A model generated the notes under the pieces. It had not been told where the DNA came from and ran no database searches. It saw only the letters and a program-made list of their open reading frames with translations. From Rhizobium leguminosarum (GTDB lineage: Bacteria; Pseudomonadota; Alphaproteobacteria; Rhizobiales; Rhizobiaceae): a DNA stretch of 64,000 nucleotides. The stretch spans positions 930,001-994,000 of the forward strand of contig NZ_CP025013.1 in assembly GCF_002953715.1 (NCBI RefSeq), read 5' to 3'. Of the stretch, positions 1 through 64,000 are shown piece by piece (position 1 is the stretch's first letter; the number at the start of each line of letters is the position of its first letter). A program made the position numbers and the translations under genes.

Positions 1-577
1 TGCAGTATCCTGCCTGTCTGCCTACGCCTTCGCCCGGCTGAAATTTCCCGGCCGCGAGGGGCTGCTGCTCACCTATCTCAGCACGCTGATGATCCCGCAG
101 GTCATGCTGGTCATCCCGCTCTTCCTCATCGTCAGCAAGCTCGGCTGGATCAACACCTATCACGGCATGATCCTGCCGGTCGCCTTCAGCTCCTTCGGCA
201 CGTTTCTGCTGCGCCAGTTCATTCTCGGCATTCCCAAGGATCTCGACGAGGCGGCGATGATGGACGGGGCTTCGCGCCTGCGCATCCTGGTCACGGTCAT
301 CGTTCCGCTTGCCATGCCGGCCATCGGCCTGCTGGCACTGTTCACCTTCATCGCACAATGGAAGAGTTTCCTCTGGCCGCTGATCGCCACCAGCGGCATC
401 GAAAAAGCTACGCTGCCGCTCGGGCTCACCCTGTTCCAGACACAGCAGGGCACCGCGTGGAACTACATCATGGCCGGCGCAACGATCTCCATGCTGCCCG
501 GCGTCATCCTGGCCATCGTGCTGCAGAGGGTGATCTACAAGGGTATCACCGTCAGCTCCGGCTTTGGCGGACGCTAG
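1..577 (+). CDS. Sugar ABC transporter permease, MalG-like (CUT1), 5' end missing
   Basis: Inner-membrane permease of a carbohydrate ABC importer. The frame is open from base 2, so the gene begins outside the window and only the last 191 codons are present. The visible part holds several hydrophobic helices and the cytoplasmic EAA loop (DEAAMMDGAS, near 247-276) that docks on the ATPase. The C-terminus, ending in an aromatic/basic segment and GGR, is typical of MalG-type permeases. Its binding protein, partner permease and ATPase would lie to the left; none of the sugar transport genes to the right belongs with it in an obvious operon. Substrate cannot be told from this fragment. Confidence 0.9.
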   Translation, partial: AVSCLSAYAFARLKFPGREGLLLTYLSTLMIPQVMLVIPLFLIVSKLGWINTYHGMILPVAFSSFGTFLLRQFILGIPKDLDEAAMMDGASRLRILVTVIVPLAMPAIGLLALFTFIAQWKSFLWPLIATSGIEKATLPLGLTLFQTQQGTAWNYIMAGATISMLPGVILAIVLQRVIYKGITVSSGFGGR

Positions 578-580
578 AGC

Positions 581-619
581 ACGATGCCGAAAGTGTGAGC
601 GGTTTTCGGACAACATCGT
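581..619. terminator. Rhizobial intergenic palindrome, probable terminator
   Basis: A hairpin begins four bases after the permease stop codon: ACGATG-CCGAAA (581-592) pairs with TTTCGG (604-609) and CATCGT (614-619), with a four-base bulge and an 11-base loop. From memory, this GATGCCGAAA...TTTCGG family is scattered after genes throughout Rhizobium genomes. It could end transcription, but no strong T-run follows. Bases 620-815 hold no gene; they are AT-rich near 740-785 and presumably contain the promoter of the next gene. Confidence 0.55.
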
Positions 620-815
620 CATAAGAACAAAGATTTATGCGCATCGTATCAAGTTTGACGTGTTGCCCTTCAAGTCCGGCCGATTGCCGCCGAAGAAGGC
701 GCGCGTGCCACTGCAAGATCATATCCTCGCGCTTAACTTTTGCTTCCGGTCGAAAAGTAAAATTTAACCAAAATTTGAAATAACGCTTTCATATCCGAAT
801 TGCGCAGGGGAATTC

Positions 816-1745
816 ATGAAAACGGCCACGCTTGCATCCATCGCCTTGGCGATATCGATCTCTGCTGCCAATGCCCAGACGATCGGGGTTTCGATGTCCG
901 ATCTCGACAAATTCAGAACGGCGCTTCTCAACGGCGTCGTCTCGCATGGGCAGACGATATCCGGCCTCAAGCTCGTCACCGAGAACGCCAAGGGCGACAA
1001 CGAACTCCAGAAGCAGCAGGTGCAGAAGCTCATTGCCGACAAGGTCGACGCGATCATCCTTGCCGTCTCCGATGGCGACCTCGGACCGCAAATGACCAAG
1101 ATGGCGGCAGATGCCAGCATTCCGCTGATCTATATCAACAACGTTCCTTCCAACCTCATGGACTTGCCGGACAATCAGGTGGTGGTCGCCTCCAACGAGA
1201 AGGAGTCCGGAACGCTGGAGACCAAGCAGGTCTGCACGCTCCTCAAAGGCAAAGGCCGCGTCGTCGTGCTGATGGGCGAACCCTTCCACGCGGCCGCCCG
1301 CGCCCGTACCCAGGACATCTCCGACGTCATCGCTACGCCGGATTGCAAAGGCCTTCAGATCGTCGAGCGCCAGGCCGCCTATTGGTCGCGCGATTATGCC
1401 GACCAGCAGATGCAGGAATGGCTGTCGGCCGGCGTCAAGTTCGATGCGGTCATCGCCAATAATGACGAGATGGCCCTCGGCGCTATCCGGGCCATGAAGA
1501 AAGCCGGCATGCCGATGAAGGATGTCGTCGTCGCCGGCGTCGACGCGACCGACGACGCGCTGGCGGCGATGGTGGCCGGCGATCTCGACGTCACCATTCT
1601 CCAGAGCGCTGTCGGACAGGGGGGTGCCGCTGTCGACGCCGCCGTCAAGCTTATCCGCAAAGAGAAGGTGCCGCGCGAAAACAACGTTCCCTTCGAACTC
1701 GTCACACCTGAGAACATTGCCACCTATCTGCCGAAGAGCCAGTAA
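816..1745 (+). CDS. Periplasmic sugar-binding protein (ribose/galactose-binding family, Peripla_BP_4)
   Basis: Secreted solute-binding protein of 309 residues. The first about 20 residues form a signal peptide ending ANA before QTIGVS. The mature protein resembles RbsB-type binding proteins: two Rossmann-like lobes, with [10 protein letters not shown] and [12 protein letters not shown] motifs, the latter typical of the second lobe, and a late [11 protein letters not shown] segment. The start ATG has an AGGGGAA ribosome binding site. No ATPase or permease of the ribose (CUT2) class lies beside it. The next gene, only 13 bases downstream, is a chemotaxis receptor, so the protein may deliver a ligand signal to that receptor rather than to an importer. 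That role is an inference. Confidence 0.85.
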
Positions 1746-1758
1746 GCATAAGAGGACT

Positions 1759-3906
1759 ATGATGTTGCATTTCTGGAATAAATTCGGCATTCGCGCACAG
1801 ATCACCTCGGGCTTCGTGCCGCTGATCCTGTTGATGAGCCTGCTCACGGTCAGCGCGATCTCGGGCATGAATGGGCTCGCCTCCATCTTCGCGTCCTATC
1901 GCGCCACGGCTGGTCAGAGTCTCGCCATCTCGGACTACAGCGACCAACTGAACGAGATTCAGATGTCGGCGGAAGCCTTCCGCTCCACGCCGACGCAGGA
2001 TGTCGTCGACCGCTTCCGCGCCGGTGTGAAGGCGTTCGACGCCGACGACCCGCGTTTTGCCGGCAACAAGGATCTGCAGTCCGGCCTTGCTGCGATCCGC
2101 CAGGACATTGCCGCTTATGGCAAGGCTTTCGAACAGATCGTCGCCCTTCAGGCCAGGCGTGACGCCTTGATCTCCAAGGTTACTGAATTCGGTCCCTGGA
2201 CCAGCATCGCGCTCAACGATGTCGTGCGCAGCGCCTGGCGCCAGAACGATGTGGCCTTGTTGCAGATGACGGCAGCGACGCTGGAGGCTTTGAACCGCAG
2301 CCTCTATTTCTCCGAGCGCTTCGTGCATTCCAACGATTTTGCGGCCTATGACACCGCGCAGGCAGCACTGGCCGAAGCGGTTGCGCTCAACGAAGCCGCC
2401 GCCAAGGCCGCGAAGAACGAGCTGCAGAAGAAGCGCCTGATGGGCGCCGGCCAGCTTATGCAGAACTACACCGCCCGTCTCGGCGACATGAAGGACGTCT
2501 TGCAGGCCTCCGGCAATATTCGCCAGACGCAGCTCAGCGTGCTCGCGCCGAAAATATCAGGCGGCTTCAAGGACCTGCAGGCCACCGTCACGGGCGCGCA
2601 GAAGACCCTGGACGGTTCTGTAGACGCAACGGTTGCCTCTGCGACCAGCACGACGCTTGTCATCAGCGGGTTGCTGATCGTCATCGGTCTCGTCCTTTCC
2701 TATTTTGTCGGCCGGCTGATTTCCTCGGCAGTGCGTAACATGGCACAGTCCATGGAGCAGCTTGCCCGCGGCGAGGAAGGGATCGTGATAACGGGTGTCG
2801 AGCACCGCCACGAACTGGGGGCCATGGCGCGTTCGCTGAAGGTTTTCCAGGAAACGGGGCGCGCCAAGCTGATCGCAGAAGCCAATGCCGAACGCGCCCG
2901 CCTGGCCGCCGAAGAAGAGCGGCTCCGCCAGGAGGCGGAGCGGCTCAGCGATGCGCAGGTGATGGAGCATGCCTTCCGCCAGATTTCCGTCGGGCTGGAC
3001 GCGCTTTCCAAGGGCGACCTCACCGTCCGCGTCGGCGAAGTCGACCATCGCTATGTCCGGATCCGGGATCATTTCAACAACTCGGTCGCAAGCCTCGAAG
3101 AGGCGGTCGACTCCGTCATTCGCGCGGTCGCCACCATCCGGTCCGGCCTTGCGGAAATCTCCACGGCGTCCAACGATCTCGCCCGCCGCACCGAACAGCA
3201 GGCAGCCTCGCTGGAGGAGACCGTCGCGGCGCTGGGTGACGTGACCCGCGGCGTCAACGGAACGGCGGAGGGTGCGAGCCGCGCCCAAGGTGTCGTGGCA
3301 ACGGCCCGCACCAATGCCGAAAAGGGCGGAGAGATTGTTGCCCGCGCCATCGACGCGATGACGGAAATTCAAAATTCGTCGTCCAAGATCGGCAACATCA
3401 TCAGCGTCATCGACGAGATCGCTTTCCAGACCAACCTGCTGGCACTGAACGCCGGCGTGGAAGCGGCGCGCGCCGGCGAGGCAGGCAAGGGCTTTGCCGT
3501 CGTCGCCCAGGAAGTCCGCGAGCTCGCCCAGCGCTCCGCCAATGCGGCAAGGGAGATCAAGCAACTGATCTCCACCTCCTCGGCGCAGGTCAAGACCGGC
3601 GTCCAGCTGGTGGGTGAATCCGGCCTCTCGCTCGAACAGATCGTCGAACAGGTCACCGCCATGAATGCGACCGTGGCCGAGATCGCCGTTGCCGCCCGCG
3701 AGCAGGCGATGAGCCTGCGCGAGGTCTCGGCTGCCGGCGACCAGATGGACAAGGTGACGCAGCAGAACGCCGCGATGGTCGAGGAGACCACGGCGGCGGC
3801 CCAGAGCCTGACACATGAAACCGAAAGCCTTGCCGAGCTGCTGCGGCGGTTCAGAACGGGCAGCGGCCGGGCATCGGAGCATCGTCACTACGCAATGGCA
3901 TCCTGA
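1759..3906 (+). CDS. Methyl-accepting chemotaxis protein
   Basis: Transmembrane chemoreceptor, 715 residues. Two ATG codons are in tandem (1759, 1762) after an AGAGGA ribosome binding site, which decides the start within a longer open frame. Transmembrane helix 1 is near residues 15-37 and helix 2 near 297-318, with a large mostly helical periplasmic domain between them. A HAMP domain follows, then a charged linker, a second HAMP-like stretch and the signalling hairpin with the conserved tip ([20 protein letters not shown], near 551-570). The C-terminus lacks an obvious NWETF-type CheR tether. It sits 13 bases after a sugar-binding protein gene and is probably co-transcribed with it, suggesting a ligand-loaded binding protein as its input. 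Confidence 0.93.
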
Positions 3907-3923
3907 GGTCCGGATGCAGGCAA

Positions 3924-3952
3924 GCAAACGCCGCCGTCCGAAAGGGCGGCGG
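3924..3952 (-). terminator. Hairpin between convergent genes
   Basis: CCGCCGTCC (3931-3939) pairs with GGGCGGCGG (3944-3952) around a GAAA tetraloop, with one G-T pair. Read on the minus strand it is followed by GTTTGCTTG, so it more likely terminates the DUF3422 gene. It could also stop the chemoreceptor transcript, although no T-run follows on the plus strand. Confidence 0.5.
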
Positions 3953-3974
3953 TGAGCGAGTGTCTAGCGTGGCG

Positions 3975-5237
3975 TCAGTGGTTTCCTGATGCCGGACCGG
4001 CGGAGTGGCCGGCAATGCTCTTGCGAACATGACGAACCGCTGTCCAGACGGCAAAGAGCACGAGCGGGATGGCGCCGAGAACGGCGAGCTTGGCCACGTG
4101 GGGATCGACACCCAGTTCGGAGATACTTTCGAGACAGATCTTCGCCAGGCCGACGGTGTAATAGGTGATGGCGATGACGGAGAAGCCTTCGACCGCCTGC
4201 TGGATATGCACCTGGATGCGCGCCCGTTCTTCCATCGACGTCAGCAGCGACGCGTTCTGATCTTCGAGCTGAACCTGCACGGTGGTTCTAAGGAGGTCTC
4301 CGGCTAGGCTCACGCGTTCGGCCAGCTCATCAAGGCGGCGTTCGGCGGCTTCGACCGAGCGGACGGCCGGTTGAAAGCGCCGATCGATAAAGGTGCCGAG
4401 CCTCTGGCGCTGCTCGACGCGTTCCTCACGAAGCTCCGACACTCTGCTTGCCACGATCTCGGCATAGGCTTTCGTCGCGCCGAAGCGGTGACGGGCGAGC
4501 GCCGAGAAGTTGAGAACGTCCGATGAGAGCCTGGTTACCTCGGAAAGCAGTGCCTTGTCGACCTTGATCGCACTCTGCATATGCGCGATCAGCAGGTCGA
4601 GGCGCCGGTCGAAGACGGAGAGCTTCGACACCGTCTCGCGCGCCATCGGCAATGCCAGCAGCGCCATCATCCGGTATGTCTCGATCTCCAGGAAACGCCT
4701 GACCATGCGGCCGGTGCGATAGGCATTGAGATTGCGGTTGAAGAACAGAAATTCGACGAAACCGCTGTCGGTCAGCCGGAAGTTCGAATGCACTTCCGCA
4801 TCGCCGCCGCCGACCTGAGAGGCGACATAGTCGAGCCTCGGTTTTTCCGGACGCTGCCCGTCCTTCTCGTCGCGCACCAGCACCCGAACGGCCGCGATGA
4901 TCTTCCCGTCGATCTGGCGGCAGCAGGCCTGAAAGGCTTCCGGCGGATTACTGCCGGGTTCGGCCGACGCGGGAACGACGAAGGTCAGGGTGAGGAACTC
5001 GGTATGCGCCTCCCACTTCAGCCGGCCGTCGCCGATGCGGCCGATGCCGTGGTTGCCTTCGCGGGTCGTGGAGACATCCTCCAGTCCCGGCAGGGAGTTT
5101 GGTATGTGAGGAGGGGCATTTTCTCCGACGATAGCGACGTGCCACACATCCGTGTCGCCGTCGAAGTAAAGCGACGGCCGCGCGTGGAGCTCGTTGTGAA
5201 GTTCCCTTCGCAGCGGATGCTCGGAGCCCATCGGCAT
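3975..5237 (-). CDS. DUF3422 family protein, predicted membrane-anchored
   Basis: A 420-residue protein of the DUF3422 family, recognised from its N-terminal segment (HPLRRELHNELHARPSLYF) and overall layout. The middle is strongly helical and charged (around residues 200-330, rich in E, R, L), suggesting coiled coil. One hydrophobic segment near residues 380-402 (LAVLGAIPLVLFAVWTAV) should anchor it in the membrane with a short tail, and a weaker hydrophobic stretch precedes it. The start ATG has GAGGT nine bases upstream. Biochemical function is unknown for the family. It is a single-gene unit here, convergent with the chemoreceptor gene. Confidence 0.88.
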   Translation of the reverse strand: MPMGSEHPLRRELHNELHARPSLYFDGDTDVWHVAIVGENAPPHIPNSLPGLEDVSTTREGNHGIGRIGDGRLKWEAHTEFLTLTFVVPASAEPGSNPPEAFQACCRQIDGKIIAAVRVLVRDEKDGQRPEKPRLDYVASQVGGGDAEVHSNFRLTDSGFVEFLFFNRNLNAYRTGRMVRRFLEIETYRMMALLALPMARETVSKLSVFDRRLDLLIAHMQSAIKVDKALLSEVTRLSSDVLNFSALARHRFGATKAYAEIVASRVSELREERVEQRQRLGTFIDRRFQPAVRSVEAAERRLDELAERVSLAGDLLRTTVQVQLEDQNASLLTSMEERARIQVHIQQAVEGFSVIAITYYTVGLAKICLESISELGVDPHVAKLAVLGAIPLVLFAVWTAVRHVRKSIAGHSAGPASGNH

Positions 5238-5543
5238 GGAAATGCACCTCTATAAGGTAGACAGTCGCTGGGTCGCCTGATGTAAGCGGGTTGCCGGCAT
5301 GTGTGAATTGACCATGGCGCCTGCGAGCCGGCGAAGGCCGACAACGCCTATAGCCTCTCCCGAACCGCGTGTCACCATGCCTTCGCCATCGGGTGTGAAG
5401 GCCGGCATTCGTTCGGCCGCACGCTGCGGCAGCGGCTCCATGACGGCTTCGCCACAGATGACCCGCGATAGACCGCGCATCCGCATCGGTAGATCTCCGG
5501 CGTTGCCATCGACAATTCGAAACAGGTCGAAGTGTCCGTGGGG
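5238..5543. other. Gap without a convincing gene
   Basis: About 300 bases between the DUF3422 start and the terminator of the binding-protein gene. A 78-codon minus-strand frame (5250-5486) is open here, but it lacks a clear ribosome binding site and any recognisable feature, so I did not call it. The region should contain the DUF3422 promoter. Confidence 0.4.
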
Positions 5544-5580
5544 AAAGAAAAAGCCACGGCCCTGTTGCGAGGCCGTGGCT
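5544..5580 (-). terminator. Strong intrinsic terminator of the solute-binding protein gene
   Basis: Perfect 10-base stem AGCCACGGCC (5552-5561) / GGCCGTGGCT (5571-5580) with a 9-base loop. On the minus strand it is followed by TTTTTCTTT. It lies about 40 bases past the stop codon at 5619. Confidence 0.9.
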
Positions 5581-5618
5581 GCAGCATGCGCGCATTGTGC
5601 GGGACAACGCGTGACCGG

Positions 5619-6902
5619 TTACTTGGCGGCAAGCGCCTCGTTGACCTTGTCGACGTCGGCACTCATTGCCTTGAAGGTCTCGTCGAGGGAGAGTTCGCCG
5701 ACGATCAGCTGGCTCATCCTCTGGACGATGAGCTGATAGATGGCGGAGGATCCCTTGAGACGTTCCAGGTCCCGGGCTGCCTGCGGCACGCTATTGCGGC
5801 TTCCGAGGAAGACGGCCATCGCTTCCTTGGCATTCTTGCTCTCGAGCTTGTATTGCGGGTCCTTGATGTCGGCGCCCGTCAGGATGACGTAGTTTTCAGC
5901 GATTTCACGCTGGACCTTTTCAGAGCCAAGGAATTCGATGAACGCGGCCACGGCCTCCGGAGACTTGGTGCGCTTGAATCCGACGATCGCGGTGCCACCC
6001 GGCATCGCATAGCAGCCGGCATCGCCGCACGGCGCGCTGATTGCCGTCCAGTCGAAGGCGTCGCCAATCTTCTTCTGGAACGGATTGACCATCCAGTTGC
6101 CGGCGAGATAGGTCACGACGTTGCCGTTGACGAACTCGTCACCCATGTTCTTGTACTGGGTTCCGCCGGCAGCCCCCCACATTTCCTTCGGGAAGGAGCC
6201 GTCCTTCGTCCAGCCGTAGAGATCCGTGACATAGCGCTTGGCGGCATCGTCGGGGAAGAAGAACTTGCCGTCCTTGACGTAGTTCGAGCCGTAGGAGAAT
6301 GCCGCGCCGGAGAAGCGATGGCCCGAGCGATCCATCGTGAAGGGGATCTGGGCACCGGTCGCCTTGGCGACGCGCGCCGAGGCTTCGACGATTTCCTTCA
6401 GCGTGGCGGTGGGCTTCGGAAGCGGTTCGCCGGCCTGTTCGAACAGCGTCTTGTTGACGAAGGGCAGGTTGAAGGTCTGCGACGCGATATAGCCGTTGAT
6501 CGACTGCGGAGCGTTGACGCCGGGGAAACGAAGTGTGTTCAGGCTGTCGCCGTGCAGCTTGGCGAAGCCATCCGGGTCCTTCATGTAGGGACGCATGTCG
6601 AGGTAATAGGGGGCAAGCTGCCAGTCGGTGATTTTGGCGATGTCAGGGCCTTCGCCGACGGCAAGCTGTACCGGCAGCTGCTTGGCGACGGCATCATAGC
6701 CCGAAGAGACGAAATTGACCTTGACGTCGGGATGCGCCGCCTCGAATTCCTTGCTGAGCGCTTCCATCCGTTCGACGTAAGCCTGGTCGTCGTCGGTGAA
6801 GAGAAAGGTGATTGTCTTGGTTTCCGCCATGGCCGCGCCGGACCATGCGAAAGAAACGGTTGCAAGCGCCAGTGCGAAGGCACTTGAGAGATAGGTTTTC
6901 AT
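5619..6902 (-). CDS. ABC transporter solute-binding protein (CUT1 oligosaccharide class)
   Basis: Periplasmic binding protein of the family-1 (maltose-binding-like) class, about 427 residues, with a signal peptide ending near AMA-ETKTITF. Motifs include ALSKEFEAAHPDVKV and GWTKDGSFPKEMWG. Two in-frame ATG codons exist, at 6908 and 6902. The GGGAGG ribosome binding site abuts the first, so the second (spacing about 6) is the likelier start. It diverges from a glycoside-hydrolase operon encoding one ATPase and two permeases but no binding protein, so it almost certainly supplies that transporter. A 16-base palindrome matching one before the opposite operon lies just before its ribosome binding site. 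The presumed ligand is a pectin-derived oligosaccharide, inferred from context. Confidence 0.92.
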   Translation of the reverse strand: MKTYLSSAFALALATVSFAWSGAAMAETKTITFLFTDDDQAYVERMEALSKEFEAAHPDVKVNFVSSGYDAVAKQLPVQLAVGEGPDIAKITDWQLAPYYLDMRPYMKDPDGFAKLHGDSLNTLRFPGVNAPQSINGYIASQTFNLPFVNKTLFEQAGEPLPKPTATLKEIVEASARVAKATGAQIPFTMDRSGHRFSGAAFSYGSNYVKDGKFFFPDDAAKRYVTDLYGWTKDGSFPKEMWGAAGGTQYKNMGDEFVNGNVVTYLAGNWMVNPFQKKIGDAFDWTAISAPCGDAGCYAMPGGTAIVGFKRTKSPEAVAAFIEFLGSEKVQREIAENYVILTGADIKDPQYKLESKNAKEAMAVFLGSRNSVPQAARDLERLKGSSAIYQLIVQRMSQLIVGELSLDETFKAMSADVDKVNEALAAK

Positions 6903-6914
6903 TTTCATCCTCCC

Positions 6915-6930
6915 ATGAAAACATTTTCAT
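6915..6930. promoter_or_regulatory. Operator, copy 1 (LacI-type palindrome)
   Basis: ATGAAAACATTTTCAT, symmetric except for its central CA. It differs by one base from the palindrome at 7056-7071 on the other side of the divergent promoters. TGAAAA-NN-TTTTCA is the usual shape of a LacI-family operator. The likely ligand is the LacI-family protein encoded at 15498-16547. Confidence 0.75.
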
Positions 6931-6960
6931 CAATCGCGGCCTCAGCCATCGATAATTGAA

Positions 6961-6999
6961 TTTCATATACTTGACATTCATCCCGTCAAGCTATTTTCT
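6961..6999. promoter_or_regulatory. Divergent promoter region
   Basis: CTTGAC (6970-6975) and GTCAAG (6985-6990) form an inverted repeat whose arms are -35-like TTGAC boxes facing opposite ways. Leftward, TTGACG is followed after 16 bases by TATGAA. Rightward, TTGACA is followed after 15 bases by TATTTT. Both predicted start sites would place the two palindromic operators downstream, where a bound repressor would block transcription. The -10 boxes are weak, so this is a proposal. Confidence 0.4.
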
Positions 7000-7055
7000 G
7001 AGGCAATAGCGATGTTTTTGAGCAATTTTCAAATATCGCACACACAAATGACCTA

Positions 7056-7071
7056 ATGAAAATATTTTCAT
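7056..7071. promoter_or_regulatory. Operator, copy 2 (perfect 16-base palindrome)
   Basis: ATGAAAATATTTTCAT is a perfect palindrome, ten bases before the GGAGG ribosome binding site of the operon's first gene. It has 15 of 16 bases in common with the palindrome at 6915-6930. Confidence 0.8.
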
Positions 7072-7093
7072 AGGATTGCGGAGGAGGCGGTCT

Positions 7094-9616
7094 GTGAAAA
7101 CGGAATGCATCAAGCAGCCGGATGAGATGGTGCCAGCATACAGCGTGGCTGAGGGTCAGACGATAACGGCCTGGGCCGTTTCCGGCCTCATCGCCAGCTA
7201 TTTTCCCGGCGAGCCCGCGCCGGCCGAAGACCGCGTGAACTATCGTTTCATCAACGGTTTCGTTGATGTCGGCGATCTGCCCTGCCGCAAGGCCTTCTGG
7301 TCCACCATGGTGGGGCGGCCGCTCTCCCCCGACACCTCCTGGCCGACCGAAAGCCTCAATCTTCCCGGCTCGAACCGCCGCGTCGAGTTCACCGGCTTCT
7401 GGCATGTGCCGACGCATCTCAGGCGATGGCTGAAAGGCACGTTCAGGACGGAGACTGCGCGAGCGCTCAATCTCAGACTGAAAACCTGCGGCGGCGTTCG
7501 CATATGGGTCAACGGACAAGAAACCGTGCGCTTCGAACCCTTCAAGCGCAATGTCGAGAGCGCAACCGACATCAGCCTGCCACTTAAAGCCGGAGACAAC
7601 CAGATTCTCGTTCACACCGAAGATCTGGCCGAGCGCGACACGACGTGGTTTTTCGAACTCGAGATGCTGGACAAGGAGCCGCTCTGCGTACTGCTCCCCG
7701 TATCGTTGGACCAGGATGAGGTCCGCGAGCTGGAAGCCCTTTCGCGCGGCGTGCGCCCGGCCCGCGACGTCTTCGTCAATCAGCCGCTGGAGATCATATT
7801 CGGCACCGCGCCCGAACGCGACTTGCCTGTCGAGATCAAGGTCATCGGCCATGGTCACGAACGGCCCGTTCTTGCGGACTCCCGATTGACCCTGCGCGCC
7901 CATCAGAGCAGCCTCACGGCCGACGATGTCTGCGGCATTGCGGACGGTTATCACGGCGTCCACATGACGATCGGCTCCGGCACGGGTTCGGTTACGCGCG
8001 TCATCGATGCCGCCTTCATGAGCAGCATTTCGCCGTTGGCATCAGAGACATCGCTCGCCGCCCGCAAGCGACAGGCGCTGGAATACAGCGCCCGCTTCGG
8101 CGCAAACCGGGTCGGGCGCCTCATAGCGATGATGGAAACCGGTCACCACGACCAGGAAAGCTTCGACCGCATCATCGACGCGACGCTCGCCTCCATCGAT
8201 GCGCGGGAGGATTGCTCGGATTTCATCATGGTGCCGCTCTTGTGGCTGCTCGGCGCCTATGCCGACCGGATGCCCGATGCAGTGGTCGCTCGCATTCGGC
8301 ATTCCGTCCGCTCCTATCGTTACTGGGTCGACGAGCCGGGCAACGACGCGATGTGGTTCTGGAGCGAGAACCATGTGCTCTGCTTTCATACGAGCCAGCT
8401 GTTGGCCGGACTTCTTTTGCCCGACGAGGTGTTTTCAGCCTCGGGCAGGACAGGCCGGCAGCAGGCGGAACTTGGCCGCGAGCGGCTCGGGCGCTGGTTC
8501 GACAGCGTCGAAGCCCATGGGTTGGCGGAGTGGAACTCGGCGGCCTATTACCCGATCGACTTCATCGGCCTGCTGGCGCTGGAGCGCTGGGCCGAGACGG
8601 CGATATCAGAGCGCGCCCGCGCCCAGATCGATCTCATCTTCCGCATGATCGCCCTTCATACGCTCGCAGGCGTTCCCGCCGGATCGCAGGGCCGCGCTTA
8701 CGACAAGGAGTTGCGCGCCGGCCCGCTGACCGAGCTCGCGCCCTTCGCCCAGGTCGCCTTCGGAACCGGCTGGCTGAACAACGGCGTCGCTGCATTGACC
8801 ATGTTCTGCGCCGGCGGCTACGAGCCGCCCGCCGATCTGGCCGAGCTTGCGGCGCTCACCCGGTCAAGAAGCGTCGAGGCTCGTTACAGCCAGGGCCTCG
8901 AGAGCGGAAGACTCGTGCTGTTCAAGAATGAGGCGGCGCAGCTTTCGACGGTCGTCGATCACAAGACCGGCCAGAAGGGGCACCAGCAGCATGTCCTCGA
9001 CATCAGGCTGGCCGGCCACCCGATGGCGAGGCTATGGGTCAATCATCCCGGTGAGGACGATCCCTGGGGCAATCAAAGGCCGTCCTATTGGGCCGGCAAC
9101 GGCATCCTGCCGCGCGTTGCCCAGCATCGCGACGTCGCCCTGCTGATCGAGGACACAAGCGACGCACGGCACGCATGGACGCACGCCTACATCGGCCGCG
9201 ACGGCCTGGACGATCTGATCGTCGAAGACAAGTGGCTCATCGCGCGATCGGGCAGGGGATTTTCCGCCCTCTGGGCGTCGAACGGCCTCGAGTTGATCAC
9301 CGACGGCCCGACCGCCGGCCGCGAGGCGCGCTCCTACGGACCGGTTTGCGGCTGGGCTGGTATCGTCGGATGCGGCGATAACGACGCTTTCAAGGCATTC
9401 ACCGAACGCCTGTACCGGACGACGGTTTCCTTCGATCCCGGGCTTCGGCGTCTCTCCCTGACGCCGCCTGGTGGCCCGGCGATCTGCCTGTCCTATGCCG
9501 ACGGTCTTTCGATCGGCGGCGAGGCGAGGCCCTTCACCCACGATCAGCCGCACCCGATCCTCACCCACGACAGTGCAGCCCCCGGCGCCGGCACTGACGG
9601 GCCGTTCTACTCCTAA
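7094..9616 (+). CDS. Unrecognised 840-residue protein of a pectin-oligosaccharide operon
   Basis: I cannot name a family with confidence. The start is taken as GTG 7094, six bases after GGAGGAGG; a TTG at 7076 lies within that site's leader and is less likely. No signal peptide is visible, so it should be cytoplasmic. The N-terminal about 210 residues look like a beta-sandwich resembling the sugar-binding modules of GH2-type enzymes (LRLKTCGGVRIWVNGQE, then LPLKAGDNQILVHTEDL). The middle (about 330-600) is rich in aromatic and acidic residues in predicted helices (WFWSENHVLCFHTSQLLAG; EWNSAAYYPIDFIGLLALE), as in alpha/alpha-toroid hydrolases and lyases. A second beta-rich part follows. It heads an operon with GH88/105 and GH28 enzymes, so an intracellular glycan-cleaving role is plausible but unproven. 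Confidence 0.8.
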   Translation: MKTECIKQPDEMVPAYSVAEGQTITAWAVSGLIASYFPGEPAPAEDRVNYRFINGFVDVGDLPCRKAFWSTMVGRPLSPDTSWPTESLNLPGSNRRVEFTGFWHVPTHLRRWLKGTFRTETARALNLRLKTCGGVRIWVNGQETVRFEPFKRNVESATDISLPLKAGDNQILVHTEDLAERDTTWFFELEMLDKEPLCVLLPVSLDQDEVRELEALSRGVRPARDVFVNQPLEIIFGTAPERDLPVEIKVIGHGHERPVLADSRLTLRAHQSSLTADDVCGIADGYHGVHMTIGSGTGSVTRVIDAAFMSSISPLASETSLAARKRQALEYSARFGANRVGRLIAMMETGHHDQESFDRIIDATLASIDAREDCSDFIMVPLLWLLGAYADRMPDAVVARIRHSVRSYRYWVDEPGNDAMWFWSENHVLCFHTSQLLAGLLLPDEVFSASGRTGRQQAELGRERLGRWFDSVEAHGLAEWNSAAYYPIDFIGLLALERWAETAISERARAQIDLIFRMIALHTLAGVPAGSQGRAYDKELRAGPLTELAPFAQVAFGTGWLNNGVAALTMFCAGGYEPPADLAELAALTRSRSVEARYSQGLESGRLVLFKNEAAQLSTVVDHKTGQKGHQQHVLDIRLAGHPMARLWVNHPGEDDPWGNQRPSYWAGNGILPRVAQHRDVALLIEDTSDARHAWTHAYIGRDGLDDLIVEDKWLIARSGRGFSALWASNGLELITDGPTAGREARSYGPVCGWAGIVGCGDNDAFKAFTERLYRTTVSFDPGLRRLSLTPPGGPAICLSYADGLSIGGEARPFTHDQPHPILTHDSAAPGAGTDGPFYS

Positions 9617-9633
9617 AAACATAGGTCTCCAGC

Positions 9634-10728
9634 ATGAACACAACATCTGTCGATAACGCCGCCCTCCTGACGACGATCGATCGCGTGGCAACGGCTTTCA
9701 GCCGGCTCAGGGGCATCAAGGAAGGTCTCGTGACCGGAAATTCCGCCTCCGGAATCCAGTTCGACGAATGGGACTGGGAAGTCGGCGTCGGTCTTTACGG
9801 CTTCCTGCGGCGTGCCATTTCCACCAATGATCAGAAAGCGCTGGAGGAGCTCGTCGCCTGGTATGCCGGCCAGATCGAACGCGGCCTGCCGCCGCGCCAG
9901 ATCAACAGCACGGCGCCGATGCTGCCGCTTGCGATCCTCGTCCAGCATGTCGACCGTCCCGATTTTCGTGCTCTCGTCGAGGACTGGGCCGAATGGCTCG
10001 TCAAGGAACTGCCCAAGACCGAAGACGGCGGCTTTCAGCACGTCGTCAAGGAGCGCCTCAACGACGGCGAATTGTGGGATGATACGCTTTTCATGGCCTG
10101 CCTGTTTCTCGCCCGGGCCGGCGTGCTCTGCGAGCGCAGCGAATGGATCGACGAGGCTGTCTATCAATTCGTGATCCACACCCGCTACCTCTCCGATCCG
10201 GTCAGCGGGCTCTGGTATCATGGCTGGACCTTCAACGGGCGGCACAATTTCGCCAATGCCTTCTGGGCGCGCGGCAATGCCTGGATCACGGTCGCCATCC
10301 CTGAGCTCTTCGACCTCGTTCCGACGCTCGGCGAGAAGGACCGGCGTTTTCTGTCGAACGTCCTCGTCAGCCAGGTGCGCTCCTTGAAAGCATACCAGCG
10401 GCCGGATGGGATGTTCACGACGCTTCTGGACGATCCGTCTTCGCCGTTGGAAACCTCGGCCACGGCAGGCATTGCCTATGGCATATTGCGCGCCATCGAT
10501 GCCGGTATTCTCGACAAGGACGACAGGGCCTATGCCGAGCGCGCGCTTGCGGCGGTGCTGGCGCAGATCGACGAAGAAGGTGTCGTCCACGGCGTCTCGG
10601 ACGGCACGCCGATGGGCCATGACCTCGATTTCTACAGGCGTATCCCCAACGTGCCGACGCCTTATGGCCAGGCGCTGACCATGCTGCTCCTGACGGAAGT
10701 CTTTCTCGAGAACGGCGAGCGCCAATGA
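9634..10728 (+). CDS. Glycoside hydrolase family 88/105 (unsaturated glucuronyl/galacturonyl hydrolase)
   Basis: Predicted cytoplasmic 364-residue enzyme with the alpha/alpha-barrel motifs of YteR/YesR-like hydrolases: DEWDWEVGVGLYGF near the N-terminus, LWDDTLFMACLFLARAG (about 148-164, containing the Asp pair at the position of the catalytic Asp), WYHGWTF, and FWARGNAWITVAIPEL. Members remove the 4,5-unsaturated uronic acid left at the non-reducing end of oligosaccharides by pectate or rhamnogalacturonan lyases. No signal peptide is visible, so it acts on imported oligosaccharides. It starts 17 bases after the upstream gene, and its TGA overlaps the next gene's ATG (ATGA), indicating translational coupling. 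Confidence 0.9.
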   Translation: MNTTSVDNAALLTTIDRVATAFSRLRGIKEGLVTGNSASGIQFDEWDWEVGVGLYGFLRRAISTNDQKALEELVAWYAGQIERGLPPRQINSTAPMLPLAILVQHVDRPDFRALVEDWAEWLVKELPKTEDGGFQHVVKERLNDGELWDDTLFMACLFLARAGVLCERSEWIDEAVYQFVIHTRYLSDPVSGLWYHGWTFNGRHNFANAFWARGNAWITVAIPELFDLVPTLGEKDRRFLSNVLVSQVRSLKAYQRPDGMFTTLLDDPSSPLETSATAGIAYGILRAIDAGILDKDDRAYAERALAAVLAQIDEEGVVHGVSDGTPMGHDLDFYRRIPNVPTPYGQALTMLLLTEVFLENGERQ

Positions 10729-12089
10729 GCCCCGTGTCTCTTGTCGCGATCGAGCCGGCGGAGGGCGACGATACGGTCCGCCTGCAGGCGGCCATCGACG
10801 GCCTGTCGGCTTCAGGCGGCGGACGCGTGGAGCTCATGGCCGGCATCCATGTCTGCCGCGGGCTCCAGCTCAGATCCGGTGTCGACCTTCATCTGGCCGC
10901 CGGCGCGATCCTGCGTCCCGTTCCGGATTATGCCGCCTATGCGCAGACGACCGTTTCGGTGATCGCCGAAAAGTCGGACCGCGGCATGATCGTCGCCAAG
11001 GATGCACGGCGGATCAGCCTGACGGGGGCGGGGCGCATCGAAGCCGGTTGTGACAGCTTCATTGTGGGAGACGACGAGACGGTGGGAACCTTCATCCCGG
11101 CCGAATTTCGTCCCCGTGTCGTCGTCTTTGAGGGTTGCGACGAGGTCGAGATCAGCTCCGTCCATATTTGCCGCTCGCCGATGTGGACGCTGCACTTCGT
11201 CAACTGCACCGATGTTGCGGTCAGGGACGTGACCATCGACAACGACCGCCGCCTTCCCAATACCGATGGCATCGTGCTGGATGCCTGCCGCGGCGCCGTC
11301 ATCGAGGACTGCCGGATATCGACGGCCGACGACGGCATATGCCTGAAGACGAGCATCGGGCCCGATCGTGTTGCCATCGGGCGATGCGAGAACATTCTTG
11401 TTCGCCGCTGCTCCGTTCAGAGCCTAAGCTGCGCGCTGAAGATCGGCACGGAAACGCATGGCGACGTCACCAATGTCGTGTTCGAGGATTGCAGCGTCAC
11501 ATCCTCCAACAGGGCGCTCGGCGTATTTTCCCGCGACGGCGGCCGGATATCCAACGTGAGGTTTTCGAGAATAGCGGTAGAGTGCCGCGAGACCCCCGAT
11601 GGTTTCTGGGGCTCGGGGGAGGCGCTGACCGTCAATGTTGTCGACCGTGTCACGGAACGCCCGGCGGGCGCCATCGAAAATCTCATCGTCGAGGACATAA
11701 CCGGGTGGATGGAAGGGGCGATCACCGTCATTTCGACCTCGTCGGCCGGCATCGGCAACGCATCGCTGGCGCGCATCGCCTTAGACCAGCAGCCCGGGCA
11801 ACTGGGCACTGCGCGGTCCTACGACCTGCGCCCGACAAACGCGGACCTTTCCCCGAAAGCCGATGGCGGCGGCCGCGCCAATGCCTGGACCCGCGGGTCG
11901 GACGGCCGGGTGATCGGTCTTGAGCATTATCCGGGAGGAATGCCGGCCGTCTACGTGGCGGGGGTCACCGGGATCTTGATGAACGAGGTGCGGATCACAA
12001 GACCGACACCGCTGCCGCAAGGCTGGAACAAAAACGACGCTGTCTTCGAAACGGCGGCACCTGATGGGAGTGGGGCATGGCAGAACTGA
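10725..12089 (+). CDS. Glycoside hydrolase family 28 (polygalacturonase-like)
   Basis: A 454-residue right-handed beta-helix protein of the pectinase family. The conserved NTDG motif appears at about residues 179-182 (LPNTDGIVLD), followed by the paired Asp motif (ADDGICLKT) and a GTETHGD segment where the family has G-H-G. Repeated short beta-strand turns such as VVFEDCSV and NILVRRCSV are typical of beta-helices. No signal peptide is present, which suits an intracellular exo-acting enzyme on imported oligogalacturonide or rhamnogalacturonan fragments. The gene overlaps its upstream neighbour by 4 bases and its downstream neighbour by 13, so the three are one operon. Exact linkage specificity is not readable from sequence. 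Confidence 0.9.
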   Translation: MSPVSLVAIEPAEGDDTVRLQAAIDGLSASGGGRVELMAGIHVCRGLQLRSGVDLHLAAGAILRPVPDYAAYAQTTVSVIAEKSDRGMIVAKDARRISLTGAGRIEAGCDSFIVGDDETVGTFIPAEFRPRVVVFEGCDEVEISSVHICRSPMWTLHFVNCTDVAVRDVTIDNDRRLPNTDGIVLDACRGAVIEDCRISTADDGICLKTSIGPDRVAIGRCENILVRRCSVQSLSCALKIGTETHGDVTNVVFEDCSVTSSNRALGVFSRDGGRISNVRFSRIAVECRETPDGFWGSGEALTVNVVDRVTERPAGAIENLIVEDITGWMEGAITVISTSSAGIGNASLARIALDQQPGQLGTARSYDLRPTNADLSPKADGGGRANAWTRGSDGRVIGLEHYPGGMPAVYVAGVTGILMNEVRITRPTPLPQGWNKNDAVFETAAPDGSGAWQN

Positions 12090-13183
12090 AACTTTCCAAC
12101 GTCAACAAGTCGTATGGCTCTGTCAAAGTCCTGCATGACGTCGAGCTCGATATCAAGGACGGCGAGTTCGTCGTCTTCGTCGGCCCTTCGGGATGCGGCA
12201 AGTCGACACTGTTGCGCGTCATCGCCGGCCTCGAAGAGGTCACGTCGGGCGCAATCGCGATCGGGGCCCGCGACGTTAGCGCGCTCTCGCCGGCCGAGCG
12301 CAAGATTGCAATGGTCTTCCAGTCCTACGCGCTCTATCCGCATATGAGCGTTCGCAAGAACCTCGCTTTCGGCCTGGAGAACCTGAAGTTCAAGCGCGCC
12401 GAGATCGAGGCGCGGATTGCCGAAGCTGCCAGGATGCTGGCGATCGAGCCCTATCTGGACCGACGTCCGAAGCAGCTTTCGGGCGGCCAGCGCCAGCGCG
12501 TGGCGATCGGCCGGGCCATCGTGCGCGAACCTGACATTTTCCTCTTCGACGAGCCGCTGTCCAATCTCGACGCGGCGCTGCGCGTCCAGACCCGGGCTGA
12601 GATCACCAAGCTCCACCGCGACATCAAGACGACGATGATCTATGTCACGCATGACCAGGTCGAGGCGATGACGATGGCCGACAAAATCGTCGTGCTGAGG
12701 GCTGGGCGGGTCGAGCAGGTCGGAGCACCGCTGGATCTGTTCGATAGCCCGCGCAATCTATTCGTCGCGGGCTTCCTCGGCTCGCCGCGCATGAACATCA
12801 TCAAGGGCAAGGTATCAGGCGTCGGCGAAAGCGGCGTTGCCATCGATGTCGGCAACGGCGGCAGCATCGTCAGCGATGTCGATCTCGCCGGCATTGCGGT
12901 CGGCCAGGCCATTCTCGCTGGTATCCGGCCCGCGCATTTTTCACGGTCCAGCGAGCAAGGCCTGCCGTTCATCGTCCAGTATCACGAGGGACTCGGCACC
13001 GAGACCTATGTCTATGGCAACCTTGCGGGCGAGGACGAGCAGATCATCATTCATGAGGCCGGTCATTTCGCGCCGGCGCCTGGTGATCACATCTTGATCG
13101 ACGCCGCCCCGGGGCGGGTTCATCTGTTCGATCCCGAAAGCGGCCTGGCTTTTGCCAGGCGGCCCGGACAGGGGAGGCGCTGA
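12077..13183 (+). CDS. ABC transporter ATP-binding protein, MalK/UgpC class
   Basis: Cytoplasmic ATPase of 368 residues for a CUT1 sugar importer. Walker A is GPSGCGKST (36-44), the signature is LSGGQRQR (about 134) and Walker B is IFLFDEPLSNLD (about 155-166), followed by the switch His in YVTHDQVEAMTMADK. The C-terminal about 130 residues form the TOBE/regulatory domain. Its start lies inside the end of the GH28 gene and the first permease begins 2 bases after its stop, so it drives the operon's own transporter. It may also serve other CUT1 systems, as is common for this class. Confidence 0.95.
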   Translation: MAELKLSNVNKSYGSVKVLHDVELDIKDGEFVVFVGPSGCGKSTLLRVIAGLEEVTSGAIAIGARDVSALSPAERKIAMVFQSYALYPHMSVRKNLAFGLENLKFKRAEIEARIAEAARMLAIEPYLDRRPKQLSGGQRQRVAIGRAIVREPDIFLFDEPLSNLDAALRVQTRAEITKLHRDIKTTMIYVTHDQVEAMTMADKIVVLRAGRVEQVGAPLDLFDSPRNLFVAGFLGSPRMNIIKGKVSGVGESGVAIDVGNGGSIVSDVDLAGIAVGQAILAGIRPAHFSRSSEQGLPFIVQYHEGLGTETYVYGNLAGEDEQIIIHEAGHFAPAPGDHILIDAAPGRVHLFDPESGLAFARRPGQGRR

Positions 13184-13185
13184 AC

Positions 13186-14181
13186 ATGGCGGCGCTCAAG
13201 GCAGGTGCATTGCTGTCCCAGGCAGGCGAAGCGGCGATGAGGGTGGTCGAAGCCCCGATGAATGCGATCGAGCGCATCTTCGGCCGCAAGCGCATGCCGT
13301 GGCTGTTCCTGGCGCCGAACCTCGTTCTGTTCGCCATCTTCACGTTCCTTCCGATCGCGATCGCGATTGGTTACGCCTTCACCGGCGGCACCAATCTTTT
13401 CGTGTCGGAGCGCCCCTTCGTAGGCTTGGACAATTTTCGTACGCTGCTTTCCTGCGGCAATTATCTGCAGCCGGGAACCTGCCAGGAATCGCTGTTCTGG
13501 ACGGCTGTGTGGAACACGCTCTGGTTCGTGGCCTTCAATGTCGTCGCCACATTGCTCGTGGCGTTGATCACGGCGCTGATCCTCAATCGGGCGATCGTCG
13601 CGCGTGGCTTCTTCAGGGCGATGTTCTTCTATCCCGTCTTGCTGTCTCCCGTCGTCATCGGTCTCATCTGGAAATGGTTCCTCGATCGCAACGGGCTCCT
13701 GAACGCTTTCTTCCAGATGATCGGCGTTCCCCCTGAAATCTTCCTGCTCGACGTCGGCTGGTCGCGCTTCTTCGTCGTCGTGGTGTCGGTCTGGTTTCAC
13801 ATGGGTTTTTATACCCTCATTCTGCTCGCCGGCCTCCAGGCCATCCCCAAGGAGCTTTACGAGGCTGCCTCCATCGATGCCGCCTCACCACGCCGCACGC
13901 TGTTCAGGATCACGCTTCCCCTGCTGGCCCCGAACCTCTTAGTCGTGTTCATTCTTTTGATGATCAAATCCGTCCAGATCTTCGACGAGGCCTGGGTTTT
14001 GACCAACGGCGGCGGTCCAGGCACGGCCAACAGCTTCATCGTCCAATATATCTACCAGATGGCATTCGGCAGCGATCTTCGGCTCTTCGGTCTCGCATCC
14101 GCGGCATCGGTTCTCATGGGGCTGGTGCTTCTGGTTCTCACCCTCATACAGCTGCGCATCGGCAAGCGAATGGAGTCCTGA
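13186..14181 (+). CDS. Sugar ABC transporter permease, MalF-like
   Basis: Inner-membrane subunit, 331 residues. It has a cytoplasmic N-terminal stretch, a first transmembrane helix near residues 43-62 (WLFLAPNLVLFAIFTFLPIA) and further helices, with the EAA loop (ELYEAASIDAASPRRTLFRI) near 222-241 that contacts the ATPase. A short periplasmic segment around SCGNYLQPGTCQ carries two Cys residues. The gene follows the ATPase by 2 bases and precedes the second permease by 1. With that permease, the ATPase and the divergently encoded binding protein it completes a four-part importer. Confidence 0.95.
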   Translation: MAALKAGALLSQAGEAAMRVVEAPMNAIERIFGRKRMPWLFLAPNLVLFAIFTFLPIAIAIGYAFTGGTNLFVSERPFVGLDNFRTLLSCGNYLQPGTCQESLFWTAVWNTLWFVAFNVVATLLVALITALILNRAIVARGFFRAMFFYPVLLSPVVIGLIWKWFLDRNGLLNAFFQMIGVPPEIFLLDVGWSRFFVVVVSVWFHMGFYTLILLAGLQAIPKELYEAASIDAASPRRTLFRITLPLLAPNLLVVFILLMIKSVQIFDEAWVLTNGGGPGTANSFIVQYIYQMAFGSDLRLFGLASAASVLMGLVLLVLTLIQLRIGKRMES

Positions 14182-14182
14182 G

Positions 14183-15229
14183 ATGAACCCGATCAGCTTT
14201 TTCACGCGCACACGCCGGGCCGGACGCATCGATATAACCGACATATTGTCATGGGTCTGGCTGATCGGCGGAACCTTCGTGGTGTTGCTTCCGGTCCTCT
14301 GGGCAGGTCTCTCCTCGCTGAAGCCGGCCGCTGAGATCACCCGGTTTCCGCCGTCGCTGCTTCCCCGGACCGCGGTGGAGCAGACCGTGCCCGGCTTCGA
14401 CAAGCCGCTCAGCCTCTGGCAGGTCAACGTCGACGGCCAGTTGCGCGAAATGGCCATGGTCCGCCGCATAGGCCTCAAGGCCCAGATGGTCGACCCCGCA
14501 AATCCGGGACAGCCCGTCAGCGTCGACGTAAAGGGGATGACGCCGGTGCAGAGGCTGACGGTCGCCACGCAGAATTACACCGATCCGCTGACGCGCTTCA
14601 ACTTCCTGACCTTCCTCAAGAATTCGGTATTCGTCACATTCGTCGCAACGCTTCTGACGCTGATCGTCAACGCCATGGCGGCCTTTGCCCTGTCGAAATA
14701 CAAATTTGCTGGTGATACGACGGTCTTCGTCATCATCATTTCGACGTTGATGATCCCGCTCGCCGTCGTCATGGTGCCGGCCTATCTCGTCATCGTCGGG
14801 GTCGGGCTTGCCGACAACCTCTGGGGCGTCATCCTGCCGACGGTCGCCTCTCCGACCGCTGTCTTCCTGCTGCGGCAATATATGCTGACCATACCCGACG
14901 AGCTGATAGAGGCGGCGCGGGTCGATGCGGCAAGCGAATTCTGCATCTTCTGGCGCATTATCCTGCCGCTGACGGCGCCGGCTCTCGCAGTGCTGGCGAT
15001 CTTTTCGGTGCTCTGGCGGTGGAACGATTTCCTCTGGCCGCTCATCGTCCTCAACAGCCGCGAGAATTTCACCCTGCAGGTCGGTCTGAATGCGTTCCAG
15101 GGCGAGTTCTCGGTGCAGTGGCACTATATCCTGGCGATGACGTTCCTCAGCCTGCTGCCTGTCACCGTCGTTTTCCTGTTCCTGCAGAAGTACATCACCA
15201 CGGGGATCGCCGGAACAGGCATGAAATGA
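14183..15229 (+). CDS. Sugar ABC transporter permease, MalG-like
   Basis: Second inner-membrane subunit, 348 residues. After the first helix (near 27-47) there is an unusually long extracytoplasmic segment of about 100 residues (roughly 50-150) before the remaining five helices. The EAA loop reads ELIEAARVDAASEFCIFWRI (near 240-259), with a Cys where most relatives have a hydrophobic or polar residue. The C-terminus (QKYITTGIAGTGMK) is typical of MalG-like subunits. It is the last gene of the operon; a hairpin terminator lies about 75 bases beyond. Confidence 0.95.
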   Translation: MNPISFFTRTRRAGRIDITDILSWVWLIGGTFVVLLPVLWAGLSSLKPAAEITRFPPSLLPRTAVEQTVPGFDKPLSLWQVNVDGQLREMAMVRRIGLKAQMVDPANPGQPVSVDVKGMTPVQRLTVATQNYTDPLTRFNFLTFLKNSVFVTFVATLLTLIVNAMAAFALSKYKFAGDTTVFVIIISTLMIPLAVVMVPAYLVIVGVGLADNLWGVILPTVASPTAVFLLRQYMLTIPDELIEAARVDAASEFCIFWRIILPLTAPALAVLAIFSVLWRWNDFLWPLIVLNSRENFTLQVGLNAFQGEFSVQWHYILAMTFLSLLPVTVVFLFLQKYITTGIAGTGMK

Positions 15230-15302
15230 ACGGCGAGGCGGGGAGAAAGATCTCTTCGCAACCGCCGAAAGAACCCATATCGCCTCTTCCTCCCGGCTGA
15301 AG

Positions 15303-15338
15303 CGCGTCGCATTGAACTTGTTTCATGCGGCGCGTTTT
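15303..15338 (+). terminator. Terminator of the pectin-oligosaccharide operon
   Basis: CGCGTCGCAT (15303-15312) pairs with ATGCGGCGCG (15325-15334), ten base pairs including one G-T, with a 12-base loop and TTTT directly after it; a second T-rich stretch follows at 15346-15351. The rest of 15230-15497 shows no gene. Confidence 0.75.
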
Positions 15339-15497
15339 GGTCGTTGTTTTTGTGCATGGCTCCCAAAGCCGCCGGCCATTTTTCGAGCGACATGCACCAT
15401 GGCCTGGGCACTGAGGTTCACACTTGATCGCCTGGACCTCTCCAATTCCGTTTTACGAAAATGCCGGGAATACAGCATAACGCCCGGAACTAGACAT

Positions 15498-16547
15498 CTA
15501 GCGCGGCGGTGCGACGCTGCCGCGCAGGACGAGGTGGCATCCGAGTTCCAGGCGATGGGCCGGCCGCTGCGGATCGTTGGCGATCAACCGCTGTTCGATG
15601 AGCGCCAAGGCGGCAGCGCCGAGCCTGTCTGTGGGAACGCTGATCGTCGAAAGCGGCGGACGGCTGAATTCGCCGGGGACGATGTCGTCGAACCCCAGGA
15701 CAGAAATCGCTTCGGGCACGCGGATGTCGCGATCGGCCAATGCCTTCAGGCAGCCGAGCGCCAGATTGTCGGCCGCGCAGAAGACGGCGGTCGCCCCTTT
15801 CATCGTGGGATCGCGGTCGAGCAGTGCGTTGATAGCAGCCTCGCCGTGCCGGGGCTCATATCCCTCTGCCTCGACGATCATATCGTCAGGCACGGGAAGC
15901 TGCGCGGCGAAATAGGCATCGGAAAAGCCGTCATATCGGCGCTGGATCGTCGTGCGGCCCTTCCAGGTCAGGTGCAGGATACGGCGATGCCCGAGCGCCA
16001 GCAGGTGCTCGATGCCGAGCCGCGCTCCGAAGCGGTTTTCGGGGGTGACCGTATCGACCAGCATGGCGGGGTCTTCGCCGTTGACGATGACGACCGGCAT
16101 ATCGGGGGAGGCGAGGCTTCGGATCAGTTCCGGCTGATCGTCGTTCAGGACCACGATGCCGTCGGCACGTTCCGAGAGCGCGATCTGCCTGACCTGGGCG
16201 CCGTCGATACGCCGGCCGGTGCTAACGAAGGGTACGATCCTGATGCCGCGGCGTTCGCACTCCCTGCGAAGACCGTTGAGGATCGTCCAACTCACCAGAT
16301 TGAGATCGCTCTCCGGTGCGGCATCGTCGGGAATCGCAAGAAGCAGGACGCGCAAGGTCGCGATCGTCGCCTTCTTCCTCCGGCGGTCGAGGTAACCCAG
16401 GCGTTTTGCCGAATCCAGAACCCTTTCACGCACCTCGATCGTCAGCGGCGCGGTTCCGTTCAGTGCGTGTGAGGCCGTGCTCAGCGATACGTCAGCATCG
16501 CGCGCGACATCCTTCAGATTGACTTTGCGTTCCACTTTTTCCGTCAC
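15498..16547 (-). CDS. LacI-family transcriptional repressor
   Basis: A 349-residue regulator. The N-terminal helix-turn-helix reads VNLKDVARDADVSLSTASHA (about 9-28), followed by the hinge helix region and a periplasmic-binding-protein-like effector domain (LALGHRRILHLTW; FGARLGIEHL; VLGFDDIVPGEF). It is convergent with the glycan operon and is the only DNA-binding protein near it, so it is the probable binder of the palindromes at 6915 and 7056. The start is GTG 16547; a GTG at 16535 is an alternative because neither has a strong ribosome binding site. The inducer would be an imported oligosaccharide or breakdown product; this is inference. Confidence 0.93.
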   Translation of the reverse strand: MTEKVERKVNLKDVARDADVSLSTASHALNGTAPLTIEVRERVLDSAKRLGYLDRRRKKATIATLRVLLLAIPDDAAPESDLNLVSWTILNGLRRECERRGIRIVPFVSTGRRIDGAQVRQIALSERADGIVVLNDDQPELIRSLASPDMPVVIVNGEDPAMLVDTVTPENRFGARLGIEHLLALGHRRILHLTWKGRTTIQRRYDGFSDAYFAAQLPVPDDMIVEAEGYEPRHGEAAINALLDRDPTMKGATAVFCAADNLALGCLKALADRDIRVPEAISVLGFDDIVPGEFSRPPLSTISVPTDRLGAAALALIEQRLIANDPQRPAHRLELGCHLVLRGSVAPPR

Positions 16548-16580
16548 GAATTGAGGCTGTACCTTCGAAGGTATGGCTAA

Positions 16581-16607
16581 CTCAATGTTTTTACATAAAA
16601 ACTTGAG
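16581..16607. promoter_or_regulatory. Palindrome upstream of the LacI-family gene
   Basis: GTTTTTACATAAAAAC (16587-16602) is symmetric at 7 of 8 paired positions. It is flanked by CTCAA (16581) and TTGAG (16603), which also pair. It sits 34 bases before the GTG start and could be an autoregulatory site. Its sequence differs from the palindromes at 6915 and 7056, so a shared binder is uncertain. Confidence 0.5.
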
Positions 16608-16649
16608 AAAAGCTACGTGCGTGGCGCGGTATTTTTCGTCATTCGGCGA

Positions 16650-17279
16650 TCAGTTCTTGGCAAGCAGGCCGTTGAGCAGCAGGTCGAAATAGGCCTGCAA
16701 GAAGGCCTCCTTGTTGGGAGTGGGCACGCGGCGGTCGTCGAATATCAGCCGCAGAACCGTCGTCGTCAGGATGGGCGCGACCACGATTTCCGAGAATTCC
16801 ACCGGAATTTCGCGAAACTCCCCCGACGCCACACCCTCCAGAATGAGAGCGTCGACCTTGGCGATGATCGGCTCAATGAACTGATCGTGGTGGCGGTCGA
16901 TCAGGTCGGGGAACCGGTGTCCTTCGGCAATGACGAGCCGCGTCAGCTCGCGGGTCATGCGATCCTCGGCGATTTGTTCGTAGAGCAGGCCGAGAATGGA
17001 AAGCAGCCGGTCTGTGGCGCTGCCGGTGAGGCCCTCGGTGATCCCCAGCAGTTCCTGAAACGGCACGGAGAAGTGGTTGATCATGGCTTCGAAAAGCTTC
17101 TCCTTCGTCTCGAAGTAGACATACACCGTACCCTTGGTGACGCCGACCCTGTCGGCGATGTCTTCGACGCGCGTGCCGGTGAAACCGCTCCTCACGAATT
17201 CCTCGAAGGCGGCATCCAGGATCTGGATGGGCCGCAGCGCTTTCTGTTCCGCGCGGGTGATCTTCTTCTGAGCTGCCAT
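16650..17279 (-). CDS. TetR-family transcriptional repressor
   Basis: A 209-residue regulator. The start is placed at ATG 17279 because GGGAGG lies 8 bases upstream; a longer frame to 17324 lacks such a site. The N-terminal helix-turn-helix is clear (ILDAAFEEFVRSGFTGTRVEDIADRVGVTKGTVYVYFETKEKLF, quoted in part: TRVEDIADRVGVTKGTVYVY). The C-terminal domain, helical, would bind the effector, probably a toxic hydrophobic compound. It diverges from an RND efflux operon, and a 20-base palindrome lies between the two, the classic arrangement of a local pump repressor. Confidence 0.93.
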   Translation of the reverse strand: MAAQKKITRAEQKALRPIQILDAAFEEFVRSGFTGTRVEDIADRVGVTKGTVYVYFETKEKLFEAMINHFSVPFQELLGITEGLTGSATDRLLSILGLLYEQIAEDRMTRELTRLVIAEGHRFPDLIDRHHDQFIEPIIAKVDALILEGVASGEFREIPVEFSEIVVAPILTTTVLRLIFDDRRVPTPNKEAFLQAYFDLLLNGLLAKN

Positions 17280-17333
17280 ATTGCCTCGCCTCCCTTGTTG
17301 CGCACGCCCTCGTTCCTGCGGCACAAAGTTTCA

Positions 17334-17353
17334 TTGACTAATGCGTCAGTCAA
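17334..17353. promoter_or_regulatory. Probable TetR-family operator
   Basis: TTGACT-N8-AGTCAA, an exact 6-base inverted repeat (17334-17339 and 17348-17353) between the divergent repressor and efflux genes. The left arm contains a TTGACT -35-like box reading rightward, with TATATA (17355-17360) just beyond the right arm, so a bound repressor would cover the pump promoter. Confidence 0.7.
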
Positions 17354-17390
17354 TTATATAGGAGCTGCCGTTGAGAGCAAGAGGTCAACT

Positions 17391-18464
17391 ATGAGAACCA
17401 TTCTGGTCGCCACAGCGATCATATGCGCCATCGGTCTCGGATCATGCAGCGATGAGCGCGGGCCGACTGAGCCAACCCCACGGCAGGTCGGCGTCGTCGT
17501 CGCCAAGCCTGAGCCGCTGGTCCAAGGTGGCGCGATCACCGGAGAAGTCCGCGCCCGTGTCCAGACCGATCTGTCCTTCCGCGTCAGCGGCAAGATCATC
17601 GAGCGACTGGTGGAAGTCGGACAATCCGTGAAGGCGGGGCAACTCCTCGCGCGCATCGATCCGGAAGAGCAAAAGGCTGACCTGGATGTGGCGGCAGCCA
17701 ATCTTCAGTCGGCTGAGGCGCAGCAGACCCAGGCGCAGCTCGCATATGACCGCCAGCAGAGCCTGTTTCGAACGCAGGTGACGACGCGTGCGGCACTCGA
17801 CCAGGCGCAGGAGGCGCTTCTGACCGCGCAGGCATCGACGAAGTCGGCGCAGGCGCTCTTCGAAACCGCCCAGGATACCCTGTCTTATACGGAGCTGAAG
17901 GCGGACGCCGATGGGGTGATCACCGCCCGCAATGCCGAGGTCGGGCAGGTGGCGCAGGCCGCCCAGGTCGTCTTTACCCTTGCCCATGACGGCGACCGGG
18001 ATGCCGTCTTTGAGGTGGTCGAAAGCGCGTTCCTGCGCCCGATCGACGGCGACGGGACCGTGACCCTTCTGTCGAACCCGACGCAGAAAATCGCGGCGAA
18101 GGTTCGCGAGATTTCGCCGACGATCGATTCCTCCACCGGAACCATCAAGGTCAAGGTCGCGATATCGAGCGACGCTCTGATCCCTCTCGGCGCTCCCGTC
18201 GTCGGAAGATTCAATTACGTCTCGCAGGACGTCATCCAGCTTCCCTGGTCGGCCATGACGTCCAAGGGAGGCAAGCCGGCCGTCTGGATCGTCGATCCCG
18301 CATCGTCTGCGGTTTCGGCAAGGACGGTGGATGTCGCCGGCTACGAGACCGGCAGCTTCATCGTCAAGTCAGGCGTGTCGGAAGGAGATGTCGTGGTGAC
18401 CGACGGGAGCAAATTCCTCAGGGCGGGTGAAATCGTGTCTTATGTCAAGGAAGCTTCCAAGTGA
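17391..18464 (+). CDS. RND efflux periplasmic adaptor (MFP), lipoprotein, first of two
   Basis: Membrane-fusion protein of 357 residues joining an inner-membrane RND pump to an outer-membrane channel. The N-terminus is a lipoprotein signal with lipobox LGSC (Cys about residue 18). The order lipoyl half (LVEVGQSVKAGQLLARID) - alpha-helical hairpin rich in Q and A - second lipoyl half (ITARNAEVGQVAQAAQVVFTLA) - beta-barrel matches the HlyD/AcrA family. The start ATG 17391 follows AAGAGG; the open frame continues upstream but only as antisense to the repressor gene. It overlaps the next adaptor gene by 4 bases (GTGA). Confidence 0.93.
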   Translation: MRTILVATAIICAIGLGSCSDERGPTEPTPRQVGVVVAKPEPLVQGGAITGEVRARVQTDLSFRVSGKIIERLVEVGQSVKAGQLLARIDPEEQKADLDVAAANLQSAEAQQTQAQLAYDRQQSLFRTQVTTRAALDQAQEALLTAQASTKSAQALFETAQDTLSYTELKADADGVITARNAEVGQVAQAAQVVFTLAHDGDRDAVFEVVESAFLRPIDGDGTVTLLSNPTQKIAAKVREISPTIDSSTGTIKVKVAISSDALIPLGAPVVGRFNYVSQDVIQLPWSAMTSKGGKPAVWIVDPASSAVSARTVDVAGYETGSFIVKSGVSEGDVVVTDGSKFLRAGEIVSYVKEASK

Positions 18465-19546
18465 GTATTCGTCTCAACATAGTCGCACTGATGGTGGGCA
18501 CGGCCCTGATCTCCTCCTGCGCGCCGCAGGAGGAAAGCAAGGAGGAAGCACCCCGTCCCGTGCTGTCGATGACAGTCAGGCAGACGGCCGCTACGAGCCT
18601 GGGCCTGACCGGTACGATCGAACCGACGATCGAGACCGAACTCGGTTTCCGGATTCTCGGCCGGATGATCGCCCGCAACGTCAATGTCGGAGATCTCGTT
18701 AAGAAGGATGACGTCGTTGCCGCCATCGATCCGCTGGCGCTGGAGCTTGCCGTGCGCAACGCCCAGTCGGACGTGGAAAACAGCGACGCCCAGCTCAGAA
18801 ACGCGGTGACCACCGAGCAGCGCCAGCGCGCGCTGCTGGAGTCGCGCTCCGGCACCGAAGCCTCGCTCGAAGAGGCCGAGCAGGCAAGGCGAACCGCCGC
18901 AGCCGCCGTCGCCAAGGCGCAGGCCAATCTCGACAAGGCCAAAGAGCAGCTCGGTTATGCGCAGCTTCGGGCAGAATTCGATGGCGTTGTGACGGCGACC
19001 TCGGCCGAGGTCGGCCAGGTGGTGTCGGCCGGCCAGACGGTCGTGACCATCGCCCGGCCGGACAAGCGCGACGCCGTGGTCGACGTGCCCCAGGCCGCCG
19101 CCCAGAAACTGAAAATCGGCGCGCCCTTCGAAGTGACGCTGCAGCTCGCTCCGACGATCCGCACGTCGGGAGTCGTGCGCGAGATCGCCCCGGAAGCGGA
19201 GACCGCCACCCGTACGAGCAGAACCAAGATCGCGCTCAGCAATCCACCTGAAGCCTTCAGGCTCGGCTCCGTCATCTCAGCCTCGGCGACCATTGCCGCC
19301 GACCTGCAGATCGTCCTGCCTTCCTCGGCAATCCTTGCCGGCAGCGACGGCCTGAGTGTCTGGATCGTCGATGCGCCTGCCAGGAAGGTATCGCTTCGCC
19401 GCGTGAAGATCGACGGCGAGGTCGAAGACGGCGGCACCGTTCGCGTCACCGAAGGGCTCGCCCCCGGAGAAAGGGTAGTCGTGGCAGGCGTGCATAAACT
19501 TGAAGATGGCCAGGCCATCAGGATCGACCAGGAGATCAGCCAGTGA
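18461..19546 (+). CDS. RND efflux periplasmic adaptor (MFP), lipoprotein, second of two
   Basis: A second, diverged membrane-fusion protein of 361 residues with its own lipobox (LISSC, Cys about residue 20) and the same lipoyl-hairpin-barrel order (NVNVGDLVKKDDVVAAIDPL; VTATSAEVGQVVSAGQTVVTIA). It starts with GTG overlapping the previous stop, and its own stop overlaps the GTG of the pump gene, so all three are translationally coupled. Two adaptors with one pump is also seen in TriABC of Pseudomonas aeruginosa, where both are required; a mixed adaptor ring is therefore plausible here. Confidence 0.93.
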   Translation: MSIRLNIVALMVGTALISSCAPQEESKEEAPRPVLSMTVRQTAATSLGLTGTIEPTIETELGFRILGRMIARNVNVGDLVKKDDVVAAIDPLALELAVRNAQSDVENSDAQLRNAVTTEQRQRALLESRSGTEASLEEAEQARRTAAAAVAKAQANLDKAKEQLGYAQLRAEFDGVVTATSAEVGQVVSAGQTVVTIARPDKRDAVVDVPQAAAQKLKIGAPFEVTLQLAPTIRTSGVVREIAPEAETATRTSRTKIALSNPPEAFRLGSVISASATIAADLQIVLPSSAILAGSDGLSVWIVDAPARKVSLRRVKIDGEVEDGGTVRVTEGLAPGERVVVAGVHKLEDGQAIRIDQEISQ

Positions 19547-22500
19547 AGTCCTTCAATCTTTCCGACTGGGCGCTCGAACACCGTTCGCTCGTCTGGTACT
19601 TCATGATCGTCTTCATTCTCGCAGGCGCCTTCTCCTACGTGAAACTCGGCCGCGAGGAAGACCCGAACTTCACGATCAAGACGATGGTGATCACCGCGCA
19701 GTGGCCCGGCGCCTCAGCCGAAGAGGTGACGCGGCAGGTGACCGACAGGATCGAGAAAAAGCTCCAGGAACTGGAATCGCTCGACTACACCAAGAGCGAG
19801 ACTGTTGCCGGCCAGACGACCGTCTTCGTCGAGCTGCTGCCGACGACCAAGGCAAAGGATGTCGCGCCGACCTGGCTGCGCATCCGCAACATGATCGCCG
19901 ACATCAAGGGCGATTTCCCCACCGGGGTCGTCGGTCCTTTCTTCAACGATCGCTTTGGCGACGTCTTCGGAAACATCTACGCCTTCACCAGCGACGGGCT
20001 TACCCAGCGCCAACTTCGCGATCTCGTGGAAGACGCCCGTTCCAAGGTTCTGACCGTACCCAACGTTGGCAAGGTCGATGTGGTCGGCGCTCAGGACGAG
20101 GCGATCTATCTCGAATTCTCCACACGCCAGATCGCCGCCCTCGGGATCGACCAGCAGTCGGTCATCCAGACCCTGCAGGCTCAGAACGCCGTCACGCAGT
20201 CCGGCTTCGTTGACGCCGGGCCGGAGCGCATCGCATTGCGGGTCAGCGGACAATTCACCTCGGAGGACAGCCTGAGATCGATCAATCTCAGGATAAACGA
20301 CCGCTTCTTTCCGCTGAGCGATGTCGCCACGATCAAACGCGGCTACGTGGATCCGCCGTCGGCGTTGTTCCGCTTCGACGGCCAGCCGGCGATCGGGCTT
20401 GCAATCGGCATGAAGCAGGGCGCCAATCTTCTGGAGTTCGGCGAGGGGCTCGACGCACAGATGAAACGTGTCGTCGCCGACCTTCCGATCGGCGTGGACG
20501 TCCACCGCGTTTCCGATCAGCCGGCCGTTGTCGACGAAGCTGTATCCGGATTTACCCGCGCGCTCTTCGAAGCGATTGTCATCGTCCTGATCATCAGCTT
20601 CATCAGCCTTGGTCTTCGCGCCGGCATGGTGGTGGCGATCTCCATTCCGCTCGTCCTGGCGATCACCTTCGTGGTGATGGAATATTCCGGCATTTCGCTT
20701 CAGCGCATCTCGCTCGGCGCGCTCATCATCGCGCTCGGGCTGCTTGTCGACGACGCCATGATCGCCGTCGAGATGATGGTGGCCCGCCTGGAGGCCGGCG
20801 ACGATCTCAGGAAAGCCGCCACCTACGTTTATACATCGACCGCCTTCCCGATGCTGACGGGAACGCTCGTCACCGTTGCCGGCTTCATTCCCGTCGGTCT
20901 TAACAACAGTGCTGCCGGTGAGTTCACCTTCACGCTTTTCGTGGTCATCGCAGTTTCGCTGATTGTTTCCTGGGTGGTGGCGGTGCTGTTCACGCCGCTT
21001 CTCGGCGTTACGATCCTGCCGAAGACGATGAAATCGCATCACGAGAAGAAGGGCCGCTTCGCCTCGGTCTTCTCCCGGCTTCTGGGGCTGGCGATGCGCT
21101 GGCGCTGGGTCACCATCATCCTCACGGTCGGCGTCTTCGGGCTTTCGATTGGCGGCATGGGGCTGGTGCAGCAGCAGTTCTTCCCCAGCTCGGACAGGAC
21201 CGAGCTCGTCATCGACTGGAACCTCCCGCACAACAGTTCGATCGCCGAAACCAACAGGCAGATGGCCAGGTTCGAAAAGGAGATGCTGGCCGGCAACAAG
21301 GATATCGATCATTGGACCACCTATGTCGGCCAGGGCGCGCCACGCTTCATCTTGTCCTTTGACGTGCAGACCCCCGACGTGTCGTTCGGACAGACGATCA
21401 TCGTCACCAAAGGGCTCGACGTGCGTGACAAGGTGCGGGCGGAACTGCAGGCCTATCTGACGAAAACCTTCCCCGGCACCGACGCCTTCGTCAAGCTTCT
21501 CGACATCGGTCCGCCGGTGGGCAAGCCGGTGCAGTACCGGATCAGCGGCCCCGATATTCAAAAGGTCCGCGATCTCTCGCAGCAGTTTGCCGGCGTCATG
21601 GGATCACACCCGCTTCTGGCAAACATGGTCCTGGACTGGAACGAGCCGTCCCGCGTGGTGAAGGTCGATGTCCTGCAGGACAAGGCGCGCCAGCTCGGCG
21701 TATCCTCCGAAGACATCGCTACCGCGCTTAACGGCATCGTCGAAGGCTCGACGGCCACCCAGGTTCGAGACGACATCTACCTGGTCAACGTCATCGGCCG
21801 CGCCAGGGCATCCGAGCGCGACTCCATCCAGACGCTTGAGAATCTGCAGCTCTCCACCTCCAACGGCAAGGTCGTGCCTCTCTCCGCCGTGGCGAATTTC
21901 CGCTACGAACTCGAGCAGCCGACGATTTGGCGTCGCGACAGGCAACCCACCATAACGGTCAAGGCAGCCGTCGTCGGTCCCACGCAACCGGCCACGATCG
22001 TCGACCAGTTGAAGCCCAAGGTGGAAGAGTTCCAGAAAAACCTTCCCGTGGGATACAAGGTGGAAGTGGGCGGCGCGGTCGAATCCAGCGCCGAGGCGCA
22101 GGGGCCGATTGCAGCGGTCGCTCCGCTGATGCTGTTTGCGATGGCGACGATCCTGATGATCCAGCTGCAAAGCTTCAGCCGCCTCTTTCTGGTGTTCGCC
22201 GTCGCGCCGACGGCCCTGATCGGCGTGGTCGCGGCGCTGCTGCTGAGCAATTCCCCTATGGGCTTCGTCGCGATCCTCGGCGTGCTTGCGCTCATCGGCA
22301 TCCTGATCCGCAACTCCGTCATCCTGGTCGTCCAGATCGAACATCTGCGCAGTGAAGGAATGGCGCCCTGGCAAGCGGTCATCGAGGCCACCGAACACCG
22401 CATGCGGCCGATCATGCTGACGGCCGCGGCAGCCACGCTGGCGCTGATTCCGATCTCGCGCGAGATCTTCTGGGGCCCGATGGCCTACGCCATGATGGGC

Positions 22501-22614
22501 GGCATCGTCGTCGGAACCGCGCTCACCCTGCTGTTCCTGCCTGCGCTCTACGTCGCGTGGTTCAGGATCCCGAGGGATAAAGGCGGTGAGGCCGATGCCG
22601 TGGCAGAGGCGTGA
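19543..22614 (+). CDS. RND-family efflux pump, inner-membrane transporter
   Basis: Proton-driven exporter of 1023 residues, the usual length for the HAE1/AcrB group. It has one N-terminal helix, a large periplasmic loop, a helix bundle with the proton-relay Asp pair (LLVDDAMIAVEMM; Asp403/Asp404), a second large loop and a C-terminal bundle (ALIGILIRNSVILVVQIE; MRPIMLTAAAATLALIP). It starts at GTG 19543 within the end of the second adaptor gene. No outer-membrane channel gene is in the operon, so a TolC-like protein encoded elsewhere is needed. Substrates cannot be assigned; repression by the adjacent TetR protein is likely. Confidence 0.95.
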   Translation: MKSFNLSDWALEHRSLVWYFMIVFILAGAFSYVKLGREEDPNFTIKTMVITAQWPGASAEEVTRQVTDRIEKKLQELESLDYTKSETVAGQTTVFVELLPTTKAKDVAPTWLRIRNMIADIKGDFPTGVVGPFFNDRFGDVFGNIYAFTSDGLTQRQLRDLVEDARSKVLTVPNVGKVDVVGAQDEAIYLEFSTRQIAALGIDQQSVIQTLQAQNAVTQSGFVDAGPERIALRVSGQFTSEDSLRSINLRINDRFFPLSDVATIKRGYVDPPSALFRFDGQPAIGLAIGMKQGANLLEFGEGLDAQMKRVVADLPIGVDVHRVSDQPAVVDEAVSGFTRALFEAIVIVLIISFISLGLRAGMVVAISIPLVLAITFVVMEYSGISLQRISLGALIIALGLLVDDAMIAVEMMVARLEAGDDLRKAATYVYTSTAFPMLTGTLVTVAGFIPVGLNNSAAGEFTFTLFVVIAVSLIVSWVVAVLFTPLLGVTILPKTMKSHHEKKGRFASVFSRLLGLAMRWRWVTIILTVGVFGLSIGGMGLVQQQFFPSSDRTELVIDWNLPHNSSIAETNRQMARFEKEMLAGNKDIDHWTTYVGQGAPRFILSFDVQTPDVSFGQTIIVTKGLDVRDKVRAELQAYLTKTFPGTDAFVKLLDIGPPVGKPVQYRISGPDIQKVRDLSQQFAGVMGSHPLLANMVLDWNEPSRVVKVDVLQDKARQLGVSSEDIATALNGIVEGSTATQVRDDIYLVNVIGRARASERDSIQTLENLQLSTSNGKVVPLSAVANFRYELEQPTIWRRDRQPTITVKAAVVGPTQPATIVDQLKPKVEEFQKNLPVGYKVEVGGAVESSAEAQGPIAAVAPLMLFAMATILMIQLQSFSRLFLVFAVAPTALIGVVAALLLSNSPMGFVAILGVLALIGILIRNSVILVVQIEHLRSEGMAPWQAVIEATEHRMRPIMLTAAAATLALIPISREIFWGPMAYAMMGGIVVGTALTLLFLPALYVAWFRIPRDKGGEADAVAEA

Positions 22615-22690
22615 GCACCGGCTTCGACATCCATCGCATGCGGCCGTCGCGGCGGCCGCTGCAGGTCCTGGCTTCCGAGGAGAGAACTCG

Positions 22691-23872
22691 ATGACGGAAC
22701 AGCGTTTGAACGAGTTTCCGATGGGGGCCAAGGCGATGCTGGTCACGATCGGCCTGGCGATGCTCGCCGGTTGCGCCACGAGGCCGTCGCCCGATGTGTT
22801 GAACCCGGTCCATCTGCCGGTTCATCTCCCAGCTCATCTGAATGCATCGCTTCATTCCGATGAAGCCGCCTCGAACCGCGTAAACGTGCTCGCCGCGACA
22901 AACAGGAACCCCGACACCGTGCGCGGCGGGTTTGGGAGCGCCTGGGCTGACAATCTCACCTACGAGCAATATGCGTTTTCGGTCCCTCCCAACCGGAAGG
23001 ACACCGCGATCACATATCCGACCTCGAGGCCGGATCCCGAACGGCAATTTGCCGTCATCAGGCGCAAGCAGCTTCCAAGGCATGCATTCGTAGAGGAGGC
23101 GCTCCGCTCCACCCAGTCCGACGGTACCGTCGGCATCTTCGTCCATGGCTACAACTATAGTTATCAGGAGGCGCTGTTTCGCACTGCGCAGATCGCTGCG
23201 GACGCCAATATTCCGGGTTCTCCGATTCTGTTTTCGTGGCCTTCGGCCGCCGCCGTCGCCGGCTATGTCGCCGACCGCGATGCGGCGCTGTCCTCGCGCA
23301 GCGACCTCGACTCGCTTGTTACCTCGCTCTCGGCTTCCGGGAAGGTGAAGCGCATCATTCTTTTCGGACACAGCATGGGCGGATTCCTGGTCATGGAGAC
23401 CGTGCGCCAGCTTAAACTGCAGCATCGCGACGACGTCATCGGTAAACTGGCGGTGATCCTTGCCGCCCCTGACATCGACGTCGATGTTTTCCGGTCCCAG
23501 CTGAAGGATATCGGGCGAATGCCAGTCCCGATATCTCTTCTCGTTTCCAAGGACGACCGGGCGCTGGTGGCCTCGAGCTTCATAGCGGGAGAGCGGGCGC
23601 GCGTCGGACGCATCGATATCGACGATCCCGTCATCAGGGAGGCCGCGTTGAAGGAAAGGCTTCGGGTCATCGACATCACGTCGATCCAGGCGTCCGACGG
23701 GTTAGGGCACGACCGCTACGCATCGCTTGCCAAGTTCGGCGCGCAGCTTGCATCCTTCGAAAGCGGAAGACGGTCGAGCGCCGGCGACGTTGGCGCCTAT
23801 GTCTTCGATGCCGCCGGCGCCGCAGTCGCAAGTCCGTTTCGCCTGGCCGGTCGTGTCGTCGGCTCGCAATGA
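22691..23872 (+). CDS. Alpha/beta hydrolase of the DUF900 type, lipoprotein
   Basis: A 393-residue protein with a lipoprotein signal (lipobox LAGC, Cys about residue 26) and an alpha/beta-hydrolase core. The oxyanion region reads VGIFVHGYNYSYQEA, and the nucleophile elbow GHSMGG carries Ser about 228, with Asp and His candidates further on (ISLLVSKDDRA; GLGHDRYA). It belongs to the DUF900 group of bacterial esterase-like proteins, usually of unknown substrate. The start ATG follows AGGAGAG; the longer open frame upstream overlaps the pump gene and is not used. Only 76 bases separate it from the pump gene, so read-through from the efflux operon is possible. Confidence 0.88.
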   Translation: MTEQRLNEFPMGAKAMLVTIGLAMLAGCATRPSPDVLNPVHLPVHLPAHLNASLHSDEAASNRVNVLAATNRNPDTVRGGFGSAWADNLTYEQYAFSVPPNRKDTAITYPTSRPDPERQFAVIRRKQLPRHAFVEEALRSTQSDGTVGIFVHGYNYSYQEALFRTAQIAADANIPGSPILFSWPSAAAVAGYVADRDAALSSRSDLDSLVTSLSASGKVKRIILFGHSMGGFLVMETVRQLKLQHRDDVIGKLAVILAAPDIDVDVFRSQLKDIGRMPVPISLLVSKDDRALVASSFIAGERARVGRIDIDDPVIREAALKERLRVIDITSIQASDGLGHDRYASLAKFGAQLASFESGRRSSAGDVGAYVFDAAGAAVASPFRLAGRVVGSQ

Positions 23873-23929
23873 TGAGAGCTGGTGTCTCGGGCGGGCGCCC
23901 ATGGCTAATCCTGAGGCATCGTCAAGACA

Positions 23930-23965
23930 TGTGCATAATGTGACTATTAAATTGTCAGATGCACA
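23930..23965. promoter_or_regulatory. Inverted repeat before the NCS1 transporter gene
   Basis: TGTGCAT (23930-23936) and ATGCACA (23959-23965) are exact inverted arms separated by 22 bases and lie 60 bases before the start codon. The inner sequence contains a second small pair, GAC and GTC. It may bind a regulator encoded elsewhere. Confidence 0.35.
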
Positions 23966-24024
23966 AATGAAGAGCAGACTTCCGCCTGTGGTCGATTTGG
24001 CCGCAAGGATAGGGGAGGGCATTC

Positions 24025-25476
24025 ATGAGCGTACGAAATCCGTCTCCCTCGTTATACAACGAGGATCTTGCACCCGCCGAGGAGCGTAAATGGGGTGCAT
24101 TCAGCATCTTTAACGTCTGGACATCAGACGTCCACAGCCTGTGGGGCTATTATCTGGCGGCGAGCCTGTTCCTGCTGTGCGGCAGCTTCGTCAATTTCGT
24201 CATCGCCATCGGCATCGGATCTCTGGTCATCTTCATTTTGATGAGCCTGGTCGGCAATGCCGGCGTGCGCACCGGCGTACCGTTTCCGGTTCTGGCGCGC
24301 GCCTCCTTCGGCACGTTCGGGGCGAACGTGCCGGCACTCGTCCGAGCGGTGGTCGCCTGCTTCTGGTACGGGGCGCAGACCGCCGCCGCATCCGGCGCCA
24401 TCGTTGCCTTGCTGATCCGCAACGACGGCCTGCTTGCCTTTCACCAGAACAGCCACTTCCTCGGCCACTCGACGCTCGAGGTCATCTGCTACGTCATCGT
24501 CTGGGCGCTGCAGTTGCTGATCATTCAGCGCGGGATGGAAACGGTTCGCAAGTTCCAGGATTGGGCCGGTCCGGCCGTCTGGATCATGATGCTGGTGCTT
24601 GCGGTCTATCTGGTCGCCAAATCAGGCACCTTCTCCTTCGGGTCCGAAATCCCGCGAGACGTGCTGATCGAAAAGACCAAGGATGCGGGCGTGCCAGGTG
24701 AGCCCGGTTCGATTGCAGCGCTAGCTGCCGTGGCCGCCACCTGGATCACCTATTTCGCTGCACTTTACCTGAACTTCTGCGATTTTTCGCGCTACGCAAC
24801 GAATGAAAAGGCGCTCAGGAAAGGCAACCTCTGGGGGCTTCCGATCAACCTCCTGGCGTTCTGCCTCGTCGCAGGTGTTACGACCACCGCCGCCTTTACG
24901 GTCTACGGAGAGGTGCTGCTGCATCCGGAACAGATATCGGCGAAATTCGACAGCTGGTTCCTGGCGTTGCTGGCCGCGCTGACATTCGCGATCGCAACGC
25001 TCGGCATCAACGTCGTGGCGAACTTCGTGTCGCCGGCCTTCGACTTCGCCAATGTCTTCCCGCGCCAGATCAACTTCAAACGCGGGGGATATATCGCCGC
25101 CCTGATCGCCCTCGTGCTTTACCCGTTTGCTCCCTGGGAGACGGGTGCGGCGCATTTCGTCAATTTCATCGGATCGACGATGGGGCCGATCTTCGGCATC
25201 ATGATGGTGGACTACTATCTCATCCGGAGAAGCCAGCTGAACGTCGAAGCGCTCTACCATGAGAATGGCGAGTTCCGGTTCCAGAGCGGATGGCACGGCA
25301 ATGCCTTCATCGCATTTGCGGTGGGCGTGCTGTTCTCCTCGATCCTGCCGACCTTCACCACCATCCTGCCGGACTGGTGGGGAACCTACGGCTGGTTCTT
25401 CGGCGTCGCCATCGGCGGGGCGATCTATTTCGTCTTGAGAATGGGCGCGCGGCGCAAGCCGGCCTTCGCGTCATGA
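24025..25476 (+). CDS. NCS1-family nucleobase/allantoin-type cation symporter
   Basis: Inner-membrane symporter of 483 residues with about 12 hydrophobic helices. The N-terminal signature of the NCS1 family is clear (NEDLAPAEERKWGAFSIFNVWTSDVHS, quoted in part: WGAFSIFNVWTSDVHS), and so is the GVPFPVLARASFGTFGANVPA segment (quoted in part: FPVLARASFGTFGAN). The family carries uracil, cytosine, allantoin, hydantoins or thiamine precursors; the sequence alone does not tell which. The ribosome binding site GGGGAGGG is strong. It is a single-gene unit with no purine or pyrimidine catabolic gene nearby, so its context gives no help with substrate. Confidence 0.92.
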   Translation: MSVRNPSPSLYNEDLAPAEERKWGAFSIFNVWTSDVHSLWGYYLAASLFLLCGSFVNFVIAIGIGSLVIFILMSLVGNAGVRTGVPFPVLARASFGTFGANVPALVRAVVACFWYGAQTAAASGAIVALLIRNDGLLAFHQNSHFLGHSTLEVICYVIVWALQLLIIQRGMETVRKFQDWAGPAVWIMMLVLAVYLVAKSGTFSFGSEIPRDVLIEKTKDAGVPGEPGSIAALAAVAATWITYFAALYLNFCDFSRYATNEKALRKGNLWGLPINLLAFCLVAGVTTTAAFTVYGEVLLHPEQISAKFDSWFLALLAALTFAIATLGINVVANFVSPAFDFANVFPRQINFKRGGYIAALIALVLYPFAPWETGAAHFVNFIGSTMGPIFGIMMVDYYLIRRSQLNVEALYHENGEFRFQSGWHGNAFIAFAVGVLFSSILPTFTTILPDWWGTYGWFFGVAIGGAIYFVLRMGARRKPAFAS

Positions 25477-25483
25477 CCGAATG

Positions 25484-25514
25484 AAAGGCGCCCGGCAATC
25501 GCCGGGCGCCTTTT
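25484..25514. terminator. Bidirectional terminator between convergent genes
   Basis: Perfect hairpin AAAGGCGCCCGGC (25484-25496), loop AATC, GCCGGGCGCCTTT (25501-25513), with a T-run on each strand. It ends both the NCS1 gene and the convergent chemoreceptor gene. Confidence 0.95.
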
Positions 25515-25542
25515 GATGTTGGATTTCCTGTTGCCGCCTGTT

Positions 25543-27426
25543 TCAGCGGCGTGCGGCAACCGCGTGCACGGCTGCACGAGCCGTTGGCTGCGCCATCGTT
25601 CTCGTCGTCGAGCGAAGGGCTGAGGAGTGGCTGGAGGCCACATCATCGAGCTTGAATTGGGCGATGAGTTCGCGAAGCTTCTGGGCTTCCTGCGCGAGCG
25701 AATCGGATGCCGCCGTCGACTGTTGCACCATGGTTGCGTTCTGTTGCGTGGTCTGGTCCATCCGGTTGACCGCGACGTTGACTTCGCTGAGGCCGATGGA
25801 CTGCTCCTTCGCTGAGGTGGCGATCGAATCCATATGGTGATTGATCTGGGTGATGAAGCCGCCGATGGTCTTCAAGGCCTGGCCGGTATCGCGCACCAGC
25901 TTGACCCCGCCTTCCACCTCCTTCGAGGAGTTTTGGATCAGGCCCTTGATTTCCTTGGCAGCACTTGCCGAGCGCTGGGCGAGTTCGCGCACTTCCTGGG
26001 CGACGACGGCGAAGCCCTTGCCGGCCTCGCCGGCTCTTGCCGCTTCCACGCCGGCATTGAGGGCGAGAAGGTTGGTCTGGAACGCAATTTCGTCGATGAC
26101 GCTGATGATGTTGGAAATCTGCTGCGACGACGTCTCGATACGTTCCATCGCCTCTTCGGCGTGGGAAACGACTTCCGCGGAGACCCCGGCACTGCGATTT
26201 GCCTCCGTGGCCACCGTGCGCGTCTCCTCGGTTCGCTTGCTGGAGTTCGACACGTTCGCCGTGATCTCCTCCAGTGCGGCCGCCGTCTCTTCGAGCGAAG
26301 CTGCCTGCTGCTCCGTGCGCTTTGCAAGATCGCTCGCCCCGGAAGAAATTTCCCGCGTGCCTTCGTCGATCGTGCCGATGCTGTCGGAAATTGCTCTCAG
26401 TGTCGCGCCGAGTTGGGTGACGGACTGGTTGAAGTCATGGCGAAGCGCCTCGAAGTCGGGCGCGAAGGCTTCGTTGAGCTGGAAGGCGAGATCGCCTCCG
26501 GCCAGCCGCTTCAAACCGGCGGCGAGACCCGAGGTGGCAATGCGCAGCCGCTCCGAGGCGTCAGCTTCTGCCTGCTGCTGGGCGGCAAGGCGATCGGCCT
26601 CCGCCCTGTTGCGGTTTTCGTCGGCTTCGATTGCCATCCGCTTGTTGGTGATCGCGGCCTGGCGGAAGATCTCCACCGCCCCCGCCATCGATCCGATTTC
26701 GTCGGCGCGGTCGGCATACGGAATCTCTGAACCGGTGTCTCCTTCGGCCAGCCGTCGCATCGAGGAGGTGATGCCGGTAATCGGATTGGCGATGCCAGTC
26801 AGCACGAAGACGACGGCGCCGAGAACGAGCAATCCCGCAAAGCCGATCGCGGCAAATAGCTCGAATTCTATCGAGGCGAAGGTCTCCTTGCTGAGTTCGG
26901 CGGCCTTGTTGCTGCCGCTGACGTTCAGTTCGACCAGGGCCGCAGTAGCTTCCTTGAGTTTATCCGAATAAGAGCGCATCTCTCCACCCAGATATTGCCC
27001 GGCTTCCTCGGTCTTGTTGGCCCGGGAAAGGACGAGCAGCTGCGAGCTGCTGGCGATGTAGCCACCAACGCTCTCCTTGATCGTCTTGATCAGTTCGCGC
27101 TCGTGGTCGGACGAAGCCAGCAGAAGATAGGCGTCCGCCGCTTTGCCAACTGCATCCTCGGCGACTCTAATGGCCTCTTCGCGCGTTTTCTTTTCTGCAT
27201 CCGACTGCGCGATGATGTGATCACGGTAGGCGAGGCGCAAATTCGTCATGGCGAGATTGATCGCCTGCGACGCCTGCACGCTCGGCAGCCAGTTGGTCGC
27301 AATTTCTTCGGTGGAGCCGTTCGTATTTCGAAGACCGTCGACCGCGAGATAAGCGACAAGCCCGAAAAGAAGAGCTATACCACTGAAAATCAACAGCAAA
27401 CTCGATTTTATGTTTGGACGACGCAT
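25543..27426 (-). CDS. Methyl-accepting chemotaxis protein with 4-helix-bundle sensor
   Basis: Transmembrane chemoreceptor, about 627 residues from ATG 27426 (GGGGA upstream); an ATG ten codons earlier lacks a ribosome binding site. Helix 1 is near residues 8-28 and helix 2 near 190-212. The periplasmic domain between them is helical and resembles the 4HB_MCP_1 ligand domain (TNWLPSVQASQAINLAMTNL). A HAMP domain, a further linker, and the conserved signalling tip ([20 protein letters not shown]) follow. The tail (ATARAAVHAVAARR) lacks a CheR-binding pentapeptide. It is unlinked to other chemotaxis genes. Bases 27427-27709 contain no gene and must hold the promoters of this gene and the next. 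Confidence 0.93.
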   Translation of the reverse strand: MRRPNIKSSLLLIFSGIALLFGLVAYLAVDGLRNTNGSTEEIATNWLPSVQASQAINLAMTNLRLAYRDHIIAQSDAEKKTREEAIRVAEDAVGKAADAYLLLASSDHERELIKTIKESVGGYIASSSQLLVLSRANKTEEAGQYLGGEMRSYSDKLKEATAALVELNVSGSNKAAELSKETFASIEFELFAAIGFAGLLVLGAVVFVLTGIANPITGITSSMRRLAEGDTGSEIPYADRADEIGSMAGAVEIFRQAAITNKRMAIEADENRNRAEADRLAAQQQAEADASERLRIATSGLAAGLKRLAGGDLAFQLNEAFAPDFEALRHDFNQSVTQLGATLRAISDSIGTIDEGTREISSGASDLAKRTEQQAASLEETAAALEEITANVSNSSKRTEETRTVATEANRSAGVSAEVVSHAEEAMERIETSSQQISNIISVIDEIAFQTNLLALNAGVEAARAGEAGKGFAVVAQEVRELAQRSASAAKEIKGLIQNSSKEVEGGVKLVRDTGQALKTIGGFITQINHHMDSIATSAKEQSIGLSEVNVAVNRMDQTTQQNATMVQQSTAASDSLAQEAQKLRELIAQFKLDDVASSHSSALRSTTRTMAQPTARAAVHAVAARR

Positions 27427-27709
27427 CGAAAATCCCCATCGAACGTCCGGCTTCATACCGGCTTGGCCGAGGACTTTTGTATCGAAAAAAATTTAACGAT
27501 TTGTTCCATATGTAAAAACGCCGTTTACCAGTTTTCCCGAAAGCCATCGCCGTTTCCGCGCTCAGGCTCCCGATGAAGGCGCCTGGTCGGCTTCGCGCCG
27601 ACGCGGTGATGCATGTTTTACGAAATAGCATTATGATCGGTTGAGCGCCTGACCGGCGGAGGGGCTGGCTGCGGATATGTGATCCGTGCGGAATGGAGGA
27701 CGACGGGAT

Positions 27710-28753
27710 TTGGAACGGCTGAAGGATCTGAATAGTGCTCTCGCGCCTGCTGGTGGCGGTTCCACATCGCCTCCGTATGAACGGCCGGGCGTCGTGGCTG
27801 CCGCTGTTTACCAGCATGGGCAACGCATTCGCGACATCAGGATAGAAGAGGCCGGCGAATGGCGAAGCCGGGAGAATGCCATCGTCTGGATCGGCCTGCA
27901 CGAGCCGGATGAAGTGCTGCTGCATCAGGTCCAGGCCGAGTTCAATCTCCATGCCCTGGCGATCGAGGACGCGGCACAGCCGCACCAGCGCCCGAAGCTG
28001 GAGATTTACGGGGACGCGATGTTCATCGTCGCCCGGACCGCCCATATGAAGGATGACGAAATCATCTTCGGCGAAACGCATTTGTTCGTCGGTCGCGGTT
28101 ATGTCGTCTCCGTTCGCCACGGGGACTCGTCCTCCTACCTCGCGGTGCGGCAGCGATGCGAGGCGACGCCGGCAGCACTTGCCCACGGCGAGAATTATAT
28201 TCTCTATTCCATCCTCGATTTCATCGTCGACAACTACATGCCTGTCATCGAGGTCGTGCAGGAGGAGGTCGAGAAGCTCGAGGATCTCGTGCTGCGCGAA
28301 CAGCTGGAAAAATCCGACATCGAGCGGCTTTACCTGCTGCGGCGCAAGCTGCTGCGGCTGCGCAATGCCGTGGTGCCGCTCGTGGACGTCTGTCGGCGGT
28401 ACGAGCATATCGATCTTCCCGGCATGGATCCGACGCTGCAGTCGCTGTTTCGCGATGTGACCGATCACGTGCGCCGGGTTCAGGAAGATATCGATGCGTT
28501 GCGCGAGGTCCTTGCCTTCGCCTTCGAGGCCAGCGTGATGATCGGCCAGACGGAGCAGACGGCGATCGCCCGCAAGCTCGCCGCCTGGGCGGCAATCCTC
28601 GCGGTTCCCACCGCGATCGCCGGCATCTACGGGATGAACTTCAGCGATATGCCGGAACTGAAAACCCAGTACGGTTATTTCGTCGTGCTTGGCGTCATTG
28701 TCACCTTGTGCCTGGGCCTCTTCGGTTTCTTCCGTCGGAAGAAGTGGCTCTAG
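27710..28753 (+). CDS. corA: CorA-family magnesium/cobalt transporter
   Basis: Inner-membrane divalent cation channel of 347 residues. The cytoplasmic N-terminal domain (about 1-280) is followed by two C-terminal transmembrane helices. The YGMN selectivity motif lies at the end of the first (IAGIYGMNFSDM) and the second is YFVVLGVIVTLCLGLFGFF. The positively charged end (RRKKWL) fits the family. I place the start at TTG 27710 because GGAGGA lies 9 bases upstream; GTG 27686 in the same frame is possible. No magnesium-sensing leader structure is evident in the upstream 280 bases. Confidence 0.92.
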   Translation: MERLKDLNSALAPAGGGSTSPPYERPGVVAAAVYQHGQRIRDIRIEEAGEWRSRENAIVWIGLHEPDEVLLHQVQAEFNLHALAIEDAAQPHQRPKLEIYGDAMFIVARTAHMKDDEIIFGETHLFVGRGYVVSVRHGDSSSYLAVRQRCEATPAALAHGENYILYSILDFIVDNYMPVIEVVQEEVEKLEDLVLREQLEKSDIERLYLLRRKLLRLRNAVVPLVDVCRRYEHIDLPGMDPTLQSLFRDVTDHVRRVQEDIDALREVLAFAFEASVMIGQTEQTAIARKLAAWAAILAVPTAIAGIYGMNFSDMPELKTQYGYFVVLGVIVTLCLGLFGFFRRKKWL

Positions 28754-28809
28754 ATATGGGGCGCGGAGGACATGTACGGGCTATGCGGGAAACCGGTTCG
28801 CGAGGCGCG

Positions 28810-29580
28810 TCAGCACAGAGCGTTTAGCAGTCGATCCCGATGCCTTCTGATATAGTCGATATCGCTCAAATACAGCCGTGCGTCTCCTGCAACCACGTCC
28901 TCCACGAATGTCTCATCTCCGGCCGCGGCATTTGCCAGCATGAAATCGACGAGCGCCTGAAGCCGCCGGCAGATCATCTCGGGGAGCTGGAGCCGATCTT
29001 CTCCTGTCGCCCCATATGCCGTGCAGAAGATTTCCGCCCGGCGCAGCTGTTCGTCGAGACCGAAGGTCACGTGCGGATTGGCGGGATCGGAAAGCGGCGC
29101 CCAGCGATAAACCGAATAGGCCAGATCCCATATGCGCGGCGCGGGATGGGCGGTGTCGAAATCAATGATCCCGACAGCCGCATGGTCTGCCGTGGCGACG
29201 TTATAGGGCGCGTAATCTCCGTGGCATACGATCTCGTACGGTTCCTGCGGCGGCAGCATCCAAGTCTGGACCTCGCGATCCGATTCCAGAAAGCCTTGAG
29301 ATGCCGAATGAAAATTGCGCAGAAGATTGGCCGCGGAAAGCAGCATGCGCTCCGATCCGACAAACTGGTCGCTCAAGTCTTCGCAGACACGCCCGGCGAC
29401 ATAACTGACGACTTCCTGGTTCCCGGTTATTTCAATGGGATCAGGCGCTCCCGGAAAGCCTCTGCCTCTCAGATGGCCCAAGAACCGGTGCACCGTCGGC
29501 GTCCACGCGCCGGAAGGCCTGATCACGGTATCGCCGTCACGCCAGATCTGCCCGGCTCGTCCGCCCTCCAACAATTTCAT
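28810..29580 (-). CDS. Aminoglycoside-phosphotransferase-fold protein
   Basis: A 256-residue kinase-like protein of the APH/choline kinase fold. The catalytic loop HGDYAPYN lies at 120-127 (Brenner motif with the catalytic Asp and the metal-binding Asn) and the metal-binding IIDFDTA at 138-144. The N-terminal lobe is short. Such proteins are common in bacterial chromosomes and phosphorylate diverse small molecules; resistance to aminoglycosides should not be assumed. It lies 21 bases downstream of a metallo-beta-lactamase-fold gene on the same strand, so the two are probably co-transcribed and may act on one substrate. Confidence 0.85.
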   Translation of the reverse strand: MKLLEGGRAGQIWRDGDTVIRPSGAWTPTVHRFLGHLRGRGFPGAPDPIEITGNQEVVSYVAGRVCEDLSDQFVGSERMLLSAANLLRNFHSASQGFLESDREVQTWMLPPQEPYEIVCHGDYAPYNVATADHAAVGIIDFDTAHPAPRIWDLAYSVYRWAPLSDPANPHVTFGLDEQLRRAEIFCTAYGATGEDRLQLPEMICRRLQALVDFMLANAAAGDETFVEDVVAGDARLYLSDIDYIRRHRDRLLNALC

Positions 29581-29601
29581 TTTCCGGTCTCCAGACGTCC
29601 T

Positions 29602-30483
29602 CTATGCGAATTTCAGTTTTTCGAGATGGGCCTGAACCGTCGCGCCAAGGTTTGTCTCATGGCAGGTCCGGTAGAACGCCACCACGTCGGAAGGCATTCC
29701 TTCGGGGATGGGGACGAAGTCCTCAAGCCGCAGGCCGCTTGAACTGCCGAGTTGCGGATCGGCCAGCTGGCTCTCGCTCAAACTGCCGGCACGATCGGCC
29801 AGGGCTTGGAAATAGGCGAGGTTCTCATCCACCGCCGAAGGGGAGTACGTCCGGCCATGCGCTGGGATGATCAGTCTCGCATCCAGGTCACGTATCCGCT
29901 CAAGCGAGGAACGGATAAGGCGGAGATCATCAGCACTTTTGCTCCAGACTTCGGGAACGGGATACTCCACCGCGTCGACGGCCAGGCAGATGCGAAGTTC
30001 GGGAATCCATACGGCGATATGGTCGGGCGTGTGTCCCGGCGTATGAATGAGTTCCAGCGTCAGATCGCCGCCGTTGAGGGTCATCGAGCCTGTGAACGCG
30101 ATATCGGGACCGATGAGGTCGACATTCCGAAACCTCGAATCCTGGCTCGCCTTGTCCCTCAGGACCTCGCGTGTGGAAGGGTCGCGTAAACGGTCAAGTG
30201 CGGCGGCATGCGCGATAATCGGAGCGCGCCCCGCAACGGCGGCATTTCCCCAGAAATGATCCCAATCCATGTGCGAATTGATGACGATCAGCGGGCGAGC
30301 TTTCATCTGTTCCTCGAGCAGGTCCAGCGCCGTCAGGCAGAGTTCCGGCGTTCCGAGCGTATCGATCAGCACATTAAACCTTTCGGTCCGGACAAACATC
30401 GCATCAACCTCATCCCCCGCCCTGACGATCACGATTCGATCATCGAGTTCGGGATATGAACACAATTCCACCGATGGATTCAC
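29602..30483 (-). CDS. Metallo-beta-lactamase-fold hydrolase
   Basis: A 293-residue MBL-fold protein. The metal-binding motif HMDWDH (71-76) matches HxHxDH with Met/Trp variants, so the usual second His position is Asp-preceded; a further metal His is in HTPGHTPDHIAVW, and a late PAHGRTY supplies the last His. It is predicted to be cytoplasmic, with no signal peptide. The family contains lactonases, glyoxalase II and many unassigned hydrolases; the sequence does not decide among them. It is the first gene of a likely two-gene unit with the phosphotransferase-like gene. Confidence 0.85.
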   Translation of the reverse strand: MNPSVELCSYPELDDRIVIVRAGDEVDAMFVRTERFNVLIDTLGTPELCLTALDLLEEQMKARPLIVINSHMDWDHFWGNAAVAGRAPIIAHAAALDRLRDPSTREVLRDKASQDSRFRNVDLIGPDIAFTGSMTLNGGDLTLELIHTPGHTPDHIAVWIPELRICLAVDAVEYPVPEVWSKSADDLRLIRSSLERIRDLDARLIIPAHGRTYSPSAVDENLAYFQALADRAGSLSESQLADPQLGSSSGLRLEDFVPIPEGMPSDVVAFYRTCHETNLGATVQAHLEKLKFA

Positions 30484-30515
30484 GTCTGGTTGCCTTTATT
30501 TCAATCGCAGTGATT

Positions 30516-31010
30516 TCATTCGGATACATCAAGACTCGTTCGGGCGCCTGATCTTTCAGAACGGTGCGGGGCGGCGGGGCTTCCCGTCCAATTTGACTTC
30601 CGCTCTACCGGAACATGTACATCCCAACGTCTCATCACGCTGTTCGCCACCGCGACCGGGCATATCACCATGACGCTGGGTTTCGAGCGGCCAAGGCTCT
30701 TCGGCGTCCACTGTGTTTCGAGCGGGACCGCACATCGCGGAACCAGAATCTTCAGGTTGGGCTCCAGGACGTCCCATTGCTGCTGCCCCCTGGCGTTCTC
30801 GTGCGAAATGAAGCGCCTGGCCTCCTCGCGAATTTCGAACAGGCCATGCGTGTGCTCCGTGGAACGATCGGTCTCGATGCTCCAGGAGGCCAGGCATAAC
30901 GCACAAGCCGACAGGGCGGTGCTCAAGAGTATCGATCGAAGCAATGGTGCGCCGTCAGCAGCCAAGTGGGTCACCCTCCGGGGAAGTGAAAGACTACCGA
31001 AATGCGGCAC
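30516..31010 (-). CDS. Small secreted hypothetical protein
   Basis: Up to 164 codons. A hydrophobic N-terminal segment (ILLSTALSACALCLASWS, about residues 27-44) reads as a signal peptide or anchor, and the true start may be inside the frame, nearer that segment. The mature part has a central VPRCAVPLETQW and a later WDVHVPV segment, which I recall from small rhizobial proteins of unknown function; this recollection is not a search result. The overlapping plus-strand frames look like shadows. It is the only candidate gene in the 690-base interval between the MBL-fold gene and glgE. Confidence 0.5.
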   Translation of the reverse strand: MPHFGSLSLPRRVTHLAADGAPLLRSILLSTALSACALCLASWSIETDRSTEHTHGLFEIREEARRFISHENARGQQQWDVLEPNLKILVPRCAVPLETQWTPKSLGRSKPSVMVICPVAVANSVMRRWDVHVPVERKSNWTGSPAAPHRSERSGARTSLDVSE

Positions 31011-31116
31011 GCACTTTCAAGGTATCTCTGCAGCGCGAGCGCCTTTGAACGCCTCTTATCGATCCCGCGTCAATGCGGCCGACAATGTCCAGCGCATCGT
31101 GATTGGCAGTTTTGGT

Positions 31117-31141
31117 GGAACAACCTCCGCCAAGAAAAGTT
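31117..31141 (+). promoter_or_regulatory. EcfG-type (general stress sigma factor) promoter for glgE-treS-glgB
   Basis: GGAAC (31117-31121), 17 bases, then GTT (31139-31141), 30 bases before the glgE start codon. The alphaproteobacterial EcfG/RpoE2 consensus is GGAAC, 16-17 bases, CGTT; here the fourth element base is A rather than C. Position and spacing fit a start site about 20-25 bases before the ATG. Confidence 0.65.
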
Positions 31142-31171
31142 TGCCTCTAAAGCAACTCGAGGCGGCGGACG

Positions 31172-34100
31172 ATGTCATTTTCTGCGAACCAGGGTGTGTT
31201 GAGCACCCCACCCCGGATCTATTATGTCAATCCACTCCTTCTTCAGGGTATCGATGCGTGGCGCGAGGTTTTCGACCATGCGGCGGATACGGGTTTCGAC
31301 CGTGTGCTGACGGCGCCTCTTTTCGATAGGGGCGGGGAGCGCAGCGTCTTTGCTTCCCAGGATCTGAATTGCCTCGATCCTCAACTGTCGCTCGGAAGCG
31401 CAGTCAAGGATGGGGTGGGACGCCTGGCAGAGGCTGCCGGCAAGAGCGGTGTCGCCTTGATGATGGACCTGATGCTCGACGGTAAGGCCCGGGATGCGAA
31501 GGCGGGCTTTCACCCTGTCGATCCGAGGCGCTCGCCGTTGGACCCGGCGGAACCGATGACTGCGATGGGGGCGGAGCCTCAATCCAGGCTGTTGGAAGAA
31601 TGGACCGAACGGCTGCGAGAATTGGCCGGCCTCGGTCTCTCCGGCTACCGGGCGCTCGGGATCGATCGCATTGCGCCGGCGGTTTTCAAATCGCTGATTT
31701 CGGCGGTGCGCGAGAAGGCGGACGTCCATTTTTTCGCCTGGACGCCCGGCACTGATTTTGGCGCCAGGGCCGCGGTCAAGGACACAGGCTTCGACGGATG
31801 TTTTTCATCGATGGCCTGGTGGGATTTTGATGAGAGATGGTTCATCGAAGAACACCGCGTCCAGACGCAGCTTGGCTGGCAGATCGCTTTTCCGGAGCCG
31901 CCCTTCGCCAGGCGGATCGCCAACGGAACCGAGAGTCGCGAAATCCTCGAACGGCGCGCCATAAGGGCACTGCGCCTGGCTGCCTCACTCGGCGGCGGCC
32001 TGATGGTTCCGATGGGCTTCGAATATGGCGCATCCGCGCCGCTCGATCCGACCCATGGGAATGGAACCGGCTTGCGGGGGCTGCGCCATGATCCTACTTT
32101 CGATATCTCCTCCGAAATTCGCCTTGCGAACACCGAGATCGGCAAGAAACGCCATGCGCCGACCTCATCGCTGCGGCTCATTCGCAACGCCAACGGACCG
32201 GTCTCAGCGCTGCTGCAGGCTGAGGTAGAAGACCTTCGTAGCACTGAGAATGTGCGGTTCATCCTGCTCAACAGGGACCTTCGGAAAAGTGCGCCCGCTC
32301 CGGTGACCGCACTGCGCGAAGCGGCCTCCGGTTTTCTTCCCGCCGCAGCCGACGGCACGGCTCTGCGGCTGCGGGCAGGGGAGACCCTGGTGGTCGAAGG
32401 CAAGGCGCCGGCGCCGATCACATCCCGGCCGATCCTCGACGTCGCGCAGGCGATAGCATCACCGCGGCTCGCCATCGAAAACATCACGCCGCGGGTCGAC
32501 GGCGGGCGCTTTCCCGTCAAGCGGGTGGTCGGCGACATCCTCACCGTCGAGGCGGATATATTCGCCGACGGCCACGACCCGATCGCCGCGGTCCTGCTCT
32601 GGCGGCCGCTCGATGCGGCGGACTGGAACGAGACGGAGATGCAATTGGTCGAAAACGACCGCTGGCGCGCCGAATTCCTGCTGGAGCGCATTGGACGTTA
32701 TGAATTTGCCGTCGAGGCATGGAAGAACCCGTTTGCGATTTTCCGCTACGAACTGACGAAGAAGAACGATGCCAGGTTGGATCTGAAGCTCGAACTCCAG
32801 GAGGGATTGCACCTCATCCGCTCGGCTGAGGTGCATGCCGGCGCAACGCTCAATGCCGAATTGAAGGCCCTCGGCGACAGTCTCGAAAGGGCGCCCGATG
32901 CCGAGCGCGCGGCGATCCTGCTCGATGCTGGAACATCCGAATTGATGAACAAGGTGGACAGGCGGCCATTTCGGCTTCGCTCGACGGCAAGCGCCGTCGA
33001 TGCCGAACGCAAAGAGGCTGCCTTTGCCAGCTGGTACCAGATCTTCCCGCGCTCGCAGAGCGGCGATCCGGACCGACACGGCACTTTCGACGACGTCATC
33101 TCGCGACTGCCCGCCATCCGCGACATGGGCTTCGACGTGCTCTATTTCCCGCCGATTCATCCGATCGGTTCGACCAACCGGAAAGGCCGCAACAACAGCC
33201 TGAATGCCGGGCCGGGCGACCCTGGAAGCCCCTATGCCATCGGCTCCGGGGATGGCGGCCATGACGCCATCCATCCCGAGCTCGGCGAGTTCGAGGATTT
33301 CCGCCGGCTGGTCGAGGCGGCAGGGCGGCATGGCCTGGAGATCGCTCTCGACCTTGCGATCCAGGCGTCGCCGGATCACCCCTGGCTGAAGGAGCATCCC
33401 GGCTGGTTCGACTGGCGTCCCGACGGCACGATCAAATATGCCGAAAACCCGCCGAAGAAATACGAGGACATCGTCAACGTCGATTTCTACACGAAAGATG
33501 CCCTGCCTTCGCTGTGGGTGGAGCTCAGGGATATCGTGCAGCTTTGGGTGGACCAGGGCGTCAAGCTGTTTCGCGTCGACAATCCGCACACGAAGCCCTT
33601 TCCGTTCTGGGAGTGGCTGATCGGCGATATCAGGGCCCGTCATCCCGACGTCGTCTTCCTGTCGGAAGCCTTCACCAAGCCGAAGGTGATGTACCGGCTG
33701 GCAAAGATCGGCTTCTCCCAGTCCTACACCTACTTCACCTGGCGCAATGCCAAGTGGGAGCTCGAGCAATATATGCGGGAGCTGACCGAGACGGCGCCGA
33801 AAGAATTCTTCCGCCCGCATTTCTTCGTCAACACGCATGATATCAATCCGGATTTCCTGCAGAACGCGCCGCGCCCGGCCTTCCTGATCCGCGCAGCGCT
33901 TGCCGCCACTCTTTCGGGATTGTGGGGCGTCTATAATGGTTTCGAACTTTGCGAGGGGCGTCCTGATGCCAAGCGCAAGGAATATGCCGACAGCGAGAAG
34001 TACGAAATCCGCGCCTGGGACTACGACAGGCCGGGCAATATCATTGCCGAAATCAGGACGCTCAACCGCATCCGGACCGAAAACACCGCGTTGCATTCGC

Positions 34101-34396
34101 ATCTCGGGCTGACGCTGCTGAACGCGCGGAATGACAATATCCTGTTTTTCGAGAAGGCAAGCCGCGCCCGCGACAACGTCCTGCTGATCGCCATTAGCCT
34201 CGACCCCCACAATTTCCAGCAAAGCGACGTCGAGCTGCCGCTCTGGCAGTGGTCGCTCGGAGACGGCGGCACGCTGGATGCCGAAGATCTGATCGGCGGG
34301 CATCGTTTCAAGTGGACCGGCAAATGGCAGAGCATCGGGCTCAATCCTGAGGTCCTGCCCTATGCGATCTGGCGTATTCGCTCAAGGGAGGCATGA
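31172..34396 (+). CDS. glgE: GlgE: alpha-1,4-glucan:maltose-1-phosphate maltosyltransferase, with an extra N-terminal pseudo-amylase domain
   Basis: Transfers maltose from maltose-1-phosphate to growing alpha-1,4-glucan. At 1074 residues it is about 400 longer than mycobacterial GlgE. The canonical part starts near residue 430 (IENITPRVDGGRFPVKRVVG) and contains the GH13_3 catalytic residues: nucleophile Asp803 in FRVDNPHTKPF, acid/base Glu832 in FLSEAFTKPK and Asp890 in NTHDINPDFL. The first about 430 residues look like a second, degenerate GH13 barrel: YRALGID corresponds to FRVDN with the Arg lost, and FFAWTPG replaces the Glu motif. The gene directly abuts treS (stop TGA then ATG) and forms an operon with glgB. 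Confidence 0.93.
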   Translation: MSFSANQGVLSTPPRIYYVNPLLLQGIDAWREVFDHAADTGFDRVLTAPLFDRGGERSVFASQDLNCLDPQLSLGSAVKDGVGRLAEAAGKSGVALMMDLMLDGKARDAKAGFHPVDPRRSPLDPAEPMTAMGAEPQSRLLEEWTERLRELAGLGLSGYRALGIDRIAPAVFKSLISAVREKADVHFFAWTPGTDFGARAAVKDTGFDGCFSSMAWWDFDERWFIEEHRVQTQLGWQIAFPEPPFARRIANGTESREILERRAIRALRLAASLGGGLMVPMGFEYGASAPLDPTHGNGTGLRGLRHDPTFDISSEIRLANTEIGKKRHAPTSSLRLIRNANGPVSALLQAEVEDLRSTENVRFILLNRDLRKSAPAPVTALREAASGFLPAAADGTALRLRAGETLVVEGKAPAPITSRPILDVAQAIASPRLAIENITPRVDGGRFPVKRVVGDILTVEADIFADGHDPIAAVLLWRPLDAADWNETEMQLVENDRWRAEFLLERIGRYEFAVEAWKNPFAIFRYELTKKNDARLDLKLELQEGLHLIRSAEVHAGATLNAELKALGDSLERAPDAERAAILLDAGTSELMNKVDRRPFRLRSTASAVDAERKEAAFASWYQIFPRSQSGDPDRHGTFDDVISRLPAIRDMGFDVLYFPPIHPIGSTNRKGRNNSLNAGPGDPGSPYAIGSGDGGHDAIHPELGEFEDFRRLVEAAGRHGLEIALDLAIQASPDHPWLKEHPGWFDWRPDGTIKYAENPPKKYEDIVNVDFYTKDALPSLWVELRDIVQLWVDQGVKLFRVDNPHTKPFPFWEWLIGDIRARHPDVVFLSEAFTKPKVMYRLAKIGFSQSYTYFTWRNAKWELEQYMRELTETAPKEFFRPHFFVNTHDINPDFLQNAPRPAFLIRAALAATLSGLWGVYNGFELCEGRPDAKRKEYADSEKYEIRAWDYDRPGNIIAEIRTLNRIRTENTALHSHLGLTLLNARNDNILFFEKASRARDNVLLIAISLDPHNFQQSDVELPLWQWSLGDGGTLDAEDLIGGHRFKWTGKWQSIGLNPEVLPYAIWRIRSREA

Positions 34397-37300
34397 ATGG
34401 ACACGATGAATGCAGATAGCGCGCCGCAGCCGTTCTGGTACAAGGATGCGATCATCTACCAGCTGCACATCAAGTCGTTCTACGATGCCAATGGCGACGG
34501 GGTCGGCGACTTCGCCGGCCTGCACCAGAAGCTCGATCACATCGCAGCCCTCGGCGTCAATGCCATCTGGCTCCTGCCCTTCTTTCCTTCTCCGCGCCGA
34601 GACGACGGCTACGACATCGCCGACTACGGCAATGTCAGCCCCGATTATGGGACGATGGAGGATTTCCGAGCCTTCGTCGACGCCGCCCACCAGCGCAATA
34701 TTCGCGTCATCATCGAGCTCGTCATCAACCACACCTCCGATCAGCATCCCTGGTTCCAGCGCGCCCGCCAGGCGCCGGCGGGATCGCCGGAGCGCGACTT
34801 CTACGTCTGGTCGGATACCGATCAGAAGTTTCCGGAAACGCGCATTATTTTCATCGATACGGAAAAATCCAACTGGACATGGGACGCGGTCGCCGGCGCC
34901 TATTACTGGCACCGCTTCTATTCCCATCAACCCGACCTGAATTTCGATAGCCCTCTTGTCATGGAGGAATTGCTGAGGGTGATGCGCTTCTGGCTGGAAA
35001 CCGGCATCGACGGTTTTCGTCTCGATGCGATCCCCTACCTTGTCGAGCGCGAGGGGACGATCAACGAAAACCTGCCGGAAACCCACGTGATCCTCAAACG
35101 CATACGCGCCGCGCTCGATGCCACTCATCCCGGCGTGATGCTGCTTGCCGAGGCCAATCAATGGCCGGAAGACACGCGCGAATATTTCGGAGAGGGCGAC
35201 GAATGCCACATGGCCTTCCACTTCCCGCTGATGCCGCGCATGTATATGGCGATCGCCAAGGAGGATCGGTTTCCAATCACCGACATCCTGCGCCAGACGC
35301 CGGAGATTCCAGACAATTGCCAATGGGCGATCTTCCTTCGCAACCACGACGAGCTGACGCTCGAAATGGTGACCGACGCCGAGCGGGATTATCTCTGGGA
35401 GACCTATGCATCAGACAAACGTGCCCGCATCAATCTCGGCATAAGGCGGCGCTTGGCGCCATTGATGGAGCGCGACCGCCGGCGGATCGAGCTGATGAAC
35501 GCGCTTCTTCTCTCGATGCCGGGAACGCCGGTGATCTATTACGGTGACGAGATCGGCATGGGCGACAATATCTATCTCGGCGACCGGGATGGGGTGAGGA
35601 CGCCGATGCAATGGTCTCCGGACCGCAATGGCGGTTTCTCCAGGGCAGACCCGGCGCGTCTCGTCCTGCCGCCCGTCGCCGACCCGCTCTACGGTTTCGA
35701 GGCCGTCAACGTCGAGGCGCAGAGCACGGACGCGCATTCGCTGCTCAACTGGACGCGCAGAATGTTGGCGTTGCGCGGCAGGCATCCCGCCTTCGGACGT
35801 GGCACGCTGCGGTTCCTTTCACCGGAAAATCGCAAGATCCTTGCCTATCTCAGGGAGTATGAAGGTGAGGTCTTGCTTTGTGTTGCAAGTCTGTCGCGGC
35901 TGCCCCAGGCCGTCGAACTCGACTTGTCGAGCTTCGAGGGGCGCATTCCCATTGAACTGACCGGCATGTCGCCGTTTCCGCCGATCGGCCAGTTGACCTA
36001 TCTGCTGACCTTGCCGCCCTACGGTTTCTTCTGGTTCCAACTGACGGCTGATGCCGATCCGCCGGCGTGGCGCACCGCACCGCCGGAACAGCTTCCCGAT
36101 CTGTTGACGATGGTCATCCGGCGTAGCCTGCTCGACCTCGTGGATGAACCGGGTCATGCACGCATCCTGAGCGGCGAAATCCTGCCCGCCTATCTCTCCA
36201 AGCGGCGATGGTTCGGGGCAAAGGACCAGGCGGTTCAGGCCGCCCGACTGATCTCGGCGACGCCAATCCCATTCGCCGACGGCGTCGTCCTCGGCGAATT
36301 GGAGGTCGTGTTGCCGAACCACAGCGAATCCTACCAACTGCCGCTCGCGGTCGCCTGGGACGATGCGCACCCTTCCGCGCTTGCCCAGCAGCTTGCGCTT
36401 GGAAGGATTCGCCAAGGTAGACGCGTCGGTTTCCTCACAGACGGATTTGCCGTGGAGGCAATGGCGCGCGGCGTTCTGCACGGACTTCGCGACCGCTCGC
36501 GCACCACCGGCCGGACCGGCACGCTCGAATTCCTTGGGACAGAACTGCTCGACAGTCTCGATATTTCAGGCGAGCTGCCGGTGCATTGGCTATCGGCTGA
36601 ACAGTCCAACAGCTCGCTGCTCGTCGGCGACGTAGCGATGATCAAACTGATCAGACACATCTTCCCGGGCATCCATCCGGAAGTCGAGATGACGCGCTAT
36701 CTCACCCGCGCTGGCTATGACCACACGGCGCCGCTGCTCGGCGAGGTCGCGCATACCGATTCCAGCGGACGCCGTTCCACATTGATCATCGTCCAGGGCG
36801 CGATCCGCAATCAGGGCGACGCCTGGAACTGGATGCTGAACAATCTACGCCGTGGGGCCGACGAACTGGTGCTGAACGATCCGGCGGTCCAACCAGACGA
36901 CGACGTCTTCCGGTCGCTGATCAGTTTCGTCGCGATGGTGGGTCTCAGGCTCGGCGAATTGCATGTCGTGCTCGCTGCGAAGACCGGGGACGAGGCCTTC
37001 AGCCCGGTGGTATCGGGCGACAGTGAGGTCGAAGCGATGAAGAAAGCCGTTTCCGGCGAGGTCGCCTATGCCATGTCGAAGCTTGACGAACGCGAGCAGA
37101 ATGCCGACCCCGCAATCGACCTGCTCGCAGCGCCGCTTCTCGAGCGTCGTTCCGAACTCGCGGAGCTCGCCGGGATGCTGGCGGAGAGCGCCCGCCATAC
37201 GCTGATGACACGCACGCACGGCGATTTCCATCTTGGCCAGATCCTTGTCAGCGAGGGTGATGCCGTCATCATCGACTTCGAGGGCGAGCCCGCGAAAAAC

Positions 37301-37678
37301 CTGACGGAGCGTCGCGCCAAGACAAACCCGCTGCGCGATGTCGCCGGGCTTTTGAGATCGCTGAGCTATCTCGTGGCCACCGCCCAGCTCGATAACGATG
37401 CGGTCATCGAACACGACAACGAGGTCCGCCGCGAGGCGATCGCCCGCTTCGGGCGCAATGCCGAGGAGGCCTTTCTCGATGCCTATTCGCAGGCGGTTTC
37501 CGTATCGAAGGAGCTTGACATGCCAGCCAATCAAAGACGTAGGGTTCTCGATGCCTTTCTTCTCGAAAAGGCCGCCTACGAGATCGCCTATGAAGCCCGC
37601 AACAGACCGAAATGGCTTCCGATCCCGCTATCTGGCTTTACCGAAATCGTATCGCGTCTGACGGGGGTCAAGGCATGA
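34397..37678 (+). CDS. treS: Trehalose synthase-maltokinase fusion (TreS-Pep2)
   Basis: A bifunctional 1093-residue protein. The N-terminal about 550 residues are GH13_16 trehalose synthase, which interconverts trehalose and maltose: Asp210 in [10 protein letters not shown], Glu252 in LLAEANQWP and Asp318 in LRNHDEL. The C-terminal half, from about residue 580 ([15 protein letters not shown]), is maltokinase, which makes maltose-1-phosphate with ATP; its kinase motifs are [13 protein letters not shown] (about 939-951) and [12 protein letters not shown]. Fusion channels trehalose to the GlgE donor. The start abuts the glgE stop, and the stop overlaps the glgB start (ATGA). Confidence 0.95.
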
Positions 37679-39885
37679 ATGTTGAGCGCTCGGAACTCCT
37701 GGCGGGCATCGGACAGGATGCGCTATGGGCCTTGATCGAGGGGCGCCACGGCGATCCCTTTTCGATCCTCGGTCCCCACCAAAGCGGCGGCATGACGATC
37801 GTGCGGGTGTATCTGCCCGGCGCCGAAGCGGTCGATCTCATCGATGCGACGAGCGGCCGGGTGGTGGCGCCGTTCAGCATCGCCCACCCGTCCGGCCTGT
37901 TTGCGGCGGCGGCGGCCTCGAGGACGGGATACCGGCTGCGGATCACATGGCCGGATGCAATCCAAATCACCGAGGATCCCTACAGTTTCGGCCTGCTGCT
38001 CGGGGAGCTCGACCTCCATCTGATATCGGAGGGTACCCACTATAGTCTGAGCCGGACACTCGGCGCGGTGGCAATGGCGATCGACGGGATATCAGGCGTT
38101 CGTTTCGCCGTGTGGGCTCCTAATGCGCGCCGCGTCTCGGTTGTCGGCGACTTCAACGCCTGGGATGGGCGGCGAAACCCGATGCGGCTGAGACCGTCGG
38201 CGGGCGTCTGGGAGCTGTTCGTCCCCCGGCTGGCCCCCGGCGAAAGATATAAGTTCGAGATCGTTGATGCGCGGGGGACCTGCTTGCCGCAGAAGGCCGA
38301 TCCGGTCGCGAGGGCGAGCGAGGCCGCTCCGTCCACCGCCTCCATCGTCGCATCGTCGACGCCGTTTCGATGGACCGATGACGGTTGGATGAAGGGCCGG
38401 CCCCGCCAAGACAGGCTGGAGGGCGCGTTCTCCGTCTATGAGGTGCACGCCGGCTCCTGGCTTCGCGACCAAAAGGACGGCAACAGGTCGCTCGACTGGG
38501 TCGAACTCAGCCAGCGACTGGTTCCCTATGCCAGCGACATGGGCTTTACTCATATCGAGCTGCTGCCGATCATGGAGTATCCGTTCGGTGGGTCCTGGGG
38601 CTATCAGCCACTCGGGCTGTTTGCCCCGACCGGCCGATATGGGACGCCCGAGGATTTCTCTTACTTCGTCGACCGGTGCCATGGCGCCGGGCTCGGTGTC
38701 ATCCTCGACTGGGTGCCGGCCCATTTTCCCACAGACGTCTGGGGGCTCGCCCGCTTCGACGGCAGCGCGCTCTACGAGCACGAAGATCCGCGCGAAGGCT
38801 TTCACCGCGACTGGAACACGCTGATCTACAATCTCGGCCGCAACGAGGTGAAAGGGTTCCTGATCGCCAGCGCGCTGGAATGGCTAGAGCGCTACCATAT
38901 CGACGGTTTGCGGGTCGACGCCGTGGCCTCGATGCTTTACCGCGACTACAGCCGCAACGAGGGAGAATGGATTCCCAACCAATATGGCGGTCGCGAGAAC
39001 CTGGAAGCGGTCGAATTCTTCAAGCACCTGAACAGCATCATTCACGAGCGCTGCCCGCACGCGATGACGATCGCCGAGGAATCGACGGCCTGGCCCGGCG
39101 TGACGAAGCCGCCCGAGCAGGGGGGGCTGGGGTTCGATATCAAATGGAACATGGGCTGGATGCATGACAGCCTGAGCTACATCGAGAAGGATCCGATTTA
39201 CCGGAGCTACGCCCATGGCACGATGACCTTCGGCATGCTCTATGCCTATTCCGAGCGCTTCATTCTGCCGATTTCACATGACGAGGTCGTCTACGGAAAG
39301 GGCTCGCTGCTGACGAAGATGCCGGGCGACGAATGGCAAAAATTCGCCAATCTGCGCAGCTATCTCGCCTTCATGTGGGGTCATCCCGGCAAGAAGCTCT
39401 TGTTCATGGGGAGCGAAGTCGCCCAGCCGGGCGAGTGGAACCATGATGGTTCGGTGACCTGGGATGTGCTGGACCGGCCTCAGCATGTGGGGATTCAGCG
39501 GCTGGTGAGGGATCTGAACAGCCTTTACGGGCAAGAGCCGGCATTGCAATTCGGCGACTTTCATCCCGAGGGCTTCGAATGGGCAGCAGCCGACGACGCC
39601 GTCAATTCCGTCCTCGGGATGCTGCGTTATGCACCCGATCGCGCTTCGTCGATCCTGGTCATGTCGAATTTCACGCCGGTGCCGCGTTACGGCTACAGGG
39701 TCGGTGTGCCCAGCGACGGTGTGTGGATCGAGAAGATGACGACGGATGCACCGGAATATGGCGGCTCGGGCCTGGTCAACGGCGCGGTGTCGACTGAACC
39801 CGTGCCCGCCCATGGCAGGCCCGTCTCGCTGTCGCTGACGCTGCCGCCGCTGTCGACGATCTTTCTGCAGGGGCCGTCGCCTTGA
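37675..39885 (+). CDS. glgB: 1,4-alpha-glucan branching enzyme
   Basis: Introduces alpha-1,6 branches into the glucan made by GlgE. Of 736 residues, the N-terminal part holds the two carbohydrate-binding/early-set domains ([31 protein letters not shown]), then the GH13_9 barrel. The nucleophile is Asp415 in [15 protein letters not shown], the acid/base Glu is in [12 protein letters not shown] (Glu468/469), and the third Asp is in [24 protein letters not shown] motif is also conserved. The start ATG overlaps the treS stop, so the three genes are translationally coupled and probably share the stress-type promoter before glgE. Confidence 0.96.
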
Positions 39886-39907
39886 GCGGTTGCAGCCCGT
39901 TGCCGCT

Positions 39908-41536
39908 TCATTCGATGTGCGGAGCCGGATGAATGAAAGGCCAAGGGCTCGCCTCGGATCCCTTCTCGATGGGAACCTCGATGAGAACGGGTTCATCGAG
40001 AGATAGGGCTTTCTCGAGCGCGTCTTTCAATTCGCCGGGGCCCGTCACCTTGAATGCGCGAATGCCGAAGCTCTCGCCCAGCGCGACAAAGTCTGGGTTG
40101 GTGAGTTCCGAGCCAAGATAACGGCCTTCATACGCCTGCTTCTGGTCACGCAGTACGTTGCCATAGGCCGAATTGTTGAAGACGATGGCGATGACATTGA
40201 TCTTATGCTGGACGGCGGTGGCAAGTTCCTGAACGCCGAACATGAAGCCGCCATCGCCGGAAACAGAAACCACTGCTTTGTCGGGATTGGCTATTTTTAC
40301 GCCCAAGGCCGTGTTGAAGCCGAAACCCAGATTGTCCTGATAACCGCATGTGACGTACTGACGAGGGGCATAGACCGGGAATGCAAATCGGGCGGTAAAG
40401 CCCATCTGGCAGATTTCCTCGACGAAGAAGCCGTCCCTCGGGAGGGCTTCGCGGATGGCATCGAGATAGGCGAGCTGCGGCTGCACTGCCGAGAAGCGAG
40501 ACCTGGCCTGTTTGTTGAGCTCGGCAAATTCGCGCGTGCGGTCCGTGCGGCTGGAACCTGCCAGGGCATCGAGAAGAGCCTGCGTTCCAGCTTTGGCATC
40601 GGCGACTACCCCAACGTTCGGCTTGAGACGGACCATCTCGGTCGGATCGATATCGATGCGGATCACCTTGAGATGCTTGGGAAGCCACTTCCATCGCATG
40701 AATTGCAATTCGAGGCGGCTACCCACGCCGATCAGAACATCGGTGTTCTTCCAATATTCGTAGGCGGCGACGAAATTGAGGTAGTTCGGGTGGTCGTCGG
40801 CGACGATGCCCTTGCCGGAGCGATGGGACGTGACGGGCGACTGCAGCAATTCCGCAAGAGCAGCGATCTCTTCTCCAGCATCCACCGCGCCGCCACCAAT
40901 CATGATCATCGGATTCCTGGCGCCTGATATCAGTGCCGCTGCGGCAGCGATCTCATCAGGGTTTACGGCCGGATGAGACGCTGTCATGCCGACCGGCAGA
41001 TCGATTTCAGGGCCGGACTGTCCAAACACGTCCCACGGGGTTTCGACCGCTCCCGGACCCTGGCGGCCGGAGAGCATTTTGGCGACGACCTCGGCCATGA
41101 CAGGGCCGGTTTCGGACTGGTGATTGATCCGCTCCGCCGTCTTTGTGATTCCGCGCATCGTGGCGAGTTGATCCGGTAATTCGTGCAACTGCCCTCTGCC
41201 TTGACCGATCAAGTGGGACATGATGTTGCCGGTGATGCACAGCACCGGGGCATTGGCGCCATAAGCGGTGCAGAGAGCCGCGCCGGAATTGAGGACGCCT
41301 GGGCCTGGAACGACGGTATAGGCGCCGATCTGGCCGGTGGATTTGGCATAGCCATAGGCCATGTAACCGGCGCCCTGCTCGTGCCTGGTGTGAATGAACC
41401 GAATTTTGTCACCGGCACCGTAGAGAGCATCGTTGAAATCATACATGTGGGCGCCCGGGATGCCGAATACGGTATCGATCCCATGGGCGACGAGTGAACG
41501 GGTCATTGCCTGACCGGTCGTTTCTTTCCTGCTCAT
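39908..41536 (-). CDS. ThDP-dependent enzyme, acetolactate synthase/decarboxylase-like
   Basis: A 542-residue thiamine-diphosphate enzyme of the pyruvate oxidase/acetolactate synthase/benzoylformate decarboxylase superfamily. The N-terminal Pyr domain has GIPGAHMYDFNDAL and the activating Glu in HTRHEQGAGYMA. The C-terminal PP domain has the GDGGFMFGVQELATAVQHK metal/ThDP motif ending with NNSAYGN. The product is not decidable from sequence: 2-oxo acid decarboxylase and acetolactate synthase-like activities both fit. It lies 27 bases downstream of an aminotransferase gene on the same strand, so it may act on the 2-oxo acid the aminotransferase makes. Confidence 0.85.
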   Translation of the reverse strand: MSRKETTGQAMTRSLVAHGIDTVFGIPGAHMYDFNDALYGAGDKIRFIHTRHEQGAGYMAYGYAKSTGQIGAYTVVPGPGVLNSGAALCTAYGANAPVLCITGNIMSHLIGQGRGQLHELPDQLATMRGITKTAERINHQSETGPVMAEVVAKMLSGRQGPGAVETPWDVFGQSGPEIDLPVGMTASHPAVNPDEIAAAAALISGARNPMIMIGGGAVDAGEEIAALAELLQSPVTSHRSGKGIVADDHPNYLNFVAAYEYWKNTDVLIGVGSRLELQFMRWKWLPKHLKVIRIDIDPTEMVRLKPNVGVVADAKAGTQALLDALAGSSRTDRTREFAELNKQARSRFSAVQPQLAYLDAIREALPRDGFFVEEICQMGFTARFAFPVYAPRQYVTCGYQDNLGFGFNTALGVKIANPDKAVVSVSGDGGFMFGVQELATAVQHKINVIAIVFNNSAYGNVLRDQKQAYEGRYLGSELTNPDFVALGESFGIRAFKVTGPGELKDALEKALSLDEPVLIEVPIEKGSEASPWPFIHPAPHIE

Positions 41537-41563
41537 CCGGAGGCTCCAATGGCTTGAATTCGG

Positions 41564-42754
41564 TCAGGCGACCGTCGGCGATTTCAGGCAGCCTTCGGCT
41601 CTGAGCGCCGCGACGATGGCGCCGGCATCGGCCGGCTGCATGCCCGCAAGGTTCATACGCCCGGAATCCGCCATGTAGATGCCGTGGCTCGCTCTGAGCG
41701 CCACTGCCGTTTCCCTGGACATGGAGAGATTGGAGAACAGACCGCGTTGCCGGCTTATGAAGGCCAGATCAGGGGAGGCGGCGGCCAGCGCCGCACGATT
41801 GCCGTTGACGCGCAGGCACATCTCTTCAAGCTCAGCGCGCCACATGGCCGACATCTCTTCGCTCTCGAGAATGGTCCTGACGATTGCGGCTCCATGATCG
41901 GGCGGCATGGACCAGTTCACGCGGGCAAGTGCCGCCATGTTGCTTTCGACCTTCCCGATGTCATCGACATTGCGGGTCATGACATAGAGCGCTCCGACGC
42001 GCTCGCGATAGAGGCCGAAATTCTTGTCGCAGGAATAGGCGATCAGCGCCTCATCGACCGCGTCGAGGATCATGCGCGTTGGCGCGGCGTCCTGTTCGAG
42101 ACCGTCGCCAAGGCCCTGATAGGCGAGATCGATGAACGGCACCAGCCTATGCGCAACAAGAAGCTCGGTGATCCGCCGCCACTGTTCCATGGTAAAATCG
42201 ATACCGGTCGGATTATGGCAGCAACCGTGAAGGAGCACGACGTCGCCTTCCCGAGCAGAAGACAAGGCGTCGACCACGCTTTCGAATTTCACTTGCTGCG
42301 ACATCAGGTCAACGAAAGCGTACTCCTTTACCGGCAGGCGCGCCGAGCTAAAGATCGGCGCGTGATTTGGCCAGCTTGGCGTTCCGAGCAGAACCTTCGC
42401 CGATGGATTTGCCGCTTGGATGAGCTCAGCACCGAGACGCAGGGCGCCGCTTCCACCGGGTGTCTGAATGCCGACAAGGCGTTGATTAAACTTTGGCGAT
42501 TTTCCGAAGATGATCGGTTGCAGGAGGCGCACGAATTGCAGATCACCTTCCGGGCCAAGATATTTCTTGCTGTCCTGGGTCTCGAGGAGAAACTGCTCCG
42601 CTGCCTTCACGGCACGCATCACCGGCGTGCGTCCCATAGTGTCACGATAAACCCCGACGCCGAGGTCGATCTTGCCGGGGCGATCGTCGGCCCGGAAGGC
42701 CTTGATGAGTGCAAGCAGGCTGTCGGCTGGTCGGCTGTTCAGTTCGTCAAACAC
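41564..42754 (-). CDS. Aspartate/aromatic aminotransferase (fold type I, class Ib/TyrB-like)
   Basis: PLP-dependent aminotransferase of 396 residues in the AspC/TyrB group: KIDLGVGVYRDTMGRTPVM near the N-terminus, KKYLGPEGDLQF, HGCCHNPTGIDFT, FIDLAYQGLGDGLEQDA and the PLP lysine in YSCDKNFGLYRERVGAL (about Lys244). It converts an amino acid, probably aromatic or aspartate, to its 2-oxo acid. The family usually has SxxKN; here the context is SCDKN. It is the first gene of a unit with the ThDP enzyme and diverges from an Lrp/AsnC regulator, an arrangement typical for amino acid catabolism under ligand-responsive control. Confidence 0.92.
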   Translation of the reverse strand: MFDELNSRPADSLLALIKAFRADDRPGKIDLGVGVYRDTMGRTPVMRAVKAAEQFLLETQDSKKYLGPEGDLQFVRLLQPIIFGKSPKFNQRLVGIQTPGGSGALRLGAELIQAANPSAKVLLGTPSWPNHAPIFSSARLPVKEYAFVDLMSQQVKFESVVDALSSAREGDVVLLHGCCHNPTGIDFTMEQWRRITELLVAHRLVPFIDLAYQGLGDGLEQDAAPTRMILDAVDEALIAYSCDKNFGLYRERVGALYVMTRNVDDIGKVESNMAALARVNWSMPPDHGAAIVRTILESEEMSAMWRAELEEMCLRVNGNRAALAAASPDLAFISRQRGLFSNLSMSRETAVALRASHGIYMADSGRMNLAGMQPADAGAIVAALRAEGCLKSPTVA

Positions 42755-42808
42755 AAGTCCACCTCGTTTCCGTAACTCTAACTCGGAGACTAACTGAACT
42801 TTCGCGGC

Positions 42809-42887
42809 GAATTTCTGCGATTATCTCCCCGTAATGGCGCATCCATGCAGACAATCGGCGCAGCATGGCTATAATGTGCAGAAATTC
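42809..42887. promoter_or_regulatory. Distant inverted repeat in the aminotransferase/Lrp divergent region
   Basis: GAATTTCTGC (42809-42818) and GCAGAAATTC (42878-42887) are exact 10-base inverted copies, with centres 69 bases apart. Each AT-rich core resembles the half-sites of Lrp/AsnC regulators, which bind as octamers to spaced sites. A TATAAT-like box (tataat, 42870-42875) lies between them, so the adjacent regulator may bind here and loop or wrap the DNA. Confidence 0.6.
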
Positions 42888-42907
42888 CCCGTCTCGGTGT
42901 GGTAGTC

Positions 42908-43375
42908 ATGCTTGATCAGTTCGATATCAAATTGCTCGCCGCTCTCCAGCAAAACAGCGAGGTGACGCAGAGCGAACTGTCTCAGAAGGTCAATCTCTCC
43001 GCGACCCAATGCGCGCGCCGTTTGGAAAGGCTGCGCAATGAGCAATATATCCAGAGCGTCGTGGCCATCCTCAATCCCGTGAAACTGGGTTTCACGGTCG
43101 TTGCTCATACTCTTGTCAGCTTGAGAGCACATACCGAAGGCGGAAACGAGCAGCTTCATCGCTTTATCGAGACCGCGCCGGAGATTCTGGAGTGCTATTC
43201 GCAGACCGGCGACGCCGACTTTCTGATGAAGGTCATGACGCGTGACCTCGAACATCTCAGCCAGTTTCTCGAAAGAATGATCCGGGTCACCGACAATCTG
43301 GCATCGGTGAAGTCAAGCATCGTCCTCAAGACACTGAAAAAGACGACCGCTTTGCCTCTGCAGATCGTGACGTGA
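42908..43375 (+). CDS. Lrp/AsnC-family transcriptional regulator
   Basis: A 155-residue regulator with an N-terminal winged helix-turn-helix (DQFDIKLLAALQQNSEVTQS; LSATQCARRLERLRNEQYI) and a C-terminal RAM ligand-binding domain (VVAHTLVSLRA; ECYSQTGDADFLMKVMTRDL). The ATG at 42908 is chosen; a GTG three codons upstream is also open and neither has a strong ribosome binding site. It diverges from the aminotransferase-ThDP pair and probably senses an amino acid substrate of that pathway. The exact repeats in the shared intergenic region are its likely targets. Confidence 0.93.
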   Translation: MLDQFDIKLLAALQQNSEVTQSELSQKVNLSATQCARRLERLRNEQYIQSVVAILNPVKLGFTVVAHTLVSLRAHTEGGNEQLHRFIETAPEILECYSQTGDADFLMKVMTRDLEHLSQFLERMIRVTDNLASVKSSIVLKTLKKTTALPLQIVT

Positions 43376-43384
43376 TAGCCGCTC

Positions 43385-44146
43385 TCACCTGAGATAATGG
43401 ATATGCGGGCGTGAGTGATAGGGTGAGGCTTCGATGCGGGCCTCGACGGAGAAGACGTCCCGCAGAAGGTCTTCGCTCAATACGTCCTGCGGCGCGCCGG
43501 AGGCGGCGATCCTGCCATGCTGCATGATGATCAGCTGGTCGCAGAACATGGCGGCATGATTGAGATCGTGCAAGGCGACGATGCTGGTGATCGGCAGACC
43601 GGAGACGAGCCGCATCAGGCCGATCTGGTGCTGGATATCGAGATGGTTTGTCGGCTCGTCGAGGATCAGCTCCTGGGGCGACTGGGCGAGCGCCCTTGCG
43701 ATATGGGTGCGCTGCTTTTCGCCGCCCGACAGGCTCTGCCAGCGATCGTCGCGCTTCTCCGCCATGCCGGAGCGCGCGAGCGCACTTTCGACCGCTTCCT
43801 CGTCGGCTTTCGTCCAGCCTGAAAACATCGACCGGTGCGGGAACCGGCCGAGCTTGACGACGTCGACGACCCTGAGATTGGCATTTGTCGTGGCGTGCTG
43901 CTCGACGAAGGCGATGCGCCGGGCGATCGAGCGGCGGCTGATCGTGCCGATGTCGCTGCGGTCGAGCGTCACGCGGCCGGAATGCGGCCGCTTCAGGCCG
44001 GCGAGAAGCCGCAGGAGCGAGGTCTTGCCCGAGCCGTTCGGCCCGAGCAGGCCGAGCATCCTGCCGGGCGGCGCCTCCAGGGAAACGCCGTCGAGAATGG
44101 TCTTCCTGCCAATCTTCCAGATGAGGTTGTCGGCCTTGATGCTCAT
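43385..44146 (-). CDS. Iron-siderophore-type ABC transporter, ATP-binding protein
   Basis: A 253-residue ATPase of the FecE/BtuD group. Walker A is GPNGSGKTS, the signature LSGGEKQR, Walker B LILDEPTNHLD and the switch His VALHDLNHAA. The start is ATG 44146, overlapping the permease stop codon (ATGA); the longer open frame upstream belongs to another frame over the permease gene. It powers uptake of an iron chelate, heme or cobalamin through the permease encoded just upstream. The gene ends 9 bases from the convergent Lrp gene. Confidence 0.94.
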   Translation of the reverse strand: MSIKADNLIWKIGRKTILDGVSLEAPPGRMLGLLGPNGSGKTSLLRLLAGLKRPHSGRVTLDRSDIGTISRRSIARRIAFVEQHATTNANLRVVDVVKLGRFPHRSMFSGWTKADEEAVESALARSGMAEKRDDRWQSLSGGEKQRTHIARALAQSPQELILDEPTNHLDIQHQIGLMRLVSGLPITSIVALHDLNHAAMFCDQLIIMQHGRIAASGAPQDVLSEDLLRDVFSVEARIEASPYHSRPHIHYLR

Positions 44147-45183
44147 GATGCGCGCTGGAACCGGTAGAGGATGATCGAGAAGAAGGGGACGCCCACCAGG
44201 GCCGTGACAACGCCGATCGGCAGGATCTGGTTCGGAATGAGGGCGCGCGCGGCGATGTCGGCGAGCACCATGAAGATCGCCCCTGTTATGGCACAGGCCG
44301 GCAGGAGACGGACATGCAGCGGCCCGACGACAAAGCGGGCGACATGCGGCACGACGAGGCCGACGAAGCCGATCGACCCCACCATGCTGACGATCGTCGC
44401 CGTCATCATGGCCGTCAGTGCAAAGAGCGCCATCCTCGCGCGGCCGACATTGACGCCGAGCGAGGATGCTGCCTCGTCGCCGAAAGCGAAGGCGTCGAGC
44501 ACGCGGGCGTAAAACAGGCAGCCGACGAGGCCGATACCGACAATGATCGAGACCAGCGCGAATTCCGGCCAGCGCACGCCGCCGAAGCTGCCGAGCAGCC
44601 AGAACATGACGTCGCGGGCTTGCTGCGCGTTGGCCGACGTCGTGACGATATAGGACGTCGTGGCATTGAAAAGCTGCGAAGCGGCGACACCGGCGAGGAT
44701 GGTGCGATCGGCTCCGCCGCGCGTGCCGTTCGACAGGAGGGCGACGAAGAAAAAGGCCGCGAAGGCGCCGGCAAAGGCGCCGGCGGAAAGCGAGACCGCA
44801 CCGGCGCCGACGCCCAAGATGACGATCGCGACGGCGCCGGAAGAGGCGCCGGCCGAGATGCCGAGAACATAGGGTTCGGCAAGCGGATTGCGCAGCAGCG
44901 ACTGCATGATCGCGCCCGATAGCGCAAGGCCCGCACCGCAGAAGGCGGCAACGAGCGCCCGACTGAGACGATAATCCCAGATGACAGTCTCGTGGATGCG
45001 GTTCAGTTCGACCGCCGTCCATCCCAGCCGGTTGGTGACGGCCGAAAACGTGGTTGCAAGCGGGATCGGCAGGTCGCCGATCCCGACGCTGACGCCAATG
45101 GCGACAGCGATGAGGCAGAAAGAGGCCAGGAGCAGTGCGAGGACGGCTCCCAGCTGCCGGAAGATACGGCCCGCTTCCGTCAC
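44143..45183 (-). CDS. Iron-siderophore-type ABC transporter permease (FecCD family)
   Basis: Inner-membrane protein of 346 residues with about ten hydrophobic helices. Family motifs include RLSRALVAAFCGAGLALSGA, MQSLLRNPLAEPYVLGISAGAS (quoted in part: NPLAEPYVLGISAGA) and the late GFVGLVVPHVARF loop that contacts the ATPase. Only one permease gene is present, so the protein should act as a homodimer, as in BtuC. It overlaps the binding-protein gene by 4 bases upstream and the ATPase gene by 4 downstream. Confidence 0.94.
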   Translation of the reverse strand: MTEAGRIFRQLGAVLALLLASFCLIAVAIGVSVGIGDLPIPLATTFSAVTNRLGWTAVELNRIHETVIWDYRLSRALVAAFCGAGLALSGAIMQSLLRNPLAEPYVLGISAGASSGAVAIVILGVGAGAVSLSAGAFAGAFAAFFFVALLSNGTRGGADRTILAGVAASQLFNATTSYIVTTSANAQQARDVMFWLLGSFGGVRWPEFALVSIIVGIGLVGCLFYARVLDAFAFGDEAASSLGVNVGRARMALFALTAMMTATIVSMVGSIGFVGLVVPHVARFVVGPLHVRLLPACAITGAIFMVLADIAARALIPNQILPIGVVTALVGVPFFSIILYRFQRAS

Positions 45184-46205
45184 TTCAACAGACCGAGAGC
45201 CTTCAGCTGGCCGGCCACCTGCTCAGCGCCGTAGACCGTGCGGACAGTAGGGTTCATGGCCTGGCCGTCCATGATCACGATCGCCTTGTTCTTGACGGCA
45301 GGGATCTGGCTGACGGCCGGATCGGTGTTCAGGAAATTGATCTTGGCCTCCGGCTTGTCGAGCTCCCAACGGTTGCGGTCGAGACTGGCGACGACGATGA
45401 CGTCGGGATTGGAGGCGATGATGCCTTCCCAGCCGAGCGTCGGCCATTCCGCTTCCGCTGATATCGCGTTGTGTCCGCCGAGCAGATCGGCGATGAAGCC
45501 GGACGCGCTGTTCTTGCCGCCGAGATAGGCGTCGGCCGACGGGCTTGGGCTGGAGAACCAGAAGACGTAGGAAAGGTTCTTGCCGTCCTTCGAAACGCTG
45601 GAGCGAAGCTTGGCTTCGCGCGCCTTGAAGTCGGCGATCAGCGCCTGGCCACGATCGGCGACGTCGAAAATCTCAGAGAGTTCGTCGATCTCCTTGTAGA
45701 GAAGATCCATGTTCCACAGCTCGGCGCGGCTGCCGTACTGGTCCTTGACGTCCTTGGTGCTGAGGCAGGTGCTGGGCGAGAGATAGGTCGCGACGCCGAC
45801 CTTGTCGAAATCCTCGCGCTTGGCGACCTTGCTGTTCGGCCCGACCAGGCTCGGCAGAGCCGCCGCCACGAAGTCGGGATTTTCGGCGAGGATCGATTCG
45901 AAGGTCGGCATCTCGACGGTCAGAAGCTTGACCTTGGCGTTGGCTTCTGCGAGTTGCGGCAGAACCTTGCTCGGCCAAAAAGCCGTGCCGGCCATCTTGT
46001 CCTGAAGGCCGAGCAACAGCAGGATTTCAGCGCTGTTCTGGCCAAGGCCGATCGCTCGTTCGGGCGCCTTCTGGAAGGTCACCTGCGCGCCGCAGTTTTC
46101 CAGGGTCAGCGGGTAGGTCGTCGAACCGGCCAAAGACGGATTTGCGGCAAGGCCGATCATGGTTGAGAGGCCGCAGGCGGCCAGAAGCGATTTGAGGCTG
46201 GTCAC
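45180..46205 (-). CDS. Iron-siderophore/cobalamin-type ABC transporter binding protein
   Basis: Periplasmic binding protein of about 341 residues. I place the start at GTG 46205 (GGGAA upstream), which gives a normal signal peptide (SLLAACGLSTMIGLAANPSLA); the frame is open 17 codons further without improving it. The two-lobe class III fold is shown by ERAIGLGQNSAEILLLLGLQ and IIASNPDVIVVAS with a long connecting helix. Ligands of the family are ferric siderophores, heme or cobalamin. No TonB-dependent receptor is adjacent, so uptake across the outer membrane relies on a gene elsewhere. I saw no convincing Fur, RirA or Irr box in 46206-46360. Confidence 0.9.
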   Translation of the reverse strand: MTSLKSLLAACGLSTMIGLAANPSLAGSTTYPLTLENCGAQVTFQKAPERAIGLGQNSAEILLLLGLQDKMAGTAFWPSKVLPQLAEANAKVKLLTVEMPTFESILAENPDFVAAALPSLVGPNSKVAKREDFDKVGVATYLSPSTCLSTKDVKDQYGSRAELWNMDLLYKEIDELSEIFDVADRGQALIADFKAREAKLRSSVSKDGKNLSYVFWFSSPSPSADAYLGGKNSASGFIADLLGGHNAISAEAEWPTLGWEGIIASNPDVIVVASLDRNRWELDKPEAKINFLNTDPAVSQIPAVKNKAIVIMDGQAMNPTVRTVYGAEQVAGQLKALGLLK

Positions 46206-46360
46206 GAAGAAATTCCCGGTGCGTGAATATATGCGGCCGGGGTATAGCCTCAGCAACCATCCGAAAACAAGACCAAATAAATCAACTTATCGCGAAATTG
46301 ACAGCGCATTGCTGCGGGGGCAACGTGCCATCGCCGTCGAACTGCAGCCGCGTTCGCCGT

Positions 46361-46999
46361 CTAAACGGGGCCGACCGGCGACAGCGACTTGCCGTAGACT
46401 TCGAGGATCGCGGCGATCTCCTTGAGGATGCCGGAGAGCGGAAGCGTGCCGTTTCTGTCGAACGCCATGTCGCTGCGTTCGAAAAGGCCGAGGCAGATTT
46501 CGCTCGAATCATGGCGCGATTGGTAGGCGAGGCCATCCGGCCGGTCGGCATGGTCCCAAAGCGCGTCGGTCCAAAGGCCGCATGGTTCGTAGGGGCCGGT
46601 GGAGATGGCATTATCAGTGCCGAGGACCTGCAGGCCGGTTCCGTGCATGCGCACAATCCTCAGCGGTCTAATGCAACTGAGCTCGCTGATGGCGCGGGTG
46701 GTGATTTCGGTCGTGGACACCATCAACCGCTGGGGATTGCGCAGGATCGTTTCCGCGAGCGCTCCCCTGCGGCTCATCCCGACATAGAGAATTCCGAAAC
46801 GTCCGCTGGCGCTGTCGAAACGATTGGTGGCGGCAATCCCGGGGCCAGGTCCAAAGAAGATGGGATCGAGATGCGTCCGATGGACCCTATGGAGAACCTG
46901 CCCGGCCGGAATGAGGTCGATCGGCAATGAGGAATCGGCGAGCCAAGGGGGCGGGTGCAGGGCAGCTCCCGACGGCCCTCTGCCTGCATCTGCCGGCAT
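46361..46999 (-). CDS. RES-domain toxin
   Basis: Toxin of a RES/Xre type II toxin-antitoxin pair, 212 residues. RES toxins degrade NAD+; the characterised mycobacterial MbcT is an NAD+ phosphorylase. The conserved residues that name the domain are visible: Arg38 in LHRVHR, Glu83 in GALAETILR and Ser160 in LAYQSRHDSSEICLGLFE, with the Tyr of ILYVG (72). The first about 25 residues look like a loose extension. The ATG overlaps the antitoxin stop (ATGA), so the toxin is translated only after its antitoxin. Confidence 0.88.
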   Translation of the reverse strand: MPADAGRGPSGAALHPPPWLADSSLPIDLIPAGQVLHRVHRTHLDPIFFGPGPGIAATNRFDSASGRFGILYVGMSRRGALAETILRNPQRLMVSTTEITTRAISELSCIRPLRIVRMHGTGLQVLGTDNAISTGPYEPCGLWTDALWDHADRPDGLAYQSRHDSSEICLGLFERSDMAFDRNGTLPLSGILKEIAAILEVYGKSLSPVGPV

Positions 47000-47610
47000 C
47001 AGGCAAAGCCGTCGGAAGTTTCAATCCGGATCAGACGCTGGACTGCTTCACGATCGCCGTCGCGCAGCGCCTGCAGAGCTGTCCGACCACCGAGAACCGT
47101 ATCGGAAGCAAGCAGAAAATCCAATGCGATCCAGGGGCCGGCGGCGGCAAAACCACGCACGACGTCGGAAATCCCGGCGATCACCTCACCTTGATCCAAC
47201 TGGCAGAGCGGATAGCGCCAGTCGCTGCCCTCGCGCACGGCGAGCAGCGTGCCGGCCCGCCGTCTCTTGTCTATGGCCTGCCTGCTGATGCTGAGGATCC
47301 GTCCGGCGTCCTCGGCCGACATCGTCCCGCCTGCCCGCTCGACAAGATTTTGCCGATGTTCAACGTTGCGAGCCAGCGCCGGAACCAGCGGGTCGAGATC
47401 GTTTATCGCTGCGCCCACCATATCCGAGCGGCTGAGAAGCTGTGCCAACGATCCGGCGTCGGTCGGAGCTGAAAGCGCATCGGCCAGGTCCTTTGCCGGC
47501 ACATTCGCCGAAATGCGCTCGAGCGCCGACGTCGCGCGTCGCAGAAACGCGGCCCTGATGGAATTCGGCTCTTCCTGTGCGGTGACGGGAGTGGATGCGT
47601 GATGGGCCAT
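46999..47610 (-). CDS. Xre/MbcA/ParS-type antitoxin (DUF2384)
   Basis: A 203-residue antitoxin cognate to the RES toxin. It has a helical N-terminus, a DNA-binding helix-turn-helix (AEDAGRILSISRQAIDKRRR, about 99-118) and the C-terminal toxin-binding DUF2384 domain (AAGPWIALDFLLASDTVLGG; ALQALRDGDREAVQRLI). The start ATG 47610 has AAGGAG 8 bases upstream. Its own promoter and a short palindrome lie immediately before it, fitting autorepression by the antitoxin or the complex. Confidence 0.88.
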   Translation of the reverse strand: MAHHASTPVTAQEEPNSIRAAFLRRATSALERISANVPAKDLADALSAPTDAGSLAQLLSRSDMVGAAINDLDPLVPALARNVEHRQNLVERAGGTMSAEDAGRILSISRQAIDKRRRAGTLLAVREGSDWRYPLCQLDQGEVIAGISDVVRGFAAAGPWIALDFLLASDTVLGGRTALQALRDGDREAVQRLIRIETSDGFA

Positions 47611-47619
47611 GGAGCGGCT

Positions 47620-47666
47620 CCTTGGTTGACAAGGTATTTATATGGCTCATGCCGATATGAAGTCAA
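47620..47666 (-). promoter_or_regulatory. Promoter and palindrome of the RES/Xre toxin-antitoxin operon
   Basis: On the minus strand TTGACT (47666-47661) is followed after 18 bases by TATAAAT (47642-47636), a good vegetative promoter. Directly downstream lies CCTTG-N5-CAAGG (47620-47634), a small inverted repeat that overlaps the ribosome binding site region and could be the antitoxin's operator. Confidence 0.6.
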
Positions 47667-47752
47667 CCACGTGTGTGGAGGTCAAGCGCACCAATGGGCT
47701 TCAAACCCCCGATTGCCCGGGAGGTTCTCGTCAGCGAAGCCTTCGAAAATGT

Positions 47753-48034
47753 TCAGGTCATCTTTCCTACAAGCTTGGCATAGTCCGAAAACGTCAACCG
47801 TTCGCCTCTCCTGCCTGCCTCTTCGGCAAGCTGCAGCACGCGGATGGGGAACAGGATCGCGGCGCGGTTGGCATCCGACAGCTCATGGTCGTCGTCCTCC
47901 TCGACTGCCTTCTTGGCCTTCGAGAGCGCGGCATTGAGTTCTCCGCTGGTCAGCAGTTCCTTCTCGACGATCGCATCACATATCGACGCCATTGCCATGA
48001 TGAGGCCCTTGAGTTGAAGGTTGGCCGTATTCAT
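47753..48034 (-). CDS. Small conserved-looking hypothetical protein, 93 residues
   Basis: A soluble, mostly helical, acidic protein (MNTANLQLKGLIMAMASICD; KKAVEEDDDHELSDANRAAI) without recognised motifs. The start ATG has GGAG about 5 bases upstream. It follows, 76 bases downstream and on the same strand, a gene with a stress-type promoter, and may be co-transcribed with it. I do not recognise the family. Confidence 0.7.
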   Translation of the reverse strand: MNTANLQLKGLIMAMASICDAIVEKELLTSGELNAALSKAKKAVEEDDDHELSDANRAAILFPIRVLQLAEEAGRRGERLTFSDYAKLVGKMT

Positions 48035-48110
48035 GAGAACTCCAAGGGAACGAGGGACCTATGATGGTGACGCTCCAGCGCCTCGCCGATTGCGTCGGTG
48101 GATTGCTATG

Positions 48111-48563
48111 TCAGTCCGATTGAACCGGCCGGATCGTGTCGACGGCAACGGCACCGTCGAGGATCCCGCGCGTAACATCGCCCCTGTTCCGCTCGATCTC
48201 AATGACGGTGTAAAGCTTGTCGTCCCGAAAGGCGCTGGCATTGACCGTCGTGACATCCTCGGCGGGAGCCGCATCCACTTCCATGAAGTCGAGTTCACGA
48301 GCCGCAGCGACGATCCTGGCATCACCGGCCGTTCTGGCAGCGACGACGACAGTACCATGTCCGGGGGAATTGTCCCATCTCGGATCGTCGGGTGCCGCGA
48401 TCGGCTCCAACCGGTAGATGTTGAGCATTTCGCCGCCTGCGTCGGGCGACGATTGCGCAGCCGCATCCTCGATTTGCGCCTGGCTCTCGACAGACTTCCC
48501 GAAGGTGGTCGGGCTGGTCGCGTTGTTGATCTCTTCCTTGCCTGTCCTTGAGACGTTCGACAT
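48111..48563 (-). CDS. Hypothetical protein, 150 residues, with a stress-type promoter
   Basis: An acidic protein of unknown function. I place the start at ATG 48563, preceded by GGAGAG at the right spacing; a second ATG four codons upstream contains that site and is unlikely. The first about 55 residues are polar and look disordered ([20 protein letters not shown]). The rest forms a compact alpha/beta-looking domain ([60 protein letters not shown]) that may be related to small periodic domains seen in other rhizobial stress proteins, which I cannot verify. An EcfG-type promoter ends 25 bases before the start. It diverges from the giant HAMP kinase gene. Confidence 0.75.
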
Positions 48564-48587
48564 ATCGCTCTCCATTGTCAGGACGGA

Positions 48588-48613
48588 AACGACAGCCGGC
48601 AGGTAAGTGTTCC
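48588..48613 (-). promoter_or_regulatory. EcfG-type (general stress sigma factor) promoter
   Basis: On the minus strand GGAAC (48613-48609), 17 bases, then CGTT (48591-48588): an exact match to the alphaproteobacterial EcfG/RpoE2 consensus. It lies 25 bases before the start codon of the 150-residue protein at 48111-48563. Confidence 0.75.
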
Positions 48614-48785
48614 CCCACGCACGAAAAACCGCGAATTCCACCCGGACGGTGTCCGGCGAGCACTTTCGATATCTGCAACTATCAGGCTCATTTTGGGCGG
48701 TGAATATGTTAGGATGGACATGGGACGACCATACCATTTTCCCAGTCGAGCACTAAATTACCAGTCGTCGAAGAGGGGGATTCTC

Positions 48786-55085
<6,300 letters not shown>

Positions 55086-55095
55086 GGATCTGGCC

Positions 55096-56772
55096 ATGAA
55101 CCCCGTCAACATCCTCCTCGTCGACGACCAACCGGCAAAGCTCCTGAGTTACGAGGTCATTCTCGATGAGCTCCAAGAAAACCTCATCAAGGCGCAATCC
55201 GCTCGCGAAGCCTTCGAGCACCTGTTGCGCACCGAAATCGCGGTGATCCTCGTCGATGTCTGCATGCCGGAACAGGATGGGTTCGAGCTCGTCAGCATGA
55301 TCCGGCAGCATCCGCGTTATCAGAACACACCGATCATCTTCGTTTCCGCCGTCATGCTGGCGGAACCCGACCGGCTGCGCGGCTATGCGGTGGGCGCGGT
55401 CGACTACGTCTCCGTTCCGATCGTCCCCGAAGTGCTGAGAGCCAAGGTGCGGGTCTTTGCCGACCTCTACAGGAAGACGAGGGAACTCGAACGCCTGAAC
55501 GCCGAGCTGGAGGCCCGCGTTCACCAGCGCACCGCCGAACTCGAGGCCTCGGCAGCGCAGTTGCGTGAGCTCAACGAGGAGCTCGAGCACCGGATCGATC
55601 AACGGACACGCGAGCGCGAAGAGGCGCTCGCACAGCTGTTCGAGGCGCAGAAGCTCGACACGATCGGCCACCTGACCGGCGGCGTGGCCCACGACTTCAA
55701 TAACCTGCTGATGGCAGTTCTCGGCAGCCTGAACCTTCTGAAGAAACGGCTTCCGGCCGATGAACGCAGCGAACGCCTGGTGACGAATGCGATTCAGGCG
55801 GCCGAGCGCGGTACCGCGCTGACCCAGCGCCTGCTTGCCTTCGCGCGCCGCCAGGAGCTGAAGCCGCAGGCGGTCGACTTCCTCCGGCTGTTCGAAAACG
55901 TCGAGGATCTTCTCGCCAAGGCGGTGGGGCCGCGCATCGAAATCCACAAGAGCATCCCGGCGGATCTGGCACCTCTTCTGGTCGACAGCAACCAGTTGGA
56001 ACTGGCGCTGCTCAACCTGTTCGTCAATGCCCGGGATGCGCTCGAAAGCGGCGGAGCCGTGACGGTAGCCGCGGCGGCAGCCGAAGAAACCCTGCCGGCC
56101 AGCCTCGCAGGCGGAAATTACATTAGGATATCGGTGTCGGACGATGGCGAGGGGATGGACGAGGCAACGGTCTCGCGTGCCGCCGAACCGTTTTTCACCA
56201 CCAAGGGGGTCGGCAAGGGCACCGGTCTCGGCCTGTCGATGGTGCATGGCCTGGCAGCACAATCCGGCGGCTCGATCCAGATATCGAGCGCCAGGGGCAA
56301 GGGCACGACCGTTTCCCTGTGGCTGCCCGTTGCCGAGACATTCGTCAAGGTGCAGCCGGCCGTCGAGCCTCCGGCGACGGAGCCCTTGAAACCGGCGTCG
56401 CGGCCGCTCGCCATTCTCGTCGTCGACGACGACGCCCTTGTCAGGACGGGAACCGTGGCGATGCTGGAGGATCTCGGGCATCTGCCGCAAGAGGCGTCTT
56501 CCGCTTCCCAGGCTTTGGAATTTTTTGCTGACGGACAGGGTTGTGATCTCGTCATCACCGATCATGCCATGCCGGGGATGACGGGCGCGGAGCTTGCACG
56601 TCACCTTCGCTCCTCCTTTCCAGGCCTGCCCATCATCCTTGCCTCGGGCTATGCCGAGTTTTCCGAAGACCATGGCCTCGGCCGGATGCTGCGGATGAAG
56701 AAGCCGTTCACGCAGGAACAGCTTCAGGCGGCCATGGATCAGGCGCTCTCGGGCAAAGTCGCGGCGGCCTGA
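55096..56772 (+). CDS. Hybrid response regulator/histidine kinase (REC-HisKA-HATPase-REC)
   Basis: A 558-residue soluble protein. The N-terminal receiver ([13 protein letters not shown]; Asp54 in [13 protein letters not shown]) is followed by a long coiled coil (about 130-185), a HisKA box with His199 ([11 protein letters not shown]), HATPase_c ([27 protein letters not shown], quoted in part: [20 protein letters not shown]) and a C-terminal receiver ([11 protein letters not shown]; Asp489 in [13 protein letters not shown]). Starting 10 bases after the giant kinase stop, it is probably translated from the same transcript and may receive phosphate from it or act as a parallel input. The final output regulator is not in the window. 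Confidence 0.94.
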
Positions 56773-56841
56773 CGGTCGAAGTGCCGCCGCTGCAATTCCG
56801 GGTCGCAGTCAAGGCGGTTGACGGCAGTTCTATTTGTCCCG

Positions 56842-56860
56842 GTTATCAAAAACTGATAAC
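56842..56860. promoter_or_regulatory. Palindromic operator of the ParDE module
   Basis: GTTATCA-AAAAC-TGATAAC, exact 7-base inverted arms (56842-56848 and 56854-56860) ending 24 bases before the antitoxin start. Such sites are bound by the ribbon-helix-helix antitoxin to repress its own operon. Confidence 0.75.
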
Positions 56861-56884
56861 ATGGCCTCGATGAAAGGTATTGCC

Positions 56885-57142
56885 ATGCCCTCCAGCTATA
56901 ATATCGGGCCTCGCTATGAAGGCTTTGTCCGTGAGCTTGTTGAAAGCGGGCGCTATGCCAGCGCCAGCGAGGTCATTCGCGATAGCCTCCGCTTGATGGA
57001 ACAGCGGGAAGAATTTCGCGCGCTTGAACTGGAAAAACTCAAGCGGGAATATGCCGAAGGTAAAGCCAGCGGCGAACCCGAAGAGATTGATCCCGCCGCC
57101 TTCCTGCAAGAGCTGAAAGCAGAACGCGCAGCTCGTGGCTAA
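56885..57142 (+). CDS. parD: ParD-like antitoxin (ribbon-helix-helix)
   Basis: An 85-residue antitoxin. ATG 56885 is chosen because AAAGG lies 7 bases upstream; in-frame ATGs at 56861 and 56870 are open but lie closer to the operator. The N-terminal ribbon-helix-helix matches ParD (YEGFVRELVESGRYASASEV; IRDSLRLMEQREE). The acidic C-terminal tail (EYAEGKASGEPEEIDPAAFL) would wrap the toxin. It overlaps the toxin gene by 8 bases. Confidence 0.9.
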   Translation: MPSSYNIGPRYEGFVRELVESGRYASASEVIRDSLRLMEQREEFRALELEKLKREYAEGKASGEPEEIDPAAFLQELKAERAARG

Positions 57143-57425
57143 ATATAAGTTGTCTCCGCGTGCCCAGCGCCAGATGCGCGATATCTGGCGCAATATCGCC
57201 GTTGACAATGAACCGGCTGCCGACAGGCTCCTGCAAAAACTTTTCGACAAGTTCGAACTGGTCGCCGCTAATCCCGAAATGGGGCCTGCGCGCCCGGAAA
57301 TCAGCCCCGCCGCCCGCTTGGTTATCGAGGGGCGCTATATCGCCGTCTATGAACCCACCAATTACGGCGCCGAAATTGTCGTGGTCGTACACGGAGCGCG
57401 CGAACCAGCGACCTGGATCGACTGA
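57135..57425 (+). CDS. parE: ParE-like toxin (RelE/ParE superfamily)
   Basis: A 96-residue toxin starting at GTG inside the end of the antitoxin gene. The fold is shown by KLSPRAQRQMRDIWRNIAVD, AADRLLQKLFDKFELVAANP, GPARPEISPAARLVIEGRYI and the terminal VVVVHGAREPATWID. ParE family toxins poison DNA gyrase, but RelE-like relatives cut mRNA; the sequence favours ParE because of the paired ParD and the absence of the RelE catalytic set. It is located between the kinase genes and treZ. Confidence 0.9.
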   Translation: MAKYKLSPRAQRQMRDIWRNIAVDNEPAADRLLQKLFDKFELVAANPEMGPARPEISPAARLVIEGRYIAVYEPTNYGAEIVVVVHGAREPATWID

Positions 57426-57560
57426 CGCAACCTTTTATGTCCCGGTGGATATCGTAATCCTGGTGACAGCGGCCGCTTTCGCGCGTCCGCTTGCGGACGA
57501 AACTTTTTGCTCCCGCAAAAGTTACCCAAATCCCATCCCAATTTCATCGAAGGCTTTCCC

Positions 57561-59330
57561 TTGACCAAAATGACGTTCGGCCCCGCATTCACCGAAGAGG
57601 GCATTCTGTTTCGCCTTTGGGCTCCCTTGCATGAAAGCGTGTCGCTGAAGCTCGAAGGGGCTCCCCCGCGCCCAATGCAGGCGGCTGAGGATGGCTGGCA
57701 CCGCTGCACGGTCGCGCAAGCCCATGCCGGTACGCTTTATCGCTTCGTCCTGCCGGACGGTTCCGAAGTTCCCGATCCCGCCTCGCGGTTCCAGCCACAG
57801 GATGTGCACGGGCCGAGCGAAGTGGTCGACCTTTCCACCTATCGCTGGGCGACGAGCGACTGGACGGGTCGGCCCTGGGAAGAGATGGTCATCTACGAGA
57901 TGCATATTGGCTGCTTCACGCCGGAGGGCACTTTCAAGGCCGCGATCGAGCGGCTCGACCATCTGCAGGCGCTGGGCGTTACGGCGCTGCAGATCATGCC
58001 GCTTAGTGAATTTCCCGGCCGTTACAGCTGGGGTTATGATGGCGTGCTTCCCTATGCTCCGGACAGCAGCTACGGCCGGCCGGAAGATTTCATGGCGCTG
58101 GTGGACGCAGCGCACCGGCGCGGCATCTCGGTTTTCCTGGACGTGGTCTACAATCACTTCGGGCCCGACGGGAACTATATCCCCGCCTATGCGCCGCTCT
58201 TTACCGACCATCACAAGACGCCCTGGGGCAACGGCATCAACTACGATGGCGACGGATCGGAGATGATCCGCGAGTTCATCATCGAGAACGCCATCTACTG
58301 GATTACCGAGTTCAGGCTCGACGGTTTCCGCTTCGATGCCGTCCACGCCATTAAGGACGACAGCGCCGAGCATCTGCTTCACGCGCTTGCCCGCCGCGTC
58401 AGGGACGCGGCCGGCGACCGGCATGTTCATCTGATCGTCGAAAACGAGGAGAACGACAGCGACCTATTGACGCGTGGCGAAAACGGGGAAGTGAAGCTGT
58501 TCACCGCCCAGTGGAACGACGACGTGCACCACGTGCTGCATATCACCGCCACCGGAGAAACCTTCGGCTATTATGCCGATTACGCCGGTGACGCCGGCAA
58601 GCTCGGCCGAGCGCTGGCGGAAGGCTTCGTCTTTCAGGGGGAACACATGCCGTATCGCGGCGCAAGCCGCGGCACGCCGAGCAGCCATCTCCCGCCCACC
58701 GCTTTCATCTCCTTCATCCAGAACCATGACCAGATCGGCAATAGGGCGCTGGGGGATCGGGTTCTGGCTTCGAGCCCAGCTGATGTCGTCAAGGCTGTCG
58801 CTGCGATCTACCTGCTGGCGCCCGAGATCCCGATGCTGTTCATGGGCGAGGAATGGGGCGCCAAAGAACCTTTCCCATTCTTCTGCGATTTCGACGAGGA
58901 CCTGAACGAGAAGGTCAGGAAAGGCCGTCGTGAGGAGCTCTCCCGTCTGCCGGGCTTTGACGCCGACGACCTTCTCGACCCGACGGCGCCATCGACCTTC
59001 GCCGCGGCCAAGCTGGACTGGTCGAAACTCGCCTCCTCCGATGTCCTCGATTTTTACAGGACGCTTCTCGACCTCCGACACCGAAGGATCGTGCCGTTGC
59101 TGAAAGGCGCCGGCGCCGGAATCGCGGTCTATCGCTCGGCAGGAAGCGCGCTCGCGGTGGATTGGACCCTGGCGCAAAACCGCCGTCTTCATCTGCGCGC
59201 CAACCTCGGCGCCGAGGCGGCGCCGCTCGTCTCGCAGCAGGACGACGGCGAGACGATCTTCCGTCTCGGTGGCAGCGATGGCGGCGATCTTGCGCCCTGG
59301 ACGGTGATCTGGAGCATCGGCGAAGCGTGA
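57561..59330 (+). CDS. treZ: Malto-oligosyltrehalose trehalohydrolase
   Basis: Releases trehalose from maltooligosyl-trehalose, the second step of the TreYZ route. Of 589 residues, the N-terminal early-set domain (FGPAFTEEGILFRLWAPLHE) precedes a GH13_10 barrel. The catalytic set is Asp259 in GFRFDAVHAI, Glu294 in LIVENEEN and Asp390 in IQNHDQIGN. TTG 57561 is preferred as start (GAAGG 7 bases upstream); ATG 57570 is possible. It lies 135 bases after the toxin gene, an interval in which I see no feature, and 29 bases before malQ. TreY, its usual partner, is not encoded within the window. Confidence 0.93.
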   Translation: MTKMTFGPAFTEEGILFRLWAPLHESVSLKLEGAPPRPMQAAEDGWHRCTVAQAHAGTLYRFVLPDGSEVPDPASRFQPQDVHGPSEVVDLSTYRWATSDWTGRPWEEMVIYEMHIGCFTPEGTFKAAIERLDHLQALGVTALQIMPLSEFPGRYSWGYDGVLPYAPDSSYGRPEDFMALVDAAHRRGISVFLDVVYNHFGPDGNYIPAYAPLFTDHHKTPWGNGINYDGDGSEMIREFIIENAIYWITEFRLDGFRFDAVHAIKDDSAEHLLHALARRVRDAAGDRHVHLIVENEENDSDLLTRGENGEVKLFTAQWNDDVHHVLHITATGETFGYYADYAGDAGKLGRALAEGFVFQGEHMPYRGASRGTPSSHLPPTAFISFIQNHDQIGNRALGDRVLASSPADVVKAVAAIYLLAPEIPMLFMGEEWGAKEPFPFFCDFDEDLNEKVRKGRREELSRLPGFDADDLLDPTAPSTFAAAKLDWSKLASSDVLDFYRTLLDLRHRRIVPLLKGAGAGIAVYRSAGSALAVDWTLAQNRRLHLRANLGAEAAPLVSQQDDGETIFRLGGSDGGDLAPWTVIWSIGEA

Positions 59331-59359
59331 CCGCGAGCTGACAGGAAGGCGATCGAACG

Positions 59360-61225
59360 ATGAAATCTGCTGAGCTCGACAAGCTCGCCCGCCGGCACGG
59401 CATCAGCCCGACCAGGCCCAGTCCCGACAATCGGGAGGTGGCGATAGCAGGCGAAACCAAGCGCAAGATCCTCTCGGCATTGAAGATCGACGTGCCGGGA
59501 GCGGCCGATCACGAGACCGGCGCGCCGCGGCGGGACCCTAAGCCGGCGGCTAAGAAGATCGCCACTTCATTTCTGCCGGATTTCCTTTCCGGCACGCGGG
59601 TCTGGGGTGTGAGCCTGCAGCTTTACGAACTCCGTTCGGCACGCAACTGGGGCATAGGAGACTTCGAGGATCTGGCCGATATGGCGGATCTCTTGGGATC
59701 GCTGGGCGCCGATTTTATCGGCCTCACGCCGCTTCACGCGCCATTTCTCGCCGATCCCGAGCGTTGCAGCCCCTATGAGCCCTCGAGCCGCCAGCATCTC
59801 AACCCGCTCTATATCGCGGTCGACCGGCTCCCGGGTTTTGCCTGCAGTCCGGAACTCGAACGGCAATTGGCAAGCCTTCGCCAAACCGATCTCGTCGACT
59901 ACGCCGGCGTCGCACAGATCAAGCTTAGGGTCCTGCGCGATCTCTGGCCGGCCTGGCGACAGCGCAGCGTGATTGACGAGGCCTATGATCCGGTCGATTT
60001 CGATGCCTTCATCGCGCATGGCGGTAACGGCCTGCGGCTGCACGCGCTTTTCGAATGCCTCTCGTTTTCCATGGTCGAGCGCGGGGCAGGCGCCGGCTGG
60101 CAACGGTGGCCGACCGATTTCCAGCGCTTCGACAGCGCCGCTGTCGCCGAATTCGAGCGCGGACACGCGGAGGATGTCCGCTTCCACATGTGGCTGCAGT
60201 GGCTCGCCCACCGGCAGCTGATGCAGGCGGCGGACCGGGCTGGGAAGGCCGGCCTGCGGATCGGGCTCTATCTCGATCTTGCCGTCGGGGAGGCGGTCGA
60301 TGGCTCGGCGACATGGAGCGAGCCGGATATCTATGTCTCCAAGGCCACGATCGGCAGCCCTCCCGATCCATTCGCCATAGATGGGCAGGACTGGCACCTT
60401 GCCGCATACCTGCCTTCCGCGATCGCCGCAGGCGAGATGTCGCCTTTCCGGCGCATGGTAAGCGCTGCCATGCGATATGCGGGCGCCATCCGCATCGACC
60501 ACGCCGCGGCGCTTCGCCGCCTCTTCCTGGTGCCATTGGGCAGCAGGCCGGACGGCGGCGCCTATGTCCGCTATCCCAAGGATCGGCTGCTGCGGATCCT
60601 TGCCGAAGTGTCCGCCGAGCATCGATGCCTCGTCATCGGAGAAGACCTGGGACTGATCCCCAAGGGATTGCAGGACGATCTGGCAGCGGCCCACATTCTC
60701 TCCTACCGCATCCTTTCCTATGAACAGGACGAGAAGGGCTTCAAGCCAGTAGAGGTCTATCCCATCCTGGCTTTGGCCTGCATTTCGACGCACGACCACC
60801 AGACCCTTGCCGGCTGGTGGCGCGGCGCCGACATTCAGGCCCGGTGCGACCACGGCATCGTGCCGCCCGATCTCACCGAAAAACATCTCGAAGAGCGCAA
60901 GCGCGAGCGGAGATACCTGAAGACGGCGCTCAAGTCTGCCGGTCTCGACCTGCCGGCCCGGCTTTCCCAAGCGACGGCAAGCGACGAGACGCTGAGGGAA
61001 CTGACGGTCGGCGCCTACCGCTTCATCGCCAGGACCCCGTCGCTCCTCGCCGTAGTCCGTCTTGCCGATCTCACCGACGAGAAAGGTCCGACCAATGTTC
61101 CAGGCACCAGCGACAGCTATCCGAACTGGAAGCCGAAGCTATCGGTTTTGCTCGCGGATCTGACGTCGTGCCCGCTGCTTAAGGGCGTGACGGTGGCAAT
61201 GCAGGAGGAAAGGCCGCGGGCGTGA
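59360..61225 (+). CDS. malQ: 4-alpha-glucanotransferase
   Basis: Transfers alpha-1,4-glucan segments between maltooligosaccharides (disproportionating enzyme, GH77), 621 residues. After a variable N-terminal part come WGVSLQLYELRSARNWGIGD (start of the barrel) and CSPYEPSSRQHLNPLYI. The nucleophile is Asp380 in AIRIDHAAALRRLFLVP, the acid/base Glu is in VIGEDLGLIPKGL, and the third Asp is in STHDHQTLAGWW. It follows treZ by 29 bases on the same strand. Together they suggest remodelling of maltooligosaccharides toward trehalose, feeding or draining the GlgE route encoded 20 kb away. Confidence 0.94.
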   Translation: MKSAELDKLARRHGISPTRPSPDNREVAIAGETKRKILSALKIDVPGAADHETGAPRRDPKPAAKKIATSFLPDFLSGTRVWGVSLQLYELRSARNWGIGDFEDLADMADLLGSLGADFIGLTPLHAPFLADPERCSPYEPSSRQHLNPLYIAVDRLPGFACSPELERQLASLRQTDLVDYAGVAQIKLRVLRDLWPAWRQRSVIDEAYDPVDFDAFIAHGGNGLRLHALFECLSFSMVERGAGAGWQRWPTDFQRFDSAAVAEFERGHAEDVRFHMWLQWLAHRQLMQAADRAGKAGLRIGLYLDLAVGEAVDGSATWSEPDIYVSKATIGSPPDPFAIDGQDWHLAAYLPSAIAAGEMSPFRRMVSAAMRYAGAIRIDHAAALRRLFLVPLGSRPDGGAYVRYPKDRLLRILAEVSAEHRCLVIGEDLGLIPKGLQDDLAAAHILSYRILSYEQDEKGFKPVEVYPILALACISTHDHQTLAGWWRGADIQARCDHGIVPPDLTEKHLEERKRERRYLKTALKSAGLDLPARLSQATASDETLRELTVGAYRFIARTPSLLAVVRLADLTDEKGPTNVPGTSDSYPNWKPKLSVLLADLTSCPLLKGVTVAMQEERPRA

Positions 61226-61416
61226 TCAAGGCCGGGCGAGCCGTCAATCTCGTCATTGTCGTTCGATCGGGCCTGCCGCGCGCATGGAAATCGATCGGGG
61301 AGGGAACGAATAGTAAGCCGGCGAATTTTGAAGGAACAAGGACAGGCATTGCCGAGATGAGGACCCGTCCGCTTTCGCCGCTTCAGATGCGGCGACTATA
61401 TTGATGGAAAAAGACC
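61226..61416. other. Intergenic gap after malQ
   Basis: About 190 bases with no supported gene or clear terminator. It contains GGAAC motifs at 61286 and 61333, but neither is followed at the right distance by a convincing CGTT, so I do not call an EcfG promoter. Confidence 0.3.
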
Positions 61417-61578
61417 ATGACGACCGCATTCATCCTTATCGCATTGGCTCTGATCATTATCTACGCCGGCCCGACGCTGCTGTTCATCTGCGTCGGATAT
61501 GCCGACTATATGCTGGAGCGGCGAAGGCATATGGTGGCTCTGAAGCACGCCGTGAAGCGTCGCAGCGACGAGTTTTAG
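61417..61578 (+). CDS. Small single-pass membrane protein, 53 residues
   Basis: A short frame (ATG 61417 to TAG 61576-61578) reading MTTAFILIALALIIIYAGPT, then a second hydrophobic stretch and a basic cytoplasmic tail (MLERRRHMVALKHAVKRRSD, then EF). The hydrophobic core spans about residues 5-28, enough for one long or two very short helices. A GGAAAA sequence 7 bases upstream may serve as ribosome binding site. Codon use (GC-ending) is like its neighbours. I do not recognise a family, and the charged tail suggests a positive-inside orientation. Confidence 0.6.
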   Translation: MTTAFILIALALIIIYAGPTLLFICVGYADYMLERRRHMVALKHAVKRRSDEF

Positions 61579-61680
61579 AGCGCGGGGAAACCGCTTCGCA
61601 CCTCTCCTTGAATTGTCCGAGGTGGTAGACACCTTCGTCGGCCGCCTTGGACGTTACTCGGCTTTTCCAGAGAAATGGAT

Positions 61681-61710
61681 CCAGAGGCAGGTCGGCAAAC
61701 CCGCCTCTGG
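61681..61710 (-). terminator. Hairpin between convergent genes
   Basis: CCAGAGGC (61681-61688) pairs with GCCTCTGG (61703-61710), extended by two G-C pairs inside, after the end of the minus-strand gene that stops at 61744. No real T-run follows on either strand, so termination is uncertain. Confidence 0.4.
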
Positions 61711-61743
61711 CAGCCGGCGTTGATGAAACGCCTCTACGAATGG

Positions 61744-62931
61744 TTAGTCGTTCGCCGTGACCTTGACGCCGAGCACCGAAGGGATTGTGTTCGGTGCCCC
61801 CATGGCCGCGCCGATGATCATCGGAACGGGAACCGGCTTTTCCGGTGCGGCGCTGATCGTCAGGCTTTTCGGTCCGTCGAGATAGGTGTTGACGGCAGCC
61901 GACACCTGGTTTTGCAGCTCGGGCATGTTGAGCTGCGCCATCATCATCGGCACGAGACCTTTCAGTGATTGCGCCAGCTGGTCGCCGGTGACGCCCTGCT
62001 GCGAACCGGCATAATCGAGTGCCTTCTTGGTGATCGAGGCATCGTCGAAGCGGATCGAGGCGCTGTTGATCGTCAGCTGCTGCATCAGCCCCAGCATCGC
62101 AAGGCCTACGGCCTGGTTGGCCTCTTCCTTGTTCGGATTGGCTTCGGCGGTCTTCACCGCCTGCTGCAGCGACTTGATGAAGCCCAGCGTGTAACCGGAG
62201 AAATCGACGGCGAAATTCAGCCGGCCGATATTCTTGAAGTCGAAAGCATATTCGTCGACAGCGACCTTACCGCTTTCGATTTCCCAGATGCCCTTCATCG
62301 TCACCGCGCCGTCGAGCGTCGTCAGGCCCAGTTTCTCGATGGCCTCCTTCGCATTCGCATCCTCGACCTGCGACAGATCGGCCTTGAGACCGGCGACATT
62401 GGCGTCATAGGCAAAGCCGCCATTCTGGCGTTCGAGGTTGGACTCGATGCTCTCGATCGCGAGCACGTCCTTGCCCTTGATGTTGAGAGCGATCGGCCCG
62501 GTGCTGACGGTTTCATAGAGGAGGATGTCGTTCAGCGTATCGCCCGTCGCATTGGCGGGAATCGTGAGGCCGGTGATCTGGATCTCGTTTGCGGAAAAAC
62601 GTCCTTCCTCCTGGCTGATGTCGATATCCGGGAAGGAGACGGTCTTGGCGTGATAGCCACCGCCTTCGATTTCCTCAACGCCCTCGAAGGTGAGGTCGCC
62701 GATCTTCAAAGTATCGCCGGGCAGGCTCGAAGATCCCACCTGGACACCGGTCGCCGTTACCTTGTCGCCATCGGCTTCCGCCTTTTCGAAGGTGATGACC
62801 GTACCGCCGGCACTGGTTGCGGCATTGAGCTTCTTCATCATGTCCGCGCCATCAAGGGCAAGCACCGGGCCGGCCAGCGTCAGGAACGCGGTGCTTGCCA
62901 TCATCAGGTGGAGATTACGCATATGCTTCAT
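61744..62931 (-). CDS. Secreted conserved hypothetical protein
   Basis: About 395 residues from ATG 62931 (AGGA 7 bases upstream); the open frame extends 41 codons further but is antisense-like there. A signal peptide ends at VLA-LDGADMM. The mature protein is built of repeated beta-rich segments (VITFEKAEADGDKVTATGVQ; LKIGDLTFEGVEEIEGGGYH; IQITGLTIPANATGDT) followed by a helical middle and a beta-rich end. That pattern suggests a periplasmic beta-barrel or lipid-binding-like fold, similar in style to DUF945-type proteins, but I cannot assign it. It is a single-gene unit. Confidence 0.8.
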   Translation of the reverse strand: MKHMRNLHLMMASTAFLTLAGPVLALDGADMMKKLNAATSAGGTVITFEKAEADGDKVTATGVQVGSSSLPGDTLKIGDLTFEGVEEIEGGGYHAKTVSFPDIDISQEEGRFSANEIQITGLTIPANATGDTLNDILLYETVSTGPIALNIKGKDVLAIESIESNLERQNGGFAYDANVAGLKADLSQVEDANAKEAIEKLGLTTLDGAVTMKGIWEIESGKVAVDEYAFDFKNIGRLNFAVDFSGYTLGFIKSLQQAVKTAEANPNKEEANQAVGLAMLGLMQQLTINSASIRFDDASITKKALDYAGSQQGVTGDQLAQSLKGLVPMMMAQLNMPELQNQVSAAVNTYLDGPKSLTISAAPEKPVPVPMIIGAAMGAPNTIPSVLGVKVTAND

Positions 62932-63275
62932 GGAGATGTCCTTATGTAGAAAATAGATGCGAGGATTTCGAAATTTCCAGACGGGCCGAGTCCCGCTCTC
63001 TGAGGTCAGAAAAGGCGGTCCACGAAAAGCGCCGCTCGATATCACGGCTTTCATCTGGTCAGCTAATTTGGGGGCGGTGAGGTCAGGATCAGCCGGAACG
63101 CTGGGGCTGAAGAAACATAAGTGCTGCTCCGCCGGCGATGGGCGGTAGTATTTTCTCTAGCAGGGGTAGCGTTGAGACTCATCCCGTACACAAAAAGTGT
63201 ATTTCTTCGATTCTTGCAACCCTTCGACCTTCGAATGCCGAGATGGGGTCGTTCGTCTGCAGGGCGCTGCAGGCT
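62932..63275. other. Intergenic region without a supported gene
   Basis: About 340 bases between two minus-strand genes. Short plus-strand frames here have no ribosome binding site or recognisable content. A CTGCAG-GGCG-CTGCAG hairpin lies near 63257-63272, without a T-run. Confidence 0.4.
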
Positions 63276-63638
63276 TCAATTGCGCATTTCCGACACTCGC
63301 CCGCGCAACAAATAGACGAGCGCAAAAATCACCAGGAAGGGGTAGACGAGCACGATCATCGGTAGGCCGGCAGCCAGCGCATCGTCCTGCATATAGATGT
63401 TGAGGACACCGGCTCCGAGCACCAAGGGGTACAGCGGCGCAAATCTGTCGAACCACATCCTGAAAGGCCCCGGCAGGAGCAGAACGAGCGCCGGTAGAAT
63501 GAAAATGCCGAGATTTCTTGCAACATTCATGAGCTCAGGACCGAACGGTTCGGTGGAGGAATAAAGTCGGCCCATCTGACGAGCCGCCCACAGAGCAGCG
63601 ATTGCTGCCCCGGCATATCCCGCTGGTCTTGCTAGCAT
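63276..63638 (-). CDS. Small membrane protein, hypothetical
   Basis: A 120-residue protein with three or four hydrophobic segments: near residues 5-22 (PAGYAGAAIAALWAARQM), 43-60 (LGIFILPALVLLLPGPF), 68-84 and 92-112 (LPMIVLVYPFLVIFALVYLL). The start ATG 63638 has AGGA 8 bases upstream. The C-terminus is short and basic (RGRVSEMRN). I do not recognise the family. It lies 53 bases downstream of the partial gene at the right edge, on the same strand. Confidence 0.75.
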   Translation of the reverse strand: MLARPAGYAGAAIAALWAARQMGRLYSSTEPFGPELMNVARNLGIFILPALVLLLPGPFRMWFDRFAPLYPLVLGAGVLNIYMQDDALAAGLPMIVLVYPFLVIFALVYLLRGRVSEMRN

Positions 63639-63691
63639 CGGCGAACGTCCTTTTGTTCACGCGCCGCGTTGGTACGGTCGCCCTCTGATTA

Positions 63692-64000
63692 TTATGGGCG
63701 CATATCGTCTGCGGCGTCGACGCATTCAAGAATTGTCGTGCGGCAAACGCCGGCCTCCTGCTGCATGAGAGGTTGCGCGCGCCAGGCTCGGTAGGCGATC
63801 CGGAATTCGATGTCCTTGTAAACATAGGTCTTGGCTTTTCGTCGCACGCGGCTTCGGTCCAAAGCGTCCGCCGTTACGACAACATGTGTGGCAAGTCGTT
63901 TGAACTGCCATGGCGGCGAGGCTCGCTCCTTCTCGATCACCTCGACATGGTAGTAAGGATCGTGATCGGCGGGCTCCGGATGTTTGTGGACGGTGGCCCA
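63692..64000 (-). CDS. Hypothetical protein, 5' end cut by the window edge
   Basis: The frame is open from the right edge (reading WATVHKHPEPADHDPYYHVE) to the stop at 63692, giving at least 102 residues; an internal GTG at 63940 is an unlikely start because the upstream part reads equally well as protein. The visible sequence is rich in charged and aromatic residues (RLATHVVVTADALDRSRVRR; KTYVYKDIEFRIAYRAWRAQ), with two Cys residues near the end. No family is recognised. It may be co-transcribed with the small membrane protein gene downstream. Confidence 0.65.
   Translation of the reverse strand, partial: WATVHKHPEPADHDPYYHVEVIEKERASPPWQFKRLATHVVVTADALDRSRVRRKAKTYVYKDIEFRIAYRAWRAQPLMQQEAGVCRTTILECVDAADDMRP

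Follow-up and report, generated by a model that had tools for sequence, protein, structure and literature searches.

Genes and control region at the locus

The window, by which we mean the whole stretch of 64,000 nucleotides of Rhizobium leguminosarum DNA that was analysed, carries on its plus strand an open reading frame for a protein of 840 residues (7094-9616), here called protein X, which has no family match and which we discuss below as a candidate oligo-uronide lyase of clade A. GTG at 7094 is the likely start codon, with the ribosome-binding site GGAGGAGG located just 5' of it, and the stop codon occupies 9614-9616; a longer version starting at TTG 7076 is possible. Four comparisons with four Rhizobium loci gave dN/dS values of 0.099-0.141, demonstrating that protein X is a real protein under selection and confirming the reading frame proposed in the preliminary description of this DNA. 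The frame is kept in Rhizobium, Agrobacterium, Sinorhizobium, Neorhizobium and others.

Downstream of protein X and on the same strand follow a GH105 gene (Pfam GH88; 9634-10728), coding for a candidate unsaturated uronyl hydrolase that NCBIfam names 'beta-galactosidase BglB', a GH28 gene (10725-12089; PglB, polygalacturonase in NCBIfam), and the genes of a MalK/F/G-type ABC importer, coding for its MalK-type ATPase (12077-13183) and two permeases (13186-14181 and 14183-15229). This is the operon company claimed for protein X beforehand, to which a LacI-family regulator on the minus strand (15498-16547), probably controlling the protein X unit, has to be added. The gene for the SBP_bac_1 substrate-binding protein of the importer (5619-6908, minus strand) is likewise an addition; it diverges from protein X and has its control region in common with it. 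The names PglA and PglB are reportedly to be credited to Mathews et al. 2019, a study taken up in the review PMC6683767. In the PDB the GH105 protein of the window matches 3qwt (GH105, E 1.4e-88) and, more weakly, YteR (1nc5, E 7.9e-14), and the best match of the GH28 protein is 5olp, labelled 'Pectate lyase' (E 4.5e-25), followed by the exo-polygalacturonosidase 3jur. By the label of 5olp the GH28 protein, too, could be termed a lyase; Pfam, however, says GH28, and neither Pfam nor NCBIfam assigned a lyase family to any neighbour protein scanned. Hydropathy near the N-terminus peaks at 1.78 in protein X, 1.12 in GH105 and 1.10 in GH28; in the binding protein, whose export signal looks typical by eye, the peak is 2.10. 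Judged from these sequences protein X is probably cytoplasmic, its difference in hydropathy from the binding protein being modest.

The divergent promoter region contains two operator-like palindromes, ATGAAAACATTTTCAT on the binding-protein side (6915-6930) and ATGAAAATATTTTCAT on the protein X side (7056-7071), and the window has no others of this kind. The core TGAAAA..TTTTCA occurs no more than 260 bp upstream of protein X in 60 of 79 loci, the other 19 having no exact copy there, and 1754 kb of the same loci hold no further copy. The LacI protein is the likely reader of these palindromes. A scan for promoters and terminators gave no excess over chance.

Distribution of the family and its gene partners

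Scanning 84,980 species genomes yielded 509 confirmed stretches. The top 80, which were retained, all belong to clade A by identity (at least 49%). In the tree the family falls into two clades, A, which includes the protein of the window, and B, separated at 100/100 support, with a warning of the tree program about long branches, that of L150 foremost. Clade B proteins are 28-36% identical to protein X of the window, and the genome of the window has one copy per clade, the A copy on contig C2 and the B copy at C1:1786574. Matches to protein X were found in 12 of 61 relatives; 199 genomes from the same bacterial family gave 30, including a weak and partial one in G183 (E 6.6e-4). A sample of the class gave a single match among 289 genomes, the genome of the window itself, and a sample of the phylum gave six among 299, two of them from outside the class.

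Of the 80 clade A loci 77 have the GH105 gene next to protein X and in the same orientation; the exceptions are L128, which lies on a short contig, and L138 and L141, which have no GH105. L054 is also without GH105, and here a GH38 gene stands beside protein X; in L121 GH36 and GH42 genes lie upstream. Among the 80 clade A loci GH28 is present in 73, the binding protein in 70 and the LacI regulator in 70 (matches > 200 bits). An Opp-type importer is present in L134, L138-L142 and L054. As the transporter types differ between loci, GH105 is the steadier partner of protein X. The 199 family genomes, which judging by their handles are the same as those above, give a corresponding picture at thresholds of E ≤ 1e-3 for protein X and E ≤ 1e-20 for GH105: 29 have both proteins and 168 have neither, G111 has GH105 alone, and G183 has nothing but its weak partial protein X match. 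Since the genomes are related, the 29 co-occurrences are not independent events; G146 carries its two genes on separate contigs.

For clade B we inspected 16.5-20 kb around each of 23 copies. GH105 and KduI genes are both present in the cluster in 20 loci, 19 of them having the order GH105-KduI-X, and L213, which comes from outside the class, has the order X-GH105-KduD-KduI. The name KduI was given by NCBIfam in all three proteins checked. No GH105 or KduI gene was found in the clusters of L049, which is the window genome's own clade B copy, L050 and L059; three clade B loci are from the same genus, L049 and L050 without the pair and L224 with it. The genome of the window has three KduI-family genes, none of them near protein X, and a tblastn search at E 1e-10 gave no GH28 match around any of the 23 clade B copies. 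KduI and KduD process 5-keto-4-deoxyuronate. According to the excerpt of PMC8511951 available to us this is the compound that results when GH105 acts on an unsaturated end, and both GH105 and GH88 enzymes need a 4,5-unsaturated end.

Predicted fold and candidate active site

Against Pfam protein X scored no better than E 0.2, and against NCBIfam it matched nothing at E ≤ 1. Scanning its 29 relatives singly gave a best Pfam family at E 0.017, with matches in scattered members, and Alginate_lyase and Hepar_II_III_C were absent among the Pfam families that the 29 matched at E ≤ 1. Searches of the PDB by phmmer with protein X and by a profile of the 29 relatives returned chance matches alone, both missing at E ≤ 10 the PL15 enzyme Atu3025 (3A0O), the PL35 GAGases (8KHV, 8KHW) and the GH154-type structures 8oi4, 9o4u and 9nwf. 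The preliminary description had been unable to place the protein in a named family, and these empty searches agree with it. The profile-profile comparison which it had recommended was carried out with hhalign and gave E 0.067 over 32 residues against PL15, which is not significant, and no match against heparinase II/III or one protein with an Alginate_lyase domain; this also leaves protein X unplaced, but is a weak test because the profiles were shallow (Neff 1.0-2.9). Matches to protein X occur in 133 plasmid records, and among the 20 listed 13 lack annotation, six read 'hypothetical protein' and one shows no feature at that place. In the literature searched, as judged by the titles and the openings of the abstracts that were listed, we found no description of protein X, and the excerpts of PMC11103875 and PMC6421345 hold nothing concerning its operon. 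The novelty of the family is relative to Pfam, NCBIfam, the PDB and this literature.

AlphaFold2 modelling of the whole protein with 29 sequences (pLDDT 85.3, pTM 0.86) predicts, starting from the N-terminus, a beta-sandwich resembling GH2 sugar-binding and PA14 domains (residues ~19-205, 7148-7708, plus strand like the following), with VIA-align matches within model residues 5-207, an Ig/FN3-like domain (~219-310, 7748-8023) matched by VIA-align to 4g5a, 5n47 and 9nqo, a helical toroid (~318-592, 8045-8869), and a C-terminal antiparallel beta domain (~594-815, 8873-9538), the last two being delimited by the models and by fold matches, those of the toroid to lyases. The model thereby bears out the three-part layout of sugar-binding-like sandwich, toroid and C-terminal beta part that had been surmised from the sequence. 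The 50 Foldseek matches listed for the whole model were to GH2-type enzymes at TMq ~0.10-0.14 and reflected the N-terminal sandwich, and for this reason residues 312-820 were folded alone (pLDDT 85.8, pTM 0.88). Over residues 318-810 of the whole model VIA-align matched structures of a chondroitinase, a dermatan sulfate epimerase and members of PL35, PL17 and PL39.

With residues 312-820 as query all 23 Foldseek chains at E ≤ 0.001, representing 12 different enzymes as counted by title, were two-domain toroid/beta-sheet polysaccharide lyases. The best match was 8khv (E 4.8e-8, TMq 0.37); Alg17c (PL17; 4ok2_B) had E 7.8e-7 and TMq 0.43, and Atu3025 (PL15; 3afl_A) had E 1.6e-6 and a probability of 1.00, yet a TMq of 0.39. 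The combination of toroid and antiparallel beta-sheet is common to the protein X model and to PL15, PL17 and PL35. In the VIA-align search with the same module 45 of the 50 matches listed were lyases, one hyaluronate lyase accounting for many of the entries. The best was 8khw (PL35; Z 11.1, 393 residues), 4ojz (Alg17c) reached Z 11.0 over 432 residues, and the remaining five were one epimerase, 5noa, one GH154 and two glucuronate dehydratases. The entry 5noa is a lyase by title in the fold matches and a family 88 hydrolase in the PDB search with GH105. No structure titled as PL26 was among the 50 Foldseek and 50 VIA-align matches listed. The Foldseek TM-scores of 0.29-0.49 all lie below 0.5, with an rmsd of 10-15.5 Å across the module, and the Z-scores (8.6-11.1) are only moderately above the VIA-align background, which according to the tool's note is 7-8 for models without a clear match and higher for mostly helical models. 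We read the model as having the same two-domain arrangement as the lyases, strongly diverged, and do not take the matches as a sign of close kinship.

The motifs FWSENHVLCF (422-431) and EWNSAAYYPID (479-489), which had been singled out earlier, are both found in protein X, and mapping the conservation of WSEN and EWNS showed N426, H427, E479, N481, Y485 and D489 to be unchanged in all 29 proteins aligned. N426, H427 (codons 8369-8374, plus strand) and Y485 (codon 8546-8548, plus strand) are also invariant in all 32 rows of a second alignment, which contains three duplicate rows and overlaps the set of 29. Y485 follows N426 after 59 residues and H427 after 58. Table 4 in the accessible part of PMC12088678 lists, for known lyases, 52-63 residues between the neutraliser or His and the Tyr: N192-Y246, N187-Y241, N189-Y243, N240-Y294, H311-Y365, N336/H337-Y390, N201-Y258, H202-Y257, N186/H187-Y239 and N183-Y242, the widest spacing of 63 being that of N236-Y299 (PL23) and D398-Y461 (2Q1F), with all others at 52-59. 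The same excerpt describes the Asn of such lyases as neutraliser and the Tyr as acid or base, and for a PL15 enzyme the available portion of PMC11921355 reports that the Tyr is required, the His being needed mainly for one uronate configuration. By analogy, N426 and H427, as candidate carboxylate neutraliser and base, and Y485, as candidate catalytic acid/base, are putative counterparts of the lyase Asn/His and Tyr.

The beta domain gave a different result. The motif HQQH (H630-Q631-Q632-H633, codons 8981-8992, plus strand), initially put forward as a key motif, is present in 20 of 20 clade A rows and in none of 13 clade B rows, all of which, representing 10 distinct proteins, have YQET instead; at 629-633 G629 and Q631 alone are invariant, both His being confined to clade A, so the motif does not hold family-wide. 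By our reading of the predicted secondary structure, the strand order would put the beta-domain His of the lyases at 629-633. H651 (in NHPGE, codon 9044-9046, plus strand) is invariant and is located at the end of the strand following HQQH. We considered it as the catalytic His of the beta domain, its distance of 166 residues to Y485 being equal to that between H531 and Y365 in Atu3025, and rejected it, since the strand order points to 629-633.

Proposed reaction and known systems

The fold, the invariant residues and the gene partners point to protein X as the cytoplasmic source of a 4,5-unsaturated uronate for GH105. On balance we lean, with modest confidence, towards protein X being a cytoplasmic oligo-uronide lyase that founds an undescribed family within the two-domain toroid/beta-sheet lyase fold group. 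Pectin-derived oligosaccharides, freed outside the cell, would come in via the ABC importer and be bound between the toroid and the beta domain of protein X, where N426, together with H427, would hold the carboxylate of a 4-linked uronate. H427 or Y485 would take the C5 proton and Y485 would protonate the leaving oxygen, so that the bond to O4 would be broken by beta-elimination, giving a 4,5-unsaturated uronyl end. With galacturonate as substrate the elimination would have to be anti, for which on stereochemical grounds a His like H427 would be a suitable base. The neighbouring GH105 would then hydrolyse the unsaturated end, with the 5-keto-4-deoxyuronate passing to KduI and KduD, and saturated galacturonate ends would be handled by GH28. 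From the suggestion that the protein has an unrecognised activity on imported rhamnogalacturonan fragments we retain uronide oligosaccharides as the best reading, narrowed to beta-elimination; rhamnogalacturonan itself is a candidate substrate only. We infer that the substrates are rhamnogalacturonan or galacturonan oligosaccharides, which for clade A are favoured by GH28 and the pectin names; the substrate of clade B may be different.

Several observations count against a lyase: Pfam, NCBIfam, the PDB profile search and hhalign reveal no sequence-level homology to any lyase, the beta-domain His of known lyases has no clear place in protein X, and NCBIfam calls the neighbouring GH105 a beta-galactosidase. 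The TM-scores and Z-scores given above also weigh against it, as do the three clade B loci whose cluster is without GH105 or KduI, the separate contigs in G146, the absence of GH105 from L138, L141 and L054, and the 'Pectate lyase' label of 5olp. The main rival, which we regard as rather unlikely, is an oligosaccharide uronate dehydratase, which would eliminate water from a saturated non-reducing-end uronate, leaving the glycosidic bond intact and handing the same product to GH105. Dehydratases feeding GH88/GH105 have been reported in the available portions of PMC12269599 (GH154/BcGDH) and PMC8511951 (P29_PDnc), importer substrates made by hydrolases would carry saturated ends, and the GH154-type structures 8oi4, 9o4u and 9nwf are among the VIA-align matches. 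These solved chains, however, match the toroid alone (225-245 residues), whereas the two-domain lyases match the whole module (364-443 residues), and we therefore favour the lyase. P29_PDnc, moreover, needs Asp, Arg and Lys, the Tyr tested being dispensable (PMC8511951, as excerpted), which is unlike the Asn-His-Tyr set of protein X. The dehydratase nevertheless stays the main rival because such enzymes fill the same slot and because one GH154 member, BT3677, is described with a second domain extending into the active site (PMC12269599, same portion).

It seems improbable that protein X is a toroid-containing glycoside hydrolase: GH146, GH63 and GH38 chains do occur further down the Foldseek list, and the N-terminal sandwich is like that of GH2 enzymes, but those chains have E > 0.005 and TMq ≤ 0.23, below all 23 lyase chains, and the tight gene association with GH105 and KduI speaks for an unsaturated uronate, which hydrolases do not make. 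Although dermatan sulfate epimerase 1 (6hzn; Z 10.8, 437 residues) is among the best fold matches, we give very little credence to a uronate C5-epimerase, as epimerisation makes no unsaturated end and would leave the partnership with GH105 and KduI unexplained.

A more far-reaching version of the proposal, which we put forward tentatively and hold to be possible rather than probable, is that the beta-domain His of this fold has been lost or moved, and that the protein acts on the ends of pectic oligosaccharides taken up by the cell, either as an exo-lyase or by eliminating water as a dehydratase, the two clades of this new rhizobial and agrobacterial family corresponding to two uronides. If protein X is the lyase that we propose, it founds a new lyase family out of proteins now called 'hypothetical protein' at best and gives plant-associated alphaproteobacteria the step that has been missing between the oligosaccharide importer and GH105/KduI; the pectic fragments that rhizobia take up at the root would become testable, as would lyase versus dehydratase chemistry of this fold.

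Among known systems, the pairing of a rhamnogalacturonan lyase with GH105 exists in Bacillus subtilis, where PL11 stands with YteR, and as proposed for protein X the lyase product is passed to GH105; PL11 is a beta-propeller, a fold other than that of protein X. GH154/BcGDH and P29_PDnc, in the excerpts of PMC12269599 and PMC8511951, make the unsaturated end for GH88/GH105, the role that we suggest for protein X, whereas the solved GH154-type chains align with its toroid alone. Alg17c, the PL17 oligoalginate lyase (4NEI, 4OJZ), has a similar fold over the 432 aligned residues, and its N201 and Y258 are 57 residues apart compared with 59 in protein X (PMC12088678, Table 4 as accessible), which unlike PL17 has no Pfam Alginate_lyase match. 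Atu3025, the PL15 exo-oligoalginate lyase (3A0O, 3AFL), is an alginate enzyme with YDSH in place of SENH, whereas the protein X operons hold no sign of alginate; according to the available portion of PMC11921355 it has, like protein X, an N-terminal beta part, a toroid and a beta-sheet, and the H311-Y365 spacing is 54 compared with 58 (PMC12088678, same part). The three best Foldseek matches are the PL35 GAGases (8KHV, 8KHW) and the chondroitinase 9O3Q, which is named in the excerpt of PMC12269599 and which we take to be BcPL35. Compared with PL35, protein X has two additional N-terminal beta domains, no detectable sequence similarity and no family-wide counterpart of the beta-domain His, whereas the predicted toroid/beta-sheet fold is the same and the neutralising Asn and the Tyr of PL35 (N192, Y246; accessible part of PMC12088678) are spaced much as in protein X.

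The annotated name of the GH105-type protein

The GH105-type protein encoded at 9634-10728 of the window carries the NCBIfam name 'beta-galactosidase BglB', and its PDB matches include GH105 and YteR-type proteins. Together with the Pfam family and the KduI neighbours found in clade B, the second clade of relatives of protein X (the candidate oligo-uronide lyase), these matches suggest that the name may be misleading.

Variation around protein X

The window genome has a clade B copy of its own (L049; contig C1, around 1786574), where an importer and LacI adjoin X and neither GH105 nor KduI lies beside it. A UxuA-type gene and a DHDPS-type gene are located ~7-9 kb from this copy. In several Rhizobium strains the gap between the last permease gene and the probable regulator gene LacI is ~2.3-3.1 kb larger at L066, L067 and L074-L077 than at L065 and L068, as if by insertion or loss between both genes.

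At L138-L142 a ~410-residue protein (L139, 8775-10001), whose HAD-type match is weak and under Pfam's cut-off, is encoded between an Opp-type importer and X. At L054, which is without GH105, X is followed by a GH38 alpha-mannosidase-like gene and a CehA/McbA-type metallohydrolase gene (12385-16592).

A second GH105 gene with a heparinase II/III-type partner

Genome G140 contains a second GH105 gene together with a heparinase II/III-type protein (contig C14, 40062-41003 and 44866-45339), ~4 kb apart. This arrangement resembles the pairing of X with GH105, the partner there being a member of a known lyase-type family.
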